Of a stretch of 64,000 bases of DNA, positions 1 to 64,000 are shown one piece after another. Under the pieces are notes generated by a model. It was not told the origin of the DNA, searched no databases, and worked only from the letters and a program-made list of their open reading frames with translations. Where the stretch lies: assembly GCF_005938675.2 (NCBI RefSeq), contig NZ_VCCH02000041.1:1-64000 (forward strand). Direction: 5' to 3'. The DNA comes from Mycobacterium sp. KBS0706. GTDB lineage: Bacteria > Pseudomonadota > Alphaproteobacteria > DSM-16000 > Inquilinaceae. Made by a program: the position numbers and the translations under genes. How positions within the stretch are numbered: position 1 is the stretch's first letter; the number at the start of each line of letters is the position of its first letter.

Positions 1-2102
1 TCGGCCTGGGCCGCCTTGCTCTGCGCCTCGCGGGCGCGGCCGACGGCGGCGACGGCATCCTGCTGGCCGCGCCGGGCCGCTCGGTCGGCATCCTGCGCCG
101 CCTGGGCCGCCTGGCGCGCCGCATCCGCCGCCCGCCGCGCCGTCTCGGCGGCCTCGGCCGCGGTCGAGAGCTGCACCTCCAGCTGCTCCAGCCGGTTGCG
201 CTGCTGCAGCCGTGCCGCGGCGGGGGAGGGGGCGCCCGGCCGGGCCACCAGCCCGTCCCAGCGCCAGCGGCCGCCGGCCCTGGTCACCAGCGCCTGGCCT
301 GGCCGCAGCGCCGGCTGCAGCGCTTCGGCCGCCGCCGCGTCCGCGACCACGCCGATATGGGCCAGCCGGCGCGCCAGGGCCGCTGGGGCAGTGACATGCC
401 CCGCGAGGGGCTCGGTCCCGGCCGGCAGCGGGGCCGCGTCGTCATAGAAGGGCAGCTCGGCCCAATGCAGCGGCGCCGAGCGGTCGGCCGGCACCGAGGC
501 CTCGTCGCCGAGCGCGGCGCCCAGCGCCGCCTCCCAGCCGGGCGCGACCCGCAGCTGGTCCAGGATCGGCGCGCGGGCGGAATCGCCCTTGCCGCTGCCG
601 AGCGCGGCGCGCAGGCCGTCGGCCTCGGCCTTCAGCCGGGTCGCGGCGCCCTCGGCGGACTGGGCGGTCTCGCGGGCGCCGGAAAAGGCCGAATCGGCGG
701 CCTGGCGCCGGCTCTCCGCAGTCTCGACCGCCTCCTGCGCCGCCTCCAGCCGAGCCTCGGCCTCGGCCAGCACCAGGGCGGCGGCTTCGGCGCCGTCGGC
801 GCCGGCCAGCTCGGTCTCGACCTGGGCGACCTGGCGCAGCGCATCCTCGTGCCGGCGGACCAAGTCCAGCAGGCGACCCTCCAGCTCGCGCTGGCGCTTG
901 GCCAGGCTCTGGCGCCGAGCCTCGTCGCCGGCCGCGGCCTCGGTCAGCGCGGTCAGCTTGCCGTCCAGCCCGTCGACGATCTCGCGCTGGGTGTCGATCA
1001 ACCGACGCGCGCCGTCCTCGGCATCGGCCTCGCCGGCGCTCTGGCGCTCGATCCGCTCGCGTTCGTCCTGCAGCTTGGCCAGGGCCTGGGCGGCGTCGGC
1101 GCCCAGCGAGCGCTCGCGCACCAGGTCGCCCGTGACCTGCTCCAGCCGCCGATTGGTGTCGAGTATCGACTGGCTCAGCCGGCCGGCCTCGGCCTCCAGC
1201 GTCTCGCGCTCGACCAGGTAGCGCTGCAGCGCCGCGGCGGATTCGGCGTCGGCTTTGCGCAGGGCCGGCAGGGCGGCGGCGGCCTCGGTCTGCTCGGTGG
1301 TGCCGCGGGTCGCCGCGATCATGCGCTCGCGCACCACCTGCTCATTGGCGTCATAGGCGCGCCGGGCCTCGGCGAGGGCGGTGCCCGCCGCGCTCCACTG
1401 CAGGTGCAGCAGCGTCGCCTCGACCTGGCGGATCTGCTCCGAGACGGTGCGGTAGCGCACCGCCTGCCGCGCCTGCTTGCGCAAGCCCCCGAGCTGGGCG
1501 TCGAGCTGCACCAGCACGTCGTCGAGGCGGACCAGGTTCTCGTCGGCCGAGCGCAGCCGCAGCTCGGCCTCGTGCCGGCGGCTGTGCAGGCCGGTGATGC
1601 CGGCCGCCTCCTCCAGGATCTGCCGCCGCTCCGCCGGGCGGGCGGAGATCATCGCCGCGATCCGGCCCTGGCTGACCAGGGCGGGGGAGGCGGGGCCCGA
1701 GGCGTTGTCCTGGAACAGCAGCTGCACGTCGCGGGCGCGCACCGGCTTGCCGTTGACCCGGTATTCAGAGCCGGTGCCGCGCTCGATCCGGCGGACGATC
1801 TCGATGCTGTCGGCGTGGTCCCAGCCGGGCGCGGTGCGGTCGCTGTTGTCCAGCGTGATCGTCACCTCGGCCAGGTTTCTCGCGGCGCGGCCGGTGGTGC
1901 CGCCGAAGATGACGTCGTCCATCTCCTGGCCGCGCATGCGCCGGGCGGAGTTCTCGCCCATCGCCCAGCGCAGCGCCTCGACCAGGTTCGACTTGCCGCA
2001 GCCATTCGGCCCGACCACGCCGGTCAGGCCGGGCTCGATGGCCACGTCCGTCGCATCGACGAAGGATTTGAAGCCCGACAGGCGGAGCCGGGCGAAATGC
2101 AC
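1..2102 (-). CDS. smc: Chromosome segregation ATPase SMC (N-terminal part, cut by window edge)
   Basis: SMC forms the ATPase core of condensin, which compacts and segregates the chromosome. The visible 700 codons begin with the head domain: an N-terminal FKSF segment, then the Walker A motif GPNGCGKSN at residues 31-39 and RMRGQEMDDVIFGG. A long Ala/Glu/Arg/Gln-rich coiled coil runs from about residue 165 to 510, and the hinge begins near residue 515. The second coiled coil, signature motif and Walker B lie outside the window. I chose the GTG at 2102 because AGGAG stands just upstream and the head homology starts immediately. It follows the DsbA-type gene by 18 bases, so the two are probably co-transcribed. 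Confidence 0.95.
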   Translation of the reverse strand, partial: MHFARLRLSGFKSFVDATDVAIEPGLTGVVGPNGCGKSNLVEALRWAMGENSARRMRGQEMDDVIFGGTTGRAARNLAEVTITLDNSDRTAPGWDHADSIEIVRRIERGTGSEYRVNGKPVRARDVQLLFQDNASGPASPALVSQGRIAAMISARPAERRQILEEAAGITGLHSRRHEAELRLRSADENLVRLDDVLVQLDAQLGGLRKQARQAVRYRTVSEQIRQVEATLLHLQWSAAGTALAEARRAYDANEQVVRERMIAATRGTTEQTEAAAALPALRKADAESAAALQRYLVERETLEAEAGRLSQSILDTNRRLEQVTGDLVRERSLGADAAQALAKLQDERERIERQSAGEADAEDGARRLIDTQREIVDGLDGKLTALTEAAAGDEARRQSLAKRQRELEGRLLDLVRRHEDALRQVAQVETELAGADGAEAAALVLAEAEARLEAAQEAVETAESRRQAADSAFSGARETAQSAEGAATRLKAEADGLRAALGSGKGDSARAPILDQLRVAPGWEAALGAALGDEASVPADRSAPLHWAELPFYDDAAPLPAGTEPLAGHVTAPAALARRLAHIGVVADAAAAEALQPALRPGQALVTRAGGRWRWDGLVARPGAPSPAAARLQQRNRLEQLEVQLSTAAEAAETARRAADAARQAAQAAQDADRAARRGQQDAVAAVGRAREAQSKAAQA

Positions 2103-2120
2103 GGCGGCGGCTCCTGCCCG

Positions 2121-2747
2121 TCAGTTGGTGGCGACGCCCTTCTCGGCGAGCTTCTTGTCGAAGAGCGCCTTGAAGGTGTCGAAGCTGGCCTCGCCCTCGA
2201 GCTTCTCGCCCTCGACGACGAAGGTCGGGGTGGCGTTGACCTTGTAGTCGGCCTGCGCCTCCTGGCCCAGCTTGATGATGGCGTCGGCGACGGCGTTGTC
2301 GGCCAGGCAGGCGTCGAACTTGTCCTTCGGCAGTCCGGCCATGCCGCCGATCTGCGCCAGGGCGCCGATCGGGTCGCCGGCGGTGGCCCAGCTCTGCTGG
2401 GTCTGGAACAGCACCTTGGCGATGTTGAAATACTGCTCGCGCGGGGCGCAGCGCGCCATCATCCCGGCCCGCAGGTCCAGCCCGTTCAGCGGGAACTGGC
2501 GGAACACGATCTTGACCTTGCCGGTGTCGACATAGGCCTTCTCGAGCTGCGGCAGCACGTCGTTGGTGAAGGCGGCGCAATGCGGGCAGGTGAAGGACGC
2601 GAATTCCAGCATCGTCACCGGCGCGTCGGCCTTGCCCATCACATAGTCGGTGTCGGTGATCTTCGGATCCCAGGCCTGGGCCGAGGCCGATCCGGCCATA
2701 AATGTCGCGGCGGCCAGGGCCAGGCCGGCGAGGAGGGTCTTCAGCAT
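2121..2747 (-). CDS. DsbA family periplasmic thioredoxin-fold protein
   Basis: A secreted thiol-disulfide oxidoreductase of the DsbA/Com1 type, 208 residues. Residues 1-23 form a signal peptide with a likely cut after ASA. The active site is CPHC at residues 54-57, and a cis-proline loop (NATPTFVV) lies near the C-terminus, both typical of the thioredoxin fold. An in-frame ATG further upstream would add a segment unlike a signal peptide, so the start at 2747, preceded by GGAGA, is preferred. By family it should oxidise or isomerise disulfides in exported proteins. It sits between the DUF721 gene and smc on the same strand, a common alphaproteobacterial arrangement with mutY diverging nearby. 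Confidence 0.9.
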   Translation of the reverse strand: MLKTLLAGLALAAATFMAGSASAQAWDPKITDTDYVMGKADAPVTMLEFASFTCPHCAAFTNDVLPQLEKAYVDTGKVKIVFRQFPLNGLDLRAGMMARCAPREQYFNIAKVLFQTQQSWATAGDPIGALAQIGGMAGLPKDKFDACLADNAVADAIIKLGQEAQADYKVNATPTFVVEGEKLEGEASFDTFKALFDKKLAEKGVATN

Positions 2748-2785
2748 CCGATGGTCTCCATGGGTCCGGGCCTCGTGCCCAAGTG

Positions 2786-3250
2786 TCATCGCGGTGGCGT
2801 CCGGGCATAGAGCGCCCGGCCGAAGGCCGCAAGTCGGGATTTCCACTCGGGGTCGTCGACCGATTCGAGCGGCCCCTCCAGCATCGCCTCTTCCGCCGGG
2901 GTCAGGGAACGGCGGCTCGGTGTCGCGGTCCGGCGGGCCAGCGGCGCCTGCACCAGCTTGATCCGGATGATCGCGGCATAGCCGAAATGGCCGTTGATCC
3001 GCTCGATCAGCCGGTCCTGGTCATGCTGCAGCAGGATGGCGTCGGCCGGGTCAACCCTCAGCGCCAGCGTGCCGCCGTCGCGCTTGCCGGCCGGGAAGCT
3101 CAGCTTCTCCGGCACGGCCCGGTCGGCCCAGTGGTCGCCGACCACCGACGGCCAGTCGGCGAACAGGCTGCCGATGGCGCTGCGCCCGCCGCCCAGCGCC
3201 TTGCGGGCCAAAGCGGGAACCAAGGCGGCCATGGATCTCGGATAGCTCAT
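2786..3250 (-). CDS. DUF721 / DciA-like protein
   Basis: A 154-residue protein of the DUF721 family. The core includes DWPSVVGDHWADRAVPEKLSF-type sequence at about residues 32-52 and a segment with GGTLALRV and LIERINGHFGYAAI, matching the KH-like fold of DciA proteins that load or recruit the replicative helicase. The helicase role is known for some family members and is only inferred here. The start at 3250 gives MSYPRS and leaves an 84-base divergent gap to mutY. It ends 38 bases before the DsbA-type gene, so DUF721, DsbA and smc look like one transcription unit. Confidence 0.82.
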   Translation of the reverse strand: MSYPRSMAALVPALARKALGGGRSAIGSLFADWPSVVGDHWADRAVPEKLSFPAGKRDGGTLALRVDPADAILLQHDQDRLIERINGHFGYAAIIRIKLVQAPLARRTATPSRRSLTPAEEAMLEGPLESVDDPEWKSRLAAFGRALYARTPPR

Positions 3251-3334
3251 CGGCGGGAACGCGACTGCATGATCGAATTGCGGGACTCGGGTCCCTATAG
3301 TGGCGCAACGCACCCCCGAGCGGCAACGCGAGCC

Positions 3335-4414
3335 ATGCCCGATACAGCCACGTCCGCCGAATTTACCCCCGCCGACTTCGCCCCGGCGCTCCTGGCCTGG
3401 TACGACCGGCACCGCCGTGTCTTGCCATGGCGGGCGCCGGCGGGCAAGACGGCGGACCCGTACCGGGTCTGGCTCAGCGAGATCATGCTGCAGCAGACCA
3501 CCGTGGCGGCGGTGAAGGACTATTTCCTCGACTTCACCCGGCGCTGGCCGACGGTGGCCGACCTGGCCGCGGCGCCGGTGGAGGAGGTGCTGCGCGCCTG
3601 GGCTGGGCTGGGCTACTACGCCCGGGCCCGGAACATGCATCGCTGCGCCGTCCTGGTGGTGGAACGCCATGGCGGAGTGTTCCCGTCGCAGGAGGCGGAA
3701 TTGCGGCAGCTGCCGGGGATCGGCGACTACACCGCGGCGGCGATCGCGGCGATCGCCTTCGACCGGCCGGCCGCGGTGATGGACGGCAATGTCGAGCGGG
3801 TGATGGCCCGGATCTTCGCGGTCGAGATGCCGCTGCCGACCGCAAAGCCGATCCTGAAGACCCACGCCACCACCCTGACCCCGCGCCGGCGGCCGGGCGA
3901 TTATGCCCAGGCGGTGATGGATCTCGGCGCCACCATCTGCACCCCGCGCAGCCCGAAATGCATCCTCTGCCCCTGGTCCGCCCCATGCCGGGCCCGGAAG
4001 CGCGGCATCGCCGAGGACCTGCCGGCCAAGCTGGCCAAGGCGGCGAAGCCGACCCGCCGGGCGGTGGCCTTCTGGCTGACCGATGCGCGCGGCCATGTGC
4101 TGCTGCGCCGCCGGCCGCCCAAGGGCATGCTGGGCGGGATGATGGAGTTCCCGTCCTCCGCCTGGATCGAGCAGCCGATGCCGGAGCTCGCCGCGGTGCT
4201 GGCCGAGGCGCCGGGCGGCAGCGGCTGGCGGCTGCTGCCTGGCCTGGTGCGGCACGGCTTCACCCATTTCGACTTCGAGCTGACGGTGGCGGCCGGCCGG
4301 CTCAAGGCGCCGGTCGAGGGCGGACTCCTGATGTCGCCGGACCAGCTGGGCGAGGCCGGGCTGCCGACGGCGATGTGGAAGATCGCCCGCCATGCCCTGC
4401 GGCATCTTGAATGA
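3335..4414 (+). CDS. mutY: A/G-specific adenine DNA glycosylase MutY
   Basis: Removes adenine mispaired with 8-oxoguanine or guanine, the first step of base-excision repair at oxidised guanines. The 359 residues match the usual family length. The catalytic glutamate lies in SEIMLQQT (Glu49), the helix-hairpin-helix reads LPGIGDYTA (126-134), and the catalytic aspartate is in VMDGNV (Asp150). Cysteines 202, 209, 212 and 218 give the C-x6-C-x2-C-x5-C spacing of the 4Fe-4S cluster. A C-terminal NUDIX-like domain for 8-oxoguanine recognition starts near residue 240. The ATG at 3335 is the first that keeps the family N-terminus. It is transcribed divergently from the DUF721 gene. Confidence 0.95.
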   Translation: MPDTATSAEFTPADFAPALLAWYDRHRRVLPWRAPAGKTADPYRVWLSEIMLQQTTVAAVKDYFLDFTRRWPTVADLAAAPVEEVLRAWAGLGYYARARNMHRCAVLVVERHGGVFPSQEAELRQLPGIGDYTAAAIAAIAFDRPAAVMDGNVERVMARIFAVEMPLPTAKPILKTHATTLTPRRRPGDYAQAVMDLGATICTPRSPKCILCPWSAPCRARKRGIAEDLPAKLAKAAKPTRRAVAFWLTDARGHVLLRRRPPKGMLGGMMEFPSSAWIEQPMPELAAVLAEAPGGSGWRLLPGLVRHGFTHFDFELTVAAGRLKAPVEGGLLMSPDQLGEAGLPTAMWKIARHALRHLE

Positions 4415-4624
4415 CCGGGGCGGGCGCCACAAATCAGCCCTAATCACCGCCCTCTATCCGACCTCGTCGGGACGGTGAGGTTGCGCAGATAACCGGTCCG
4501 GGACGGTCAGCGGCGATTGGCGTGCGACTCTGTGGCGCCCGGTTTCGTCTTGATCTTCCGGGCCGTCGTCTTCACCCTGCCGGCGCCCGGCCACGAGGCC
4601 GGGCATATCGAAGGAACCGTGTCC

Positions 4625-5176
4625 ATGTTCATCCAGACCGAGCAGACACCCAACCCGGCGAGCCTGAAGTTCCTGCCGGGCCGCGCGGTGATGGATGCGG
4701 GCACCGCCAACTTCCCGTCGCCGGACACGGCGGCGCGGTCGCCTTTGGCGCAGCGCCTGTTCGAGATCGAGGGCGTCACCGGCGTGTTTCTCGGCACCGA
4801 TTTCGTGACCGTGAGCAAGGCCGACACCCTTGACTGGTACGTGCTGAAGCCTTCGATCCTCGGCGTGATTATGGAGCATTTCACCGCCGGCCGGCCGGTC
4901 ATCGTGGCCGAGGCGGCGGCGGAGGGCTCCCAGTCGGCCGAGGAATCGGAGATCGAAGCCCAGATCCGGGAGCTGATCGACACCCGTGTCCGGCCCGCCG
5001 TGGCCCAGGACGGGGGCGACATCATCTTCCAGGGCTATGAGCACGGCGTGGTATATCTGCACATGCAGGGCTCCTGCTCAGGCTGTCCCAGCTCGACCAT
5101 GACGCTGAAGGCCGGCATCGAGAACATGCTGCGCCACTACATCCCCGAAGTGACGGAGGTGCGCGCCGTCGCCTGA
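4625..5176 (+). CDS. NifU-family iron-sulfur scaffold (Nfu type)
   Basis: A 183-residue Fe-S carrier that delivers assembled clusters to client enzymes. Residues 1-90 form the Nfu N-terminal domain, starting FIQTEQTPNPASLKFLPG, and residues about 110-180 form the NifU C-terminal domain. The cluster-binding pair is Cys151-x2-Cys154 in GSCSGCPSS. The ATG at 4625 follows AAGGA; a longer open frame upstream has no family similarity. This architecture is typical of alphaproteobacteria and mitochondria. It stands alone, with about 210 bases between it and mutY. Confidence 0.93.
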   Translation: MFIQTEQTPNPASLKFLPGRAVMDAGTANFPSPDTAARSPLAQRLFEIEGVTGVFLGTDFVTVSKADTLDWYVLKPSILGVIMEHFTAGRPVIVAEAAAEGSQSAEESEIEAQIRELIDTRVRPAVAQDGGDIIFQGYEHGVVYLHMQGSCSGCPSSTMTLKAGIENMLRHYIPEVTEVRAVA

Positions 5177-5199
5177 CGGCGGGCTGCGCTCCCCCCGGC

Positions 5200-5223
5200 G
5201 GCGCCCCCTGTTGGCGGGGCGCC
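5200..5223 (+). terminator. GC-rich hairpin after the Nfu gene
   Basis: GGCGCCCC (5200-5207) pairs with GGGGCGCC (5216-5223) around an 8-base loop, 23 bases after the Nfu stop codon. There is no T tract, so intrinsic termination is uncertain. It could instead stabilise the 3' end of the transcript. Confidence 0.35.
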
Positions 5224-5294
5224 TGCGGACCCGGTCGTGCCGATAGGCGGGGCGCCCGGGATCGCTGGCCCGGGCGCAACCAAGAACGAGGTCC

Positions 5295-6248
5295 ATGCAG
5301 TTTCGTGTGTTTCGACCGGCCGCCGCCTTGGCCGGCCTTTTGCTGATCGTGCCCCTTGCCGCCCTGGCTGAGCCGGCGGCCCCCACCGATCAACCCCCGG
5401 CTGAGCTGCAGGTCGCCGACCTGCCGCCGCAAGACCTGGCGCTGCCGGCCTCGGCGGTGCCGCCGATCGACAAGACCTCGGACCTCGTCCTCAAGGTCGA
5501 CAGCGCCGGCAAGCTCAGCGAGATCTTCGACAGCGCCGACTACGCCCTCGCCGATGTGCGCGATGGCGAGGCCGATGTGCCGCGCCTGCTGGTCGAGGCG
5601 ATGCCGTCCGATCTGCGCCGGCTCGATTCGACCGATCTGCGCAAGGACGTGTTCTTCAACGCCCTGCTGCCGCTGGTGCTGCGGGTCAACGAGGACATCG
5701 GCCACGACCGCGACCGGCTGCTGGCGCTGCAGGGGCTGCAGCATCTCGGCCTGGCGCCCTCGGCGGACTCGCGGGCTTGGCTGGCGGAGCTCGGCGAGCG
5801 CTACGGCGTCGCCGACGGCGACCTCGACGCGCTGCTGCTGCGGGTCGACGTTATCCCGGTCTCCCTGGCCCTGGCGCAGGCCGCGGTCGAATCGGGCTGG
5901 GGCACCTCGTACAGCGCCCAGCGCCGCAACGCGCTGTTCGGCCAGACCGCGGGGTCGGCGGCGCGCTACGCCGCCTTCGACCGGCTGATCGACGGGGTCG
6001 CCTCCTACGCCCGCAACCTCAACACCCATCCGGCCTATATCGGCTTCCGCGCCCGCCGCGCGGCGCTCCGAGCTGCGCGGCTGGAGCTTGACGGCTATGA
6101 TCTGGCGTCGACCCTTCTGCGCTATTCGACGCGCGGAACGGCCTATATCCGCGATGTCCGGGCCATGATCCGCGGCAACGATCTCGTCGAGCTCGATTCC
6201 GCGCGGCTTGCCGCGGATCGCGGGTTGGGCTTACCTGCCGCGAGCTGA
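5295..6248 (+). CDS. Exported Bax-like glucosaminidase-domain protein
   Basis: Predicted peptidoglycan hydrolase of 317 residues acting in the periplasm. A signal peptide spans residues 1-25 (hydrophobic AALAGLLLIVPLAALA). After a proline-rich linker, residues about 90-310 match the Bax/glucosaminidase fold: LALAQAAVESGWGTS at 191-205 carries the likely catalytic Glu199, followed by RNALFGQ. Family members cleave between N-acetylglucosamine and N-acetylmuramic acid; that activity is inferred. The gene is separated from its neighbours by a hairpin upstream and a 15-base gap downstream to the nitroreductase gene. Confidence 0.85.
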   Translation: MQFRVFRPAAALAGLLLIVPLAALAEPAAPTDQPPAELQVADLPPQDLALPASAVPPIDKTSDLVLKVDSAGKLSEIFDSADYALADVRDGEADVPRLLVEAMPSDLRRLDSTDLRKDVFFNALLPLVLRVNEDIGHDRDRLLALQGLQHLGLAPSADSRAWLAELGERYGVADGDLDALLLRVDVIPVSLALAQAAVESGWGTSYSAQRRNALFGQTAGSAARYAAFDRLIDGVASYARNLNTHPAYIGFRARRAALRAARLELDGYDLASTLLRYSTRGTAYIRDVRAMIRGNDLVELDSARLAADRGLGLPAAS

Positions 6249-6263
6249 GACTTTCTGCGACAA

Positions 6264-6857
6264 ATGGCCATGGCGCTCGACAAGATCGCGCTCGACACGC
6301 TGTTCCGCGAGGCGCGCGCCCGATGCGTGTTCCTCGACGAGGCGATCCCGGAGGCGACGCTCCGCGCGATCTACGATCTGATGAAGCGGGGGCCGACCAG
6401 CGCCAATTCCTGTCCGGCGCGGATCGTCTTCGTCACCTCCGAGGAGGGCAGGGTGGCGCTGCGCCCCTCGGTCGACCCCGAGGTGCTGGGCGCGACGCTG
6501 CAGGCGCCGGTGACCGCGATCGTGGCCTATGACTCGGCCTTCCACGAGCATCTGCCGAAGCTGCTGCCGGACGAGCCGGAGACGGCGATCCGCTTCGCCG
6601 CCCGGCCCGATCTGGCGTTGGAGACGGCGCATCGCGACGCGGCGATGCAGGCTGCCTATCTGATCATGGCGGCGCGCGGCCTGGGCCTCGGCTGCTGGCT
6701 GGTGGGCGAGTTCGACAGGGCCAAGGTCGACGCCGCCTTCCTCTCCGGCACCCGCTGGCGCTCAAGCCTCCTGGTCGATATCGGTTATGTCGACCGCAGC
6801 AAGGAATTCCCCCGCCGCCCGCGCCTGGCCTTCGAGGAAGCCTGCCGGATCGTGTGA
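6264..6857 (+). CDS. RutE-like nitroreductase / malonic semialdehyde reductase
   Basis: A flavin-dependent NAD(P)H oxidoreductase of the nitroreductase family, 197 residues. The GPTSANSCPARIVFV segment near residues 43-57 is the FMN-binding region, and the GWGLGCWLVG-like stretch (GLGLGCWLVG) near 140 is typical of the RutE/HadB subgroup. In E. coli RutE reduces malonic semialdehyde, the toxic product of the oxidative uracil pathway. Here no other rut gene is adjacent, although a reductive pyrimidine cluster lies 52 kb away in the same window. The start could also be the ATG two codons downstream; neither has a strong ribosome-binding site. Confidence 0.85.
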   Translation: MAMALDKIALDTLFREARARCVFLDEAIPEATLRAIYDLMKRGPTSANSCPARIVFVTSEEGRVALRPSVDPEVLGATLQAPVTAIVAYDSAFHEHLPKLLPDEPETAIRFAARPDLALETAHRDAAMQAAYLIMAARGLGLGCWLVGEFDRAKVDAAFLSGTRWRSSLLVDIGYVDRSKEFPRRPRLAFEEACRIV

Positions 6858-6945
6858 GCGCGTGTACGCATCGGATGATCCCTGGTTCAGCAATGAGTAA
6901 CATCGACCGCGACCGGGCGCCTGCTGCAGGGGCGGGAGCCGGCGC

Positions 6946-7617
6946 ATGATCGTGCTCGGGCTCGATGCGGCCGGCGCCGGCTGCGGCGTGGCGGTGCGGC
7001 GCGACGGCAAGGTCGTGGCCGCACGGACCGAGGCAATGGCCCAGGGCCATGCCGTGCGGCTGATGCCGCTGGTGCTGGAGGTGCTGGCCGAGGCCGGGGT
7101 CGCGCCCGGCGATATCGACCTGTTCGGCGTCACCACCGGCCCCGGCTCCTTCACCGGGCTCAGGGTCGGGCTCGCCGCGGTCGGCGGGCTAGCGCTCGGC
7201 GCCGGCCGGAAGATCGTCGGCATCCCCAGCTTCGACGCCGTACTGGCCGATCTCGGACCGGTCGCCGCGGGCAGCATCCTGGTGGCGCTGGACGGACGAC
7301 GGACCGAGCCCTTCGCCCGGCTGTTCGCCGCGAGCGGGAACCCCCTGGGCGAGCCGCTGTGCCTGCCGGCAGTCGAGCTGGCGGCATTGATCCCGTCCGG
7401 TCCCCTGACCGTCGCCGGCGACGGTGTGCATCTGCTGCTGCCGGCACTGGCCGGCCGGGCGGATGTGCACCATGCCGGCCAGTCGGCGATCGATCCCGCC
7501 ACCGTGGCCCGGCTGGCCGAGGACCGGGCAGACCAGGCGCGCGAAGGCCCGCCACCGCCGCTCTATGTCCGGCCGCCCGACGCGGTGCCGCTGGCCGAGC
7601 GGGCGCCGAAGCCGTGA
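6946..7617 (+). CDS. tsaB: tRNA threonylcarbamoyladenosine biosynthesis protein TsaB
   Basis: Partner of the threonylcarbamoyl transferase TsaD in making t6A37 on ANN-decoding tRNAs. The 223-residue protein has the ASKHA-fold N-terminus MIVLGLDAAGAGCGVAV, then a GPGSFTGLRVGLA motif at about residues 65-77 and a conserved GIPSFDAV segment. Length and motif spacing match the family. The stop codon overlaps the ATG of the following acetyltransferase (TGATG), a coupling often seen for tsaB-rimI. Confidence 0.93.
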   Translation: MIVLGLDAAGAGCGVAVRRDGKVVAARTEAMAQGHAVRLMPLVLEVLAEAGVAPGDIDLFGVTTGPGSFTGLRVGLAAVGGLALGAGRKIVGIPSFDAVLADLGPVAAGSILVALDGRRTEPFARLFAASGNPLGEPLCLPAVELAALIPSGPLTVAGDGVHLLLPALAGRADVHHAGQSAIDPATVARLAEDRADQAREGPPPPLYVRPPDAVPLAERAPKP

Positions 7618-8069
7618 TGCGCATCGTCGAGGCCGGCCCGGCCGAAGCGGCGGTGCTGTCGGCCCTGTACGAAACCGCCTTCACCGAGGCCTGGGCGCCG
7701 GACCGGCTGGCGCAGCTGCTCGCCGGCCCCGGCGTGTTCGCGCTGATCGCCCTCGACGATGCCGGAGAGCCGCTTGGCTATGCCTTGGGCCGGGTGGCGG
7801 CGGACGAGGCGGAGCTGCTGTCGATCGCGCTCTTGCCCGGCCAGCGCCGCCGCGGCGGCGGGCGCCTGCTGCTCGACGCCCTGACCGACCTCTGCGCGGC
7901 GGCCGGGGCGGAAACGCTGTTCCTCGAAGTTGCGACCGACAACGCGGCGGCGCTGGCGCTCTACCGCGGCGCCGGCTTCAGCGAGGCCGGCCGCCGCAAG
8001 GGCTACTACAAGGTCGGCCCGGCCGCAGTCGACGCCATCGTCATGAAGCGGGCGCTGGGCGCGGCGTAG
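7617..8069 (+). CDS. rimI: RimI-type GNAT acetyltransferase
   Basis: Predicted ribosomal-protein S18 (or general protein N-terminal) alanine acetyltransferase, 150 residues. The acetyl-CoA-binding motif appears as LPGQRRRGGGRLLLDAL at about residues 70-86, followed by ETLFLEVATDNAAALALYRGAGF, a hallmark of RimI. The start overlaps the tsaB stop codon by one base, so translation is likely coupled. Its 3' end faces the methyltransferase gene on the other strand, only 7 bases away, with no separate terminator visible. Confidence 0.9.
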   Translation: MRIVEAGPAEAAVLSALYETAFTEAWAPDRLAQLLAGPGVFALIALDDAGEPLGYALGRVAADEAELLSIALLPGQRRRGGGRLLLDALTDLCAAAGAETLFLEVATDNAAALALYRGAGFSEAGRRKGYYKVGPAAVDAIVMKRALGAA

Positions 8070-8076
8070 GCGCCGG

Positions 8077-8985
8077 TTACTGCCGCACTGGCCGCTCCAC
8101 CGTGCCCAGCGCCTCGGCCAGCGAGCGGTTGGCGCTGCCGCGTGGGCGCGGCTGCTGCTGGCTGTCATGCGGCGCCCAGCCGGCCAGGAACAGCACCTCG
8201 AAGCTGGCCGGGATGCGCCCGTCCGGCTCGGCGAAGCGCTCGGCGTAGCGGGCGGCGACAGTCGGCCAGAAGGCGCGCGGCGGCGGCGCGGGGTTGCGGT
8301 TCAGCCCGGCATTGGTCTCGCCCATGCCGCGCAGGTCGGCGACCAGGCGGAAGGCGTTCTCGTAGCTGACCGTCACCGTCTCGGCATCCGCCACCGGCAG
8401 GGCGAAGCCGGCGCGCTGCAGCAGGCCGGCGGCGTCGCGCAGATCGGCGAAAGGCGACAGGCGCGGGCTGGCGCCGCCGGTCAGCTCGGTCTCGGCCTCG
8501 ACCAGGGCGGTGCGCAGCTCGGCCAGCGTGCCGGCACCCAGCATTGCCGCCAGGAACAACCCATTCGGCCGCAGCGCCCGGCGGATCTGCAGCAGCGCCC
8601 CGGGCAGGTCGTTGACCCAGTGCAGCGACAGGTTGCTCAGCACCAGGTCCAGCGTGCCCTCGCCGAAGGGCAGCAGCTCCTCGTCGCAGGCCAGCGTCGG
8701 CCGGCCATTCGCGGCTGCACTTCGGGCCAGGGCGGGCGACAGGTCGGCCTGGACCAGCGTGTCGATCCTGTCCGTATCCGCCAGCGCCCGGGCCACGGCG
8801 CCGTCATGGCAGCCGAGGTCGAGCGCCACCGGGAAGCGGTGGGTGACGTCGAGCAGCCGGTCGGCCAGCATCGCCGCCACATGCTCGAACAGGAAATTGT
8901 GCCCGGCCAGGCCTGGCGCCGCGCGGTCGCGCCGCCGGCGCACCAGCGCCCGGTCGAACACCATCATGCCGTCGGATTGCGTCAT
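8077..8985 (-). CDS. SAM-dependent methyltransferase (BioC / NDUFAF5-like)
   Basis: A 302-residue class I methyltransferase. The SAM-binding motif ALDLGCHDGAVARAL lies at about residues 55-69, followed by LPFGEGTLDLVLSNLSLHWVNDLPGAL and RALRPNGLFLAAMLGAGTL. This pattern, with the N-terminal FDRALVRRRRDRAAPG segment, matches the group that contains mitochondrial NDUFAF5 and bacterial BioC-like proteins. NDUFAF5 modifies a complex I subunit; whether this bacterial homologue does is unknown. The ATG at 8985 is preferred over an upstream frame extension that reads as random sequence. Confidence 0.85.
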   Translation of the reverse strand: MTQSDGMMVFDRALVRRRRDRAAPGLAGHNFLFEHVAAMLADRLLDVTHRFPVALDLGCHDGAVARALADTDRIDTLVQADLSPALARSAAANGRPTLACDEELLPFGEGTLDLVLSNLSLHWVNDLPGALLQIRRALRPNGLFLAAMLGAGTLAELRTALVEAETELTGGASPRLSPFADLRDAAGLLQRAGFALPVADAETVTVSYENAFRLVADLRGMGETNAGLNRNPAPPPRAFWPTVAARYAERFAEPDGRIPASFEVLFLAGWAPHDSQQQPRPRGSANRSLAEALGTVERPVRQ

Positions 8986-9065
8986 GGCGCGCACTATAGG
9001 GGTTGCGGAGGACCGCCGCACCGCTCTTTGGTGGCGCGAAGGGCCGACAGCGAAGGACACGGATC

Positions 9066-9812
9066 ATGACCGCAGCGGACCGGCCGGCGGCGCTGGTGAC
9101 GGGATCGACCTCGGGCATCGGCGCGGCCGTCGCCCGGCGGCTGGCCGCCGAAGGCTATGCCGTGGCGTTGCATTCTCGCGCCTCGGTCGCGGCCGGCGAG
9201 GCGCTGGCCGCGGAGCTCGGGGGCAGCTACACCGCCGCCGACCTGGCGACCGATGACGGGCCGCCGGCCCTGGTCCGGGCGGTGCTGGCGCGGCATGGCC
9301 GGATCGACGCGCTGGTCAACAGCGCCGGCATCACCGCCACGGTGCCGCACTCCGACCTCAAAGGGGCGACGCCCGAGCTCTGGCGCCGGCTGCACCAGGT
9401 CAACGTCATCGCCCCCTGGCTGCTGGTGGCCGAGGCCGAGGACGCATTGCGGCAATCGGCGGCGGTGCGGGGCCAGCCGGCGGCGGTGGTCAATATCGGC
9501 TCCCATGCCGGGGCACGGCCACGCGGCGCCTCGGTGCCCTATGCCGCCTCCAAGGCAGCGCTGCACCATGTCACCCGCCTGCTGGCCAAGTCGCTGGCGC
9601 CGGCGATCCGGGTCAACGCCGTCGCCCCCGGGTTGGTCGACACGCCGATGACCGCCGACTGGACCGAGGCGCAGCGTCTCTGGGCCACCACCGCGCCGAT
9701 GCGCCGCCCGGCGCAGCCGGCGGATGTCGCCGAAGTGGTCTTCGGCCTGATCCGCTCGGACTACGTGACCGGCGAGATCGTGATGCTGGACGGCGGCCTC
9801 AGCCTGACCTGA
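9066..9812 (+). CDS. Short-chain dehydrogenase/reductase
   Basis: A 248-residue classical SDR using NAD(P)H. The cofactor motif is TGSTSGIG at residues 12-19, the structural NSAG motif (NSAGI) lies near 84, and the catalytic pair is in YAASK near 160 with an upstream serine (NIGSHAG). The C-terminal GEIVMLDGGLSL is typical. The substrate cannot be read from the sequence; the closest feel is of FabG-like or sugar/polyol dehydrogenases. Start at 9066 follows ACGGATC; the upstream gap holds a divergent promoter region shared with the methyltransferase gene. Confidence 0.88.
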   Translation: MTAADRPAALVTGSTSGIGAAVARRLAAEGYAVALHSRASVAAGEALAAELGGSYTAADLATDDGPPALVRAVLARHGRIDALVNSAGITATVPHSDLKGATPELWRRLHQVNVIAPWLLVAEAEDALRQSAAVRGQPAAVVNIGSHAGARPRGASVPYAASKAALHHVTRLLAKSLAPAIRVNAVAPGLVDTPMTADWTEAQRLWATTAPMRRPAQPADVAEVVFGLIRSDYVTGEIVMLDGGLSLT

Positions 9813-9899
9813 CCGGCCCTGCCCCACACGGGGATTGGGAACTGGCCGCCGTCGTGGAATACTCCCTTATGCGGATATGACGCGATCGGCGAGGGAGAG

Positions 9900-11777
9900 A
9901 TGCGGCGGACCGGTTGGTGGGTCGTGTTTCTGTGCGGCGCGGTCGGCGCCGGCCTGCTGTTCGTTGCCGTCGACGCGCTCTGGCCGGAGCCGTCGCCGCC
10001 CCCCGGCGCGGCACCCGTCGTCGCGAGCCAGGATGTGGCCGCCGGCCCCGTGGAACCTGCGGTCCGGCCGGAGCCGTCGCCGCCGGGCGGACCGGCCCCC
10101 GTGGTCGCCAGCCCGGCTGCGGCCGTCCGTCCCGCCGAACCCGCGGTCCGCGCCAAGCGGTTCATGGTGGCGGCCGCCGATCCGGTGGCGGCCCGGGCCG
10201 GCTACGACGCGCTGGCGGAGAACGGCACCGCGGTCGACGCCATGATCGCGGTGCAGCTGGTGCTCAACCTGGTCGAGCCGCAATCGGGCGGCATCGGCGG
10301 TGGGGCGCTGCTGCTGTATTTCGACGGGCGGTCGGGCCGGCTGACCTCGCTCGACGGACTCGAAGCCGCGCCGCGGGGCGCGGATGCCAACATGTTCCTG
10401 GGCCCGGACGGCCAGCCGATCTCCTTGGCCGCTGCGGCGATCGGCGGCCGCTCGGTCGGCGCGCCCGGCACGCTGAAGCTGCTGCTCCAGGCGCATCAGC
10501 GCTGGGGCCGGCTGTCGCTGGCCCGGCTGTTCCGGCCGGCGATCGATCTGGCGGAGAAGGGCTTCACCGTGTCGCCGCGGCTGGCCGGCCTGCTGACCGG
10601 CGACACGGCCGAGCGGCTGAAGCGGGATCCGCGGGCGCGCGACTATTTCTTCCCCGGCGGCCAGGCGCTGCAGGCCGGCCAGACGCTGCGCAACCCGGCC
10701 TTCGCCGACACTCTGCGCTTCATCCTGGGCGCCGGTGACGGGCCCTTCTATCTCGGCCCGATCGGCGCCGACATCGTCGGCGCAGCCCAGGGCGCGCCCG
10801 GCAATGCCGGCCGGCTGGCGCCGATCGACCTCGAGGTCTACCGGGTGGTCGAACGCCAGCCCGTCTGCGTCCCCTATCGCGTCTGGCGGGTCTGCGGCAT
10901 GGGGCCGCCGAGCGCCGGCGGCATCGGGGTCGGCCAGATCCTCGGCATGCTCGAACATTTGAGGATGCCCACGACCGGCCCCGGCTCGGGCGATGCCTGG
11001 CACCTGTTCGCCGAGGCCGGCAAGCTGGCCACGGCCGATCGCGACCGCTATGTCGCCGATCCGGATTTCATCCTGGTCCCGACATCGAGCCTGATCGACG
11101 GCACCTATACGACCGCGCGGGCGCGGATGATCTCCGCCGACAAGGCGGTGCCCGTGCCGGCGCCGCCGGGCAACCCGCCGCGGCGCGTGGGACAGGAGCG
11201 CAGCGTCGACACCTCGACCGAGCCGTCGAACACCAGCCACATCTCGTTCGTCGACGCGGACGGCAGCGTCGTCTCGCTGACCACCTCGATCGAGGGCGCC
11301 TTCGGCTCGCATCTGATGGTGCGCGGCTTCCTGCTCAACAACGGGCTGGCCGACTTCTCCTTCGCGCCCTATGCCGGCGGCCGCGCGGTGGCGAACCGGG
11401 TCGAGCCCGGCAAGCGGCCGCGCACCTCGATGGCCCCGACCATCGTGCTGGACCAGGCCGGCCGGCCGGTGCTGGTGATCGGGACGCCCGGCGGCGCCCG
11501 TATCATCCCCTATGTCGCCCAGGCTATCATCGGCGTGCTGGACTGGGGGCTGGACGTGCAGCAGGCGATCGATCTGGGCCATGTCGTCAATCTCAACGGC
11601 CGCACCGAGCTGGAGGCCGGAACCGCCGCCGCGGGGCTGAAGGACGTCCTGGCGGCGCGCGGCCACGACGTCGTGGTGATGGAGCAGCCCAGCGGGCTGC
11701 AGGGCATCCAGATCGGCCCGGACGGGCTGGTCGGCGGCTCCGACTCGCGGCGCGGGGGCGTCGCCGTCGGGCGGTAG
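9900..11777 (+). CDS. ggt: Gamma-glutamyltransferase (glutathione hydrolase)
   Basis: Cleaves the gamma-glutamyl bond of glutathione in the periplasm and self-processes into two subunits. The 625-residue protein starts with a hydrophobic membrane anchor (residues 6-24), then an Ala/Pro/Val linker of about 60 residues made of two imperfect copies (PEPSPP...PVVAS...EPAV), which makes it longer than the roughly 580-residue E. coli enzyme. The processing nucleophile is Thr445 in NTSHISFVD, matching the TTHYSVVD motif, followed by FLLNN and DFSF and a late GGARIIPYV. A strong GAGGGAGAG site precedes the ATG. The next gene begins 9 bases after its stop. Confidence 0.94.
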   Translation: MRRTGWWVVFLCGAVGAGLLFVAVDALWPEPSPPPGAAPVVASQDVAAGPVEPAVRPEPSPPGGPAPVVASPAAAVRPAEPAVRAKRFMVAAADPVAARAGYDALAENGTAVDAMIAVQLVLNLVEPQSGGIGGGALLLYFDGRSGRLTSLDGLEAAPRGADANMFLGPDGQPISLAAAAIGGRSVGAPGTLKLLLQAHQRWGRLSLARLFRPAIDLAEKGFTVSPRLAGLLTGDTAERLKRDPRARDYFFPGGQALQAGQTLRNPAFADTLRFILGAGDGPFYLGPIGADIVGAAQGAPGNAGRLAPIDLEVYRVVERQPVCVPYRVWRVCGMGPPSAGGIGVGQILGMLEHLRMPTTGPGSGDAWHLFAEAGKLATADRDRYVADPDFILVPTSSLIDGTYTTARARMISADKAVPVPAPPGNPPRRVGQERSVDTSTEPSNTSHISFVDADGSVVSLTTSIEGAFGSHLMVRGFLLNNGLADFSFAPYAGGRAVANRVEPGKRPRTSMAPTIVLDQAGRPVLVIGTPGGARIIPYVAQAIIGVLDWGLDVQQAIDLGHVVNLNGRTELEAGTAAAGLKDVLAARGHDVVVMEQPSGLQGIQIGPDGLVGGSDSRRGGVAVGR

Positions 11778-11786
11778 CCGACTGCG

Positions 11787-12551
11787 ATGCGCCTGGCCTT
11801 CACCCCCTGGCTCGGCCGCGCCGGCACCGCCCTGCTCGATGCCGTGCTGCCGCAGCGCTGCCTGTCCTGCGGCGCCGAGATCGTGGCGCCGGGGGCGCTG
11901 TGCGCCGCCTGCTGGGGGCAGCTCGCCTTCCTCGGCCCGCCGCAATGCCGGCGCTGCGGCCTGCCCTTCGACCATGCGGCGGCGGAGGGCGCGGGCGACG
12001 ACCCTGTCTGCGGCAACTGCCTCGCCTTCCCGCCGCTGTGGGACCGGGCCCGTGCTGCCTTCCTCTACGACGATCTCAGCCGCAAGCTGATCCTGGCCTT
12101 CAAGCATGGCGACCAGACCCATGCGGCGCCGGCCTTCGGCCGCCTGCTGCAGCGGGCGGCGGCGCCGTTCCTGGCCGAGGCCGACGTGATCGCGCCGGTG
12201 CCGCTGCACCGCTGGCGGTTGCTGCGCCGGCGCTACAATCAGGCGGCGCTGCTGGCCCTGGCGCTCGGCCGCGAAGCCGGCCGGCCGGTGGCGCCGGACC
12301 TGCTGCTGCGGCGCCGGCCGACGCCCAGCCAGGGCGGCCAGGACCGCCGGGCGCGGCGGCGCAACGTCGCCGGCGCCTTCGCCGTACGGCCCGGCCGCGA
12401 GGCGCTGGTCGAGGGCCGCCGCGTGCTGCTGGTCGACGACGTGCTGACCACCGGCGCCACCATCGACGAATGCGCCCGGGCGCTGCGGCGCAAGGGGGCG
12501 GCCGGGGTCGATGTCGTCACCCTGGCCAGGGTCCCGCCGCCCGGAGGCTGA
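11787..12551 (+). CDS. ComF family phosphoribosyltransferase-like protein
   Basis: A 254-residue protein of the ComF/GntX family. The N-terminus carries a double zinc-finger-like cysteine set (CLSCG, CAAC, CRRCG, CGNC between residues 22 and 82). The C-terminal phosphoribosyltransferase domain has a clear PRPP-binding motif, RVLLVDDVLTTGAT, at about residues 211-224. Homologues take part in DNA uptake in competent bacteria, but in most proteobacteria the role is unknown. It is tightly spaced after ggt and about 97 bases before grxC. Confidence 0.88.
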   Translation: MRLAFTPWLGRAGTALLDAVLPQRCLSCGAEIVAPGALCAACWGQLAFLGPPQCRRCGLPFDHAAAEGAGDDPVCGNCLAFPPLWDRARAAFLYDDLSRKLILAFKHGDQTHAAPAFGRLLQRAAAPFLAEADVIAPVPLHRWRLLRRRYNQAALLALALGREAGRPVAPDLLLRRRPTPSQGGQDRRARRRNVAGAFAVRPGREALVEGRRVLLVDDVLTTGATIDECARALRRKGAAGVDVVTLARVPPPGG

Positions 12552-12647
12552 GGCGCGCCCAGGGCATGGGCGCCATTCTTCGGGCGCAGACCCCTGGCAT
12601 CCTCGGCCGAATGACCTCATATTCGAGGAACTCTTCGGAGGATCTTC

Positions 12648-12917
12648 ATGCCACCGGTTACCGTCTACTCCAGCCCGTTCTGCCCTTACTGCTACATGGC
12701 CAAGAAGCTGCTGACCCAGAAGGGCGTCAGCTTCGAGGAGATCGATGTGGTGGCCGAACCGTCGCGGCGGGACGAGATGCGGCAGCGCGCCAATGGCCGC
12801 CACACCGTGCCGCAGATCTTCATCGGCGCCACCCATGTCGGCGGCAATGACGACCTCCAGGCGCTGGAGCGCGCCGGCAGGCTCGACCCGCTCCTGGCCG
12901 AATCTGCGCCCGCCTGA
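12648..12917 (+). CDS. grxC: Glutaredoxin 3
   Basis: Small dithiol glutaredoxin of 89 residues that reduces disulfides with glutathione as electron source. The active site is CPYC at residues 11-14, the TVPQIFIG loop near residues 48-55 carries the cis-proline, and the GG pair of the C-terminal GSH-binding GGNDDL is present. GGAGG stands 7 bases before the ATG. The next gene, a Nit1-type amidase acting on a glutathione by-product, starts 19 bases after the stop, so the pair forms a small thiol-maintenance operon. Confidence 0.95.
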   Translation: MPPVTVYSSPFCPYCYMAKKLLTQKGVSFEEIDVVAEPSRRDEMRQRANGRHTVPQIFIGATHVGGNDDLQALERAGRLDPLLAESAPA

Positions 12918-12936
12918 GTCCGCTTCGAGGCGAAGG

Positions 12937-13788
12937 ATGACCCGCTTCACCGCCGCCTGCGTCCAGCTCAATGTCGGCACCGAGATCGAGCCGAATCTGC
13001 AGGACGCGGGGGCGCTGATCCGACGGGCCCGCGACGCCGGGGCGACGCTGATCGCGACGCCGGAGAACACCGGCTTCATCGTCCAGGGCCGGGAGGCCGT
13101 GCTCGAGCGCTCTCTGCCGGAGGACCGGCATCCCGGCCTGCCCTTCTTCGCCGACCTGGCGCGCGAGACCGGGGCGACGCTGCTGATCGGGTCGCTCTCG
13201 ATCGGGCTCCCGGACGGCAAGGCCGCCAACCGCTCCTACCTGTTCGCGCCGTCGGGCGAGATCCTGGCGCGCTACGACAAGATCCACATGTTCGACGTCG
13301 ACCTGGCCGGCGGCGAACGCTACCGCGAGAGTGCCACCTTCGGCCCGGGCGACCGGGCGGTGGTGGCGCCGCTGCCCACCGGCGGCGTGTTGGGCCTGAC
13401 CGTCTGCTACGATCTGCGCTTCGCCTATCTGTACCGGGCCCTGGCCCAAGCCGGCGCCGAAATCCTCAGCGTGCCGGCCGCCTTCACCCGCAAGACCGGC
13501 CAGGCGCATTGGCACGTGCTGTTGCGCGCCCGGGCGATCGAGACCGGCAGCTTCGTCATCGCCCCGGCCCAGACCGGCACCCATGACAGGGGCCGCCAGA
13601 CCTACGGCCATTCGCTGATTGTGGCGCCCTGGGGCGAGATCCTGGCCGATGCCGGCGAGGAGGTCGGAATCGTCACTGCCGAGATCGACCTGGCGAAGGT
13701 GGCGGAGGCGCGCACCGCCGTGCCGGCGCTGCGCCACGACCGCCGCGTCGCCCCGCCCGGCCCGCCGCTGCGCGCGGCCGGGGAATAG
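12937..13788 (+). CDS. Nit1-type carbon-nitrogen hydrolase (deaminated glutathione amidase)
   Basis: Nitrilase-superfamily amidase of 283 residues. The catalytic triad is visible as Glu43 in ATPENTGF, Lys115 in [10 protein letters not shown] and Cys157 in LTVCYDLRF. The KIHMFDVD signature and overall length match the Nit1 group, which hydrolyses deaminated glutathione, a side product of aminotransferases. That substrate is supported by the neighbour, since the gene follows grxC by 19 bases. The start at 12937 has an AAGG site. A YukJ-like gene begins 10 bases after the stop. Confidence 0.9.
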
Positions 13789-13798
13789 CCGGCGGAGC

Positions 13799-14473
13799 AT
13801 GGCGATCGAGCGCTACGCGGTGCTGAAGGGCCGCCCGACCGACCGCCGCCTCGCCGCCGAGAGGGCGACCCATTACCAGATCCGCGTCGATGACGGCGGC
13901 CGCGACCACCGGGTGGCGATCAATGTCCAGGGATCTGCCTGGCCCTCGGCGGTGGAGTATGTGCTCGACCCTGATTTCGACCATCCGGTGACCGCGCGGC
14001 TGGCGGCGCTGTCTCCGGGCCTGACCGCGATCCCCTGGGGCCAGGGGCTGGACTATGTCCGCGACGGGCTGTTCGACCGGTCTCACATGCGGCCGCTGCC
14101 GGCGACGCTGCCGGGGCCGGACAACGACCTGAGCGAGAAGATCGACCGCATCGTCGCCCGGGCGATCAATGAGCCGGACGCCATGCTCTACGCCTTCGGC
14201 GAGCCGTTCGGGCCGGACCCGGTGGCCGATCACGGCTTCGGCTTCGCCCCGTCGCGCGGCATGCACAACATCCACATGAACCAGGGCAGCCCGGAGGAGC
14301 GGTTCCGCGGCGACAACGGCGTCGGCCAGGACGGCGCCCTGCTGATCGCCTTCCCGCAGGGGCGCTGGGCGGCACTGTTCCTGAAGTTCCAGTCCCAGTC
14401 CTGGCAGACCGACGACGCCACCGGCCACCCCCGCCAGCCGGCGCAGGCCAGGCGGCGGCGCATGCAGGCCTGA
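13799..14473 (+). CDS. YukJ-like DUF2278 protein
   Basis: A 224-residue protein of unknown function matching the Bacillus YukJ / DUF2278 family. Recognisable blocks are YAVLKGRP at the N-terminus, the central LDYVRDGLFDRSHMRPLP and LPGPDNDLSEKID, and the C-terminal GIHDIHMNQG-like block (GMHNIHMNQG), FRGDNGVGQDGALL and FQSQSWQTDD. No signal peptide or membrane segment is seen. Its close spacing to the amidase gene suggests co-transcription with grxC and the amidase. No biochemical role can be assigned. Confidence 0.82.
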   Translation: MAIERYAVLKGRPTDRRLAAERATHYQIRVDDGGRDHRVAINVQGSAWPSAVEYVLDPDFDHPVTARLAALSPGLTAIPWGQGLDYVRDGLFDRSHMRPLPATLPGPDNDLSEKIDRIVARAINEPDAMLYAFGEPFGPDPVADHGFGFAPSRGMHNIHMNQGSPEERFRGDNGVGQDGALLIAFPQGRWAALFLKFQSQSWQTDDATGHPRQPAQARRRRMQA

Positions 14474-14477
14474 CCCT

Positions 14478-14530
14478 CGGCGGCCCGACGGGTTGCCTGA
14501 GAGGAGCGGCTGCTCTATGGTGCGCCGCCG
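14478..14530 (+). other. Possible structured leader upstream of the ABC exporter
   Basis: CGGCGGC (14478-14484) can pair with GCCGCCG (14524-14530), enclosing a smaller GAGC/GCTC hairpin at 14504-14515. It stands directly before a strong ribosome-binding site and a 36-codon reading frame. I could not match it to a known riboswitch class. Such pairing may arise by chance in GC-rich DNA. Confidence 0.25.
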
Positions 14531-14550
14531 ACCGATCCCAGGAGAGCAAG

Positions 14551-14661
14551 ATGACGACGTTCATGTCCCAGCAGAAAGGAGTTCCCGCCCCTCGCAAGGA
14601 CATGACGCTTCATGTTGTCCCGAATTCGGAGGTCGCCGGCGCCTCGAGACGCCGCACCTAG
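14551..14661 (+). CDS. Possible 36-residue leader peptide or small protein
   Basis: A short frame starting MTTFMSQQKGVPAPRKDM, preceded by CAGGAGAG at good spacing, the best ribosome-binding site in this gap. The composition is protein-like rather than the Arg/Ala/Pro mixture of shadow frames in this genome. It ends at 14661, overlapping the longest possible frame of the ABC exporter in a different phase. It could be a regulatory leader or a coupled small protein; another view is that it is a remnant of an older N-terminus. No homologue is known to me. Confidence 0.35.
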   Translation: MTTFMSQQKGVPAPRKDMTLHVVPNSEVAGASRRRT

Positions 14662-14776
14662 CCGCCTCGCTCTCCGGCCGCGCAGCCCGGCTGCCGCCGC
14701 GGTCGATACCCCCAGCGTCCAGCCCGCCTCCCCGCAGGCCTCACGCGACGTGCCGCGCGCCGTGGCCCGGGCGCGG

Positions 14777-16504
14777 ATGCGCAAATTCCTGTCCACCTAC
14801 CGGCCACACCTCCCGCTGCTGGCGGCCGACCTGTTCTGCGCGGTCGTCGTCTCGGCCACGGCGCTGATCCTGCCGCTCGGCGCCAACATCGTCACCAAGC
14901 GGCTGATCGGCCTGGGCGACGCCCCCGGGGCGCTCGACGAGGTGTATGTCCTCGGCGCGGCCATGCTCGGCGTGGTGCTGCTGCAGGCGCTCGCCGACCT
15001 GTTCGTCGACTATCAGGGCCATGTCATGGGCGCGAAGATGGAAAGCGCCCTGCGCCGCGAGCTGTTCGAGCATCTGCAGAAGCTGTCCTTCGGCTTCTAC
15101 GACCGCCAGCGCACCGGCCAGTTGATGAGCCGGATCACCAACGACCTGTTCTCCCTCGGCGAGCTCTACCATCACGGGCCCGAGGACCTGGCGATCGCGG
15201 TGCTGAAATTCGCCGGGGCGATCGCCATCCTGGCCTGGCTCGACCTGCCGCTGGCCCTGATGATCCTGGCGGTGCTGCCCTTCGCGGTCGCCTATGCGCT
15301 GCACTTCAACCGTCGCATGAACCGGGCGCTCCTGCTCAGCCGCGAGCGGATCGCCGCGGTCAATGAGCGGGTGGAGGATTCGCTCGCCGGCATCCGGGTG
15401 GTGCAGTCCTTCGCCAACGAGGCGGTCGAGACCCGCCGTTTCGAGGCGCAGAACGCGGCCTTCCTGGACAGCCGCCGCGCCGGCTACCGCAGCGAGGCCT
15501 TCTTCTCGATGGGGACGGAGACGTTTCCGCAGCTGATCACGGTGATCATCATCGTCGCCGGCGCGGTCCGGGTCGCGGAGGGACAGCTCGCCGTCGCCGA
15601 CATGCTGACCTTCCTGCTCTGCGTCGCGGCGCTGGTCGACCCGGTGAAGCGGCTGGCGAACTTCGCCCGGCTCTGGCAGGAGGGCTACACCGGCTTCACC
15701 CGGATGATGGAGGTCCTGGAGGTCGAGCCGGACATCCGCGACCGGCCCGGCGCCGTCGACCTGGCCCGGCCGCGCGGCGCGATCGCCTTCCGCGACGTCG
15801 GCTTCCGCTACGAGGACGACCGGCCGCTGGTGTTCCGCAACCTGACGCTCGACATCCGCCCGGGGGAGTTCGTCGCCCTGGTCGGCGCCTCGGGCGGCGG
15901 CAAGAGCACGCTCTGCGCCCTGATCCCGCGCTTCTACGAGGCGACCGAGGGTCGGATCCTGATCGATGGCACCGACATCCGCGACGTCACCCTGGCCTCG
16001 CTGCGGCGGGCGGTCGGGGTGGTACAGCAGGATGTCTACCTGTTCGCCGGCACCGTGGCGGAGAATCTGCGCTATGGCCGGCCGGACGCGACCGAGGCGG
16101 AGATCGTCGCCGCGGCCCGGGCGGCCAATGCGCATGATTTCATCATGGCGCTGCCGGACGGCTACGACACCGATGTCGGCCAGCGCGGCGTCAAGCTGTC
16201 CGGCGGCCAGAAGCAGCGCCTGACCATTGCCCGGGCCTTCCTGAAGGACCCGGCGGTGTTGATCTTCGACGAGGCCACCAGCGCGCTCGACAACGAGAGC
16301 GAGCGGGCGGTGCAGGAAGCGCTCCTCGACCTGGCGCGGGACCGCACCACGCTGGTGATCGCCCACCGGCTGTCGACGGTGCGCCATGCCGACCGGATCC
16401 TGGTCCTGACCGACCAGGGCATCGCCGAGCAGGGGACGCATGAGGAGCTGCTGGCCGCCGGCGGCGCCTATGCCGCCCTCTACCGGGTGCAGGCCAGCTT
16501 CTAG
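14777..16504 (+). CDS. ABC-type exporter, fused permease and ATPase
   Basis: A half-transporter that works as a dimer, with six membrane helices followed by an ATPase domain. From this start the protein has 575 residues. The membrane domain begins about 10 residues in, at LPLLAADLFCAVVVSATALI. ATPase motifs are GASGGGKST (Walker A), VQQDVYLFAGTVAENL (Q-loop), LSGGQKQR (signature) and VLIFDEATSALD (Walker B). It resembles MsbA/lipid-A and multidrug exporters; the substrate is unknown. The frame stays open to an ATG at 14612, but the 55 extra residues are Arg/Ala/Pro-rich and look non-coding, so I prefer 14777. Confidence 0.88.
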   Translation: MRKFLSTYRPHLPLLAADLFCAVVVSATALILPLGANIVTKRLIGLGDAPGALDEVYVLGAAMLGVVLLQALADLFVDYQGHVMGAKMESALRRELFEHLQKLSFGFYDRQRTGQLMSRITNDLFSLGELYHHGPEDLAIAVLKFAGAIAILAWLDLPLALMILAVLPFAVAYALHFNRRMNRALLLSRERIAAVNERVEDSLAGIRVVQSFANEAVETRRFEAQNAAFLDSRRAGYRSEAFFSMGTETFPQLITVIIIVAGAVRVAEGQLAVADMLTFLLCVAALVDPVKRLANFARLWQEGYTGFTRMMEVLEVEPDIRDRPGAVDLARPRGAIAFRDVGFRYEDDRPLVFRNLTLDIRPGEFVALVGASGGGKSTLCALIPRFYEATEGRILIDGTDIRDVTLASLRRAVGVVQQDVYLFAGTVAENLRYGRPDATEAEIVAAARAANAHDFIMALPDGYDTDVGQRGVKLSGGQKQRLTIARAFLKDPAVLIFDEATSALDNESERAVQEALLDLARDRTTLVIAHRLSTVRHADRILVLTDQGIAEQGTHEELLAAGGAYAALYRVQASF

Positions 16505-16513
16505 AAGAGCATC

Positions 16514-16539
16514 GGGGCGCGACGATGCCGTCGCGCCCC
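16514..16539. terminator. Hairpin between convergent genes
   Basis: GGGGCGCGACG (16514-16524) pairs perfectly with CGTCGCGCCCC (16529-16539) over an ATGC loop. It begins 10 bases after the ABC exporter stop and ends 31 bases before the stop of the facing secreted-protein gene, so it could serve both strands. No long T tract follows. Confidence 0.6.
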
Positions 16540-16570
16540 GTTCCGCTGCAGATCGAGCTGCCGCCTGCGC

Positions 16571-17284
16571 TCAATCGAACGGGCGGAAACCCTGCCGGGC
16601 GAGGGAGAGGTCGTGCTCGTCGACCACGCCGTTGCCGTCGACATCCAGATTGGTCGATTCCCAGCCTCCGGTCGGGCCGGTGCCGGGCTTCACCGCCTCG
16701 ATCCGTTCGGCGAGTTCGACCTCCAGGGCGTCGATGACGCGCTGATCAGTGGTCGGGTCCGCCTTGAGATCCGCGATCCGGTCCTCAAGGGCCCGGATGC
16801 CGGTCTCCTGCGGCGTGCCGAAATTGCCCTGCATGGCGCCGACACGGGCGCCGTAGCCCAGCTCCTTGGACAGCGCGACCGAGGTGGAAACCCGGGCGCC
16901 GTGATTCCGGAATGTTCCGTCATCGAGTTGACGCGCCCGGCCCGGGCCGCTCACGGCGACGTCGGTGTCGTCGTCGAGACTGGTGTCGGCCGGTGCGCCC
17001 GATGCCCGGTCGACGGAGCCTCGATCGGCGCTCTTGCCGCGGGTGTCGCCGGCATCGCTCTTGCCGCCGGAATTCCCACCGGCATTCCCGCCGCCGTTCC
17101 CGCCGCCGTTCCCACCGCCGTTACCGCCCCCGTGGCCGCCGCCATTCCCGTCCTTGACGGTGATGAACATCGGGTCCCCGGCCGACGGGCCGGCCAGGGT
17201 CCAGGTCGCCGCGGTCGCGCCGGATGCGTAGAGCAGGCCGAGGGCCAGGGCGAAGGGAAGCGTCGTGCGCGAGGAATGGCGCAT
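16571..17284 (-). CDS. Secreted Gly/Asn-rich protein with C-terminal EF-hand-like loop
   Basis: A 237-residue exported protein with no family I recognise. Residues 1-27 are a signal peptide ending near ASGATAA. A GGGN repeat tract (GGGHGGGNGGGNGGGN) follows at about residues 50-75, then an Asp/Ser/Arg-rich stretch. The C-terminal half has the predicted helical segment TGIRALEDRIADLKADP, and near the end the loop DVDGNGVVDEHD fits the EF-hand or dockerin calcium consensus with acidic or Asn residues at positions 1, 3, 5, 9 and 12. GGAGA precedes the ATG at 17284. It may be a calcium-stabilised surface or matrix protein; that is a guess. Confidence 0.8.
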   Translation of the reverse strand: MRHSSRTTLPFALALGLLYASGATAATWTLAGPSAGDPMFITVKDGNGGGHGGGNGGGNGGGNGGGNAGGNSGGKSDAGDTRGKSADRGSVDRASGAPADTSLDDDTDVAVSGPGRARQLDDGTFRNHGARVSTSVALSKELGYGARVGAMQGNFGTPQETGIRALEDRIADLKADPTTDQRVIDALEVELAERIEAVKPGTGPTGGWESTNLDVDGNGVVDEHDLSLARQGFRPFD

Positions 17285-17381
17285 GGGAATCTCCGGGTTG
17301 TGATGCGGGCGGCAGGCCGCCCGGCTCACTACCCAGGACGATCGAGACGCGCGAATATTCCCAATTCGTCCGGCGCGATGG

Positions 17382-17960
17382 TCACCACAGATACGGCACC
17401 AGCCGGGCGGTGGCGCGGCGATAGTCGGCATAGGCCGGGCCGAAGGCCTCGGCCATGAAGCGCTCCTCGATTGCGATCTTGCGCAGGAAGGCGGCGGCCA
17501 CCAGCGCCAGGGCGACCAGCCCGCTCCAGCGGTCATTGGCGACGACGGTGCCGGTCACGGCCAGCAGCAGGCCGGCGTAGATCGGGTGGCGCACCAGGGT
17601 ATAGGGACCGTTGCGGACCAGCTCGTGGTCCTGCTTCAGCGTCACCGTGCCGCTCCAGTTGCCGGCCAGGTGGATTCGGGCCCAGACGGCGAAGCCGAGG
17701 CCGGCAGCGACCAGCACGGCGCCGATGACGGAGAAGCCGGGTCGATACGGAATAATCGGTGCTTCCAGTGCGGGTCCGGCAATCCCCGGCCGGATGAGCA
17801 GCGCCACGGCCAGCACCAGCGGCAGGATGTGGGACAGGCGGGAAGCCGGCGATTCCCGGCGCCGCACCGGCTTGGTGCCGACGGCGGCGACATACCAGTA
17901 GACGATCCAGGCCCCCCACAGGCCGTTGATGACGAACGCCATGGAAATCTCCGCGTTCAT
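17382..17960 (-). CDS. Isoprenylcysteine carboxyl methyltransferase family membrane protein
   Basis: A 192-residue membrane protein of the ICMT/NnrU-like superfamily with about five hydrophobic segments. The diagnostic block GPYTLVRHPIYAGLLL lies at about residues 118-133 and binds SAM in characterised relatives; the C-terminal RFMAEAFGPAYADYRR is also typical. Bacterial members act on unknown small or lipid substrates, so the methyl acceptor is not predicted. It lies 27 bases after the ChaC gene on the same strand and probably belongs to its operon. Confidence 0.85.
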   Translation of the reverse strand: MNAEISMAFVINGLWGAWIVYWYVAAVGTKPVRRRESPASRLSHILPLVLAVALLIRPGIAGPALEAPIIPYRPGFSVIGAVLVAAGLGFAVWARIHLAGNWSGTVTLKQDHELVRNGPYTLVRHPIYAGLLLAVTGTVVANDRWSGLVALALVAAAFLRKIAIEERFMAEAFGPAYADYRRATARLVPYLW

Positions 17961-17987
17961 CGCCTCCCGGCGGCCATTCTAGACCGG

Positions 17988-18695
17988 TCAGCCCAGCCCG
18001 AGCGCTGCGATGCGGCGCCGCAGCGCCTCCAGCCCGTGGTCGCGGATGCCGAGCGCCACCAGATGGTCGAGGGTCGAGCGGAAATACTCCTGGCAGGTGC
18101 CGAGCTGGCCGCAGGCCCGGGCCAGCACCTGCGCCGTCTCGTCCTCGCTCAGCCGGCCGGCATAGCGCTGGTGGCCGCGGTTGATGGTGAAGGCGATCGC
18201 CCGCACCGGGCCGTCCGGCGTCGCCGCCGTGACCCAGCGCGGGGTGTAGGACGCGGTCACCATCTCGCGCCGCCAGATCAGGTCCAGCTCCTCCTCCACC
18301 GCCGCGGCGGCGATGCGGAACACCACGCCGCGGCAGGTGCCGCCCCGGTCGAGGCCCAGCACCAGCCCCGGCCGGTCGGGCGTGCCGCGGCCCAGCGACG
18401 TCCACAGGCAGAAGCGGCGGTGCCAGCCATGGATCAGCCCGGTGCGCCGCTCGACGAAATGGAAGGCCGGGTTCCAGATCAGCGAGCCGTAGGCGAACAC
18501 CCAGACGTCGCCGCCGGCCGCGCCCTCCGCCGCCAGCGTCGCTTGGCGCGAGGCCGCCAGCGCTGCGAAGGACAGCACCTCCGCGGTCGGATCGCCGACG
18601 GCGATCATGCGCTGCAGCACGCCGTTCTTCAGCGATTCGCGGGTGATGGCGGTCGGCTCGGCGACCGTCGGCACTTCGCTCACGGCGTCTCCCAC
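17988..18695 (-). CDS. chaC: ChaC-like gamma-glutamylcyclotransferase
   Basis: Predicted glutathione-specific gamma-glutamylcyclotransferase, 235 residues, releasing 5-oxoproline and Cys-Gly in the cytoplasm. The substrate-binding loop VFAYGSLIWNP lies near residues 67-77, and RRFCLWTSLGRGTPDRPGLV and GTCRGVVFRI follow, as in ChaC proteins. A conserved glutamate is expected in LDLIWRREM. The start overlaps the 3' end of the upstream oxidoreductase gene by 16 bases, implying coupling; a downstream in-frame start could remove the overlap. Together with GGT, Grx and Nit1 it adds to the glutathione theme of this stretch. Confidence 0.88.
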   Translation of the reverse strand: MGDAVSEVPTVAEPTAITRESLKNGVLQRMIAVGDPTAEVLSFAALAASRQATLAAEGAAGGDVWVFAYGSLIWNPAFHFVERRTGLIHGWHRRFCLWTSLGRGTPDRPGLVLGLDRGGTCRGVVFRIAAAAVEEELDLIWRREMVTASYTPRWVTAATPDGPVRAIAFTINRGHQRYAGRLSEDETAQVLARACGQLGTCQEYFRSTLDHLVALGIRDHGLEALRRRIAALGLG

Positions 18696-19684
18696 CGGCC
18701 GGTGTGGGCGGAGCGGAAGACGGCGTCGATCACCTGCATGTTGGCCAGCGTGTTCTCCAGCGGCACCGGCTGCTCGCCGTGCTTCAGGATCGCCTCGGCG
18801 AAGGCGGCGGCGGCGACGCCGTACTGGTCGCAGGCCGGGATCTCGATCGGCTTGACGCCGTCCCCGAACAGGCTGGACCCGTCGTCCAGGAACAGGCGGC
18901 AGGGCTGGTCGGCCGGCGCGTTGAACGGGATCTCCACCTCGAGCCGCCCCTTGGTGCCCAGGAACTGCATGCGCTGGTAGCCGGGGATCTGGGTCGAGTA
19001 GACGAAGCTGGCCTGGATCCCATCATAGTCCAAGAGGACGCTGCCCAGTCGGTCGACCTTGAACACCGGGTCGCGGTCCAGCAGCGACACCACCCGGCGC
19101 GGCTCGCGCCCGGTGACGAAGCGTGAGGTGGTGATCGGATAGCAGCCGATGTCCAGCAGCCCGCCGCCGCCGACATCGGCCTTGTTGCGGATGTTGTTGG
19201 GGTCGATGTTGCGGTAGGTGAAGGCGCCGGTCACGGCGCGCAGCTCGCCGATCGCGCCCTCCTGCACCAGCTCCCGCACCTTCAGCCATTGCGGGTGGGT
19301 ACGCACCATGAAGGCTTCCTGGATACGCCGGCCGCTCTTGTCGCGCGCCGCGATCAGCCGGCGCGCCTCCTCGGCGTTCAGCCCGATCGGCTTCTCGCAC
19401 AGCACATGCTTGCCGGCCTCGACCGCCTTGATCGTCCATTCGACATGCAGGTGGTTCGGCAGCGGGATGTAGACAGCGTCGATCTCCGGGTCGGCCAGCA
19501 GCGCCTCGTAGCTGTCATAGGCCACCGGCAGCCCGTATTTCGCTGCCGCGGCCGCGGATTTCTCCGCCGAGCGCGAGGCGATCGCCTTGACCCGGCAGTG
19601 CCGGGCCGCGGTCATCGGCGGGACGACCTTGTCGTTGATCTTGGCGGCGCCCAGCACGCCCCAGACGATCGTTCCTTCGGCCAC
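18680..19684 (-). CDS. Gfo/Idh/MocA family NAD(P)-dependent oxidoreductase
   Basis: A 334-residue two-domain dehydrogenase. The N-terminal Rossmann fold begins WGVLGAAKINDKVVPPM (variant of the GxxGxA motif), and the active-site lysine lies in CEKPIGLN near residue 97. The C-terminal domain has GGGLLDIGCYPI, characteristic of the family and of trans-1,2-dihydrobenzenediol/glucose-fructose dehydrogenase relatives. Substrates are usually sugars or inositols; none can be named here. It is the first gene of a three-gene minus-strand unit with ChaC and ICMT. Confidence 0.88.
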   Translation of the reverse strand: MAEGTIVWGVLGAAKINDKVVPPMTAARHCRVKAIASRSAEKSAAAAAKYGLPVAYDSYEALLADPEIDAVYIPLPNHLHVEWTIKAVEAGKHVLCEKPIGLNAEEARRLIAARDKSGRRIQEAFMVRTHPQWLKVRELVQEGAIGELRAVTGAFTYRNIDPNNIRNKADVGGGGLLDIGCYPITTSRFVTGREPRRVVSLLDRDPVFKVDRLGSVLLDYDGIQASFVYSTQIPGYQRMQFLGTKGRLEVEIPFNAPADQPCRLFLDDGSSLFGDGVKPIEIPACDQYGVAAAAFAEAILKHGEQPVPLENTLANMQVIDAVFRSAHTGRWETP

Positions 19685-19770
19685 GCCTGTCTCCTCCTGA
19701 CTGCAAATGCCCGACGTTTTCGCAAATCCAGGCGATCCTAGCGGTTCCGGATGGCGATGGGGAGCGCGCA

Positions 19771-19830
19771 GAGCGCGATCGTGTCAGGCGGAAAGCAGGT
19801 TGCCTTCCGCCTGACACGTGAATCGCGCTC
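19771..19830. repeat. 60-base interrupted inverted repeat
   Basis: GAGCGCGAT (19771-19779) pairs with ATCGCGCTC (19822-19830), and inside it GTGTCAGGCGGAA (19781-19793) pairs perfectly with TTCCGCCTGACAC (19805-19817), giving 22 base pairs around a small internal loop and an 11-base apical loop. It fills the gap upstream of the oxidoreductase gene and downstream of the methyltransferase gene. It is far longer than a simple terminator and has no flanking T tract, so it may be an intergenic repeat element. Confidence 0.7.
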
Positions 19831-19841
19831 TCACTTATCGA

Positions 19842-19866
19842 CTGAGCCAGCCGGAGGCTGGCTCAG
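19842..19866 (-). terminator. Hairpin containing the methyltransferase stop codon
   Basis: CTGAGCCAGCC (19842-19852) pairs perfectly with GGCTGGCTCAG (19856-19866) over a 3-base loop. Read on the minus strand, the stem begins at the TGA of the methyltransferase gene (19863-19865). An intrinsic terminator or mRNA-stabilising stem is likely, although no T run follows. Confidence 0.55.
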
Positions 19867-20456
19867 GGCGCGGGCAGGGGATGCGGTTCGGGCGACCCGT
19901 CCAGCGCCGGCACCGGCGCCCGGTCGGCAATGGCGCAGATCCGCTGCACCACCGCCGCGCGCGGCGAGGCGACCTCGCCATGCTCATAGGCCACGACCTG
20001 CAGCCGCCCGGCCACGGCGTCCAGCAGCTCTCCGGCCTTGAGCAGATAGGCGGCGGTGGACGGCCGGCCGAAGCGCTGGTTGCCCTGGGCGAAGGTCTCG
20101 TAGATCAGCACCCCGCCCGAGGCCAGCGCCTCGACGATCGCCGGCAGCAGCGGCCGGTGCAGGTAGTTGGCGACGACGATGCCGGCGAAGCGGCGCCCGG
20201 CAAAGGGCCACGGGCCGGCCTCGATGTCCGCGCGCAGGATCTCGACGCCCTCGGCGCCGGTCAGGTCCGCCACCCCCTGCAGATCGATGTCGACGCCGGC
20301 CACGGCGTGGCCGCGGTCCCGGAAATGCCGCAGATGGCGGCCGCTGCCGCAAGCGAGGTCCAGCACCGGCGCGGTCCTCGGCACCAGCGGCGCGAAGCGC
20401 GCGACCCAGGCGGACACAGGGGGGATATGCGGCATCGGCGGGATTTGAGACGTCAT
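19863..20456 (-). CDS. Class I SAM-dependent methyltransferase
   Basis: A 197-residue methyltransferase. The SAM-binding block APVLDLACGSGRHLRHFRD lies at about residues 29-47, followed by VAGVDIDLQGV and GIVVANYLHRPLLPAI (motif II/III region). The pattern resembles small TehB/UbiE-like enzymes found widely in alphaproteobacteria; the substrate is unknown. Start at 20456 (MTSQIPPMP) is the first ATG before the conserved core. It diverges from the DUF1178 gene with about 55 bases between starts. Confidence 0.8.
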   Translation of the reverse strand: MTSQIPPMPHIPPVSAWVARFAPLVPRTAPVLDLACGSGRHLRHFRDRGHAVAGVDIDLQGVADLTGAEGVEILRADIEAGPWPFAGRRFAGIVVANYLHRPLLPAIVEALASGGVLIYETFAQGNQRFGRPSTAAYLLKAGELLDAVAGRLQVVAYEHGEVASPRAAVVQRICAIADRAPVPALDGSPEPHPLPAP

Positions 20457-20511
20457 TTTCTTTGCGGCCCGGGACAGACCATCGTATGACAAAAGCGGAG
20501 CATGGAATGCG

Positions 20512-20946
20512 ATGATCCTGTACGAATTGCGATGTGAGGGCGGCCACGGCTTCGAGGCGTGGTTCCGCAACAGCGACACCTATGACGCGCAGGTCGCGGC
20601 GGGGGAGGTCAACTGCCCGATCTGCGGCAGCGGCTCGGTCGAGAAGGCGCTGATGGCGCCGGCGATCGGCAAGCGGTCATCGGCCAAGCGCTCGCCGGAA
20701 GACGGGCACCGCACCCACACCACCATGGCCGAGGCCCGCCGCGAGCTGGAAAGCTTGCGCCGCCGGATCGAGGAAAACTGCGAGTATGTCGGCGACCGTT
20801 TCGCCGAGGAAGCGCGCAAGATCCATCATGAGGAATCGGAGCATCGCGACATCTACGGCGAGGCGACCGAGGCCGAGGCGCGCGAGCTGGAGGAAGAAGG
20901 AATCGGGGTCGCCCGTATTCCTTGGGTGTCGCGCACCGATTCCTGA
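20512..20946 (+). CDS. DUF1178 family protein
   Basis: A 144-residue protein of a conserved alphaproteobacterial family of unknown function. The N-terminus MILYELRCEGGHGFEAWF and the CPICGSGSVEKALMAP block (residues about 39-54) define the family; Cys8, Cys39 and Cys42 suggest zinc or metal binding. The C-terminal half is helical and charged (EEARKIHHEESEHRDIYG). Family genes are often near the nitrilase or grxC genes; here that pair is about 7 kb upstream. No function is proposed. Confidence 0.87.
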   Translation: MILYELRCEGGHGFEAWFRNSDTYDAQVAAGEVNCPICGSGSVEKALMAPAIGKRSSAKRSPEDGHRTHTTMAEARRELESLRRRIEENCEYVGDRFAEEARKIHHEESEHRDIYGEATEAEARELEEEGIGVARIPWVSRTDS

Positions 20947-21100
20947 CCGGCACCGGCCCGAGCGGCCCGCCATCACCACTATGATTTGATCGGCAGGGCG
21001 ATTCTTCTCGCGGTCCGTGAGTCGTCCCTTGTCACCGCCTTCGCTTACGGGTTAGTGGATTATGGGCCGGTGGTGTGCCCCTGATCCATGGCTCGGAATA

Positions 21101-22519
21101 ATGAATATATGTCTTTTGTCTAACAATTACCGGACCATGTTCTTCGAGAGGATCGGGCGTGGCCTCGAGCGGAAGGGGGTCGGGGTCTTCTGGGTCGCGG
21201 CCAGCCGGCGTTGGGCCGATGCGCTGATCAAGCAAGGCTGGCGTCGCGACCGGATCCTCTGCCTCGCCGATTTCAGGGATGAATGGCGCACGGCCCCACC
21301 GTCGGACCCGGACGATCCCGGGCTGACCGAGCTGGAGACCGGCGGGCTGGCCGCCAATGAAATCGTCCTGATGGACCGCGAGCTGTGCAAGCGGCCCTAT
21401 GGCAAGGCCTATCTGGCCGTGGTCGCGCGGGAAATCTCTCGCGTCCTGCGGGCCCACGACATCCGCGCCGCCTTCGGCGAGCAGACCTGGGCCTTCGAGC
21501 TGGCCACGGCGCGGCTGTGCAGGGCCCAGGGGCGGGGCTACTTCGTGCCGGCCACGGTGCGGGTGCCGTCCGACCGCTTCGGCTTCTTCACCGACCACAG
21601 CCAGACCGGGATCCACGAGGTCCGCAAGCCGGACCGGTCGGACCGCGAGGCCGCCGAGGCCATCGTCGAGGCGCTGCGCAGCCGCGCCTACCGGCCCTAT
21701 TATTTTCACATCAACAACAAGATCCGGTTCTTCCGCAGCCACTGGCTCGGCGAATCCGTGGTGCAGGCCTTCTCCAAGGCCACCGACGGCGACGAGACCC
21801 TGCCGACCCTGGCGCACCGCTCACGCTGGCGCTTCAGCCGCATCGTCAACACCTACCGCGTCCGCTGGCAGAAGCCGTTCCAGCGCGACGGCATCCCGGG
21901 GACGCGCCCTTTCGTGCTGGTGACGCTGCACATGCAGCCGGAGGCGTCGATCGACGTCGTCGTCCACCGCAAGGCGAACCAGATCGAGAATATCCGGGCC
22001 CTGTCGCGGGTGATCCCGCATGGCTGGGAGATCTACGTCAAGGAGCATTCGAACGCGCTCGGCTTCCGCGCGCCGCGCTTCTATGACGAGTTGCGGGGGG
22101 TCCCGGGCGTCCGCCTGATCGATCCCCATGCCGACACCTTCCGGCTGATGGAGGCGGCGCAACTGGTGCTGTCGCCCTCGGGCACCGTCTGCCTCGAGGC
22201 CGGTCTGCTCGGCCTCAAGGCCGGGACCTTCGCGTCGATGTACTTCGCCCCGGTGATGTCGCCGGGTACGATCGACCTGTCGGCGTTGACCCGCGCCGGT
22301 TTCGAGCGCCTGCTGCAGCAGGACGATCGCGACGGCCGGCCCGAGCCGGTCGCCTTCCTGAGCTGGCTCTACGCCCAGTCCTTCCCCGGCCGGGTGGGCG
22401 ACCCCGTCCACGACCCGGGCAGCATGACCGAGGAGAATGTGGCGATCGTGGTCGATGGCTTCATGACGCTGCTCAGGGGCGTGGAAGCGCGCCGGCAACC
22501 GAATGCGAGTGCGGCATGA
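21101..22519 (+). CDS. Capsule-synthesis-type glycosyltransferase-like protein
   Basis: A 472-residue protein most like capsule polysaccharide biosynthesis proteins with a GT-B-type fold. Supporting segments are LVTLHMQPEASIDVV, the YVKEHSNALGFR block near residue 322, LIDPHADTFRLMEAA and SPSGTVCLEAGLLG near residue 365, which match the nucleotide-sugar half of KpsS/KpsC-like enzymes. The ATG at 21101 gives a clean N-terminus (MNICLLSNNYRTMFFERIG); an in-frame ATG 13 codons earlier lies in AT-richer leader DNA. Its stop overlaps the start of the Wzz-like gene by four bases, so the pair is translationally coupled. Confidence 0.72.
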   Translation: MNICLLSNNYRTMFFERIGRGLERKGVGVFWVAASRRWADALIKQGWRRDRILCLADFRDEWRTAPPSDPDDPGLTELETGGLAANEIVLMDRELCKRPYGKAYLAVVAREISRVLRAHDIRAAFGEQTWAFELATARLCRAQGRGYFVPATVRVPSDRFGFFTDHSQTGIHEVRKPDRSDREAAEAIVEALRSRAYRPYYFHINNKIRFFRSHWLGESVVQAFSKATDGDETLPTLAHRSRWRFSRIVNTYRVRWQKPFQRDGIPGTRPFVLVTLHMQPEASIDVVVHRKANQIENIRALSRVIPHGWEIYVKEHSNALGFRAPRFYDELRGVPGVRLIDPHADTFRLMEAAQLVLSPSGTVCLEAGLLGLKAGTFASMYFAPVMSPGTIDLSALTRAGFERLLQQDDRDGRPEPVAFLSWLYAQSFPGRVGDPVHDPGSMTEENVAIVVDGFMTLLRGVEARRQPNASAA

Positions 22520-23481
22520 CCGTCGCCGCCGACCATCATCGCCTCGGCCCCGTACCGAAGGCGGCCGACGCCGCGCCCGACCGCGAGCCTGCCCGTTCGA
22601 GCGAAACCATCGCCCAGGAGCTGATCGGCTCGGCCTGGCGCCACAAATTGCTGGTGGCTGTCATAACGCTGGTGGCGATCGGCCTCGGGGTCGGCTGGAT
22701 CCTGATCTCGCCGAAGCGCTACACCTCGCGGCTCGTCGTCATGCCGACCGAAGCGTCGCAGCAGCTGTCCGACCTGCTGCGCAACGCCGGCGCCTCGGCG
22801 ATCGCCAATTCCCTCGGCGGCCTGACCGGCACCGAGCAGGTCACCTATTTCGACCGTTTCTCCAAGCAGCTGACCTCGGTGAACACGGCGTCGGCCCTGA
22901 AGGACCATGCCGGGCTGATCGAGAGCCTGATGAGCCTGCGCTGGAACGACCAGAAGAAGATCTGGGAAAGCGATTCGTTCCTGACCCCGGTCAAGGCCTA
23001 TTTCGGCCTCGACACCGATGTCGACACCAGCGCCCAGGCGGTCGCCGAATTCCTGCGCAAGAATGTCAACCAGGAGCAGGACCGCGATTCGCCGATCACC
23101 ACCCTGTCGCTCGACGCGACCGACGCCGAGGTGGCACGCCAGACCCTGCGCTATCTGCACCAGTACAGCGATGACCGGATCAAGCAGGCGATCTACCAGC
23201 AGACTCAGAGCAAGCTCGAATACCTGCAGCGGCGGCTGCAGAGCGTCACCGTCAACGACTATCGGCAGACCCTGATCGGCCTGATCCTGGACCAGGAGAA
23301 GATCCTGATGCTGATCCAGCCGAACCTGCCCTTCGCCGCCGAGGCGCTGGAGCCGCCGGAGGTGCTGTCGGAGCCGACCTCGCCGAAGAAGAGCCGCATC
23401 CTTGCCCTGGCCATGCTGCTCGGCCTCGCGGTGGGCACCTTCGTCGCCCACCGCATCGACCGCAGGCGGCGCCGGGCCTGA
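22516..23481 (+). CDS. Wzz-like polysaccharide chain-length / co-polymerase protein
   Basis: A 321-residue inner-membrane protein with the polysaccharide co-polymerase layout: a membrane helix near residues 43-66 (KLLVAVITLVAIGLGVGWILI), a large periplasmic part with the typical RYTSRLVVMP start and predicted coiled coils (QAIYQQTQSKLEYLQRR), and a second helix near 295-312. Such proteins set polymer length or help export. No tyrosine kinase domain is attached. It overlaps the preceding gene by ATGA and ends 21 bases before the facing epimerase gene. Confidence 0.82.
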   Translation: MTVAADHHRLGPVPKAADAAPDREPARSSETIAQELIGSAWRHKLLVAVITLVAIGLGVGWILISPKRYTSRLVVMPTEASQQLSDLLRNAGASAIANSLGGLTGTEQVTYFDRFSKQLTSVNTASALKDHAGLIESLMSLRWNDQKKIWESDSFLTPVKAYFGLDTDVDTSAQAVAEFLRKNVNQEQDRDSPITTLSLDATDAEVARQTLRYLHQYSDDRIKQAIYQQTQSKLEYLQRRLQSVTVNDYRQTLIGLILDQEKILMLIQPNLPFAAEALEPPEVLSEPTSPKKSRILALAMLLGLAVGTFVAHRIDRRRRRA

Positions 23482-23502
23482 GAGCGGCGGCAGGCTTCGG
23501 GA

Positions 23503-24459
23503 TCAGGCGATCTTGCTCAAGGGGCGCGGCTCGGATGCGACGGTCCTCCGCACCAGGTCGCGCAAGCCCTCCTCGAGCGACCATTTCGGAGTCCAGCCGA
23601 GCGCCGAGCGGATCTTGCCGGTGTCGGCGGAAAGCGACGGGCGGTCGAATTTCCGGAACTGCTTCTGGTCCTCGACCACCGGCCGGGGGTCGCCGACCAG
23701 GCGTCGGATGGTCTCGACCACGTCGCGCACCGGCGTCGGCGCCGCGGAGGCGACGTTGAACACCTCGAACCGCCCGGTGTCCTGGAACAGCGCGGCGATC
23801 GCGGCATCGGCGATGTCGGCGACATGGATGAAGTCGCGGGTGGCGCCGAGATAGCCCATGCGGATCTCCGGCTGGGACCGGTCGCGCATCCGGCTCAGGG
23901 CGTCGGGGATCAGATGCGGGTTGGTCTCGCCCGGGCCGAAGGCGTTGGCGAAGCGCAGGGCCACGCCGGACAGCCGGTCGCTGGTGCGGGTGGCGTAGGC
24001 CAGCAGGGTCTCGCCCAGCAGCTTCGACAGGCCGTAGGCGTTGACCGGGGCGGGCTGGTCGGTCTCGCGATGGACCCGGTCTTCCGCGGCGTAGACATCC
24101 ATGGTCGAGGCGAAGACGACCTTGCGCGCCGGGGTCCGCTCCAGCGCCCGCAGCACCAGCTCGGTGCCTCGGACATTGGTTGCGAAGGTCTCGTCCGGAT
24201 GGCTCATGCAATAGGGGATGAAGTGGATCGCGGCGAAATGGATGGCGCCGTCCGGCTGGAACCCCTCGACCGCCTCCATGAGCTCGGTGCTGCTGCATGC
24301 GGCGAGGTCGAGGCGCTTGAGCACCGCCTCCTCGGGCAGCGAGCTCTCCCGGCCGAAGGACAGATTGTCGACGGCCAGGATCTCGTGGCCGTCGCGCGCC
24401 AGGCGCCGGGTGATCTGGCTGCCGATGAATCCGGCCGCGCCCGTGATCAGAATGCGCAT
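23503..24459 (-). CDS. NAD-dependent epimerase/dehydratase (sugar nucleotide type)
   Basis: A 318-residue extended SDR, probably a UDP-glucose 4-epimerase-like enzyme. The NAD motif is TGAAGFIG at residues 6-13, the catalytic residues appear as ASTMDVY and YGLSK near residue 150, and RFANAFGPGE and DFIHVADIADA follow. The HFAAIHFIPYCMSHPDETFATNVRG-type block fits GalE relatives. Its start lies inside the end of the GT4 gene, overlapping 13 bases, so the two are one unit. The exact sugar is not predicted. Confidence 0.87.
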   Translation of the reverse strand: MRILITGAAGFIGSQITRRLARDGHEILAVDNLSFGRESSLPEEAVLKRLDLAACSSTELMEAVEGFQPDGAIHFAAIHFIPYCMSHPDETFATNVRGTELVLRALERTPARKVVFASTMDVYAAEDRVHRETDQPAPVNAYGLSKLLGETLLAYATRTSDRLSGVALRFANAFGPGETNPHLIPDALSRMRDRSQPEIRMGYLGATRDFIHVADIADAAIAALFQDTGRFEVFNVASAAPTPVRDVVETIRRLVGDPRPVVEDQKQFRKFDRPSLSADTGKIRSALGWTPKWSLEEGLRDLVRRTVASEPRPLSKIA

Positions 24460-25589
24460 GAATCCTGAACCTTCACGTTTGAAATTCCGCCCACGGCCCG
24501 GGCCTCGAGCTGTTCCGCGAGCGCCTGCCAATCCAGCTCGTCGGCGCGGCTCAGGCCGCGCCATGACAGCTCCTCCCATCGGTCGGCGGCGGTGATCAGC
24601 CCGCCGGTGAAGGCTTCCATCTCCGGCTCGGTGACGATGCCGCAGCCGTAATGGTCGACGACGTCGCCGGTGCCGTTCTCCGCGAAGCGCGCGGTCACCG
24701 TCGGCAGGCCGCTGGCCATGGCCTCGGCGACGATGCGGGGAAAGCCCTCGCGCCGGCTCGGGATCGCCAGCAGCCTGGCCCCTCCCAGCAGGTCGATCTT
24801 CTGCTGCTCGCTGACCGGGCCCAGGATCCGGATCTGCCCCGCGGCCGGCGAGGCCGCCGCATGGGCGCGCAGCGCCGGCAGCGCCGGACCGTCCCCGGCG
24901 ATCACCAGCTCGTCGTCGCCCAGCGACCCGGCCCGGTTGTGGCCGGCCGCCTTCAGCCGGGCGAAGGCGTCGATCAGGAAGGTCAGGTTCTTGTGCGCCG
25001 TGATGCGGCCGAGATACAGGATGTCGCGGCGCTCCGCGGCCGGCAGGCTGCGATAAGCTGACCGGCGGATGCCGCTCGGCAGGTAGAACACCGGCCGGCC
25101 CGATGCGGCGCCGATGCGGTCGCACACCGCCGGGCCGACGCCCATGTTCTGCCCGCTCAGGCGGGGCAGCATCCATTGCATGAAACGGTAGAAGCGGGCC
25201 TCGCGCACCTCGCACCAGTCGAGCACGGCGCCCTGCCGGGCGCGGCGCGGCGCGAGGGCGATATGGGCCAGGGGCCATTGGTTGAACAGGCTGAGGTCGA
25301 AGCTGCGCGCCTTCAGCACGCCGCGCACCCAGGTTGCATATTTTAGTATGGTTACCGGATTCCGAGGTAATAGGCGGGATTGCGGCCGTTGATAGTGCTC
25401 GTCCACGGGAAAGCGGTGGACCTCGACGCCGCTCAGGGTTTCCTGTTTCAGCAAATCGCGCCTATGCGCGATGCAATATACCGAGACGCTGTGGCCGCGC
25501 TCTCGAAACACTTGCGCGAGTTCGGCAAAGCGAATTTCCTGCCCGCCAATGCTCGGAGGATACAACTCGGTAAAAATCCCGATATTCAT
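24447..25589 (-). CDS. GT4-family glycosyltransferase
   Basis: A 380-residue GT-B glycosyltransferase. The N-terminal half starts MNIGIFTELYPPSIGGQE with the donor/acceptor glycine loop, and the C-terminal half has DILYLGRITAHKNLTFLIDA, LVIAGDGPALPAL and the retaining-GT E-x7-E motif in SRREGFPRIVAEAMASGLP. It would add a sugar to a surface polysaccharide or lipid-linked intermediate. It is the first gene of the minus-strand pair with the epimerase, with an AT-rich promoter region upstream. Confidence 0.88.
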   Translation of the reverse strand: MNIGIFTELYPPSIGGQEIRFAELAQVFRERGHSVSVYCIAHRRDLLKQETLSGVEVHRFPVDEHYQRPQSRLLPRNPVTILKYATWVRGVLKARSFDLSLFNQWPLAHIALAPRRARQGAVLDWCEVREARFYRFMQWMLPRLSGQNMGVGPAVCDRIGAASGRPVFYLPSGIRRSAYRSLPAAERRDILYLGRITAHKNLTFLIDAFARLKAAGHNRAGSLGDDELVIAGDGPALPALRAHAAASPAAGQIRILGPVSEQQKIDLLGGARLLAIPSRREGFPRIVAEAMASGLPTVTARFAENGTGDVVDHYGCGIVTEPEMEAFTGGLITAADRWEELSWRGLSRADELDWQALAEQLEARAVGGISNVKVQDSCAF

Positions 25590-25613
25590 CCCAACTCACC
25601 AGCAGGTGCGCAT

Positions 25614-25641
25614 AAAATATCATGCGCTAATGTTGTCGCAA
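25614..25641 (-). promoter_or_regulatory. Possible promoter for the GT4-epimerase pair
   Basis: On the minus strand TTGCGA (25641-25636) and TATTTT (25619-25614) are separated by 16 bases, 24 bases upstream of the GT4 start, in the most AT-rich gap of the window. It is a visual match only. Confidence 0.35.
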
Positions 25642-25720
25642 CCGTTAACGAGAATTAGATAGCACGGTCGGACCGCCGGCAAGAACAAATTCTACCGCAA
25701 ACCGCCTGGCGGACCGGCCT

Positions 25721-26608
25721 TCAGCCCGCATCCGGCGTGGCTTCGGACCGGCGCGGCCAGGCGTCGAGCCAGAGCTGCTCGGCCAGAGCCTCACGGAAAT
25801 TATGCTGCGGGGCATAGCCGATCGCCTGCCGCGCCGCGTCGATCGACGTGACGCGGTCGATCGTGGCCGGCAGTCGCCAGCCGAGCTGCCGGTAGGCGCC
25901 CTCGACGAAGGGGTGCTGCCGGCGCAGCGCCGGCAGCGGGTCCCGGCGCAGCCGCCCGCAATCCTCCGCCGTGAACGGGCTGGCGGCGGCGATGTTCAGC
26001 ACCCGGGCGCCGCCACCCGGCCATTCCGCCGCCAGGATATGCGCCGCCGCGACATCCCGCGGGTCGACGCCGCGATACAGCCGGTCGTTCACCGTCTCGT
26101 TCGGCGGCGCCGGGAAGAACCGGCCGCAGCGCAGGATCAGGCAGCCGTCGGGGAACGACCCGGCGGCCGCCAGGACCAGAGCCTCGGCGGCGCGCTTGCT
26201 CTCCTCATACGGCGTCTCCGGCATCGCCGGCAGGTCCTCGGTCACCCAGACCGCGGCGTCGGCGGACCGGATCGCGCCGCCGTAGAGCGCGGTGGTGCTG
26301 GTCAGCACCAGCCGGCGCACCCCGGCCTCGCGCGCGGCCGCGATCACCGCCTCGGTGCCGCCGACATTGATCCGCTGGAACTCCCCGGCCACGGACGGCG
26401 CTGCCGGGCCGCCGTTCAGTCCGGCGGTGTGGATCACCGCCCGGGCGCCGCGGAAGGCCCGGCGCAGGGTGACGCCGTCCAGGATGTCGGCGCGATGAGT
26501 CACGGTCGGCGCCTCGACCCGGTCGACCCCGGCCACCGGCCCGCCGCACAGCAGCGATGCGGCGATGCGGGAGCCGAGATAGCCGGCGCTGCCGGTGACG
26601 ACGATCAT
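25721..26608 (-). CDS. NAD-dependent epimerase/dehydratase (reductase-like)
   Basis: A 295-residue extended SDR. The cofactor motif is TGSAGYLG at residues 5-12, the catalytic region has TSTTALYGG and YEESK near residue 140, and ILRCGRFF follows. Compared with the epimerase at 23.5 kb it lacks the classic GalE substrate block, so dehydratase, reductase or epimerase activity are all possible. The ATG at 26608 overlaps the ubiG stop by four bases (ATGA), so translation is coupled to ubiG even though the neighbouring polysaccharide genes suggest a sugar role. Confidence 0.85.
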   Translation of the reverse strand: MIVVTGSAGYLGSRIAASLLCGGPVAGVDRVEAPTVTHRADILDGVTLRRAFRGARAVIHTAGLNGGPAAPSVAGEFQRINVGGTEAVIAAAREAGVRRLVLTSTTALYGGAIRSADAAVWVTEDLPAMPETPYEESKRAAEALVLAAAGSFPDGCLILRCGRFFPAPPNETVNDRLYRGVDPRDVAAAHILAAEWPGGGARVLNIAAASPFTAEDCGRLRRDPLPALRRQHPFVEGAYRQLGWRLPATIDRVTSIDAARQAIGYAPQHNFREALAEQLWLDAWPRRSEATPDAG

Positions 26609-27351
26609 CCCGGCCTGGCCGCCGCCAGGATGTAGTTGACCCCCAGTCGGTGCGGCGCCAGCCGCCAGCCGCCGCGTGGGTCCGGCAGCATGCCGGCGAT
26701 GTCCCCGACCTCCAGCCCGGCCCGGCGCAGCGCCGCCGCCAGCTCGTGCGGCTTCAGGAATTTGCGCCATTCATGGGTGCCGCGAGGGATGATCCGCAGC
26801 AGGTGCTCGGCGCCGAGGATGGCGACGGCCCAGCTCCTCCGGGTGCGGTTCAGGGTCGACATCACCAGCGTGCCGCCCGGCTGCAGCAGCGCCGCCAGAG
26901 CGCCGCAGAAGGCGTCGACATCGGCCACATGCTCGACGATCTCCAGCGCCAGCACCGCATCGAAGCGCGCGCCGGAGGCGGCGAGGTCCTCGGCGCTGCT
27001 GCAGCGGTAATCGATGGCCAGGCCCGATTCCGCCGCATGAGCGCGGGCGATGCCGATCGCCTCGGCCCCGGCATCGACCCCGGTGACCGCGGCGCCCAGC
27101 CGGGCCATCGGCTCGGACAGCAGGCCGCCGCCGCAGCCGATGTCGAGGATGCTGAGGCCGGACAGCGGCTTCGGCGCCAGCGGGTCGCGGCCCAGCCGGG
27201 CGCAGATCCGGTCGCGGATATAGCCGATGCGCAGCGGATTCATCCGGTGCAGCGGGCGGAACTTGCCGTCCGGGTCCCACCAGTCCGCCGCCATCGATTC
27301 GAAGCGGGCGATCTCGGCGGAATCGATCGTCGCCGCCGGGCTTTGCGCCAT
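26605..27351 (-). CDS. ubiG: Ubiquinone biosynthesis O-methyltransferase UbiG
   Basis: Carries out the two O-methylations of ubiquinone synthesis. The 248-residue protein has FESMAADWWDPDGKFRPLHRMNPLR at the N-terminus (given here as two blocks, FESMAADWWDPDG and FRPLHRMNPLR), the SAM motif ILDIGCGGGLLSEPMA near residue 69, and the UbiG-specific LMSTLNRT-like block (LVMSTLNRT) with the HEWRKFLKPHEL segment. The start at 27351 is the family start. It diverges from lysC across a 172-base gap, as in many alphaproteobacteria. Confidence 0.95.
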   Translation of the reverse strand: MAQSPAATIDSAEIARFESMAADWWDPDGKFRPLHRMNPLRIGYIRDRICARLGRDPLAPKPLSGLSILDIGCGGGLLSEPMARLGAAVTGVDAGAEAIGIARAHAAESGLAIDYRCSSAEDLAASGARFDAVLALEIVEHVADVDAFCGALAALLQPGGTLVMSTLNRTRRSWAVAILGAEHLLRIIPRGTHEWRKFLKPHELAAALRRAGLEVGDIAGMLPDPRGGWRLAPHRLGVNYILAAARPG

Positions 27352-27523
27352 GAAGAAGGGTCCTCGTCTTTCGGTTGTGCCAAACCTCGGGCCGCGCGAG
27401 CGCCACGCAGCACGGGGGACGTTGCGTCGGTCTCGGCGACGCAGTATGGGTAGCGGGCCTCGTGGCCGCAATGCTGGCATTCCGGCCCGGGGCGCCCCTG
27501 TCACCACAAACCCGCGGCGGCCG

Positions 27524-28744
27524 ATGGCGCGCATTGTTCAGAAGTTTGGCGGCACGTCGGTCGCCGATGTCGAGCGGATCAAGAACGTCGCCCGTCGGGT
27601 GCAGGCGGAGGTCGCGCGCGGCAACCAGGTCTCGGTCGTGGTGTCGGCGATGACCGGCGTCACCAACCAGCTGGTGAAGTACTGCAACGACATCGCGCCG
27701 CTGCATGATCCGCGCGAATACGATGCCGTGGTCGCCTCGGGCGAGCAGGTCACCTCCGGCCTCCTGGCGCTGGCGCTGCAGGAGATCGGCCTGCCGGCGC
27801 GGTCGTTCCAGGGCTGGCAGGTCGCGGTGCACACCGACGGCGCGCATGCCAAGGCCCGCATCCTCGACATCGACGCGGAGCAGCTCGAGGCGTCGCTGGC
27901 GCGCGGCGAGGTCGCGGTGGTGGCCGGCTTCCAGGGCGTGGCCGAATCCGGCCGCATCACCACGCTCGGCCGCGGCGGGTCCGACACCTCGGCGGTGGCG
28001 CTGGCCGCCGCGCTGAAGGCGGATCGCTGCGACATCTACACCGATGTCGACGGCGTCTATACCTGCGATCCGCGGATCGTGCGCAAGGCACGGAAGCTCG
28101 ATAAGATCACTTACGAAGAGATGCTGGAGATGGCGTCGCTCGGCGCCAAGGTGCTGCAGACCCGCTCGGTCGAGATGGCGATGAACCATCGGGTCCGGGT
28201 CCAGGTGCTGTCCAGCTTCGAAGATGTGCCGGGAACCCTGGTGGTGGACGAGGACGAGATCGTGGAGAAAGAGGTCGTCAGCGGGATCGCGTACAGCCGG
28301 GACGAGGCGAAGATCACCGTGGTCCGCGTCCCGGACCGGCCGGGCGTGGCGGCGGCGATCTTCGGGCCGCTGACCGATGCCAACATCAATGTCGACATGA
28401 TCGTCCAGAACATCTCCGAGGACGGCCAGGCGACGGATCTCACCTTCACCGTCGGCAAGGCGGATCTGGAGCGTGCGGTCAAGGTGCTGTCCCAGCACAA
28501 GGACTCACTGGGCTACAGCCACCTGATCCCGGACGAGAACGTGGTCAAGATCTCGGTCATCGGCGTCGGCATGCGCAGCCATGCCGGCGTGGCCCAGCGC
28601 ATGTTCAAGGCGCTGGCCGAGAACGGCATCAACATCCAGGTGATCTCGACTTCGGAGATCAAGATCAGCGTCCTGGTGGCCGAGCAATACACCGAGCTGG
28701 CGGTCCGCGCGCTGCACACCGCCTACGGCCTGGACAAGGCCTGA
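27524..28744 (+). CDS. lysC: Aspartokinase
   Basis: Phosphorylates aspartate, the first step to lysine, methionine and threonine. The 406-residue protein has the KFGGTSV nucleotide motif at residues 7-13, GRGGSDTSAVALAAAL near 150, and the regulatory C-terminal half with two ACT domains (ITVVRVPDRPGVAAAIF and ISVIGVGMRSHAGVAQRMF). The ATG at 27524 lacks a clear ribosome-binding site. Length matches alphaproteobacterial alpha/beta aspartokinases, which also make a shorter beta subunit from an internal start. ptsP follows 13 bases after the stop. Confidence 0.95.
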   Translation: MARIVQKFGGTSVADVERIKNVARRVQAEVARGNQVSVVVSAMTGVTNQLVKYCNDIAPLHDPREYDAVVASGEQVTSGLLALALQEIGLPARSFQGWQVAVHTDGAHAKARILDIDAEQLEASLARGEVAVVAGFQGVAESGRITTLGRGGSDTSAVALAAALKADRCDIYTDVDGVYTCDPRIVRKARKLDKITYEEMLEMASLGAKVLQTRSVEMAMNHRVRVQVLSSFEDVPGTLVVDEDEIVEKEVVSGIAYSRDEAKITVVRVPDRPGVAAAIFGPLTDANINVDMIVQNISEDGQATDLTFTVGKADLERAVKVLSQHKDSLGYSHLIPDENVVKISVIGVGMRSHAGVAQRMFKALAENGINIQVISTSEIKISVLVAEQYTELAVRALHTAYGLDKA

Positions 28745-28757
28745 TGGAGCGGGCCTG

Positions 28758-31040
28758 ATGACCCGGCCGGCGGGCGGGCCCGCCCCGGGCATCGGGCCGT
28801 CGCGTCGCCTCCTCGCCCGCCTGCGCGACGTCATGGCGGGGTCGGGGACCGCGCAGTCGCGCCTCGACAAGATCGTCACCCTGATCGCCGCCGAGGTGGT
28901 GGCCGAGGTCTGCTCCTGCTACGTCGCCCGTCCCGGCGACGTGCTGGAGCTGTTCTCCACCATCGGCCTCAACCCCGACGCGGTGCACCGCACCCGGCTG
29001 CGGGTCGGCGAAGGCCTGGTCGGCGAGATCGCGGCGACGGCGCGGCCGGTGGCCATTGCCAACGCGCCGACCCATCCGAAATTCGCCTATCGCCCGGAGA
29101 CTGGCGAAGACCCCTACGAATCGCTGATGGGCGTGCCGATCCTGCGCGGCGGCAAGGTGCGCGGCGTGCTGGTCATCCAGAACCAGATGAAGCGCAACTA
29201 CTCCGAGGACGAGGTCGAGACGCTCGAGACCATCGCCATGGTGGTGGCCGAGCTGATCGTCGGCGGCGAGATCGCGCGGCCGGGCGAGGTGGCCAGCCCG
29301 ACCGCCGTGTCGCTGCCGGCCCGGCTGCATGGCGTCGCCCTCAGCGGCGGCCTGGCCCAGGGGCTGGCGGTGCTGCACCGGACCCAGATCACCGTTCGCC
29401 AGATGGTCGCCGACGACCCGGTGGTGGAGGCGGAGCGCTTCCGCGACGCGGTCGAGCACATGCACCGCTCGATCGACGACCTGGTGGCGGACCACCGGGC
29501 CGGCGGCATCGGCGAGGGCGGCGAGATCCTCGAGACATACCGCATGTTCGCCGAGGACCGCGGCTGGCTCAGCCGGATCCACGAGGCGATCGACACCGGC
29601 CTGTCGGCCGAGGCCGCGGTGCAGCGCGTCCAGAACGACATGGCGGCGCGCATGGCCCGGGTCACCGACCCCTATCTGCGCGAGCGCCTGGTCGATTTCG
29701 ACGACCTCGCCAACCGCCTGCTGCTGCACCTCGCCGGCCGCACCTCGGCCGCGGCGCTGGGCACCCTGCCCGACGACATGGTGCTGGTGGCGCGCGCCAT
29801 CGGCCCGGCCGAGCTGCTCGACTACGACCGGCGTAAGCTGCGCGGCCTGGTGCTGGAGGAGGGGTCGGCGACCAGCCATGTCGCGATCATCGCCCGCGCC
29901 CTCGACATCCCGGTGGTCGGCCGCTGCGTCGAGGCGATGCGGCTGATCGAGCCGCTCGACCCGATCGTGGTCGACGGCGACCACGGCAACGTCTTCGTCC
30001 GCCCGTCCGAGGACGTGATCGACACCATCACCAAGGCGATCCAGGTCCAGGCCGGACAGCGCAAGGTCTATGCCGAGGAGGCCCGGCTGCCGGCGGTGAC
30101 GCGCGACGGCACCGCCGTGTCGCTGATGCTGAACGCCGGCCTGCTCTCCGACATGCCGCATCTCGACGCGGTCGGCGCCGACGGCATCGGCCTCTACCGC
30201 ACCGAGATCCCGTTCATGGTGCGGTCGGAATATCCCAGCGTCGCCACCCAGACCGACCTCTACGCCCGGGTCATCGACCTGGCCGAGGGCCGGCCGGTGG
30301 TGTTCCGCACCCTCGATGTCGGCGGCGACAAGCGGCTGCCCTACTTCGCCGAGATCGACGAGGACAACCCGGCCCTCGGCTGGCGCGCCATCCGCATCGG
30401 CCTCGACCGGCCGGCGATGCTGCGCCAGCAGCTGCGGGCCCTGGTTCAGGGCGCCGCCGGGCGGCCTTTCGGGGTGATGTTCCCGATGGTGTCCGAGGTC
30501 ACCGAGCTGGACGCCGCCCGGGCGCTGTTCGACCGCGAGGTGGCGCGCGCCGTGGCCCTGGGCGCGCCGGTGTCGGACGAGATCCGCGTCGGGGTGATGC
30601 TCGAGGTGCCGTCGCTGCTGTGGCAGCTCGACCAGGTGCTGCGCACCGCCGATTTCGTCTCCGTCGGCTCGAACGACCTGATGCAGTACCTCTATGCCGC
30701 CGACCGCACCAACACCCGGGTGGCGCAGCGCTTCGACACGCTGTCGCCCGGGCTGGTCGCGGCCCTGGCCGAGGTGGTGGCCCGCAGCGATGCCGCCGGC
30801 CGCCGAATCAGCCTGTGCGGCGAGATGGCGTCGCGGCCGATTGAGGCGATGACTCTTCTCGGGCTGGGATTTCGCACCTTGTCGATGCCGGCCACGGCGA
30901 TCGGCGCCGTCAGGACTATGGTCCGCAGCCTGGATCTAGGCCATTTCTCGCGCTGGTTGTCTCAGGTCCGCGCCAATGCTCGCGGCTCGCTGCGTCCCGC
31001 CATCCGCGCCTATGCTCGCGATCATGACGTCGCGATATAG
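28758..31040 (+). CDS. ptsP: Nitrogen-PTS enzyme I (PtsP) with N-terminal GAF domain
   Basis: Autophosphorylates from phosphoenolpyruvate and passes phosphate to NPr in the regulatory nitrogen PTS. The 760-residue protein has a GAF domain at about residues 30-165, which senses glutamine in characterised relatives, then the PEP-utilising N-terminal domain. The phosphohistidine is His374 in GSATSHVAIIARA. The C-terminal TIM-barrel has GADGIGLYRTEIPFM, and RISLCGEMASRP carries the catalytic cysteine. lysC upstream is a common partner in alphaproteobacteria. Confidence 0.95.
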   Translation: MTRPAGGPAPGIGPSRRLLARLRDVMAGSGTAQSRLDKIVTLIAAEVVAEVCSCYVARPGDVLELFSTIGLNPDAVHRTRLRVGEGLVGEIAATARPVAIANAPTHPKFAYRPETGEDPYESLMGVPILRGGKVRGVLVIQNQMKRNYSEDEVETLETIAMVVAELIVGGEIARPGEVASPTAVSLPARLHGVALSGGLAQGLAVLHRTQITVRQMVADDPVVEAERFRDAVEHMHRSIDDLVADHRAGGIGEGGEILETYRMFAEDRGWLSRIHEAIDTGLSAEAAVQRVQNDMAARMARVTDPYLRERLVDFDDLANRLLLHLAGRTSAAALGTLPDDMVLVARAIGPAELLDYDRRKLRGLVLEEGSATSHVAIIARALDIPVVGRCVEAMRLIEPLDPIVVDGDHGNVFVRPSEDVIDTITKAIQVQAGQRKVYAEEARLPAVTRDGTAVSLMLNAGLLSDMPHLDAVGADGIGLYRTEIPFMVRSEYPSVATQTDLYARVIDLAEGRPVVFRTLDVGGDKRLPYFAEIDEDNPALGWRAIRIGLDRPAMLRQQLRALVQGAAGRPFGVMFPMVSEVTELDAARALFDREVARAVALGAPVSDEIRVGVMLEVPSLLWQLDQVLRTADFVSVGSNDLMQYLYAADRTNTRVAQRFDTLSPGLVAALAEVVARSDAAGRRISLCGEMASRPIEAMTLLGLGFRTLSMPATAIGAVRTMVRSLDLGHFSRWLSQVRANARGSLRPAIRAYARDHDVAI

Positions 31041-31197
31041 TGCGACGAGTCTCGGATTCGTTTTGCTGTGCCGCCGGAATCGTCTTAATAAAGATTGTCG
31101 TCTCGGTCGTGGGGGAGTGGGCCTCGACATCATGACAGGGCGACGTGCCAGCTTTCATCTGTAACACTTCGCTCAAGCACAAAGCGGCTCGAACGAC

Positions 31198-32379
31198 ATG
31201 GCCCAGAGCAATCGGAAACACCTCGCCGTGGTGCATGAGACCACGGACTCCCCAGACAACCCTGTCGATGCCGGGGCGGTGGATCACGTGATCGACATGA
31301 ACGCACCGGTCGGCCGCATCCTCGCCCAGGCCCGCGAGATCGCCGGCTACAGCCTATACGACGTGGCCGCGGCGCTGCGGATCCGGCATGGGCTGCTGCA
31401 GGCGATCGAGGACGGGCGCCACCAGGACCTGCCCGGCCCGGTCTACGCCATCGGCTTCGTCCGCACCTATGCCGAGTTCCTCGGCTTCGACGGCGACCAG
31501 GTGGTGGCGCGCTTCAAGCGCGAATCCACCGCGGTCGAGAAGAAGCCCGATCTGATCTTCCCGGCGCCGGTGCCGGAAGGCAGCCGCATCCCCGGCGGTG
31601 CGATCCTGATGATCGCGGTGCTGATCGGCGGCCTAGCCTATGCCGGCTGGTACTATCTGTCCTCGGCCAACCGCGACGTGGCGGCCGAGATCGCGGCGCT
31701 GCCGGGGCGCTTCGCGGCGTTGCTCGACGGTGGCACGCAGACCGAGCCGAACCCCGGCCCGGTGGTGCAGCCGGCCGCCCCGAACAGCGGGCCCAGCCTG
31801 CAGGCGGCGGCCCCCACGGCCGAACCCGGCCCGGGCGAGCGGATGACCGCCGGCCCGATTGTGCCGGGCCCGACCGCCCCGGCCGGCACCCCGGCCCTGC
31901 CGCTGCCCGCGGCCCCGGTCGCGCCGCCCCAGACCGCGGCGGCGCCGCCCGCCGCTCCCGCCCCCGCCGCGCCGCAGATCGCGGCGGCGCCGCAATCCCA
32001 GCCCGCGCCGGCCCCCCAGCTGCCCGCCACCATGGCCCTGGCCGACCGCCCGCTCGGCGCCGCCCTGGCGAACGAGCCGCCGGCGTCGCAGGTGCCGGGC
32101 CCCGGCGACAGCCGGATCATGCTGCGCGCCAGCGCCGACAGCTGGGTCCAGATCCGCGACCGCCAGGGCGGTCTGGTGATGACCCGGGTGATGGCGGCGG
32201 GCGAGACCTATGCCGTGCCGTCGCAGGAGGGCCAGCGCCTGACCACCGGCAATGCCGGCGGGCTGCAGATCGAGGTCGACGGCCAGGCGGTGGCGGCGCT
32301 CGGCGGCCCCGGCCAGGTTGTGCGCAACATCGCGCTCGACCCGCAGAAGCTGCGGGGCGCGCCGGCCGCAACCAATTGA
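31198..32379 (+). CDS. RodZ-like helix-turn-helix membrane protein (DUF4115)
   Basis: A 393-residue membrane protein with an N-terminal Xre-type helix-turn-helix (about residues 35-100: ILAQAREIAGYSLYDVAAALRI... then QAIEDG), one membrane helix near residues 121-141 (GGAILMIAVLIGGLAYAGWYYL), a long Pro/Ala-rich spacer (about 165-290), and a C-terminal DUF4115 domain with SWVQIRDRQGG. This is the layout of RodZ, which links MreB to the membrane and shapes the cell. It lies directly before ispG, as in many alphaproteobacteria. Confidence 0.87.
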   Translation: MAQSNRKHLAVVHETTDSPDNPVDAGAVDHVIDMNAPVGRILAQAREIAGYSLYDVAAALRIRHGLLQAIEDGRHQDLPGPVYAIGFVRTYAEFLGFDGDQVVARFKRESTAVEKKPDLIFPAPVPEGSRIPGGAILMIAVLIGGLAYAGWYYLSSANRDVAAEIAALPGRFAALLDGGTQTEPNPGPVVQPAAPNSGPSLQAAAPTAEPGPGERMTAGPIVPGPTAPAGTPALPLPAAPVAPPQTAAAPPAAPAPAAPQIAAAPQSQPAPAPQLPATMALADRPLGAALANEPPASQVPGPGDSRIMLRASADSWVQIRDRQGGLVMTRVMAAGETYAVPSQEGQRLTTGNAGGLQIEVDGQAVAALGGPGQVVRNIALDPQKLRGAPAATN

Positions 32380-32491
32380 GCGTGAGCGGCGCCGGCTGCA
32401 CATGGTCGCATTGCCGCCTGCCGGATTGCGGGATCGGCGCGAAAGGGCCATGTTGTCGCGCAACGAACGCCGCATCACCTAGGGTCCCGTC

Positions 32492-33631
32492 ATGAGCGCC
32501 GTCCGCGCCTATCGCCAGATTCAACGCCGGAAGTCCCGCCTGATCCATGTCGGCAAGGTTCCGGTCGGCGGCGATTCGCCGATCACCGTGCAGTCGATGA
32601 CCAACACCCGGACCACGGACATCCAGGGCACGATCGACCAGATCCGGGCGCTCGAGATCGCCGGCGCCGACATCGTCCGCGTCTCCTGCCCGGACGAGGA
32701 ATCCAGCGCGGCGCTGAAGCACATCGTGCCGGAAGTGACCGTGCCGATCGTCGCGGACATCCATTTCCACTACAAGCGCGGCATCGAGGCGGCCCAGAAC
32801 GGCGCCGCCTGCCTGCGCATCAACCCCGGCAACATCGGCTCGAAGGAGCGGGTGGCCGAGGTGGTGAAGGCGGCGAAGGACCACAATTGCTCGATGCGGA
32901 TCGGCGTCAATGCCGGCTCGCTGGAGCGCGAGCTCTTGGAGAAGTACGGCGAGCCCTGCCCGGAGGCGATGGTCGAGTCGGCGCTCAACCACATCCGCAT
33001 CCTCGAGGACCACGACTTCTTCAACTTCAAGATCTCGTGCAAGGCGTCGGACGTGTTCCTGGCCGTCGCCGCCTACCAGGCGCTGGCCGAGGCCTGCGAC
33101 TACCCGCTGCATATCGGCGTCACCGAGGCCGGCGGCCTGCGCACCGGCACGGTGAAGTCGTCGATCGGCCTCGGCATGCTGCTGTGGTCCGGCATCGGCG
33201 ACACCATCCGCGTCTCGCTCTCCGCCGATCCGGTGGAGGAGGTCAAGGTCGGCTTCGACATGCTGAAGTCGCTCGGCCTGCGCCACCGCGGCGTCAACAT
33301 CATCTCCTGCCCGTCCTGCGCCCGGCAGCAATTCGACGTGATCAAGACCGTCGAGGTGCTGGAGCAGCGCCTGGCCCACATCACCACGCCGATGACCGTC
33401 TCGGTGATCGGCTGCGTGGTCAACGGCCCGGGCGAGGCGACGATGACCGACATCGGCTTCACCGGCGGCGGCAAGGGCACGCATCAGGTCTACATCAACG
33501 GCCTGCCGAACCACCGGCTGAAGGACGAGGGCATCGTCGACCACCTGGTCTCCCTGGTCGAGGACAAGGCGAAACAGATTGATGCGGAGCGCGCCGAGGC
33601 CGAGGCGGCCGCGGCCCAGGCGGCTGAATGA
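32492..33631 (+). CDS. ispG: (E)-4-hydroxy-3-methylbut-2-enyl-diphosphate synthase IspG
   Basis: Fe-S enzyme of the MEP isoprenoid pathway converting the cyclic diphosphate MEcPP to HMBPP. The 379-residue protein has the opening block [15 protein letters not shown], the central [15 protein letters not shown], and the cluster ligands in [11 protein letters not shown] and [10 protein letters not shown] with the conserved glutamate. The ATG at 32492 matches family length. About 75 bases downstream lies prfA; in many relatives hisS stands in between, which it does not here. Confidence 0.95.
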
Positions 33632-33706
33632 CCCGCCTGTCCGGCCGCTAGCGGGCTTCGGTAGATCATCCGACCGACCGGCCCGTTCCCTTGATTTGAG
33701 CCTTCC

Positions 33707-34786
<1,080 letters not shown>

Positions 34787-34830
34787 TTTCTTCCTTCCCG
34801 TCCGCGAGAGCGCTTCGTGACCGTTCGATC

Positions 34831-34889
34831 GCGTTGCCTCTCCCGCTTGCGGGAGAGGTCGGAGACGCGAAGCGGCTCCGGGTGAGGGC
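34831..34889 (+). repeat. Two-hairpin intergenic repeat, copy 1
   Basis: A 59-base element. Its first hairpin pairs CCTCTCCCGC (34837-34846) with GCGGGAGAGG (34849-34858) over TT. Its second, at 34861-34879, pairs GGAG/CTCC and CGC/GCG around GAA. It ends in GGGTGAGGGC. The first 32 bases and the last 12 are identical to copy 2 in opposite orientation; only the middle differs. Confidence 0.85.
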
Positions 34890-34981
34890 CTGCCGGCCGG
34901 GATCCCGGGATGAGCGCTTCAAGATGGGGGGGATCGCGCGTGCCCTGCCGTCAAGAGTTGCACGCGCGGCGGCGCCGCTTT

Positions 34982-35040
34982 GCCCTCACCCGGTCGTCCT
35001 GCGGACGCCCGACCTCTCCCGCAAGCGGGAGAGGCAACGC
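34982..35040 (-). repeat. Two-hairpin intergenic repeat, copy 2 (inverted)
   Basis: Read on the minus strand this is the same length (59 bases) and has the same first hairpin as copy 1. The second hairpin (34992-35010) differs in sequence but keeps its pairing: opposite base pairs replace those of copy 1 at several positions, so both copies fold alike. The pair face each other across 92 bases and together could form one long cruciform between prfA and prmC. Confidence 0.85.
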
Positions 35041-35084
35041 GTTCCTGCGTTCGGGGTCGCTTTTCGCTGCGGGATGGTCGCGCC

Positions 35085-35975
35085 ATGACCCCCCGTCCTC
35101 CCGAAATCGCCGAGGCCCTGCGCGACGGCACGGCGCGGCTGGCCGCCGCCGGCATCGACGGTGCTCTCACTGACGCCCGCATCCTGCTGATGCACGCGCT
35201 CGGCATCGACCGCACCGGCCTGCTGTCGCGTGGCGGCGAGCCGATGCCGCCGGACGCAGCCGCGCGCTTTGCCGGATATCTCGATCGCCGTGCCGCACAT
35301 GAGCCGGTGTCGCGCATCCTCGGGCACCGCGAATTCTGGAGCCTCGATTTCGCCCTGGGCCCGGCGACGCTGGACCCGCGGCCGGACAGCGAGACCCTGG
35401 TCGAGGCGGCGCTGGCCGCCGTGCCGGACCGGCCATTGCGCGTGCTCGACCTCGGCACCGGCACCGGCTGCCTGCTGCTTGCCGTGCTGCACGACCGGCC
35501 TTCCGCCTTCGGCATCGGCGTCGACCGCAGCGAGGCCGCGGCGCGGGTCGCGCGGGACAACGCACGGGCGCTGGGCCTGGCGGATCGCGCCGCCTTCCTG
35601 GTCGGCGATTGGGCCACGGCGCTGGCCGGCCGCTGCGACCTCGTCCTGTCCAACCCGCCTTATATCCCGGAGGCCGATATCACGGCGCTGGAGCCCGAGG
35701 TGCGCGACCACGATCCGCGCCTGGCCCTGTCCGGCGGCACCGACGGGCTCGACGCCTATCGCGCCTTGGCCGCGGCGCTGCCAGATTTGCTGGTGCCGGG
35801 CGGCACCGCGGTGGTCGAACTCGGCATCGGCCAGGCGGCCGACGTGTCGGCGCTGTTCCGCGGCGCCGGCCTTGACATCGTCGGCACGCCGCACGATCTC
35901 GCAGGCATACCGCGTTGCGTGGTCGCGACGTCGGGGACGAAAAAAAGCATTGGCCCGACGCGGGATTGCCGTTAG
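35085..35975 (+). CDS. prmC: Release-factor glutamine methyltransferase PrmC
   Basis: Methylates the glutamine of the GGQ motif in release factors, raising their efficiency. The 296-residue protein has the helical N-terminal domain with SRGGEPMPP, the SAM motif VLDLGTGTGCLLLAVL near residue 118, and the catalytic NPPYIP at about residue 189. The ATG at 35085 gives MTPRPPEIAEAL, a typical start. Its pairing with prfA is conserved across bacteria, here interrupted by the hairpin repeats. Confidence 0.93.
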   Translation: MTPRPPEIAEALRDGTARLAAAGIDGALTDARILLMHALGIDRTGLLSRGGEPMPPDAAARFAGYLDRRAAHEPVSRILGHREFWSLDFALGPATLDPRPDSETLVEAALAAVPDRPLRVLDLGTGTGCLLLAVLHDRPSAFGIGVDRSEAAARVARDNARALGLADRAAFLVGDWATALAGRCDLVLSNPPYIPEADITALEPEVRDHDPRLALSGGTDGLDAYRALAAALPDLLVPGGTAVVELGIGQAADVSALFRGAGLDIVGTPHDLAGIPRCVVATSGTKKSIGPTRDCR

Positions 35976-36121
35976 GGTCCCTTATTCCGTCATTTCCGGG
36001 CTTGACCGCTTGAGGCGGCCGCCATTCCGGCGCTGGAAGCGACGATGACGCTGGGCCCGGTCGCGTCAGGCGGCGGCGAGGGACGGCAGCGCGGAAACAG
36101 CGATCTGCAGAAGCAAGGCTG

Positions 36122-37273
36122 ATGAGACCAGGACCGAATTCGCGGCGTGCGCGCGGCAGGAACGGCGGCGGTAGCGGTGGTGGCGGCGGCGGTGGCGGCC
36201 AACAGCAGCGCCGGCCGAACGCTCTGCCCAATCGCAACCAGACCATCGACAGCAACGGACCGGACATCCGCATCCGCGGCAACGTCTTCCAGGTCTATGA
36301 CAAGTACATGGGGCTGGCGCGCGACGCCCAGGCGTCGGGCGACCGCGTCATGGCGGAGAACTACCAGCAGCATGCGGAACACTATGTCCGCATCATCAAT
36401 GCCATGAACGAGGCCTATGGCGGACCGCAGCACCAGCCGGGCCAGGACAGCGGCCGCGACCAGCCGGGCGTCGATTCCGACTACGATCCGCTCACCAGCC
36501 CGCCGCCGCAGCAGCCGCAGCGGCGGGAGTTCGAACCACGCAACGATGGCGGCGACCGCCAGCAGCGCCGAGAGTTCGAGCCGCGCAACGACGGCGGCGA
36601 CCGCCAGCAGGGCCGCGATTTCGAGCAGGGCGGCGACCGCCCGCAGCGCCGGGAGTTTGAGCCGCGTAACGATGGCGGCGACCGCCAGAACCGCGACCAG
36701 GGCTTCCGCAACCGGGACCAGGGCTTCCGCGAGGGGCGCCCGCCGCGCGACCGCGACCAGGGCTTCCGCGACCAGAATCGCGATCAGGGCCAGGGCCGCG
36801 ATGAAGGGCAGCGCGACCGGTTCCGCGGCCCGCGCGACGGCCGTCCGGATTACCGCAGCGACCGGCCGCAGCCGCCGGACCTGAACGCGCCGCAGCCGCA
36901 TATCCCGAGCCCGCTCGATCCGGCGCCGGCCGATATGGCCGCCGCGGCCAGCTTCGGCGCCGATCCGCGGGATCAGGAGGACAGCGGCCTCGACACCGAA
37001 CTCGCTCTGCCGGCCTCGATCGTCGCCCGGCCGCGCCGTGGCCGCCCGCCGCGGACGGCCGCTCCGGCCGAGGCCGTGCCGTCGGAGCAGCCGGCTCCCG
37101 CCGCACCGGCGGCAGTGCCGGTGCAGCCACCTCAGCCCGAGGCCTCGGCACAGCCCGGTCTGCCCGGCGTCGCGGCGGAAGAGGCCCCGGCCGCTCCGCC
37201 GAAGCGCCGGCCCGGCCGGCCGCGCAAGGTGAAGGTGGAGGACAGCCCCGCCGAGCCTTCGGGCGGCGAGTAA
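36122..37273 (+). CDS. DUF4167 protein with internal repeats and AT-hook-like tail
   Basis: A 383-residue protein. Residues 1-100 match DUF4167: a Gly/Arg-rich start, then DIRIRGNVFQVYDKYM and NYQQHAEHYVRIINAM. A long low-complexity segment follows (about 130-245) built of RREFEPRNDGGDRQ and DQGFR repeats. The C-terminal part carries two motifs like AT-hooks, RRGRPPR near residue 303 and RRPGRPRKVK near 361, suggesting DNA or RNA binding. The family sits after prmC in many alphaproteobacteria, often next to clpB. Function unknown. A strong terminator follows. Confidence 0.88.
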   Translation: MRPGPNSRRARGRNGGGSGGGGGGGGQQQRRPNALPNRNQTIDSNGPDIRIRGNVFQVYDKYMGLARDAQASGDRVMAENYQQHAEHYVRIINAMNEAYGGPQHQPGQDSGRDQPGVDSDYDPLTSPPPQQPQRREFEPRNDGGDRQQRREFEPRNDGGDRQQGRDFEQGGDRPQRREFEPRNDGGDRQNRDQGFRNRDQGFREGRPPRDRDQGFRDQNRDQGQGRDEGQRDRFRGPRDGRPDYRSDRPQPPDLNAPQPHIPSPLDPAPADMAAAASFGADPRDQEDSGLDTELALPASIVARPRRGRPPRTAAPAEAVPSEQPAPAAPAAVPVQPPQPEASAQPGLPGVAAEEAPAAPPKRRPGRPRKVKVEDSPAEPSGGE

Positions 37274-37288
37274 AATTCCGATCCAAGC

Positions 37289-37315
37289 GAAAGCCCGGCC
37301 CTCCGCCGGGCTTTC
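37289..37315 (+). terminator. Rho-independent-like terminator after the DUF4167 gene
   Basis: GAAAGCCCGGC (37289-37299) pairs with GCCGGGCTTTC (37305-37315) over a 5-base loop. The 3' side ends in CTTTCGTCGC, a short T-containing tail. It separates the DUF4167 gene from the PRC-barrel gene. Confidence 0.7.
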
Positions 37316-37391
37316 GTCGCTTCGGCGGAACCGCGCCGTCGAACCTCCTGTTGCTCAGGTATCTCCATGAGATCCTCGAGGAGGACCAATC

Positions 37392-37892
37392 ATGCGCAAG
37401 ACCTTGATGGCCGCTGCTTCCGCCGTCGCCCTGCTGGCCGTGCCGGCATTGGCGCAGACGACGACTCAGCCGCCCGCGGACAAGACCGCTCCGGCTACGA
37501 CCGCCCCGGCGGCGGCTGCCCCCGCCACCACGGTTCCGGAGGGTCAGCAACAGCTTCCGGAATCGCATATCCTCGGCTCCGACCTGATCGGCGCCAGCGT
37601 CACCAACGCCAACGGCGATTCGATCGGAAAGACCTCGGACGTCCTGGTCGACAAGAGCAACAAGACGGTCGATGCCGTGGTCATCGACGTTGGGGGCTTC
37701 CTCGGCATCGGCTCAAAATCCGTGGCCATTCCGCTCGACAAGTTGACCATCGGCGCCCGGCCCGATGAGGGCGTGAGAACCGCGATGACCAAGGAACAGC
37801 TGGAATCGCTGCCCGCCTTCGAGGGCCGCAAGGCTGAAGCACCCGCGGCTCCGGCCACAGGCACGACCGGCACCACCGGTTCGGGCGGCTAG
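37392..37892 (+). CDS. Exported PRC-barrel domain protein
   Basis: A 166-residue exported protein. Residues 1-20 are a signal peptide (MRKTLMAAASAVALLAVPALA), followed by a Thr/Pro/Ala-rich linker. The PRC-barrel domain spans about residues 57-145: ILGSDLIGASVTNANGDSIGKTSDVLVD, VDAVVIDVGGFLGIGSKSVAIPLD and a C-terminal helix region. PRC-barrels occur in photosynthetic reaction-centre H subunits and in many stress-related surface proteins; the role here is not known. A short Ala/Thr/Gly-rich tail ends the protein. Confidence 0.87.
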   Translation: MRKTLMAAASAVALLAVPALAQTTTQPPADKTAPATTAPAAAAPATTVPEGQQQLPESHILGSDLIGASVTNANGDSIGKTSDVLVDKSNKTVDAVVIDVGGFLGIGSKSVAIPLDKLTIGARPDEGVRTAMTKEQLESLPAFEGRKAEAPAAPATGTTGTTGSGG

Positions 37893-37905
37893 CACGCCCG
37901 GCTGA

Positions 37906-37929
37906 TTCGCCGCCGGCAGGGGCGGCGAA
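37906..37929 (+). terminator. Hairpin after the PRC-barrel gene
   Basis: TTCGCCGCC (37906-37914) pairs with GGCGGCGAA (37921-37929) over a 6-base loop, 14 bases after the stop codon. No T tract follows. The rest of the gap to 38142 shows no gene or further structure that I can support. Confidence 0.5.
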
Positions 37930-38142
37930 AGACCCACCTCGTCCGGCCGGAACACCCTGGCCGGGCGGGGTGGTGTCGTTTTGGGGACTGTGCCGCCCGG
38001 GAGATCGTTCCGAACCCGCTGTGACGAGTCAGCTGGCGTGGTTTTCGAGAACCGGCGCGCAGCGGACGTTCAAGTCCGTGAGCACCGGAAGCGGAGAAAA
38101 GCGCGTCAGATGGCCGTCGCAGTAGGGTTCGGGGCGATCTCC

Positions 38143-39438
38143 CTACCGGACGCGGAACAGCGGCACCAATGGCTCGCAGCGCAGCTCCGCCCGCACCCGC
38201 TGCTGGCCGATCGCCGCCGACAGCAGGGCGAAGACCTCGTCATAGACGGTCAGCACGTGGTCGACATCGGCCGGGCTGTGGGCATAGCTCATATTGTGGC
38301 TGCCGAGCGAAAGCAGGCCGCGGGCGAAGATCTCCTGCAGCCACAGCGTCTTGATCTCGAAGGCGCTGGCGTCCGGCTGGTCCTTGATCGCCAGGAAGGT
38401 CCAGGACGGGTGGCCGGACAGAGACAGCACATCGCCCAGCTTGTGCCGCTCGATCAGCGCCGCGGTGCCGTCGCGCAGGCTGGTGCCCAACTCGGCCATG
38501 TGCCGGGTCACCGGCTCGCGCACCACCTTGTCCAGCGTCGCCCGGGCCGCGGCCAGCGACAGCGTCTCGCCGCCCATGGTGAAGGAGAAGAAGATCTCCT
38601 CCATCTCCATCATCAGGTCGCGCCGGCCGCACACCGCCGACAGCGGATAGCCGTTGGCGATGCCCTTGCCCAGCGTGGTCAGGTCGGGGATGACGCCGAA
38701 CAGCTCCTGCGCGCCGCCATTGGCGACGCGGAAGCCGGTGATGGTCTCGTCGAACACCAGCACCGCGCCATGCCTGATCGCCCGTTCGCGCACCCCCTCC
38801 AGATAACCCGCGGCCGGGAAGGCGACGTTCATCGGCTCCATCACGATCGCGGCCACGGCATGCTCGTCCAGCAGCCGGTCCAGCGCCGCCAGGTCGTTGT
38901 AGGGGAAGGTGTGGGTCAGGGCGCGGGTCGCTTCCGGCACGCCGCGGTTGCGGGCGGTGGCGCCGATATACCAGTCCTGCCAGCCGTGATAGCCGCAGAC
39001 CAGCACATGGTCGCGGCCGGTATAGGCGCGGGCGACGCGGACCGCGCCGGCGGTGGCATCCGACCCGTTCTTGCCGAAGCGCACCATCTCGGCCGAAGGC
39101 ACGATCGCCACCAGGCGCTCCGCCACCTCGGCCTCGAGCGGGCTCGACAGGCTGAAGATGGTGCCGTCGTCGACCTGTGCCTTGACCGCGGCGGTGACGT
39201 CCGGGTCGTTGTAGCCCAGCGTCACCGAGGCCAGGCCGTTGATGAAGTCGATATACTCGTTGCCGTCGACATCCCACAGCCGGCTGCCCTGGCCGCGGGC
39301 GGCGAAATAGGGCGACACGCCGAGCGGATACTGTGTGATGCTCTTGCTGAAGGTCTGGGCGCCGAGCGGGATGGTCTGCCGGGCCCGGTCGAGCATCGCC
39401 TCGGATGCCGCATAGCGTTCTGCCACTGTGGTCCTCAC
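38143..39438 (-). CDS. Class III aminotransferase (GSA-aminotransferase-like)
   Basis: A 431-residue PLP enzyme. The PLP lysine lies in TLGKGIANGYPLSAVCG near residue 260, and earlier blocks GKNGSDATAGAVRVARA and CGYHGWQDWYIGA match the glutamate-1-semialdehyde aminotransferase group. Members outside haem synthesis aminate sugars or amino acids in surface-glycan gene clusters, and the neighbours here point that way. The start is a GTG at 39438, overlapping the SpsF-like stop by four bases (GTGA), so translation is coupled. It is the last gene of a four-gene unit. Confidence 0.88.
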   Translation of the reverse strand: MRTTVAERYAASEAMLDRARQTIPLGAQTFSKSITQYPLGVSPYFAARGQGSRLWDVDGNEYIDFINGLASVTLGYNDPDVTAAVKAQVDDGTIFSLSSPLEAEVAERLVAIVPSAEMVRFGKNGSDATAGAVRVARAYTGRDHVLVCGYHGWQDWYIGATARNRGVPEATRALTHTFPYNDLAALDRLLDEHAVAAIVMEPMNVAFPAAGYLEGVRERAIRHGAVLVFDETITGFRVANGGAQELFGVIPDLTTLGKGIANGYPLSAVCGRRDLMMEMEEIFFSFTMGGETLSLAAARATLDKVVREPVTRHMAELGTSLRDGTAALIERHKLGDVLSLSGHPSWTFLAIKDQPDASAFEIKTLWLQEIFARGLLSLGSHNMSYAHSPADVDHVLTVYDEVFALLSAAIGQQRVRAELRCEPLVPLFRVR

Positions 39439-40196
39439 GGTTTGGCGGCGTCCTGGGCGAGCGAGCGCTCCAGGGCCTCGTTCCGCCGGTGGGCGCGGTT
39501 GAGCGCGGCGATCTCCGGATGCGCCGCCAGGAAAGCCAGGATGTCCTCTGTGCCGAAGGCCGGGTTGGCCGGGTACAGCGCGGCATACACCGCCCGCACC
39601 ATGGCCAGGTCCTCCGGCGTGTCGACGGTCCAGCGCTGGTCCGACAGGTCGGTGTCGCCGACCAGGCTGCCCAGCCGGAACCGTTCCGGCCGGGTGTAGA
39701 TGAAGCGGGTGACGTGCTCGCGGTCCGACGGCAGCACCGCCTCGCGCCACGCCGCCTCCAGCACCTCGGCGCGCATCACCTCGGCGTCCAGCCCGTCGGG
39801 CCAGCGCGGGTTCAGCGTGTTGCAGGAATGGTCGTAGCCGCCGGCGACATGCAGCTCGACCAGCCGGTCGATCAGCTCCGGATCGGCCAGCGGGCAGTCG
39901 CCGGTCAGGCGCACGATCTGGTCGGCGCCGTGGCCGGACGCGGCGGCGTGGAACCGGTCCAGCACGTCGTCCAGGCTGCCGCGGAAGCAGTCGATGCCGA
40001 TCCGACCGGCCAGATCGCCCAGCGCGTCGTCGGCGGCGTCGGTGCTGGTCGCCAGCAGCAGCCGGTCGATCATCCGGCAGCGCCGCAGCCGCTCGACCTG
40101 CCGCGCCAGCATCGGCTCGCCGAGCAGATCGGCCATCACCTTGCCGGGCAGCCGCGACGACGACATCCGCGCCTGCAGGATCGCCAGCACCGTCAT
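39435..40196 (-). CDS. SpsF-type cytidylyltransferase
   Basis: A 253-residue nucleotidyltransferase of the family that includes SpsF and CMP-sugar synthetases. The nucleotide-binding start AILQARMSSSRLPGKVM lies at residues 4-20, then DQIVRLTGDCPLADPELID near residue 95. It would activate a sugar with CMP or another nucleotide. The ATG at 40196 overlaps the aldo/keto reductase stop as ATGA, tying it to the neighbours. Homologues sit in spore coat, legionaminic-acid-like and flagellin-glycan clusters. Confidence 0.87.
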   Translation of the reverse strand: MTVLAILQARMSSSRLPGKVMADLLGEPMLARQVERLRRCRMIDRLLLATSTDAADDALGDLAGRIGIDCFRGSLDDVLDRFHAAASGHGADQIVRLTGDCPLADPELIDRLVELHVAGGYDHSCNTLNPRWPDGLDAEVMRAEVLEAAWREAVLPSDREHVTRFIYTRPERFRLGSLVGDTDLSDQRWTVDTPEDLAMVRAVYAALYPANPAFGTEDILAFLAAHPEIAALNRAHRRNEALERSLAQDAAKP

Positions 40197-41434
40197 GTCC
40201 GCTCCCAATAGCTCTTATCGTCCAGGATGAAGCGCCCCCCGGCGCTGGTCCAGCCGGCGCGGGCGCAAGGGGCGATCAGCCGGCGCAGCCCGAGCTGCTC
40301 GAAAGCCAGCCGCGAGGCCAGCGCCACCGCCTCGTCCTGCCAGGTGGCGGGCAGTCCCTCCGCATTCTGCAGGGCCAGGGTTGCCTCGCCGGCGGCGCGG
40401 TCGATCGGGCCGATCCGCACGGTGCCACGGGCTGCGCCGGCCTCCTTGGCGTGCACGGCCAGCACCACGGTGTCGCCGGATGCCGTCGGCCGCAGCGCCA
40501 CGGCGGCGCCGGTCAGGATCGCGGCCGGGCGGCCGCCGGACGGCCACAGGGCAGGGTTCAGCACCAGGTCGTCGGTCGACTGCACCGGCGCCACCGGCGG
40601 CGGCGCCGCGGCGACGGCCTGCAGGATGCCGGCCAGCTCCTCCGGCCGGGTCACGCCGACCAGGGCGGTGCCGATCTCCGGCCGGCCGATCACCGCGCCC
40701 AGCGCCGCCGCCAGCGGGTCGGCGCCCGAAGCGGCGACGGCGTCGCGCCAGCGCCCGACCAGAGCCCCCGCCTCGGGCGAGACCTGGACGGCATGGGCGG
40801 GCGGGGCGAGCAGCAGGCCCTGCAGGAACACCGACCGGGCGTGCAATTCGATCCCCTGGTCCGCCAGCGCCGCCAGGCGGGCCAGGTCGATACGGCCGTC
40901 CACAGCGTTCCAGGGCAGCTGCACCATGTCGAGCGGGTAGCGCGCCAGCACGGCGTCGAGCTGCCCGGCGCTGTAGATCGACGCGCCGATGTGCTCGACC
41001 TCCCCAGCCCGCTTCAGCTCCGTCATTGCCGCCCACAGCGCCGGGCCGCCGGGCCGCAGCAGGTCGTTGGCGTTGTGGGTCAAGAGGCCGGCCAGCCGGC
41101 CGCGGCGCAACTTCGCCCGCGAGGCCGTGAAGGAGTCCCGCACGGCGCGCCGGACCTGGCCTTCGTCGCGCAGCCCGGCCAGATGCGGCGTCTTGGTGAC
41201 GATGCGGAAGCGATGCGTCGACGGCAGCACCTCGCCCAGCACCTGCTCGGCGGTGCCGTAGGCCGGGGCGGTGTCCAGCACCCCGATCCCGGCAGCGGCG
41301 GCCGCCTCCAGGATCGCCGCCACATCCTCGGGCGGGCAGATGCCGCGGTCGTTGGCGATGCCGTAGTCGAGCCCGAACTGGGCGGTGCCGAGGCCCAGCG
41401 CCGCGGCGCCGCGCCATGGCGGTGAGACGCTCAA
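40193..41434 (-). CDS. Aldo/keto reductase with extra C-terminal domain
   Basis: A 413-residue protein. The first 285 residues form an aldo/keto reductase barrel: LGLGTAQFGLDYGIANDRG, GVLDTAPAYGTAEQVLG (catalytic Asp and Tyr) and VTKTPHL. Usual barrels end near residue 300; here about 120 residues follow, beginning DLVLNPALW and ending with LASRLAFEQLGLRRLIAP and ILDDKSYWER, which looks like the last third of a PseH-like acetyltransferase. The start is a TTG at 41434 overlapping the upstream stop (TTGA). A rare start plus overlap at both ends suggests tight stoichiometric control. Confidence 0.82.
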   Translation of the reverse strand: MSVSPPWRGAAALGLGTAQFGLDYGIANDRGICPPEDVAAILEAAAAAGIGVLDTAPAYGTAEQVLGEVLPSTHRFRIVTKTPHLAGLRDEGQVRRAVRDSFTASRAKLRRGRLAGLLTHNANDLLRPGGPALWAAMTELKRAGEVEHIGASIYSAGQLDAVLARYPLDMVQLPWNAVDGRIDLARLAALADQGIELHARSVFLQGLLLAPPAHAVQVSPEAGALVGRWRDAVAASGADPLAAALGAVIGRPEIGTALVGVTRPEELAGILQAVAAAPPPVAPVQSTDDLVLNPALWPSGGRPAAILTGAAVALRPTASGDTVVLAVHAKEAGAARGTVRIGPIDRAAGEATLALQNAEGLPATWQDEAVALASRLAFEQLGLRRLIAPCARAGWTSAGGRFILDDKSYWERT

Positions 41435-42207
41435 GATCCGGCCAGGCGGCGTCTCGGCGCGGCCTCTTCATCCTCGCCGTCCCGGACGCGGCGCTCGACC
41501 GTCTCGATCTCGGCCTTGTACCGGGGTAGCTCGCGCTCCAGGAACTCGGCGAGCCGGCCGGCGAAGCCGTGTTTCGGCATCGCCTTGACCAGGCGCAGCA
41601 TGACGTCGTTGCCGGGCCAGAACTGGCCGCCGCGCCGGGCCTTCAACGCTTGGTAATCCTCGACCAGGCAGCCGATCATGACGGCGTTGTCGACGGTCTC
41701 GCGGCCCTTGACGAAGCCGCGCCGCAACACCCCGTCGGTGAAATAGCCCAAGAGCTCCAGCCACTGGTTCCAGCGCGCCAGGCCGGGATGGGCCTGGCCG
41801 GCCCAGACCCGGTCCAGCCCCATGCGCTGGAAGGCGTGCTCGGTCACCCGCGCCATGGCCTCCAGCTGGATCAGCTGGCGTCCCGGGGGCGGCTTGCCGA
41901 CCACCAGCGAGATCTGGGCCGAACGGGCGATCCAGTCGATCGCTGACAGCGAGATGATGCCGTACAGCGGCCCGCCGCCCTTGCCGCAGATCAGCACGGC
42001 GAAGCGGTCGCGCCTGCGGATCGAGTCCAGGAAGCTGCGCTGGTCCTCGACATGGTTCGGGTAGATGCCCTGGGACAGCCAGCGCGTCGTCCGGGCGTCG
42101 TTGAACCAGTCGGCCCAGCCGTCCTCGATCGCCGCCTCGGACGGCACGCACAGATCGACGGTCTCGCCTTCAATGAAGACGGAATAGCGCGGCGCCTCGT
42201 CCCCCAT
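41431..42207 (-). CDS. GNAT-type N-acetyltransferase (PseH-like)
   Basis: A 258-residue acetyltransferase, first gene of the cassette. The N-terminal half has WADWFNDARTTRWLSQGIYP and FAVLICGKGGGPLYGIISLSAIDWIARSAQISLVVGK (quoted as two blocks), and MARVTEHAFQRMGLDRVWAG fits the helix after the acetyl-CoA loop in PseH/RimJ-like enzymes. The acetyl-CoA loop itself is less canonical (PPPGRQLI). It would acetylate an amino sugar. Its stop overlaps the aldo/keto reductase TTG start. Confidence 0.8.
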   Translation of the reverse strand: MGDEAPRYSVFIEGETVDLCVPSEAAIEDGWADWFNDARTTRWLSQGIYPNHVEDQRSFLDSIRRRDRFAVLICGKGGGPLYGIISLSAIDWIARSAQISLVVGKPPPGRQLIQLEAMARVTEHAFQRMGLDRVWAGQAHPGLARWNQWLELLGYFTDGVLRRGFVKGRETVDNAVMIGCLVEDYQALKARRGGQFWPGNDVMLRLVKAMPKHGFAGRLAEFLERELPRYKAEIETVERRVRDGEDEEAAPRRRLAGS

Positions 42208-42306
42208 CCGGACGCATCCCCCTGCTGCTGCCCTCTACAGCAGCGAACAACCCGCTGGTCCTGTCAAGGGGAAGACGGCGGCCGGGATCGGCCCGCCGGC
42301 AGCAAA

Positions 42307-42332
42307 AAGGCGCATCCCGAAGGATGCGCCTT
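42307..42332 (-). terminator. Terminator of the etfBA operon
   Basis: AAGGCGCATCC (42307-42317) pairs with GGATGCGCCTT (42322-42332) over CGAA. Read on the minus strand it starts 24 bases after the etfA stop and is followed by a T run, a classic intrinsic terminator and the best in the window. Confidence 0.82.
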
Positions 42333-42355
42333 GCCGCGTCGCCTGGGGCGGCCGC

Positions 42356-43294
42356 TCAGGCCTTCTTCAGCTCGGCCTCGAGCTCCGGGATCAGCTTGAA
42401 CAGGTCGCCGACCAGGCCGTAATCGGCGACCTGGAAGATCGGCGCCTCCTCGTCCTTGTTGATGGCGACGATGACCTTGCTGTCCTTCATGCCCGCCAGG
42501 TGCTGGATCGCGCCGGAGATGCCGACGGCGATGTACAGGTCCGGCGCCACCACCTTGCCGGTCTGCCCGACCTGGTAGTCGTTCGGCACGTAGCCGGCGT
42601 CGACCGCGGCGCGGCTGGCGCCGATGGCGGCGCCGAGATGGTCGGCGATGCCCTCGAGGATCTTGAAGTTCTCGGAGGAGCCCATGGCGCGGCCGCCGGA
42701 GATGATGATCCGGGCCGAGGTCAGCTCCGGCCGCTCGGACTTGCTCAGCTCCTGGCCGACGAAGCTCGACAGCCCGGCATCGGCCTTGGCTTCGATGGAC
42801 TCGATCGCAGCCGAGCCGCCCTCGGCGGCCGCCGCCTCGAAGGCGGTGCCGCGCACCGTGATCACCTTGATCGGGTCGGCCGACTGCACCGTGGCGATGG
42901 CGTTGCCGGCATAGATCGGCCGCTCGAAGGTGTCGGGCGCATCGACCGCGGTGATCTCAGAGATCTGCTGCACGTCCAGCAGCGCGGCGACGCGCGGCAG
43001 CAGGTTCTTGCCGGCGCTGGTCGCGGTCGCCAGCACATGGCTGTAGCCGCGGGCCAGGTCCACGACGAGCGGCGCCACGGCCTCGGCCAGCTGGTGCTCC
43101 AGCGCCGGGGCCTCGGCCAGCAGCACCTTGGCCACGCCGGCCACCTTGGCCGCGGCCTCGGCGGCCGGGCGGGCGCCGGCACCGGCGACCAGCACATGGA
43201 TGTCGCCGCCGATCTTCTGCGCCGCGGTGACGGCGTGCAGCGTGGCGGCTTTCAGCGTGGCGTTGTCGTGGTCGGCAACGATCAAGATCGACAT
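42356..43294 (-). CDS. etfA: Electron transfer flavoprotein alpha subunit
   Basis: FAD-binding subunit that passes electrons from acyl-CoA and other dehydrogenases to ETF-ubiquinone oxidoreductase. The 312-residue protein starts [19 protein letters not shown] and has the FAD motifs [34 protein letters not shown] and [16 protein letters not shown] toward the C-terminus. It follows etfB by 17 bases and ends in a strong terminator. Confidence 0.95.
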
Positions 43295-43311
43295 GTCTTG
43301 GTCCCCCGCCC

Positions 43312-44061
43312 TCAGATCACGCGCGCTTCGGTCTTCAGCTTGGCCACCAGCTCCTGCACGCTGGCGACCTTGACGCCGCCCTTGCGCTTCGCCGGCTCGA
43401 CCACCTTCAGCGTCTTCAGCCGCGGCGCCGGGTCGATGCCGAGATCGGCCGGGCTGACGGTGTCCAGCTGCTTCTTCTTCGCCTTCATGATGTTCGGCAG
43501 CGAGGCGTAGCGCGGCTCGTTCAGGCGCAGGTCGGTGGTGATGATCGCCGGCAGCTTGACCCGGATGGTCTCAAGGCCGCCATCGACCTCGCGGGTCACC
43601 AGTGCTGTGCCGTCCTCCAGCACCAGCTTCGAGACGAAGGTCGCCTGGCCCCAGCCCAAGAGGGCGGCCAGCGCCTGGCCGGTCTGGTTGGCGTCGTCGT
43701 CGATCGCCTGCTTGCCCAGGATCACTAGCTGCGGCTGCTCCTTGTCGACCAGCGCCTTCAGCAGCTTGGCCACGGCCAGCGGCTGCAGCTCGACATCGGT
43801 CTGCACCAGGATGCCGCGGTCGGCGCCCATCGCCAGCGCGGTGCGGATCGTCTCCTGCGCCTGGGCCGGCCCGATCGATACGGCGATGACCTCGGTCGCC
43901 TTGCCGGCCTCCTTGGCGCGGATCGCCTCCTCGACCGAGATCTCGTCGAAGGGGTTCATCGACATCTTGACGTTGGCCATGTCGACGCCGGACCCGTCGG
44001 CCTTGACCCGGACCTTGACGTTGAAGTCGATCACCCGTTTGACCGGGACCAGGATCTTCAT
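43312..44061 (-). CDS. etfB: Electron transfer flavoprotein beta subunit
   Basis: Partner of EtfA; binds AMP. The 249-residue protein starts [19 protein letters not shown], and the family signature [11 protein letters not shown] and [15 protein letters not shown] are present. GGAG stands upstream of the ATG at 44061, so this start is preferred over one five codons earlier. The stop is 17 bases before etfA. Electron flow from beta-oxidation or amino acid breakdown to the respiratory chain is the expected role. Confidence 0.95.
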
Positions 44062-44231
44062 CGGCTCGCACTCCATGGACCGCGCTTTTTGCGCTGCAGA
44101 AGGACGCTTTTAGTGCCCGCGGACGGGATCGGCAACCGGCCAGGGGCGGATAGCGAACAGAGGCCCGATTTCCGGGCCCCGGGTCCATCCGATCCGCGAC
44201 GGTTTGTGCTCCGCCGCCGACGGCGGTGCGC

Positions 44232-44717
44232 TTAGGGCTTCGGCTGGCCGGGGTCGAAGGTCGGCCCGCCCATGCAGGGCGCGACGATGTCGGAGCATTG
44301 GGCGGTGCGGAGATAGCCGCCCGAGGTGCGGTAGCGGACCTCGGCGACGCGGCCGTCGACCAGGGTGAAGGTCGCCTCGCAATAATTCGGGTCCAGCGCG
44401 CTGGTGCCGATCTTCTGGCCGACGCCGGCATTGACGGGTTCGATGCCCATGCCGCTTCCGGCCGAGCTGCCGCCGAAGGCGCCGATGCTGGCCGCCTCGT
44501 CCGCGGCCATCCCGGCGCTCTGATAGGTCAGGTACTGGGTGTTGCCGGTGCTGCGGCTGCGGGCGGGCGTGCCGGCGCAGGACAGCAGCCGGGCCTCGCT
44601 CAGCCCGACCAGGTCGTTCTGGGCCGTCAGCGCCTGCTGCTGCCGGGCCTCGCGCTCGGAGCAGCCGTTGAGGACGAGGAAGGCGATCCCGGCCAGGGCG
44701 GCGTGGCGAAGGGTCAT
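44232..44717 (-). CDS. Putative lipoprotein
   Basis: A 161-residue secreted lipoprotein of unknown function. The signal peptide MTLRHAALAGIAFLVLNGC has a lipobox with Cys19. The mature part holds four further cysteines (in LLSCAGTPARS, NYCEATF, AQCSDIV and APCMGG), probably disulfide-linked, and a VDGRVAEVRYRTSGG segment that recalls SmpA/OmlA-type domains of outer-membrane assembly lipoproteins. GGAG precedes the ATG at 44717. It follows the SCO gene after a 77-base gap on the same strand. Confidence 0.78.
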   Translation of the reverse strand: MTLRHAALAGIAFLVLNGCSEREARQQQALTAQNDLVGLSEARLLSCAGTPARSRSTGNTQYLTYQSAGMAADEAASIGAFGGSSAGSGMGIEPVNAGVGQKIGTSALDPNYCEATFTLVDGRVAEVRYRTSGGYLRTAQCSDIVAPCMGGPTFDPGQPKP

Positions 44718-44794
44718 GAGGCGACTCCGAGAACGATAGGCAGGATCGGGCCACGATAGCACGCCGGGCAGGATCGCAACCCCGTTCCTGCCGG

Positions 44795-45391
44795 TCAGAG
44801 CTGTTTGCCGATCCGCTGGGCCATGTCCTGCGGCGACATCTGCGGCGGCAGGATGTCCAGCACCTGCCAGTCCGGCCCCATCATGTAGACGAAGGCGGAA
44901 TGGTCCATCGAATAGGCGCCGTCCTTTTGCGGCGCCTTCTTGTAGTAGACGCGGAAGGCCTTGGCGGCCTGGGCGATCTGCTCGGCCGAGCCGGTCAGCC
45001 CGACCATGCGCGGATGGAAGGCCTGGGCGTACAGGCCGACCACCTCGGGCGTGTCTCGCTCCGGGTCGACGGTGACGAACACCGGCACCACCCCTTCGGC
45101 CTTCGGCCCCAGCGTGTCCAGCGCCGCCGCCATGGTCGTCAGCTCGGTGGGGCAGACATCGGGGCAGTTGGTGAAGCCGAAGAAGACCAGCACGTCCTTG
45201 CCGGCGAAATCCTTCTCGGTGACCGGCTTGCCGGCTTGGTCGACCAGCGCGATCGGCCCGCCGACCGAGCCGAAGCCCTGGCCGACGACGCCGCGGCTGC
45301 CGGGGGGGCCCAGCCAGAAGGCCACGGCGGCCGCGATGGCGATCGCCGGCACCGCCAGCGCCAGGATCCGCAGGATCCGCTTCGTCCACAT
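44795..45391 (-). CDS. SCO-family copper chaperone
   Basis: Membrane-anchored thioredoxin-like protein that delivers copper to cytochrome oxidase subunit II. The 198-residue protein has one N-terminal helix (residues 5-27) and the copper-binding motif FTNCPDVCPTEL with Cys76 and Cys80; the third ligand His164 lies in SMDHSAFVYM. A GGAGGAAGG site precedes the ATG at 45391, so I prefer it over an ATG nine codons upstream. No oxidase gene is adjacent. Confidence 0.93.
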   Translation of the reverse strand: MWTKRILRILALAVPAIAIAAAVAFWLGPPGSRGVVGQGFGSVGGPIALVDQAGKPVTEKDFAGKDVLVFFGFTNCPDVCPTELTTMAAALDTLGPKAEGVVPVFVTVDPERDTPEVVGLYAQAFHPRMVGLTGSAEQIAQAAKAFRVYYKKAPQKDGAYSMDHSAFVYMMGPDWQVLDILPPQMSPQDMAQRIGKQL

Positions 45392-45490
45392 CTCGACCGG
45401 CCTTCCTCCGTGAGTCATTGTCCTCCGTCATAGGGCCTGCGCCCTTCCGGTGGAAGCGCGCGCGGCGTCGCAGAACGGGCGGACGATATC

Positions 45491-45706
45491 ATGGCGGACA
45501 GGGCGGAGCCCGGCGCGGCGGGCGGCGATGCGGATGCGGAAAGCGGCTCGGTCGGCGACGACAACCGCGGCCGGGCCCTGGTGGCGCTGGAGATCATGCG
45601 CCGGCGCGGCCTGATCGACCCGGCCACCTACGAGGCGCGCAAGCGGGAGATCGAGCAGTCTACGCCATCAGCACGGCCAGCAGCACCGGCAGGGTCAGCA
45701 GGCTGA
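45491..45706 (+). CDS. Short SHOCT-like protein
   Basis: A 71-residue frame. The middle ALVALEIMRRRGLIDPATYEARKREIEQ-type stretch (blocks ALVALEIMRRRGLID and YEARKREIEQ) resembles the short SHOCT helix-turn-helix oligomerisation motif. The C-terminal tail is low-complexity and its last 47 bases overlap the AEC gene end on the other strand. It is divergent from the SCO gene. It may be real, but small size and overlap limit certainty. Confidence 0.5.
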   Translation: MADRAEPGAAGGDADAESGSVGDDNRGRALVALEIMRRRGLIDPATYEARKREIEQSTPSARPAAPAGSAG

Positions 45707-46547
45707 TGATGGTGCCGACCACGACGGCGCCGGCCACCTCCTGCACCGGGCCGCCGTAGCGGGCGGCGAACAGGTAGTTGAACACCGCCGGCGGCATCGC
45801 CGATTGCAGAATCAGGATCGCCGCGGTCGGATGCGGGATGGCGAACAGCCAGACCACCCCGTATCCGGCGGCGAGGCCGAGCGCCAGGCGCAGCCCCGCC
45901 AGCCACAGCGCATGGCCCAGATTGGCGATGCGCAGGCTGGCCAGCGACACGCCGAGCGCGATCAGCATCAAGGGCAGGGTGACGCCGCCCAGGAGCTCGG
46001 TGGCATTGGCCAGCCAGCGCGGCGTGTCGATGTCGCCGGCGGCGAAGGCGATCGCCAGCAGGATGGCGTAGATCGTCGGCGTCTTGACGATCTCGGTCCA
46101 GCGGCTGTGGCCGGAGGCGCAGGAGACGCCGACGGTGAACTGCAGCAGCGTCATGGCGGCGGAGAAGGGCAGGGCCAGCGCCAGCCCCTCGTCGCCGAAG
46201 GCGAAATAGGCGATCGGCAGGCCGAGATTGCCGGCGTTCGGCAGCATCACCGTCGGCAGCAGCGGCCGCACCGTCCGGCCGCTGAGATACAGCGCCAAGC
46301 CGCCGACCAGGCCGCAGGCGAAGACCGACAGCATGGCCAGCCCGGCCTGGCCGACGATCTCGCCGGCCGGAACGTGGAACTTCGTCAGGGTCGAGAACAC
46401 CAGGCAGGGCGACCCGACATAGGTCACCAGCCGGGTGACGAAGCCGAGGTCGAAGGGGTGGCGCGACCGGGCCCAGACATAGCCGACCCCGGCCGCGGCA
46501 ACCACCGGCGCCAGCACCGGGATCAGGGCGGCGATCAGCGCGATCAT
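45660..46547 (-). CDS. AEC-family transporter
   Basis: A 295-residue membrane protein with about ten hydrophobic segments, of the auxin efflux carrier family. Supporting blocks are LPTVMLPNAGNLGLPIAYF near residue 100 and the C-terminal ILQSAMPPAVFNYLFAARYG. Family members export or import dicarboxylates, malonate or amino acids; substrate unknown. Its start overlaps the PAP2 stop as ATGA, indicating coupling. Confidence 0.87.
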   Translation of the reverse strand: MIALIAALIPVLAPVVAAAGVGYVWARSRHPFDLGFVTRLVTYVGSPCLVFSTLTKFHVPAGEIVGQAGLAMLSVFACGLVGGLALYLSGRTVRPLLPTVMLPNAGNLGLPIAYFAFGDEGLALALPFSAAMTLLQFTVGVSCASGHSRWTEIVKTPTIYAILLAIAFAAGDIDTPRWLANATELLGGVTLPLMLIALGVSLASLRIANLGHALWLAGLRLALGLAAGYGVVWLFAIPHPTAAILILQSAMPPAVFNYLFAARYGGPVQEVAGAVVVGTIISLLTLPVLLAVLMA

Positions 46548-47233
46548 CGGGTCACCGTCACCGGCCCGCCGGTCGCCTCCAGGCAGCGGCGCACGGCCAG
46601 AGCCACCACCACGCCCAGCCAGGCGCCGGCGACGATGTCGGCCGGGTAGTGCGAGGTGACCACGACCCGGCTCAGCGCCACCAGCCCGCCCAGCAGCCCG
46701 AAGGGCCAGCCCCAGCGCGGGAACAGGATCCACAGCGCCGTCATCGCCGTGGCCATGGTCTGGGCGTGGCCGGAGGGGAAGCTGTTCGAGAACAGGTCCC
46801 AGCCGAAGGGGTGCGGCGCGAAGGCATCCTGGCGGAACAGGTGGCGCGGCCGCGGCCGGCCGATCGCCGCCTTCAGCAGCCAGTTGGTTAGCGTTGTCGC
46901 CACCAGCGCCGCCACCATGAAGCCGAAGCCGCGGGCCCGCTTCAGGCGTTGCGCCCGGACGTCGCCATAGGCGGCCAGGAAGGCGGCGAAGCGGAAGCCG
47001 AGCCAGCCCAGGATCGCCAGCGCGTACCACCAGATGCCGAGGCCGATATCGGTGAACAGCTTGACCGCGGCGATGACGCCGGAGCCGCGATGCGCCTCGA
47101 ACCACAGCGCCGCCGGCCGGTCGGCGAAGGCGACCAGCAGCAGGCACAGCATGGCGGCGACAAGCCCGCTGGCCAGGACCGGCCGGCCTGCCAAACCGGC
47201 GCGCTTCGCCGCGATGTTCTCCGATCGACCCAC
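46544..47233 (-). CDS. PAP2-family membrane phosphatase
   Basis: A 229-residue integral membrane phosphatase. The three catalytic motifs are present: KAAIGRPRPR near residue 121, FPSGHAQT near 152, and SRVVVTSHYPADIVAG near 188 with the catalytic histidine. Several membrane helices surround them. By family it dephosphorylates phosphatidate, undecaprenyl pyrophosphate or lipid-A-like substrates. It is the first gene of a pair with the AEC transporter. Confidence 0.9.
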   Translation of the reverse strand: MGRSENIAAKRAGLAGRPVLASGLVAAMLCLLLVAFADRPAALWFEAHRGSGVIAAVKLFTDIGLGIWWYALAILGWLGFRFAAFLAAYGDVRAQRLKRARGFGFMVAALVATTLTNWLLKAAIGRPRPRHLFRQDAFAPHPFGWDLFSNSFPSGHAQTMATAMTALWILFPRWGWPFGLLGGLVALSRVVVTSHYPADIVAGAWLGVVVALAVRRCLEATGGPVTVTR

Positions 47234-47427
47234 TGCCCCTCCGCTCTGCTCCGTCGTTTACGACGGATTGGCGGAAGCCTGAAACGGCGTTCCGGTCATC
47301 CGAGGGTCCCGGATCTGCAATGACTGGCCAAAGGCGGCATTTATTGAGATCTCCACCTTGGGAACGTCTTTTGGGCACACGCCGCGCTCGTGGCGGGTGC
47401 AGGCCTCTGCGACCAGCTGTCCCTTGT

Positions 47428-47450
47428 CCTATCCCCTCCAGGGGGATAGG
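47428..47450. promoter_or_regulatory. Inverted-repeat operator before dmeR
   Basis: CCTATCCCC (47428-47436) and GGGGATAGG (47442-47450) form a perfect 9-base inverted repeat around a 5-base spacer, 8 bases before the regulator start and overlapping its ribosome-binding region. CsoR/RcnR-family repressors bind G/C tracts flanked by AT-containing arms, so this is the likely operator for autoregulation of dmeRF. Confidence 0.75.
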
Positions 47451-47458
47451 TTCCTGTC

Positions 47459-47725
47459 ATGAGCCATGCCAACAATCCCGAGATCCTCGGCCGGCTGAAG
47501 CGGGCCCAGGGGCATCTCGCCGCCACGCTGCGCATGGTCGAGGCCGGCGAGGACGGCCTCGCCATCGCCCAGCAGCTCCAGGCCGTGGTCAAGGCGGTGG
47601 AGAAGGCGAAGACCATGCTGATCCTCGACCATGTCGACCATTGCGTCGCGCATCTGGCGAACGGCGCGTCCGACGGCCGGGAGGCCCGGCTCGCCTCGTT
47701 GCGCGAGATCACCAAGTATCTGTAA
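47459..47725 (+). CDS. CsoR/RcnR-family metal-responsive repressor (DmeR-like)
   Basis: An 88-residue all-helical repressor of the CsoR/RcnR/DmeR family. Blocks RLKRAQGHLAATLRM and AIAQQLQAVVKAVEKAK fit the family. A His/Cys cluster DHVDHCVAHL (residues 57-66) supplies probable metal ligands. The conserved cysteine usually found before the IAQQL block is replaced by Gly33, an oddity that should change metal preference. Two downstream genes follow at 13 and 17 bases, the second a cation-diffusion transporter, so cobalt or nickel response is expected. Confidence 0.9.
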   Translation: MSHANNPEILGRLKRAQGHLAATLRMVEAGEDGLAIAQQLQAVVKAVEKAKTMLILDHVDHCVAHLANGASDGREARLASLREITKYL

Positions 47726-47738
47726 GGGCATCGAGACC

Positions 47739-47924
47739 ATGTGCTGCCGCGTCGCCGTCGAACGGGTCTATCGCGAGCTCTGCGCCCGGGCCGAACCGCC
47801 GGAGTGGGCCTTCGACGCCGCCCTGACCCTGTACCGCCACAACCACCCGGACGTGCCGGTCGCGGTGGCGACGAAGGACGTCTGCGACTGGACCGGCCAT
47901 CCGGCCCAGCTTCTTCTCCACTGA
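47739..47924 (+). CDS. 61-residue protein between the repressor and the metal transporter
   Basis: A small frame MCCRVAVERVYRELCARAEP... 61 residues long, ending GHPAQLLLH. It fits exactly between dmeR (13 bases before) and the transporter (17 bases after), has protein-like composition in the operon frame and includes five Cys and His residues early and late that could bind metal. I know no family for it. It may be a metallochaperone or accessory factor; the alternative is a chance frame, but the tight spacing argues against that. Confidence 0.6.
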   Translation: MCCRVAVERVYRELCARAEPPEWAFDAALTLYRHNHPDVPVAVATKDVCDWTGHPAQLLLH

Positions 47925-47941
47925 TCACTCGGGAGCCGGCG

Positions 47942-48907
47942 ATGCACAGCCATTCCCTCGACGACTGGCGGCACGACCACCTGTTCCTCGGTGCCGACCA
48001 TGCCCGCAACGAGCGCCGCACCCGCTGGGTGGTGGCGCTGACCGCGGCAATGATGCTGGTCGAGATCCTCGGCGGCCTCGCCTTCGGCTCGATGGCGCTG
48101 CTCGCCGACGGGCTGCATATGGCGACCCATGCCGGGGCGCTCGGCGTCGCCGCGCTGGCCTATCGCTATGCCCGCCGCCATGCCCGCGACCCGCGCTTCG
48201 CCTTCGGCACCGGCAAGCTCGGCGACCTCGCCGGCTTCGCCAGCGCCCTGGTGCTGGCGGTGGTGTCGATCGGCATCGGCTGGGAATCGGTCGTCCGGCT
48301 GCTGAACCCGGTCGCCATCGCCTATGACGAGGCGATCGTCATCGCGGTCGTGGGCCTCGCCGTCAACATCGCCAGCGTCTGGCTGCTGCATGACGGCGGC
48401 CACCACCACGGCCACGATCACGGTCACGGTCACCACCACGACCATGGGCACCATGGCCACGACCGTCACGGCCATCACCGCGACCACAATCTCCGCGCCG
48501 CGTATTTCCACGTGCTGGCCGATGCCGTGACCTCGGTCGGCGCCATCCTCGGCCTGCTCGCCGGCCGCTTCTACGGCTGGGCCTGGATGGATGCGGTGAT
48601 GGGCATCGTCGGCGGCATCATGATCGCGCGCTGGTCCTGGGGCCTGTTGCGCGATTCGGGAGCGGTGCTCCTCGACACCGTGCCGGATCCGGCCCTGGCC
48701 GAATCGATCCGCGGCCGGCTCGAGACCGGGGGCGACCGCATCGCCGACCTGCATCTCTGGCGCGTCGGTCCCGGCCACGCCGCCGCCATCGTCGCCCTGG
48801 TCAGCGACCGGCCCGAGCCGCCGGCGCAGTACAAGGCCCGGCTCGGCGGCCTGCCTGGCCTGTCGCACGTCACCGTCGAGGTCAACCGCTGCGACCACGC
48901 AGCCTGA
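47942..48907 (+). CDS. dmeF: Cation diffusion facilitator, DmeF-like Co/Ni exporter
   Basis: A 321-residue CDF antiporter. Six membrane helices are visible, the first pair in VVALTAAMMLVEILGGLAFG and MALLADGLHMATHAG, where Asp and His form the transport site with HVLADAVTSVGAI. A His-rich cytoplasmic loop (HHHGHDHGHGHHH... near residues 152-180) gathers metal. DmeF in relatives exports cobalt and nickel. The GGGAG site before the ATG at 47942 is clear. It is the last gene of the dmeR operon. Confidence 0.92.
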   Translation: MHSHSLDDWRHDHLFLGADHARNERRTRWVVALTAAMMLVEILGGLAFGSMALLADGLHMATHAGALGVAALAYRYARRHARDPRFAFGTGKLGDLAGFASALVLAVVSIGIGWESVVRLLNPVAIAYDEAIVIAVVGLAVNIASVWLLHDGGHHHGHDHGHGHHHDHGHHGHDRHGHHRDHNLRAAYFHVLADAVTSVGAILGLLAGRFYGWAWMDAVMGIVGGIMIARWSWGLLRDSGAVLLDTVPDPALAESIRGRLETGGDRIADLHLWRVGPGHAAAIVALVSDRPEPPAQYKARLGGLPGLSHVTVEVNRCDHAA

Positions 48908-48914
48908 TCGGGCG

Positions 48915-49889
48915 TCAGCTCCAGGCCGCCTCGGCCGCCCGCAGGAAATTGCCGCCGAGAATGCCCAGCACATCGGCCTCACTGTAGCCGCGGCGCAGCA
49001 GGATCTCGGCCACCTCCGGCAGCTGCTCCGGCTGCACCAGGGCGATCGCGCTGTGGGCGCTGCCATAGCCCGCCTCGGGCGGCCACCAGTAGTCGCGGTC
49101 GCGGCCGGGCGGCGAATCGTCCACGTCGGGCGCGAACAGGAAGTCGAGGCCGATGCCGGCATGGTCGGCGCCGGCCAGCTGGGCGACGTGGTCGATGTGC
49201 CGGGCCATGGTCTCGCTTTGGGCATCACCCAGGAACAGGCTGATGCCGTTGATGCCGACCACCCCGCCGGTGGCGGCGCAGGCGCGGATCTGCTCGTCGG
49301 TGATGTTGCGCGGATGGTCGACCAGGGCGCGCGGATTTGCATGGCTGAACACCACCGGCCGGGTCGAGGCCGCCATGATGTCCAGGCTGCTGCGATGCCC
49401 GGTGTGCGAGCAGTCGAGCAGCATCCCGATCCGGTTGGCCTCGGCCACCAGGTCGCGGCCGAAGGCGGGCAGCGGGATGTCCCGGTCGTGGCAGCCGCCG
49501 GCGGCCGGGTTGTTGCGGTTGTAGGCGAAGTGGATCTGGCGCACGCCGAGGTCGTGGTACAAGCCGACCATCGCCAGGTCGCCCATCAGCGGCAGCGCGC
49601 CCTCCAGGTCGAAGCTGACGGCCAGGCGTCCGGCGGCCTTGGCGGCGCGGATCTCGGCGGCGCTGCCCGCCAGTGCGTAGTCCTCGGGATGGCGGCGGAT
49701 CCAGTCGCGGAAATGGGCGGTGGTGCGGATCACCGTCTCCAGCGGAGTCATGTCCATGCCGATGTTGATCGAGACGTAGTCGATCCCGGCCGCCTTGTGC
49801 CGGGCCAGCGGGGACACGTCGGCATCGGGCACCAGCGGCAGGCAGCTATGCGCGTCCCAGACCAGGGCGCAGTCGTACAGGGTGGGCAT
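48915..49889 (-). CDS. M19-family dipeptidase
   Basis: A 324-residue zinc peptidase of the renal/membrane dipeptidase family. The Glu ligand lies in SFDLEGALPL, and His ligands in LLDCSHTGHRSS, SHANPRALVDHPRNI. The usual HxD motif at the N-terminus reads WDAHSC, so the Asp is replaced by Cys, which should affect one zinc site. It would hydrolyse dipeptides or beta-lactam-like bonds. The ATG at 49889 follows GGGGATC. Its end faces the dmeF stop by only 7 bases. Confidence 0.88.
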   Translation of the reverse strand: MPTLYDCALVWDAHSCLPLVPDADVSPLARHKAAGIDYVSINIGMDMTPLETVIRTTAHFRDWIRRHPEDYALAGSAAEIRAAKAAGRLAVSFDLEGALPLMGDLAMVGLYHDLGVRQIHFAYNRNNPAAGGCHDRDIPLPAFGRDLVAEANRIGMLLDCSHTGHRSSLDIMAASTRPVVFSHANPRALVDHPRNITDEQIRACAATGGVVGINGISLFLGDAQSETMARHIDHVAQLAGADHAGIGLDFLFAPDVDDSPPGRDRDYWWPPEAGYGSAHSAIALVQPEQLPEVAEILLRRGYSEADVLGILGGNFLRAAEAAWS

Positions 49890-50042
49890 GGCGGATCCCC
49901 GGCTCGGACCGTTCACCCCAGCCCAGCCCGCGCCGCCGCCGCGGTCAAGCCCCCCTGCGGCGGATTGCCGTGGCGCCTTCCGGCCGCTATGCAGCCATCC
50001 TGCGCCGCGCCGGCCCCGGCCGGCCGGGAATTGAGGAGACCG

Positions 50043-50747
50043 ATGGTGCGCCGCCTGCCGATCGTCGCCGCCGCTGCCGCCCTGGTGCTGACCGCGCCGC
50101 TCGCCTTGGCCCGGGCCGAGGTGGCGAGCAACCAGGAGGCGGGTGCCGCCGCCCTGTCCGACCGGCTGGCGCTGACCGCCCTGGTGCAGTCGGTGCGCGC
50201 CGGGCTCGGCGCCACCGACAGCGCCACCCTGTTCCTGGAGGATTGGTGCGGCCGCTACGGCCTGGCGCCGACGGCCAAGATCGTGGCGAAGCGGGTGTCC
50301 GGCGAGGTGAAGCTGACCGACCAGCAGCGCCAGGAGCTGGAGATCGCCGACGCGGCCGAGCCGGTGGTCTATCGCCGGGTCCAGCTGGTCTGCGGCGACC
50401 AGGTGCTGTCCGAGGCCGACAACTGGTACCTGCCGAACCGGCTGACGCCGGAGATCAACGCGACGCTGACCGGGACCGACACGCCCTTCGGCCGCGCCAT
50501 CCGGCCGCTCGGCCCGTCGCGGCGCACCCTGTCCTCGACCGTGCTGTGGCAGGTGCTGCCGGACGGGTGGGAGCGGATGCCGTCGGCGGCGCTGGCCGGC
50601 TGGGCCGCCGCGGCGCCGGCCCCGGCCTATGACCCTTTGGCCTCGCTGTTCGAGAACCGCGCCATCGTGCTGCGCCAGGACGGCAAGCCGATCTCCGAGG
50701 TGCGTGAGACCTACAAGATGCCGCTGATCGCCTTCCGCTTCCGCTGA
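50043..50747 (+). CDS. Exported protein resembling chorismate lyase
   Basis: A 234-residue protein with a signal peptide (residues 1-25, VAAAAALVLTAPLALARA). The mature region contains VVYRRVQLVCGDQVLSEADNWYLPNRL and DTPFGRAIRPLG (two blocks), which resemble the UbiC chorismate lyase fold: a substrate-binding Arg, then a TPLGR-like motif. UbiC is normally cytoplasmic, so an exported version would be new. No ubi genes adjoin. GAGGAG precedes the ATG at 50043. A strong hairpin follows. Confidence 0.62.
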   Translation: MVRRLPIVAAAAALVLTAPLALARAEVASNQEAGAAALSDRLALTALVQSVRAGLGATDSATLFLEDWCGRYGLAPTAKIVAKRVSGEVKLTDQQRQELEIADAAEPVVYRRVQLVCGDQVLSEADNWYLPNRLTPEINATLTGTDTPFGRAIRPLGPSRRTLSSTVLWQVLPDGWERMPSAALAGWAAAAPAPAYDPLASLFENRAIVLRQDGKPISEVRETYKMPLIAFRFR

Positions 50748-50753
50748 AACGCA

Positions 50754-50779
50754 GAAGCCCGGCCAAAAGGCCGGGCTTC
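50754..50779. terminator. Bidirectional hairpin between convergent genes
   Basis: GAAGCCCGGCC (50754-50764) pairs with GGCCGGGCTTC (50769-50779) over AAAA. It lies between the UbiC-like gene and the facing cyclophilin gene and could end both transcripts. Confidence 0.72.
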
Positions 50780-50804
50780 GCGTCGATCGATCGGGGACCG
50801 TGCC

Positions 50805-51335
50805 TTACTGGGCGTCGGCCGCGACCTGCAGCTTGACGATGATGTCCGGGTTGGCCGGCGGCTCGCCGCGCTTGATCTTGTCGACGAACTCCATGCCCTC
50901 GACCACCTTGCCCCAGACGGTGTACTGGCCGTTCAGGAAGCTGCCGTCGGCGAACATGATGAAGAACTGGCTGTCGGCGCTGTTCGGGCTCTGCGCCCGG
51001 GCCATGCCGAGGGTGCCGCGCTTGAACGGCTCCTGGCTGAACTCGGCGTCGATCTTCTGGCCGGAGCCGCCCATGCCGGTGCCGGTCGGGTCGCCGGTCT
51101 GGGCCATGAAGCCCTCGATCACGCGGTGGAACTTGATGCCGTTGTAGAAGCCCTGCCGCACCAGCTCCTTGATCCGTTTGACATGGTTCGGCGCCAGGTC
51201 GGGGCGCAGCTCGATCACCACCCGGCCATAGGTCAGGTCGAGATAGAGCGTGTTTTCGAGGTCGCGGGCCGAAGCCCCCTGGGTGATGGCCATGGCGAGG
51301 AGAAGACTCCCGAGAAGTTGCAAGAAACGCGTCAT
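50805..51335 (-). CDS. Exported cyclophilin-type peptidyl-prolyl isomerase
   Basis: A 176-residue isomerase that speeds proline cis-trans steps in protein folding. A signal peptide (residues 1-23, LLGSLLLAMAITQGASA) targets it to the periplasm. The active-site block FHRVIEGFMAQTGDPTGTG and NSADSQFFIMFADGSFLNGQYTVWG (two blocks) carry the catalytic Arg, Phe and Gln. Length and motif match PpiA-type proteins. Confidence 0.93.
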   Translation of the reverse strand: MTRFLQLLGSLLLAMAITQGASARDLENTLYLDLTYGRVVIELRPDLAPNHVKRIKELVRQGFYNGIKFHRVIEGFMAQTGDPTGTGMGGSGQKIDAEFSQEPFKRGTLGMARAQSPNSADSQFFIMFADGSFLNGQYTVWGKVVEGMEFVDKIKRGEPPANPDIIVKLQVAADAQ

Positions 51336-51433
51336 GCGCTGGGCGCTCCGGACGGGTCGCGAGAAGTGGCGAGACACAAGCACGGGTCGCGCTCCGGGGC
51401 AACCCGGTGCGGCATGCGGCCCTCGTCCTGCCG

Positions 51434-51829
51434 CTATCCGACCAGGATATCGGTGTGGACGAAGTCGTTTCCCTTGAACAGCAGCGGCACGCGGGAGACC
51501 TTCGCGCAGGCGTAGGCGAAGCAGTCGCCGAAATCGAGGCCGGCCCGATGCCGGCCACGGCCATAAAGGCGGGATGCCTGGATCGCCTCTCGGCCGATCG
51601 CGGCCCCGATCTCGACCATCTCGGCCCCGGTCTCCTCGACGAATTGGTCGACCAGCGCCTCCGCCTGCTCGAACGGGATCTGGGCTTCCCGGGCGAGCCC
51701 GATGACGGCCTCCCAGGCCGACAGGGCGGAGACCAGGGTGCGGGGCGCCTGCGAGAGGCGCGAGGCGAGTGACTCCCAGCCCTCCTCCTGCGCAATAATC
51801 GCGATGATGGCCGAAGCGTCGATGAACAT
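51434..51829 (-). CDS. vapC: PIN-domain toxin VapC
   Basis: A 131-residue ribonuclease toxin. The PIN acidic residues appear in MFIDASAIIAI (Asp4), ALSAWEAVIG, LDFGDCFAYA and GNDFVHTD. It begins where the antitoxin ends (TGATG overlap), the usual vapBC arrangement. It cleaves RNA when freed from VapB. Low-complexity signs of decay are absent, so the module appears intact. Confidence 0.9.
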   Translation of the reverse strand: MFIDASAIIAIIAQEEGWESLASRLSQAPRTLVSALSAWEAVIGLAREAQIPFEQAEALVDQFVEETGAEMVEIGAAIGREAIQASRLYGRGRHRAGLDFGDCFAYACAKVSRVPLLFKGNDFVHTDILVG

Positions 51830-52068
51830 CAGAGGCCACCGCCCTCCTCGTCGAAGAACGCCTTGTCGGCCTTCAGCCCTGTCTTCGGATAGCGCGCATA
51901 GCGGTCTCCGATGGCCCGCAGCCGCTCGACCAGCGGCGCCGTTCCCGTGGCCCGATGGTATTCGTTCTCGACCGCCTCGCGGATGGTCTCGGTCAGGCCC
52001 TTCTGCTTGAGCTTGGCGAGGCGTCGCACGGCCGCGTCCGTAACCTCGTCCTTGACGGAGAAAGCCAT
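51829..52068 (-). CDS. vapB: VapB-type antitoxin
   Basis: A 79-residue antitoxin. The N-terminal part MAFSVKDEVTDAAVRRLAK fits the ribbon-helix-helix DNA-binding region of the VapB/Rv0623 group, and the C-terminal tail (ADKAFFDEEGG) would wrap VapC. It is first in the pair, with a palindromic site 15-28 bases upstream of the start. A ribosome-binding AGGAGG lies inside a small hairpin formed by ATACC/GGTAT, which may tune expression. Confidence 0.85.
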   Translation of the reverse strand: MAFSVKDEVTDAAVRRLAKLKQKGLTETIREAVENEYHRATGTAPLVERLRAIGDRYARYPKTGLKADKAFFDEEGGGL

Positions 52069-52082
52069 TCCATACCTCCTGG

Positions 52083-52096
52083 TATAGACTTCTATA
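52083..52096. promoter_or_regulatory. Palindromic operator upstream of vapBC
   Basis: TATAGA and TCTATA arms flank a CT spacer, a perfect 14-base palindrome (TATAGACTTCTATA) 15 bases before the vapB start in an AT-rich pocket. It likely binds the VapBC complex for autoregulation and overlaps a -10-like sequence. Confidence 0.6.
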
Positions 52097-52137
52097 TAAT
52101 CTCGTATTGAAACGCTTTCAAACGGGGTCTCGGCGGC

Positions 52138-52767
52138 TCAGCAGCCATCGGCCGTGTCCGGCCCGCCATAGCTCTTGGTCAGCGGGATGCCGAACTGGCG
52201 TAGCAGCGCCTTCTCGGCATGGCAGAACTTGGTTGTGGACTGCACCGTCTCGACCGGCTGGAACATGTCGGTGGTGGTGCCCACCTCCTCGCCCGGCACC
52301 AGCCGGTAGACGGTGGTGTCGACTAAGCTCGGGCCCGGAATGCCCTCCTCCGGGTCGAAGCCGCGCTGGGCGACGAAGACCATGGTCGCCGCCTCGCCGT
52401 CGATCTTGCCGCGGACGAAGCGCACGCTGCGCACCACATCCTCGCCGGTGTGCGGGTCGTCCCGGATGGTGTCCTCGAACCCGCCGCCATCCCGGGTCAG
52501 GGTGTCGAAGCCTACCACCTCCGGCACGCCGCTGTTGCCCGCCATCAGCACCAGGTACAGGTCGTAGCCATGGGCGTTGCCGTTCTCGCGCCAGCCCAGG
52601 GTGACGATGGCGCTGCGGCCGTCGGGCGCGAACCGTTCGATCGTGTTCGGCCCGGATTTCAGCGGGATCGGCACCAGGTCGGTGAAGCGGTGCTTTGGCT
52701 CCGCCGCCGCGGCCGGGCCTGCCATGCCGAGGGCGAGAAGGGCGGCCAGCAGCGGGCGGAGGATCAT
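52138..52767 (-). CDS. Exported protein of unknown function
   Basis: A 209-residue secreted protein. The signal peptide covers residues 1-22 (LLAALLALGMAGPAAAA). The mature part has LKSGPNTIERFAPDGRSAIVTLGW, AHGYDLYLVLM and DTLTRDGGGFEDTIRDDPHTGEDV among its blocks, suggesting a beta-rich fold, and two cysteines near the C-terminus (residues about 181 and 209). I know no characterised homologue. It lies between vapBC and an Lrp regulator on the same strand. Confidence 0.7.
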   Translation of the reverse strand: MILRPLLAALLALGMAGPAAAAEPKHRFTDLVPIPLKSGPNTIERFAPDGRSAIVTLGWRENGNAHGYDLYLVLMAGNSGVPEVVGFDTLTRDGGGFEDTIRDDPHTGEDVVRSVRFVRGKIDGEAATMVFVAQRGFDPEEGIPGPSLVDTTVYRLVPGEEVGTTTDMFQPVETVQSTTKFCHAEKALLRQFGIPLTKSYGGPDTADGC

Positions 52768-52822
52768 GGTCGGTCTCGTCTGATTCGGAAGATCGGAGGA
52801 TGCGGCGGCGAATGCGGCGCGC

Positions 52823-53302
52823 TCAGGGCGTGGGCGGCAGCGGCAGGCGGCGGCTGTCCTTGATGGTGTCGAGTACGATGCGCGAGCGGATGGCGGAGAC
52901 GCCGTCGATCCGCATCAGGCTGTCCATGATGAAGCGCGACAGATCCTTCAGATCGGGCGCCACCACGCGCAGCTCGTAATCGGCGTCGCCGGTCACGGCG
53001 CAGCATTCGACGATCTCCGGATGACGCTGCACCGCCTCGCGGAAGGCCTCGGCGGTGAAGGCGCCGTGCTTCTCCAGCGTGATCGAGATATAGGCGGCCA
53101 CCGACAGGCCGATGCGGTCGGGGTCGAGCAATGCCGCATAGCCGCGGATCACCCCGGCCTCCTCCAGCCGTTGCAGCCGGCGGGCGCATTGCGACGGCGA
53201 CAGCAGGACGCGCTCGGCCAGGGCGATGTTGCTCATCCGGGCGTCGTCCTGCAGCGCCGCCAGGATCCGCCAGTCGAAGCCATCCAGCGTTTCCGTCGCC
53301 AT
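52823..53302 (-). CDS. Lrp/AsnC-family regulator
   Basis: A 159-residue DNA-binding regulator of amino acid metabolism. The winged helix-turn-helix is at about residues 8-60 (FDWRILAALQDDARMSNIALAERV, then SPSQCARRLQRLEEAGVIRGY), and the C-terminal RAM ligand domain has AVTGDADYELRVVAPDLKDL. The ATG at 53302 gives MATETLDGFD. It is divergent from the protease gene, so it may regulate that gene or a distant one. Confidence 0.9.
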   Translation of the reverse strand: MATETLDGFDWRILAALQDDARMSNIALAERVLLSPSQCARRLQRLEEAGVIRGYAALLDPDRIGLSVAAYISITLEKHGAFTAEAFREAVQRHPEIVECCAVTGDADYELRVVAPDLKDLSRFIMDSLMRIDGVSAIRSRIVLDTIKDSRRLPLPPTP

Positions 53303-53490
53303 CTCCGGGCATCCTTGCCATGACCGATGCGCGATTCGCGCATGCCGGACCATACGCCCGGCCACAGGCCCCGTCAGCCCGGCGGCCCGGCCTGGCGATG
53401 TTCCCCTTGGGTTCTCCTTGCGGCGTGCCTACATCTCCGGAGACGGGGCGCACCGGCCGGTGCCGCCTCTCCCGCTCCCAAGGTCCTGCC

Positions 53491-54510
53491 ATGCCCGGCT
53501 ACGAACCCCGCTTCCTCCTCGACGCCTCGGCGCCGGGGCCCGAGGCCTCGACACCGTCCGCTGCCTCCGCCGGCGGCGACGCGCTCGACGCCTATTCCCG
53601 CACCGTGATCGACGCCGTGCGTGCCGCCGCGCCCTCGGTCGTGCATCTCCGCATCTCCGGCAAGGGGCCGGACGGCGCCGTGGTGCCGCAGGGCAGCGGG
53701 TCCGGCGTCATCTTCACCCCGGACGGCTTCGTCCTGACCAACAGCCATGTGGTGCATGGTGCCGTGTCGATCACCGCCACGCTCAGCGACGGCCGCAGCG
53801 TCGTCGCCTGGCCGGTCGGCGAGGACCCGGACACCGACCTGGCGGTGCTGCGCCTGCATGACAGCGTGCCGGGCTGGGCGCCGCTCGGCTCCTCCGCCGC
53901 GCTGCAGGTCGGCCAGCTGGTGGTCGCCATCGGCAATCCGCTGGGCTTCGAGGCGACGGTGACGGCCGGTGTGGTCAGCGCCCTCGGCCGGTCGCTGCGC
54001 GGCCGGTCCGGTCGGCTGATCGACGGCGTGCTGCAGACCGACGCGGCGCTGAACCCCGGCAACAGCGGCGGCCCGCTGGTCGACGCGCTCGGGCGGGTGG
54101 TCGGTATCAACACCGCGATGATCGCCGGCGCCCAGGGGCTGTGCTTCGCCATCGGCAGCGACACCGCCCTGGTGGTGGCGTCGGAGATCATCCGCCACGG
54201 CCGGGTGCGGCGCGCCTCCCTCGGCATTGCCGCGCAGACCATCCGGCTGCCGCGGCCGACGCAGCTGGCGCTCGGCCTGCCGGCCCCTGGCGGCGTGCGG
54301 GTGGCGGAGCTGCTGCCCGGCGGCGCCGGGGCCACGGCGCTGCGCGTCGGCGACGTGATCCTGGCGATCGACGGTCACCCGGTCGACGGCGTCGACGCGC
54401 TGCACCGGCTGCTCGGGGCCGAGCGGGTCGGCATGGCGACCGCCCTGCGCCTGCTGCGCGATGGCGGGGCGCGGGAGGTGTCGGTGACGCCGCGCGAGCG
54501 GGCGGGCTGA
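53491..54510 (+). CDS. HtrA-like S1C serine protease with PDZ domain
   Basis: A 339-residue trypsin-like protease. The triad is in TNSHVVHG (His), DTDLAVLRL (Asp) and NPGNSGGPLVD (Ser), and one PDZ domain follows from about residue 245 (GVRVAELLPGGAGATALRVGDVILAIDG). Unlike DegP/DegQ there is no obvious signal peptide, so a cytoplasmic location is likely unless the start is further upstream. The ATG at 53491 is preceded by AAGGTCC. It is divergent from the Lrp gene. Confidence 0.88.
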   Translation: MPGYEPRFLLDASAPGPEASTPSAASAGGDALDAYSRTVIDAVRAAAPSVVHLRISGKGPDGAVVPQGSGSGVIFTPDGFVLTNSHVVHGAVSITATLSDGRSVVAWPVGEDPDTDLAVLRLHDSVPGWAPLGSSAALQVGQLVVAIGNPLGFEATVTAGVVSALGRSLRGRSGRLIDGVLQTDAALNPGNSGGPLVDALGRVVGINTAMIAGAQGLCFAIGSDTALVVASEIIRHGRVRRASLGIAAQTIRLPRPTQLALGLPAPGGVRVAELLPGGAGATALRVGDVILAIDGHPVDGVDALHRLLGAERVGMATALRLLRDGGAREVSVTPRERAG

Positions 54511-54525
54511 GGCCTGTGGCGGTGG

Positions 54526-55131
54526 CTACTCGAACTTGGTCGCCATGCTGGCGCCGTAGCCGATGATGCCGCCGCCGGCAATCACCACCGCCGGGATGTC
54601 GTGCGCCCCGATGTTCCCGATGTTCTTCTCGCGGGTATAGAAGCCGCCACGGGCATATTGGGCGTCGTAGTACTCGCCCAGCCGCTTGGCATAGGCCAGC
54701 TGCTCCGGCCCGTCAGTCGGCTGCTTCGACTGCGCCTGGATGTAGCTCTGCAGCGCGACATTGACCTCGCGCTGCGAGGCGATGGCCGTGCCGGGATACA
54801 GCTTCACCCGCTCGGCCATGAAGCCGGCGGCCTTGGCCTCCGCGGCGTCATTCTGCTTCGCCGACACCCGCTTCAGCCCGTCCCAGGCGTCGGCCAGGTC
54901 GGGCCAGGCCATCCCGGCCTGGCGGTACAGGCTCTTGGCCTCGCCGGGGTTGCGGGCCTCGGCCGCCTTGGCCTGGGCCAGCAGCGCCTCGCCCTGGCTC
55001 TGGTCGAAGGCGGCCTCGCCCTGGACGGCGCCGCTCTGCAGCACCGTCGGCGGCAGCGCCGGCTGATACGGCTCGGCGGCGCAGGCAGCGAGGACGAGAA
55101 GGGCCAGCGGGGTGAGGAGGCGCAGAATCAT
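54526..55131 (-). CDS. Putative lipoprotein
   Basis: A 201-residue secreted lipoprotein. The signal peptide MILRLLTPLALLVLAAC has a lipobox with Cys17. The mature part is helix-rich with ALLAQAKAAEARNPGEAKSLYR-type segments recalling tetratricopeptide-like repeats, and ends with the glycine-rich DIPAVVIAGGGIIGYG, a possible small hydrophobic hairpin. No family is known to me. It faces the protease gene across a 15-base gap. Confidence 0.72.
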   Translation of the reverse strand: MILRLLTPLALLVLAACAAEPYQPALPPTVLQSGAVQGEAAFDQSQGEALLAQAKAAEARNPGEAKSLYRQAGMAWPDLADAWDGLKRVSAKQNDAAEAKAAGFMAERVKLYPGTAIASQREVNVALQSYIQAQSKQPTDGPEQLAYAKRLGEYYDAQYARGGFYTREKNIGNIGAHDIPAVVIAGGGIIGYGASMATKFE

Positions 55132-55191
55132 GGTCCATCCTTTAGCGCAAACCGGCGCGCGCCGCCATGGACGCGTCGCAGCGGCGACGGC

Positions 55192-55878
55192 TCAGACGCC
55201 GCGCGGCGGCTTCAGGCCGCAGCCGCGCAGGATCAGCCCGGTGACGTGCCGGCCGGCGACCAGGAAGACGTCGTCATCCATCGCCTCACGCCCCAGCACC
55301 GCCCGGATCTGGGCCTCGAAATCGGCATAGGTCTGGGTCACGGCCCACAGGGTGAAGACCAGGTGCCGGGGGTCGACCGGCGCCATCCGGCCGGCGGCAA
55401 TCCAGCCCTCGATCACCCGCGCCTTCTCGTCGAGCGTGCGCTTCAGCTTGCCCGACAGGTAGTCGGCGACCTGCGGCGCGCCGTGGATGATCTCGTTGGC
55501 GAACACCTTCGACGCCAGCGGGCGGCTGCGCGACCAGCGCATCTTGTCGCGGATATAGGCGGCCAGCGCCTCGGCCGGATCGCGCTCCGGCACCAGATGG
55601 TCGAAGGCGTCGACCCATAGGTCGAGGATGCGGGCCAGCACGGCGCGGTACAGCGCCTCCTTGGTGCCGAAATAATAGTGGACATTGGCCTTGGGCAATC
55701 CGGCGCGCTCGGCGATGCCCTGCATGGTGGCGCCGGAGAAGCCGGCCTCGGCGAACACGCCCTCGGCGGCGTCCAGGATCTGCGCCTCGCGGGCCCGGCG
55801 CAGGCGGCTGCCCGCGCCCGGCCGCGGCGTGTCCAGGCCGGTGTCGTCCGGCGATTCCAGCATCTCGGCATCGGTCAT
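55192..55878 (-). CDS. RutR-like TetR-family regulator
   Basis: A 228-residue repressor. The helix-turn-helix is at about residues 34-80 (QILDAAEGVFAEAGFSGATM, LPKANVHYYFGTKEALY), and the C-terminal half matches the YcdC/RutR-type domain: KVFANEIIHGAPQVADYL, WIAAGRMAPVDPRHLVFTLWAVTQTYADF. RutR senses uracil and controls pyrimidine degradation. A RutR-consensus box lies 2.3 kb away before preT, so this protein is the likely regulator. No equally good site is visible before its own start. Confidence 0.86.
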   Translation of the reverse strand: MTDAEMLESPDDTGLDTPRPGAGSRLRRAREAQILDAAEGVFAEAGFSGATMQGIAERAGLPKANVHYYFGTKEALYRAVLARILDLWVDAFDHLVPERDPAEALAAYIRDKMRWSRSRPLASKVFANEIIHGAPQVADYLSGKLKRTLDEKARVIEGWIAAGRMAPVDPRHLVFTLWAVTQTYADFEAQIRAVLGREAMDDDVFLVAGRHVTGLILRGCGLKPPRGV

Positions 55879-55917
55879 GCCGGCATCATCGGCCGGAAGG
55901 CCGGCGCCGTCGATAGT

Positions 55918-56808
55918 TCAACGTGCCGGCTCCGCGGCCCCTGGCCGGGCCGGCGCGGTCGGTTCGGCTGGCGCGGCCTCGCCCCACCCGGCCAAGGCGA
56001 TGCCGGCGATGATGAAGACGCTGCCGGTCAGGGCCGCGGCTTGCGGCACCTGGCCCAGGATCGGCCAGGCCAGCAGGGTCGCCACCACCGGCTGGCCGTA
56101 GCCGGCGATGGCGGAGAAGCCGGCGTCGAGCGTGCGCAGCGCCTTGGCGATCAGGATCTGCGAGGCGAAGGCGATCAGCGCCTGCGCCGCCAGGTTCAGC
56201 CAGCCGGAGGCCTCCTCCGGCAGGATCCGGTCCTGCAGCAGCGCCACCGGCAGCGCGCCCAGCGCGGCGCCGATCAGGGTCCAGAAGGTGACGGTGGCGG
56301 CGCTCTGCCGCCGGCACAGCGCCGCCGAGATCAGGAAGCAGACGGCGTAGAACAGGGCGGCCAGCAGCGCCATGCCGTTGCCCAGCAGGTCGCCGCCGGC
56401 GGCACCGCGGGCGCCGGCCAGGACTGCGATGCCGAGAAAGGCGACCAGCCCGCCGCCGACCACCCGCCCATCCGGCCGTCGGCGCAGCCATAGCGCCGGC
56501 AGCAGCGCCACCAGCAGCGGGTAGATCATCACCAGCAGCGTCGCCTCCAGCGCGCTGGTGCGCACGATCGAGGCGTTCCACAGCACCAGGTCGGCGGCCA
56601 GCATCACCCCGGCCAGCAGGGCCAGGCCGATGTCCCGTGCCGGCATGCCGGGCGACCGCCAGACCAGCGCGGCAGCCGGGATGCAGCTCAGCGCCAGGCG
56701 CCAGAAGGCGGTGGCGGCGGGGTCGACCGGACTCATGCGGACCAGGATCGGGCCGATCCCCGACAGGCCGACGCCGGCATAGAGCCGGCCGAGGGCGTTC
56801 CAGCGCAT
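55918..56808 (-). CDS. EamA/DMT-family transporter
   Basis: A 296-residue membrane protein with ten predicted helices in two EamA repeats, each starting with a hydrophobic block such as LYAGVGLSGIGPILVRM and GMALLAALFYAVCFLISAAL. The last 25 residues are Ala/Pro-rich. Family members export amino acids, nucleosides or metabolites; substrate unknown. The ATG at 56808 follows AAGGTGG. It is 39 bases upstream of the RutR-like gene on the same strand, so they may be co-transcribed. Confidence 0.87.
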   Translation of the reverse strand: MRWNALGRLYAGVGLSGIGPILVRMSPVDPAATAFWRLALSCIPAAALVWRSPGMPARDIGLALLAGVMLAADLVLWNASIVRTSALEATLLVMIYPLLVALLPALWLRRRPDGRVVGGGLVAFLGIAVLAGARGAAGGDLLGNGMALLAALFYAVCFLISAALCRRQSAATVTFWTLIGAALGALPVALLQDRILPEEASGWLNLAAQALIAFASQILIAKALRTLDAGFSAIAGYGQPVVATLLAWPILGQVPQAAALTGSVFIIAGIALAGWGEAAPAEPTAPARPGAAEPAR

Positions 56809-56884
56809 CGTAACCACCTTTCTGGCATTTGCTGGTAACGATATAGGTCTCGCTGAAACCTGTCAAAGAGGCTACAGTGGTTTC

Positions 56885-57466
56885 ATGTCACTCGAGCAGC
56901 CCTCTCCGTCCGAGCCGCAACTGGTCGGCGGCTTCGCCTGCCTGGACTTCTGCAACACCCTGTCCGGATGGGGCGGGCCGGGGCCGCGGGAGCGGGCCGG
57001 CGATCCGGCCGTGCTGGCCGCCTGGTGCGCGCACGCCTTCGGGCAGGCGCCGCGGATCGATCGTGAGGAGTGGTCGCGGCTGATCCGGCTTCGCGAGGTG
57101 CTGCACGCGGTGCTCGACGCCGTCGCGGTCCAGGCCGAGCCGCCTGCCGAAGCCGTGGCCGAGCTGCAGCAGGAGGTGGCGGAGGCAGCATCCCGCCGCC
57201 GGCTGACCGTCACCGCTTCCGGCGGCGCCTGGCAGGACGCGCCGCCCGCGGACGGGGTGGCGGTGCGGCATCGCCTGGCGATGGACGCGCTCGAGCTGCT
57301 GCTCCGGGGCGAGCCGGCGCGGCTGAAGCGCTGCGCCGGCCATGACTGCGCCTGGCTGTTCTACGATCGCAGCAAGAACGCCAGCCGCCGCTGGTGCCTG
57401 ATGGCCGATTGCGGCACCACCGACAAGGTCCGCCGCTTCCGCCAGCGGCAGCGCTCGGGGGCCTGA
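56885..57466 (+). CDS. CGNR-type zinc-finger / ABATE-domain protein (variant)
   Basis: A 193-residue probable transcription regulator. The N-terminal ABATE domain starts LVGGFACLDFCNTL near residues 13-26, and the C-terminal zinc finger has CAGHDCAWLFYDRSKNASRRWC then MADCG. The namesake CGNR motif reads CGTT here, so two family residues are changed. Members are thought to act as stress or metabolism-linked regulators. It is divergent from the EamA gene with 76 bases between them, which could hold a shared operator. Confidence 0.85.
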   Translation: MSLEQPSPSEPQLVGGFACLDFCNTLSGWGGPGPRERAGDPAVLAAWCAHAFGQAPRIDREEWSRLIRLREVLHAVLDAVAVQAEPPAEAVAELQQEVAEAASRRRLTVTASGGAWQDAPPADGVAVRHRLAMDALELLLRGEPARLKRCAGHDCAWLFYDRSKNASRRWCLMADCGTTDKVRRFRQRQRSGA

Positions 57467-57476
57467 GACCAGCCGG

Positions 57477-58028
57477 TCAGCCTATACGCCGGTACAGGCC
57501 CGGATAATCCAGCACCAGCTCGTTGGCGTCGGTGCTGATCTCGGCGGTGAAGCCGCTGCCGTCCAGCGATTCGAAGCGCCAGCGCCGCAGCGTCAGGGCG
57601 GTGTAGCGCTGCGACGTGGCGAAGGGCACCAGATCCGGCAGCGGCAGATACGCCACCTTGATCTCGGCCGATTCGCCGGGCCCCAGCCCCAGCCGCCGGA
57701 TCGGCAGGGTGTTGGTGAAGGGCGTCGCCACCAGGTCGACATCGATGCAGCCGTCCAACTGCGGCAACGGCGTGCCGTCGCCGGTGGTCCAGCTGCCGCC
57801 GCCATCGGCCAGCAGCCGCAGCCGTCGGTCCCCGGCATGGTCGGTCACCGCCACCGACCGCACCCGCCATTCGGAATCCATGACCATCGTATAGCTCAGC
57901 GCCCATTCGACGCCCTCATCGCTGCCGATCACCACGCTGTCGGCCTGGATCCAGGCGCCGCTGCGGTGCAGCCGCAGATGCTCCAGGCCGATGCCTTCGG
58001 CCGGGGCCCACCGGATATGTCGGTCCAT
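57477..58028 (-). CDS. Putative glycolipid-binding (DUF1089) protein
   Basis: A 183-residue protein matching the PA1994-like putative glycolipid-binding family. Segments such as WAPAEGIGLEHLRLHRSG, VEWALSYTMVMDSEWRVRSV and LDGCIDVDLVATPFTNTLPIRRL are characteristic. The fold in PA1994 resembles a lipocalin-like or lipoprotein-localisation barrel, but ligand and role are not established. Its 3' end faces the CGNR gene across 10 bases; its start opens the AT-rich gap before preT. Confidence 0.82.
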   Translation of the reverse strand: MDRHIRWAPAEGIGLEHLRLHRSGAWIQADSVVIGSDEGVEWALSYTMVMDSEWRVRSVAVTDHAGDRRLRLLADGGGSWTTGDGTPLPQLDGCIDVDLVATPFTNTLPIRRLGLGPGESAEIKVAYLPLPDLVPFATSQRYTALTLRRWRFESLDGSGFTAEISTDANELVLDYPGLYRRIG

Positions 58029-58105
58029 GCGCCGTCTCCCGTGCGCTTGCGTCTATCGTTCCTGAAACGTTCCTAGCATGATTCGGTTTCTGAAAACAAA
58101 CGAGA

Positions 58106-58133
58106 TTGATACTGATTCTCAATTCAAAATAGA
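58106..58133 (+). promoter_or_regulatory. Possible preT promoter with an embedded Fur-like sequence
   Basis: TTGATA (58106-58111) and AATAGA (58128-58133), 16 bases apart, fit a weak sigma-70 promoter in an AT-rich pocket. The 19 bases at 58108-58126 also match the classical Fur box at about 12 positions. The RutR-type box begins two bases further on, a position suited to repression. Confidence 0.4.
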
Positions 58134-58134
58134 G

Positions 58135-58150
58135 TTGACCATTTGGTCAG
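58135..58150. promoter_or_regulatory. RutR-type operator
   Basis: TTGACCATTTGGTCAG matches the E. coli RutR consensus (TTGACCA, two bases, TGGTCAA) at every specified position except the last. It lies 132 bases before the preT start, in the only AT-rich part of the gap and just after a plausible promoter. This is the strongest regulatory site in the window. Confidence 0.85.
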
Positions 58151-58282
58151 GTTCTCGATACCGTCTCGCTCAGGAGAGGCGGTGCCGCGGGCGAGAACCG
58201 GGAAATCCGGGCGCGGCGCCAGGGCATGACGGTCGGGATCGACAGGCGGAACGCCGGTCGGGCCGACCATCGGAGGCTGGGA

Positions 58283-59641
58283 ATGACGACGGGATCCGAC
58301 ATCGCGGCCGGGCGCCTCGGCGCCGACCGCATCGCCGAGGACTTCGCGGAGATCCATCCGCCGCTCGACCGGCGCACCGCGCTGATCGAATCCAGCCGCT
58401 GCTATTTCTGCTACGACGCGCCCTGCATCGAGGCCTGCCCGACCGGGATCGACATCCCGGCCTTCATCAAGGGCATCGCCACCGACAATGTGAAGGGCGC
58501 GGCCCAGACCATCCTGACCGCCAACATCATGGGCGGCATGTGCGCCCGGGTCTGCCCGGTCGAGGAGCTGTGTGAGGACGCCTGCGTCCGCAACCACCAG
58601 GAGGAGAAGCCGGTGACGATCAGCGCCCTGCAGCGCTACGCCACCGACCATGTCTTCCTGGGCGGCGAGCAGCTGTTCAGCCGCGCCCCGTCGACCGGCA
58701 AGCGCGTTGCCGTGGTCGGCGCCGGCCCGGCCGGCCTCGCCTGCGCCCACCGCCTCGCCGTGCTCGGCCATGACGTCGTCGTGTTCGAGGCCAAGGCGAA
58801 GGGCGGCGGGCTGAACGAATACGGCCTCGCCGCCTACAAGATGGCGGACGGCTTCGCCCAGGCCGAGCTGGCCTACATCCTCGAGATCGGCGGCATCGAG
58901 ATCCGCACCGGCCTGGCGCTGGGCCGCGACGTGTCCCTGAGCGAGCTGCGCCGCGACTACGACGCCGTGTTCCTCGGCCTCGGCCACAACGCCGTCAACG
59001 CGCTGGGCTGCGACGGCGAGGCCATGGCCGGGGTGGAAAGCGCGGTCGACTTCATCGCCCGGCTGCGCCAGGCCGCGGACAAGGGATCGGTGCCGGTCGG
59101 CCGGCGCGTGGTGGTGATCGGCGGCGGCAACACCGCGATCGACGCCGCGACCCAGGCCAAGAAGCTGGGCGCGGCGGAGGTGACGCTGGTCTATCGCCGC
59201 GGCGCCGAACAGATGTCCGCCACCTGGAAGGAGCAGGACTGGACCCAGGTCAACGGCGTCACCGTCCGGCACTGGGCCCAGCCGCGCCGCATCCTGGGCT
59301 GGCCGGCCAACGGCCGCGGCCCGTCGGTCAAGGAGGTCGAGTTCGAGCACACCCAGCTCGACGGCCAGGGCCGCCTGACCGGCACCGGCGACCATTTCAC
59401 CGTGCTGGCCGACCAGGTTTTCACCGCCATCGGCCAGTATCTCGTGCCGTCTGCTTTCGCGAACGAGGCGGAGACGCTGGACATGGCCGGAAACCGGATC
59501 GCCGTGAACGAGGAGCGGCAGACCTCGCTGTCCGGCGTCTGGGCGGGCGGTGACTGCGTGCCGGGCCAGGACCTGACCGTCAGCGCCGTGCAGGACGGCA
59601 AGCTGGCGGCGCTGTCGATCGACCGGGCGCTGCGGCGCTGA
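58283..59641 (+). CDS. preT: Dihydropyrimidine dehydrogenase (NAD) subunit PreT
   Basis: Electron-entry subunit of NAD-dependent dihydropyrimidine dehydrogenase, which reduces uracil and thymine. The 452-residue protein begins with a cysteine-rich Fe-S domain (CYFCYDAPCIEACPTGIDIP, MCARVCPVEELCEDAC), then an FAD motif VVGAGPAGLACAHRL near residue 142 and an NAD motif VVIGGGNTAID near 275. GGAGG stands before the ATG at 58283. The partner gene preA lies further on, after a toxin-antitoxin module. Confidence 0.95.
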   Translation: MTTGSDIAAGRLGADRIAEDFAEIHPPLDRRTALIESSRCYFCYDAPCIEACPTGIDIPAFIKGIATDNVKGAAQTILTANIMGGMCARVCPVEELCEDACVRNHQEEKPVTISALQRYATDHVFLGGEQLFSRAPSTGKRVAVVGAGPAGLACAHRLAVLGHDVVVFEAKAKGGGLNEYGLAAYKMADGFAQAELAYILEIGGIEIRTGLALGRDVSLSELRRDYDAVFLGLGHNAVNALGCDGEAMAGVESAVDFIARLRQAADKGSVPVGRRVVVIGGGNTAIDAATQAKKLGAAEVTLVYRRGAEQMSATWKEQDWTQVNGVTVRHWAQPRRILGWPANGRGPSVKEVEFEHTQLDGQGRLTGTGDHFTVLADQVFTAIGQYLVPSAFANEAETLDMAGNRIAVNEERQTSLSGVWAGGDCVPGQDLTVSAVQDGKLAALSIDRALRR

Positions 59642-59664
59642 ATGTGCTACATTGGTAGTGCATT
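59641..59664. promoter_or_regulatory. Imperfect palindrome before the second VapBC module
   Basis: AATGTGCTAC (59641-59650) and GTAGTGCATT (59655-59664) pair at 8 of 10 positions around ATTG, 16 bases before the antitoxin start. The first base is shared with the preT stop codon. It is probably the autoregulatory operator of the module and would also lie on the preTA transcript. Confidence 0.5.
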
Positions 59665-59680
59665 CAGGGAGATCGAGGGC

Positions 59681-59974
59681 ATGAGCGACGGATCCAGCAC
59701 CACCATCACCCTGCGCGAGGCCAATCAGGGCTTCGCCGAGATGATTCGCGCGGTCGAATCCGGCCAGGAATTCGTCATCACCCGCCGCGGCGAGCCGGTG
59801 GCGCGGGTGGTGCCGGTGTCACGCCGGCGCGTCCTGACCCCGTCGCAGCAGGAAGCGCTGGAGCGGACGCGTGAGCTGGCGGCTCGCGGGCTCGATCTCG
59901 GCGGCTGGCCGGGCCGCGACGCGATCTACGAGGAGCGCATGGATGAGCTGGCTCGCAGGCGTGGCGAGAAATGA
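59681..59974 (+). CDS. Phd/YefM-like antitoxin
   Basis: A 97-residue antitoxin. The N-terminus TTITLREANQGFAEMIRAVESGQEFVITRRGEPVARVVP (blocks TTITLREANQGFAEMIRAVE and FVITRRGEPVARVVP) is the Phd/YefM DNA-binding fold; the C-terminal tail LARRRGEK would cover the toxin. Start at 59681 follows GGGAGATCGAGGGC. It overlaps the toxin gene by ATGA. It stands between preT and preA, an unusual place. Confidence 0.85.
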   Translation: MSDGSSTTITLREANQGFAEMIRAVESGQEFVITRRGEPVARVVPVSRRRVLTPSQQEALERTRELAARGLDLGGWPGRDAIYEERMDELARRRGEK

Positions 59975-60426
59975 GCCATCGTTTCTCCCTCGACGCCAAC
60001 GTCCTGTTCTACGCCATTGATGGGGCGGACCCGATGAAGCAGGGCCGCGCGCTTGATCTGGTTGGCCGCTCGGCGGTGGTCGATTGCGTCGTCGCGCTGC
60101 AGGCATTGGGTGAGTTCTTCCATTCTGCATCGCGGCGACGGCTGCGGGAGAAGTCCCTGTTGTCCGTCCAGACGCAAAGATGGTCGGAGCTGTTTCCGAT
60201 CGTCGCGTCGACGCCGAAGCTGCTGCCCCAGGCGCTGCAGCTGGCCGAGCAGGGGCAGGTGTCGTTCTGGGATGCGATGCTTGTGGCGACGGTGGCCGAA
60301 GCCGGCTGCGCCACGCTCCTCAGCGAGGACATGGCGGACGGCGTGGCGCTGGGCGGCGTCACCGTGCGCAACCCGTTCCGTGGCGACCGGCTGCCGGACG
60401 AGATCGAGGCGCTGTTGACGGTTTGA
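59971..60426 (+). CDS. PIN-domain toxin
   Basis: A 151-residue PIN ribonuclease. Acidic residues are in SLDANVLFYAID, ALGEFFHSA, VSFWDAMLVATV and LLSEDMADG. Its start overlaps the antitoxin stop as ATGA. It differs clearly from the VapC at 51.4 kb in sequence and length, so the two modules are not a recent duplication. The reading frame is intact, so the toxin is probably functional. preA starts 69 bases after its stop. Confidence 0.9.
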   Translation: MSHRFSLDANVLFYAIDGADPMKQGRALDLVGRSAVVDCVVALQALGEFFHSASRRRLREKSLLSVQTQRWSELFPIVASTPKLLPQALQLAEQGQVSFWDAMLVATVAEAGCATLLSEDMADGVALGGVTVRNPFRGDRLPDEIEALLTV

Positions 60427-60495
60427 CCAGGCCGGCGCCGCCGGTCGGGTATAGGCAAGCGGCCGCAGAGCCGCAGGATTTGGCAGGAGGCTTTG

Positions 60496-61776
60496 ATGGC
60501 CGATCTGAGCAACGACTTCCTGGGGATCCGCTCCCCCAACCCGTACTGGCTGGCCTCGGCGCCGCCGACGGACAAGGAATACAACGTCGTCCGCGCCTTC
60601 CGCGCCGGCTGGGGCGGTGTGGTGTGGAAGACGCTGGGCGAGGACCCGCCGGTGGTCAACGTCTCCTCCCGCTACGGCGCGGTCAGCTACAACGGCACCC
60701 GGGTCGCCGGCCTCAACAACATCGAGCTGATCACCGACCGGCCGCTGGAGCTCAACCTGCGCGAGATCAAGCAGGTCAAGCGCGACTGGCCGGACCGGGC
60801 GATGATCGTGTCGCTGATGGTGCCCTGCGAGGAGCAGAGCTGGAAGTCGATCCTGCCACTGGTCGAAGACACCGGCGCAGACGGCATCGAGCTGAACTTC
60901 GGCTGCCCGCATGGCATGTCGGAGCGCGGCATGGGCTCCGCCGTCGGCCAGGTGCCGGAATATGTCGAGATGGTCACGCGCTGGTGCAAGCAATACTCGC
61001 GCATGCCGGTGATCGTGAAGCTGACGCCGAACATCACCAACATTCTGGGGCCGGCGCGGGCGGCCAAGCGCGGCGGCGCCGACGCGGTGTCGCTGATCAA
61101 CACCATCCAGTCGATCGTGTCGATCGACCTCGACCTGATGGCGCCGACGCCGACGGTCGACGGCCTCGGCACCCATGGCGGCTATTGCGGCCCGGCGGTG
61201 AAGCCGATCGCGCTGCGCATGGTCGGGCAGATCGCCCGCGACCCGGAATGCCAGGGCATGGCGATCTCGGCGATCGGCGGCATCTCGACCTGGCGCGACG
61301 CGGCGGAGTTCATGGCGCTGGGCGCCACCAACGTCCAGGTCTGCACGGCGGCGATGACCCATGGCTTCAAGATCGTCGAGGACATGGCGTCCGGCCTGGC
61401 CAACTGGATGGACGGCAAGGGCTATGCCGAAACCCGTGCCTTCCAGGGCCTGGCGGTGCCGAACTTCGTCGAATGGCAGGACCTGAACATCAACTTCAAG
61501 TCGATCGCCAATATCAACCAGGACGCCTGCATCCAGTGCGGCAAGTGCTACATCGCCTGCGAGGACACCTCGCACCAGTCGATCTTCAAGCTGCGCACGC
61601 CGGAAGGCGGGCGGCGCTACGAGATCAATGAGGAAGAGTGCGTCGGCTGCAACCTGTGCATGCATGTCTGCCCGGTCGACAACTGCATCACCATGGAGAC
61701 GGTCGACACCGGCCGGCCCTATCTGAACTGGCAGCACCACCCCAACAACCCGATGCGCAAAGACGCCGCCGAATAA
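60496..61776 (+). CDS. preA: Dihydropyrimidine dehydrogenase (NAD) subunit PreA
   Basis: Catalytic subunit that reduces uracil or thymine with an FMN in a TIM barrel. The 426-residue protein has NPYWLASAPPTDKEYNVVRAF near the start, GADGIELNFGCPHGMSERGMG with the substrate loop near residue 133, and two 4Fe-4S motifs at the C-terminus (CIQCGKCYIAC and CVGCNLCMHVCPVDNC). AGGAGG stands 5 bases before the ATG at 60496. The complex with PreT is well characterised in E. coli. Confidence 0.95.
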   Translation: MADLSNDFLGIRSPNPYWLASAPPTDKEYNVVRAFRAGWGGVVWKTLGEDPPVVNVSSRYGAVSYNGTRVAGLNNIELITDRPLELNLREIKQVKRDWPDRAMIVSLMVPCEEQSWKSILPLVEDTGADGIELNFGCPHGMSERGMGSAVGQVPEYVEMVTRWCKQYSRMPVIVKLTPNITNILGPARAAKRGGADAVSLINTIQSIVSIDLDLMAPTPTVDGLGTHGGYCGPAVKPIALRMVGQIARDPECQGMAISAIGGISTWRDAAEFMALGATNVQVCTAAMTHGFKIVEDMASGLANWMDGKGYAETRAFQGLAVPNFVEWQDLNINFKSIANINQDACIQCGKCYIACEDTSHQSIFKLRTPEGGRRYEINEEECVGCNLCMHVCPVDNCITMETVDTGRPYLNWQHHPNNPMRKDAAE

Positions 61777-61874
61777 GCCCTTATTTTGATGCGATTTGGC
61801 ATCGTCGGCTCGGGGGCGATCGGTCATGATGGCGCCCTTCCGATCATCCGATACGAAAAGAAGCGAGGGGAACA

Positions 61875-62396
61875 ATGGCTGTGATGCGACGCGCGGTGCT
61901 GGTGGGGATCGTGGCCGCGGCGCTCGCCGGGTGCGCCGGTGGCAAGCCGGCATCCGGACCGGTGGCGGAGGCGAAGCTCGACGATTTCGCCGGCTCCTGG
62001 ATCGGCTCGAGCCAGGAGGAGATACAGCGGGCCTCGGCGGTGATCGTCGAGCCGCGGACCGACGGCGGCTTCCGGCTGTTCTGGCGCAACGTCCAGGCGG
62101 GCGATGGCACCGACGGGCTGGAGTTCCGCGAGCGTGAGCTGTCCTTCCAGCCCTCGACCCGGCCGAACTTCTGGACCGCCACGGTCCCGGCCGACCGCGC
62201 CTATGCCACCGCCAGCCTGTCGGGCCCGACCCTGACGGTCGAGGTCGTCGGCGCCACCAAGGAAGGCAAGGTCGAGCGCCAGCTCTACCGCCGCACCCTG
62301 GTCGACGCCACCCATCTGAAGCTGGCCTACACCCGCGAGGTGGCGGGCCGGCCGGCCTCCACCATCGAGGCCGAGTTCATCCGTAAGCCGGCCTGA
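61875..62396 (+). CDS. Putative lipoprotein in the pyrimidine cluster
   Basis: A 173-residue secreted lipoprotein of unknown function. The signal peptide MAVMRRAVLVGIVAAALAGC has a lipobox with Cys20. The mature part, with LDDFAGSWIGSSQEEIQRA, FWTATVPADRAYATASLSGPT and LYRRTLVDATHLKLAYTREV among its segments, looks like a lipocalin-like or beta-barrel fold. It sits between preA and the amidohydrolase and could bind a substrate, but that is conjecture from position only. Confidence 0.72.
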   Translation: MAVMRRAVLVGIVAAALAGCAGGKPASGPVAEAKLDDFAGSWIGSSQEEIQRASAVIVEPRTDGGFRLFWRNVQAGDGTDGLEFRERELSFQPSTRPNFWTATVPADRAYATASLSGPTLTVEVVGATKEGKVERQLYRRTLVDATHLKLAYTREVAGRPASTIEAEFIRKPA

Positions 62397-62424
62397 TCGA
62401 AGGGCCGGGCCCGAGGAAGTGACG

Positions 62425-63675
62425 ATGCAGCAGAATATCCAGATCGACCCGCAGCGCCTCTGGGACGCGATCATGGAGACCGCCGAGTTCGGCAAGACTG
62501 CCAAGGGCGGCGTCAAGCGCCTGACCCTGACCGATCTCGACAAGCAGGTGCGGGACTGGTTCCGGCAGCAATGCGAAGCGGTCGGCTGCACCGTCACCGT
62601 CGACGAGGTCGGCAACATGTTCGCCCGCCGGCCGGGCCGGGATGAGTCGCTGCCGCCGATCTGCGTCGGCAGCCATCTCGACACCCAGCCGACGGGCGGC
62701 AAGTTCGACGGCATCCTGGGCGTGCTGTCGGGGCTGGAGCTGCTGCGCACGCTGCACGACACCGGCTACGAGACCAACGCGCCAATCGAGGTGATCAACT
62801 GGACCAATGAGGAAGGCTCCCGCTTCGCCCCGGCGATGCTGTGCTCGGGCGTGTTCGCGGGGGTGTTCACCAAGGACTACGCCTACAGCCGCGAGGACCG
62901 CGACGGCCAGCGCTTCGGCGACGCGCTGGACAAGATCGGTTATCGCGGCGCGGAGCCGGTCGGCCAGCGCCAGCTCGGCGCGCATTTCGAGCTGCATATC
63001 GAGCAGGGGCCGATCCTCGAGAATGAGGAGAAGGTGATCGGCGTCGTCACCGGCGTGCAGGGCATGCGCTGGTACGAGGTCACGGTGACCGGCCGCGAGA
63101 GCCATGCCGGGTCGACCCCGATGCGGCTGCGGCGCGACGCGCTGCGCGGCGCCGCCCGGATGATCGAGGCGGTGATCGCGGTCGGCGACGCCACCGCCGA
63201 TGCGGTGGCCACCGTCGGCCTGGTCGAGGTCCGGCCGAACAGCCGCAACGTCATCCCCGGCGAGGTCTTCTTCACCATCGACTACCGTCACCCCGACGAT
63301 GCGAAGATCGGGGTGATGGAGAAGGCTGCGCGAGAGGCGATCGACCGGATCTCGGCCGAGCTGAAGCTCGAGGTCAAGGTCGAGGCGATCTGGGATTCGC
63401 CGGCGGTGAAGTTCGATCCGGCCTGCATCGACGCGGTCGAAGCGGCGGCGCAGTCGAACGGGTTCTCGCATCGCCGCATCGTCTCCGGCCCCGGGCATGA
63501 TTCGGCCTATATCGCCCGGGTGGCGCCGACCGCGATGATCTTCGTGCCCTGCCGCGAGGGCATCAGCCACAACGAGGAGGAGAGCATCGAGTTCGACCAC
63601 GCCGCCGCCGGGGCCAATGTGCTGCTGCGCGCCGTGCTCGACTACGACCGCTCGCTCGAACAGAAGGCGGGCTGA
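62425..63675 (+). CDS. M20-family N-carbamoyl-beta-alanine amidohydrolase
   Basis: Hydrolyses N-carbamoyl-beta-alanine (or the related allantoate) in the last step of reductive uracil breakdown. The 416-residue metallo-enzyme has GSHLDTQPTGGKFDGILG near residue 85 with His and Asp ligands, INWTNEEGSRFAPAMLCSG near 124 with catalytic glutamates, and a dimerisation domain in the middle. GAGGAAG precedes the ATG at 62425. Its place after preTA supports the pyrimidine role; allantoate amidohydrolase is the close alternative. Dihydropyrimidinase is not in the window and may follow. Confidence 0.9.
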   Translation: MQQNIQIDPQRLWDAIMETAEFGKTAKGGVKRLTLTDLDKQVRDWFRQQCEAVGCTVTVDEVGNMFARRPGRDESLPPICVGSHLDTQPTGGKFDGILGVLSGLELLRTLHDTGYETNAPIEVINWTNEEGSRFAPAMLCSGVFAGVFTKDYAYSREDRDGQRFGDALDKIGYRGAEPVGQRQLGAHFELHIEQGPILENEEKVIGVVTGVQGMRWYEVTVTGRESHAGSTPMRLRRDALRGAARMIEAVIAVGDATADAVATVGLVEVRPNSRNVIPGEVFFTIDYRHPDDAKIGVMEKAAREAIDRISAELKLEVKVEAIWDSPAVKFDPACIDAVEAAAQSNGFSHRRIVSGPGHDSAYIARVAPTAMIFVPCREGISHNEEESIEFDHAAAGANVLLRAVLDYDRSLEQKAG

Positions 63676-63678
63676 GGC

Positions 63679-64000
63679 ATGGCGGTGTCGGCGGTCAGGC
63701 CCGAGCAACTCTCGCAGACGGCGTCCGCCGCGCCGCCGGTGGTCGAGGCCCGGCGCCTCGGCCTGACCTTCCAGACCGCCGACGCGCCGGTGGTGGCGCT
63801 GCAGGATGTCGACCTGACCATCGGCGAGGGTGAGTTCGTGTCGCTGATCGGCCCCTCCGGCTGCGGCAAGACCACCTTGATGCGGGTGGTGGCCGACCTG
63901 GTGCGGCCGACCGCCGGCTCGGTCACGGTGAACGGGCTGACGCCGGAGCAGGCGCGGCTGGCCCGCGCCTATGGCTATGTGTTCCAGGCGCCGGCGCTGT
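63679..64000 (+). CDS. ABC transporter ATP-binding protein (cut by window edge)
   Basis: First 107 codons of an importer ATPase. After a 20-residue extension come [13 protein letters not shown] and the Walker [10 protein letters not shown] near residue 60, and the frame runs off the window in the Q-loop (YVFQAPAL). The pattern fits the NitT/TauT-type group. It begins 4 bases after the amidohydrolase stop, so it is in the same operon and may import pyrimidines or related compounds. Confidence 0.9.

Follow-up and report, generated by a model that had tools for sequence, protein, structure and literature searches.

A four-gene cassette lies on the minus strand (positions 42,207 to 38,143) of the window, a stretch of 64,000 nucleotides from contig NZ_VCCH02000041.1 of Mycobacterium sp. 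KBS0706, an Inquilinus-type bacterium, and by homology it very likely belongs to a pathway of the pseudaminic acid (Pse) type. Since its homologues lie in Pse gene clusters, since the SpsF-type cytidylyltransferase replaces PseF there, and since the genus carries pseB, pseC, pseH, pseG and pseI but no pseF, we regard the cassette as the part of a dispersed Pse-type pathway that tailors the sugar and activates it with CMP. On balance we favor the full explanation that the cassette forms the tailoring and activation end of this pathway, in which an aldo/keto reductase (AKR) and a class III PLP aminotransferase (ATIII) would aminate the sugar and SpsF would couple it to CMP.

The sequence-only reading had named four gene types, and the Pfam matches agree for all of them: GNAT (42,207–41,431, 258 aa; PF13302, 37.9 bits), AKR (41,434–40,193, 413 aa; PF00248, 99.3 bits), SpsF (40,196–39,435, 253 aa; PF02348, 99 bits) and ATIII (39,438–38,143, 431 aa; PF00202, 163 bits), all on the minus strand. 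The four-base overlaps that it had described at the three junctions were likewise read in the sequence as TTGA (GNAT/AKR, 41,431–41,434), ATGA (AKR/SpsF, 40,193–40,196) and GTGA (SpsF/ATIII, 39,435–39,438), so that two of the three downstream genes have the rare starts that it had claimed, TTG for AKR and GTG for ATIII. Overlaps of this kind between start and stop are frequent in bacterial operons. All three are kept in the genus: the ATGA and GTGA overlaps occur in every readable congener, and readable congeners also have the four-base GNAT/AKR overlap, with TTG or GTG as the start. The cassette region is on two contigs in genome G002, and the contig of G005 begins within the GNAT gene. The order ETF-beta, ETF-alpha, GNAT, AKR, SpsF, ATIII, PRC-barrel is genus-wide, and ATIII is 93–96% identical among congeners. 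No match to protein P0002 at E ≤ 1e-30 was found in the 11 other genomes of the family that were searched.

For the comparison with other bacteria, 80 loci were chosen by ATIII similarity alone. The window's ATIII is 58–68% identical to those of the kept loci outside the genus and falls within the clade tied to Pse, whose lower bound is about 58% identity. Three homologues at 42–47% identity, used as controls, have other gene settings, namely a Methylomagnum nonulosonate-like cluster with a short-chain dehydrogenase (SDR) and two unrelated ones. ATIII relatives in plasmid records, from which these controls came, reach at most 47% identity, and phage records gave one weak match to SpsF and none to AKR. 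AKR-SpsF-ATIII was found within Pse clusters in at least ten phyla, usually in the order pseB-pseC-AKR-SpsF-ATIII-pseG-pseI, and relatives number in the hundreds. Neighboring genes were counted in the 58 of the 80 loci that lie outside the genus and span at least 17 kb; PseC and PseB were each present in 55, SpsF and AKR each in 51, PseI/NeuB in 50 and PseG in 46, and 36 loci had all six together. Judged by gene content, SpsF and canonical PseF substitute for one another in these loci (2 with both, 49 with SpsF only, 5 with PseF only, 2 with neither; Fisher p = 9e-5). Mutual exclusion across the 58 loci is also seen between AKR and a B12-radical-SAM gene (p = 2.7e-5). The three enzymes are joined in a single 982-residue AKR-SpsF-ATIII protein in one locus (L075), and SpsF-ATIII fusions occur in three Magnetococcales loci (L034, L035, L065) and in L093. 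Many loci have an accessory GNAT besides PseH, which is what a third amine would require.

In the window's genome and its congeners, PseB, PseC, PseH, PseG and PseI pass the curated NCBIfam cut-offs and are all encoded outside the cassette; the cassette, pseBC, pseH, pseG and pseI occupy separate, unclustered places. The earlier remark that no NeuB/PseI synthase is present therefore holds within the window but not for the genome, where PseI is encoded elsewhere. Canonical PseF reaches the cut-off in none of the five genus genomes, the sole match (22 to 25 bits) being the cassette SpsF. Of the other CTP_transf_3 matches in the genus, a strong one was read as KdsB, and a third, considered as a second CMP-sugar synthetase, was rejected on its neighborhood in G004, which holds a MobA/MoeA-like ORF. 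The assembly of the window's genome has an estimated contamination of 9.8%, and every Pse gene was also present in at least two congeners. Membership in a nonulosonic acid pathway, as originally suggested, is thus borne out both by the Pse clusters around the homologues and by the Pse genes elsewhere in the genome.

The suggested nucleotide activation within the cassette is well supported, with the SpsF-type enzyme as a CMP-sugar synthetase; its best PDB match is 6oew ('Cytidylyltransferase', E 3.9e-32), and it is most probably a CMP-nonulosonate synthetase. The AKR has an intact catalytic tetrad (D54/Y59/K81/H120) that is invariant in 27 homologues, and its predicted structure shows an AKR fold, with L-galactose dehydrogenases among the near matches. 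Its closest NCBIfam model is KidO, which it matches with 144 bits, short of the cut-off of 244. ATIII retains a PLP lysine, K258, that is invariant in 10 aligned homologues, and its nearest NCBIfam model is NF004856 (PRK06209, glutamate-1-semialdehyde (GSA) aminomutase-like), at 386.6 bits and under the cut-off of 486. As GSA aminomutase-like enzymes can shift amino groups within a molecule, net amination by ATIII is uncertain.

Acetylation by the cassette GNAT, part of the original proposal, is doubtful because this protein is of the accessory type and lacks the usual acetyl-CoA-binding signature. It does not match the NCBIfam PseH model (TIGR03585) and clusters with accessory GNATs in a tree whose central split is weakly supported (SH-aLRT 70). 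The motif R/Q-x-x-G-x-G/A is absent from it and its congeners, which have PPGRQLIQLEA-like sequences instead. Family models, tree and motif together rule out its identity with PseH, and the real PseH of the genus is encoded elsewhere. The C-terminal extension of the AKR (40,193–40,579, minus strand; about residues 286–413) appears to be a truncated, degenerate accessory GNAT domain: it matches the GNAT of locus L110 (phmmer E 3.5e-8), is placed among accessory GNATs in the tree and also lacks the CoA motif. It is genus-specific and was not found in the other 68 AKR homologues. The extension is predicted as beta strands and one helix with low confidence (pLDDT about 25 to 75), and was left out of fold matching.

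In the pathway that we propose, PseB, PseC, PseH, PseG and PseI would yield a 5,7-diamino nonulosonic acid, AKR would oxidize one hydroxyl, likeliest that at C8, to a ketone, ATIII would convert the ketone to an amine of the 8-amino-8-deoxy-Pse type, and SpsF would couple the sugar to CMP in place of the missing PseF. The ancestral accessory GNAT would have acylated the new amine; in this genus it may be altered or inactive. We lean towards the introduction of an amine by AKR and ATIII, and its placement at C8, suggested by analogy, is more tentative. In Shewanella, 8-amino-Kdo is made by KdnA/KdnB, a dehydrogenase and an aminotransferase that turn a terminal ulosonic acid hydroxyl into an amine before CMP activation; these belong to other enzyme families than the cassette proteins and act on an eight-carbon sugar. 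To our knowledge, 8-amino (triamino) nonulosonic acids are so far known from one fish-pathogen O-antigen. For a nominal mass to be odd, the nitrogen count must be odd, and acetamidino or amino acid substituents likewise give an odd mass. The flagellin sugar of A. hydrophila AH-1 has a mass of 403 Da, with fragments one unit off a Pse reference and a published formula that contains no nitrogen (PMC4691044). Flexibacter maritimum, now placed in Tenacibaculum, is a known source of an 8-amino-3,5,7,8,9-pentadeoxynonulosonic acid (PMC3210612); no cluster like the cassette is named in the main text of the paper on the T. maritimum genome.

The C8 assignment draws on EpaA/EpaB of Acinetobacter baumannii prophages, where EpaA, an SpsF-AKR fusion, acts on Pse and together with EpaB yields 8-epi-Pse by NMR, i.e., C8 chemistry (PMC12053666). 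EpaA resembles the cassette by domain type (CTP_transf_3 and Aldo_ket_red); SpsF and AKR form one polypeptide there and separate genes here. The partner is an SDR with no aminotransferase, whereas here it is an aminotransferase, and the analogy is therefore indirect. Gene order and context of the cassette are not new, because homologues have been published in pseudaminic clusters of Aeromonas (PMC7874193) and of L. pneumophila serogroups 6 and 12 (PMC3694923). The same order occurs, with no function assigned, in the group I (IA to IE) polar flagellin glycosylation islands of Aeromonas. There all pse genes sit side by side and are linked with flagellin and Maf-1; the present cassette is isolated, its genome has the pse genes dispersed, and no flagellin is recognizable in it. 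The L. pneumophila O-antigen cluster (Lp6_762 to Lp6_775) shares the GSA aminomutase-like protein, an SpsF/KdsB-like cytidylyltransferase and an AKR, and also has a DegT aminotransferase, CapD, PseG, NeuB and acetyltransferases; it differs from the cassette in its O-antigen setting and its amidotransferase-like genes. The sps operon of Bacillus subtilis, which makes CMP-legionaminic acid, has an SpsF-type cytidylyltransferase as well, and spsF is required for legionaminic acid transfer to the spore surface; however, no AKR or class III aminotransferase is named in that pathway and its precursor is legionaminic, not of the Pse type (PMC7439481). Nothing on the AKR/ATIII pair emerged from the flagellin papers on A. 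caviae (PMC9290775), Geobacillus and Clostridium. We found no assignment in the literature of the product sugar of such cassettes, so that the product may be new, as the sequence-only reading had suggested.

Two other chemistries, both unlikely, would leave SpsF in its role. AKR and ATIII could alter stereochemistry, giving a Pse epimer at C8, C4 or elsewhere, or could move an amino group, after which SpsF would activate the product. The 8-epi-Pse made with EpaA and EpaB is in line with this, as is the similarity of ATIII to GSA aminomutases, and L. pneumophila serogroups 6 and 12 have the gene set in a species for whose non-1 serogroups a D-glycero-D-talo (4-epi-legionaminic) polymer is cited (PMC3694923). 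However, EpaB is an SDR, epimerization of an alcohol needs no PLP aminotransferase, and by our own stereochemical reckoning one or two epimerizations of Pse would not suffice to give the D-glycero-D-talo configuration. It is similarly improbable that the two enzymes work on an acyl or amino acid-like substituent of Pse, either making or modifying it, and leave the nine-carbon backbone untouched. Class III aminotransferases often use small amino acids and semialdehydes, and the clusters vary in accessory GNAT, formyltransferase-like, PIG-L-like and methyltransferase genes, which indicates variety in substituents; however, the position of AKR and ATIII in the clusters is fixed while the acyl-tailoring genes vary, and the coupling and fusion of both to the cytidylyltransferase suggest a free sugar acid as their substrate. 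A cassette in decay or recruited to another role, for example as a KidO-like regulatory AKR, with the sugar no longer made, seems very unlikely: KidO is the closest model to AKR and the CoA signature has been lost from both GNAT and the AKR extension, yet order, overlaps and ATIII identity are kept across the genus, the catalytic residues of AKR and ATIII are intact, and the genus retains a Pse pathway that would otherwise have no CMP step.

Returning to the aminated sugar, its acceptor was approached through the neighboring genes, which lead us to guess that the activated sugar is probably destined for a capsule or exopolysaccharide and not for flagellin. A candidate for its transfer, tentatively linked to the cassette by gene context, is a protein of a capsule-type glycosyltransferase family (21,101–22,519, plus strand; 472 aa, no Pfam match) encoded about 16 kb from the cassette. 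This family recurs beside ATIII/Pse clusters: the protein matches one from the Pse cluster of Bradyrhizobium NAS80.1 (L050; phmmer E 9.4e-87), scores 317 bits against the profile of that protein's family, and has relatives by tblastn in 15 of 78 loci. Directly 3' of it lies a Wzz-like chain-length determinant gene (22,516–23,481, plus strand; PF02706, 31 bits), and the synteny of the two is kept in three congeners. Flagellin glycosylation in this organism, suggested in the original reading, is very unlikely: homologous cassettes do occur in the Aeromonas flagellin islands (PMC7874193), beside a Maf transferase and flagellin within a set of flagellar genes in L036 and near Maf in L044, but Flagellin_N had no match in the window's genome or the near-complete congener G004, and Maf-type transferases (PF01973) had none in these two genomes, nor in any of the three congeners searched for them.

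Nonulosonic acids cover many bacteria and can imitate the sialic acid of the host. Predictions of the product from genes usually go no further than Neu, Leg or Pse. The module recurs in hundreds of loci, mostly in Pse clusters among those examined, and many products predicted as plain Pse could therefore differ. The prediction is a third amine, and replacement of OH by NH2 would shift the mass by one dalton (−0.98 Da), which could account for the odd-mass flagellin sugar reported in Aeromonas. More tentatively still, AKR and ATIII with an SpsF-type CMP synthetase may be how bacteria of at least ten phyla make 8-amino (triamino) nonulosonic acids, a general but unrecognized route serving capsules, O-antigens and flagella.

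All four genes of the cassette proposed by the sequence-only reading were recovered from the sequence with exact coordinates on the minus strand: a GNAT gene (41431-42207; Pfam Acetyltransf_3), an aldo/keto reductase (AKR; 40193-41434; Aldo_ket_red), an SpsF-type cytidylyltransferase (SpsF; 39435-40196; CTP_transf_3) and a class III aminotransferase (ATIII; 38143-39438; Aminotran_3). They are joined by three four-base overlaps, as is common in operons. The AKR/SpsF and SpsF/ATIII overlaps are kept in every readable congener, and the GNAT/AKR overlap is kept in the genus with TTG or GTG as start codon. Genus-wide, the cassette is flanked by electron-transfer flavoprotein genes on one side and a PRC-barrel gene on the other, in a comparison where the cassette of congener G002 is divided between two contigs and the contig of congener G005 ends inside GNAT. 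No AKR homologue (E ≤ 1e-30) was detected in the 11 other genomes of the family that were searched. Two public records matched at 93-94% carry the name Inquilinus limosus.

Homologous loci were collected by scanning genome contigs with an alignment of the ATIII proteins alone, and the best 80 of at least 423 relatives were kept. These belong to Pseudomonadota, Bacillota, Bacteroidota, Nitrospirota, Cyanobacteriota, Myxococcota, Acidobacteriota, Planctomycetota, Spirochaetota, Thermodesulfobacteriota and Bdellovibrionota, among others, and their commonest gene order is pseB-pseC-AKR-SpsF-ATIII-pseG-pseI, with pseG often fused to GNAT. Among the 58 of these best 80 that lie outside the genus and span at least 17 kb, ATIII is accompanied by PseC and PseB (55 loci each), SpsF and AKR (51 each), PseI/NeuB (50) and PseG (46), all six occurring together in 36; genes were named by similarity to reference members, some of them also checked against curated models. 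In one gammaproteobacterial bin AKR, SpsF and ATIII are fused into a single 982-residue protein (L075, 8348-11296), while Magnetococcales and one deltaproteobacterial bin encode SpsF-ATIII fusions. Three ATIII homologues at 42-47% identity served as controls: the surroundings of two are unrelated, and the third belongs to another kind of nonulosonate-like cluster, on a Methylomagnum plasmid (L194, 5247-11085). There the related ATIII (47%) is accompanied by an SpsF-like protein, a NeuB-family synthase, an SDR and a two-part transketolase, with neither pseB nor pseC, possibly representing a different aminated ulosonic acid pathway. The AKR-SpsF-ATIII order is thus widespread within pseudaminic acid (Pse) clusters, and the cassette is a detached copy of this module rather than an isolated new pathway.

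The remark that no synthase is present holds for the window but not for the genome, where PseI is encoded on another contig. Outside the window pseB adjoins pseC, and pseG and pseH were also found; PseI, PseB, PseC, PseG and PseH all exceed curated NCBIfam cut-offs. PseI, PseC and PseG are present in 5/5 genus genomes tested, PseB and PseH in 3/3. The genus PseI is an orphan gene (G000:C101 63221-64195; L001, L130) neighboured by a pair of small multidrug-resistance-type transporters and a carbohydrate kinase. No genus genome tested reached the PseF cut-off, the sole trace being the cassette SpsF at 22 to 25 bits. Besides SpsF, CTP_transf_3 has one strong match, which we take to be KdsB, and one weak match, a MobA/MoeA-like ORF; the cassette therefore holds the only evident CMP-nonulosonate synthetase of the dispersed pathway. 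In general terms, the earlier proposal that the sugar is nucleotide-activated and nonulosonic-acid-like is supported.

Two of the enzymes show replacement patterns in the 58 loci. SpsF and a PseF-type gene occur together in 2 loci, SpsF alone in 49, PseF alone in 5 and neither in 2 (Fisher p = 9e-5). Since a PseF-type gene is usually present where SpsF is missing, SpsF probably carries out the CMP step. PseF was the best model for all three replacements checked, of which that in L081 lies above the curated cut-off, that in L091 just below and that in L116 further below. Similarly, a B12-binding radical SAM gene is usually present where AKR is missing (1 both, 50 AKR only, 5 radical SAM only, 2 neither; p = 2.7e-5); as the loci share descent, both p-values overstate independence. 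In L062, L063, L089, L092, L095 and L123 the radical SAM protein occupies the usual place of AKR between pseC and SpsF, and the loci bearing it belong to Nitrospirota, Planctomycetota and deltaproteobacterial bins. A swap between a nicotinamide and a radical enzyme is compatible with an oxidation step, but the radical SAM family is broad.

The sole characterised SpsF-AKR protein is EpaA of Acinetobacter baumannii prophages, which with the short-chain dehydrogenase EpaB converts Pse to 8-epi-Pse, as seen by NMR of the capsule (PMC12053666). This product puts AKR-type chemistry at C8 of Pse. Because the cassette module has a PLP aminotransferase in place of the dehydrogenase, the simplest reading is that AKR would oxidize C8 of a Pse-type sugar, ATIII would aminate the oxidized C8 and SpsF would then attach CMP. 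The tetrad D54/Y59/K81/H120 of AKR does not vary across 27 homologues, nor does the PLP lysine K258 across the aligned ATIIIs, and sugar-oxidizing L-galactose dehydrogenases are among the close structural matches of the AKR model. The O-polysaccharide of Flexibacter maritimum contains an 8-amino-3,5,7,8,9-pentadeoxynonulosonic acid of manno type (PMC3210612).

The cassette GNAT is not PseH, as it does not match the PseH model and a tree built from 78 GNAT domains places it with accessory GNATs. The opposite side of this tree holds the PseG-fused domains, the pseG-adjacent genes and the PseH of the genus itself. Support for the central split is weak (SH-aLRT 70), but the labels cluster far more strongly than they do in shuffles. 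The genus AKR bears a C-terminal extension of ~125 residues (40193-40579), a truncated accessory GNAT absent from all other homologues examined. The acetyl-CoA motif R/Q-x-x-G-x-G/A, retained by most relatives, is absent from both the cassette GNAT and the extension. Judged from this motif, many relatives probably acylate the new amine, whereas in this genus its acylation is doubtful and the amine may stay free.

Flagellin, suggested earlier as a target, found no support: Flagellin_N has no match in the window's genome or in congener G004, and no Maf-type transferase was found in these two genomes or congener G003. Two Flagellin_N matches were obtained in G003, the only one of three genus genomes checked with flagellin-like genes (G003:C5 86208-90698), so that flagellation, unlike the cassette, seems to be variable in the genus. 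A capsule-type glycosyltransferase without a Pfam match (21101-22519) lies ~16 kb from the cassette. Members of its family recur at 15 of 78 ATIII/Pse loci, the best match (E 9.4e-87) being in a Bradyrhizobium cluster. A Wzz-like gene comes directly after it, in a synteny kept in three congeners. The small polysaccharide locus at 21101-26605, ~12 to 18 kb from the cassette, encodes this glycosyltransferase, the Wzz-like protein, a GT4 glycosyltransferase and an NAD-dependent epimerase. Given this glycosyltransferase and the lack of flagellin and Maf matches in the genome, capsule or exopolysaccharide is the likelier destination, linked by family and position only.

An odd nominal mass needs an odd number of nitrogens. 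The flagellin sugar of Aeromonas hydrophila AH-1, cited as a small-island example in an Aeromonas flagellin glycosylation island paper (PMC7874193), has a mass of 403 Da, with fragments of 342, 355 and 373 one unit off those of a Pse reference (PMC4691044). It would fit a triamino sugar, as well as other nitrogen-bearing substituents; the authors' formula contains no nitrogen (PMC4691044). The gene order of the module has been published for group I polar flagellin glycosylation islands of Aeromonas (PMC7874193). The same gene set lies inside the O-antigen cluster of L. pneumophila serogroups 6 and 12 (PMC3694923), and a Vibrio Pse cluster has an SpsF-AKR fusion where NeuA would be (PMC7371886). 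The module itself is thus already in print, and no assigned function for the AKR/ATIII pair was found in the literature. What would be new is the chemistry, most likely the addition of an amino group to the nonulosonic acid ahead of CMP activation, together with the detachment of the module and the degenerate state of its GNAT parts.
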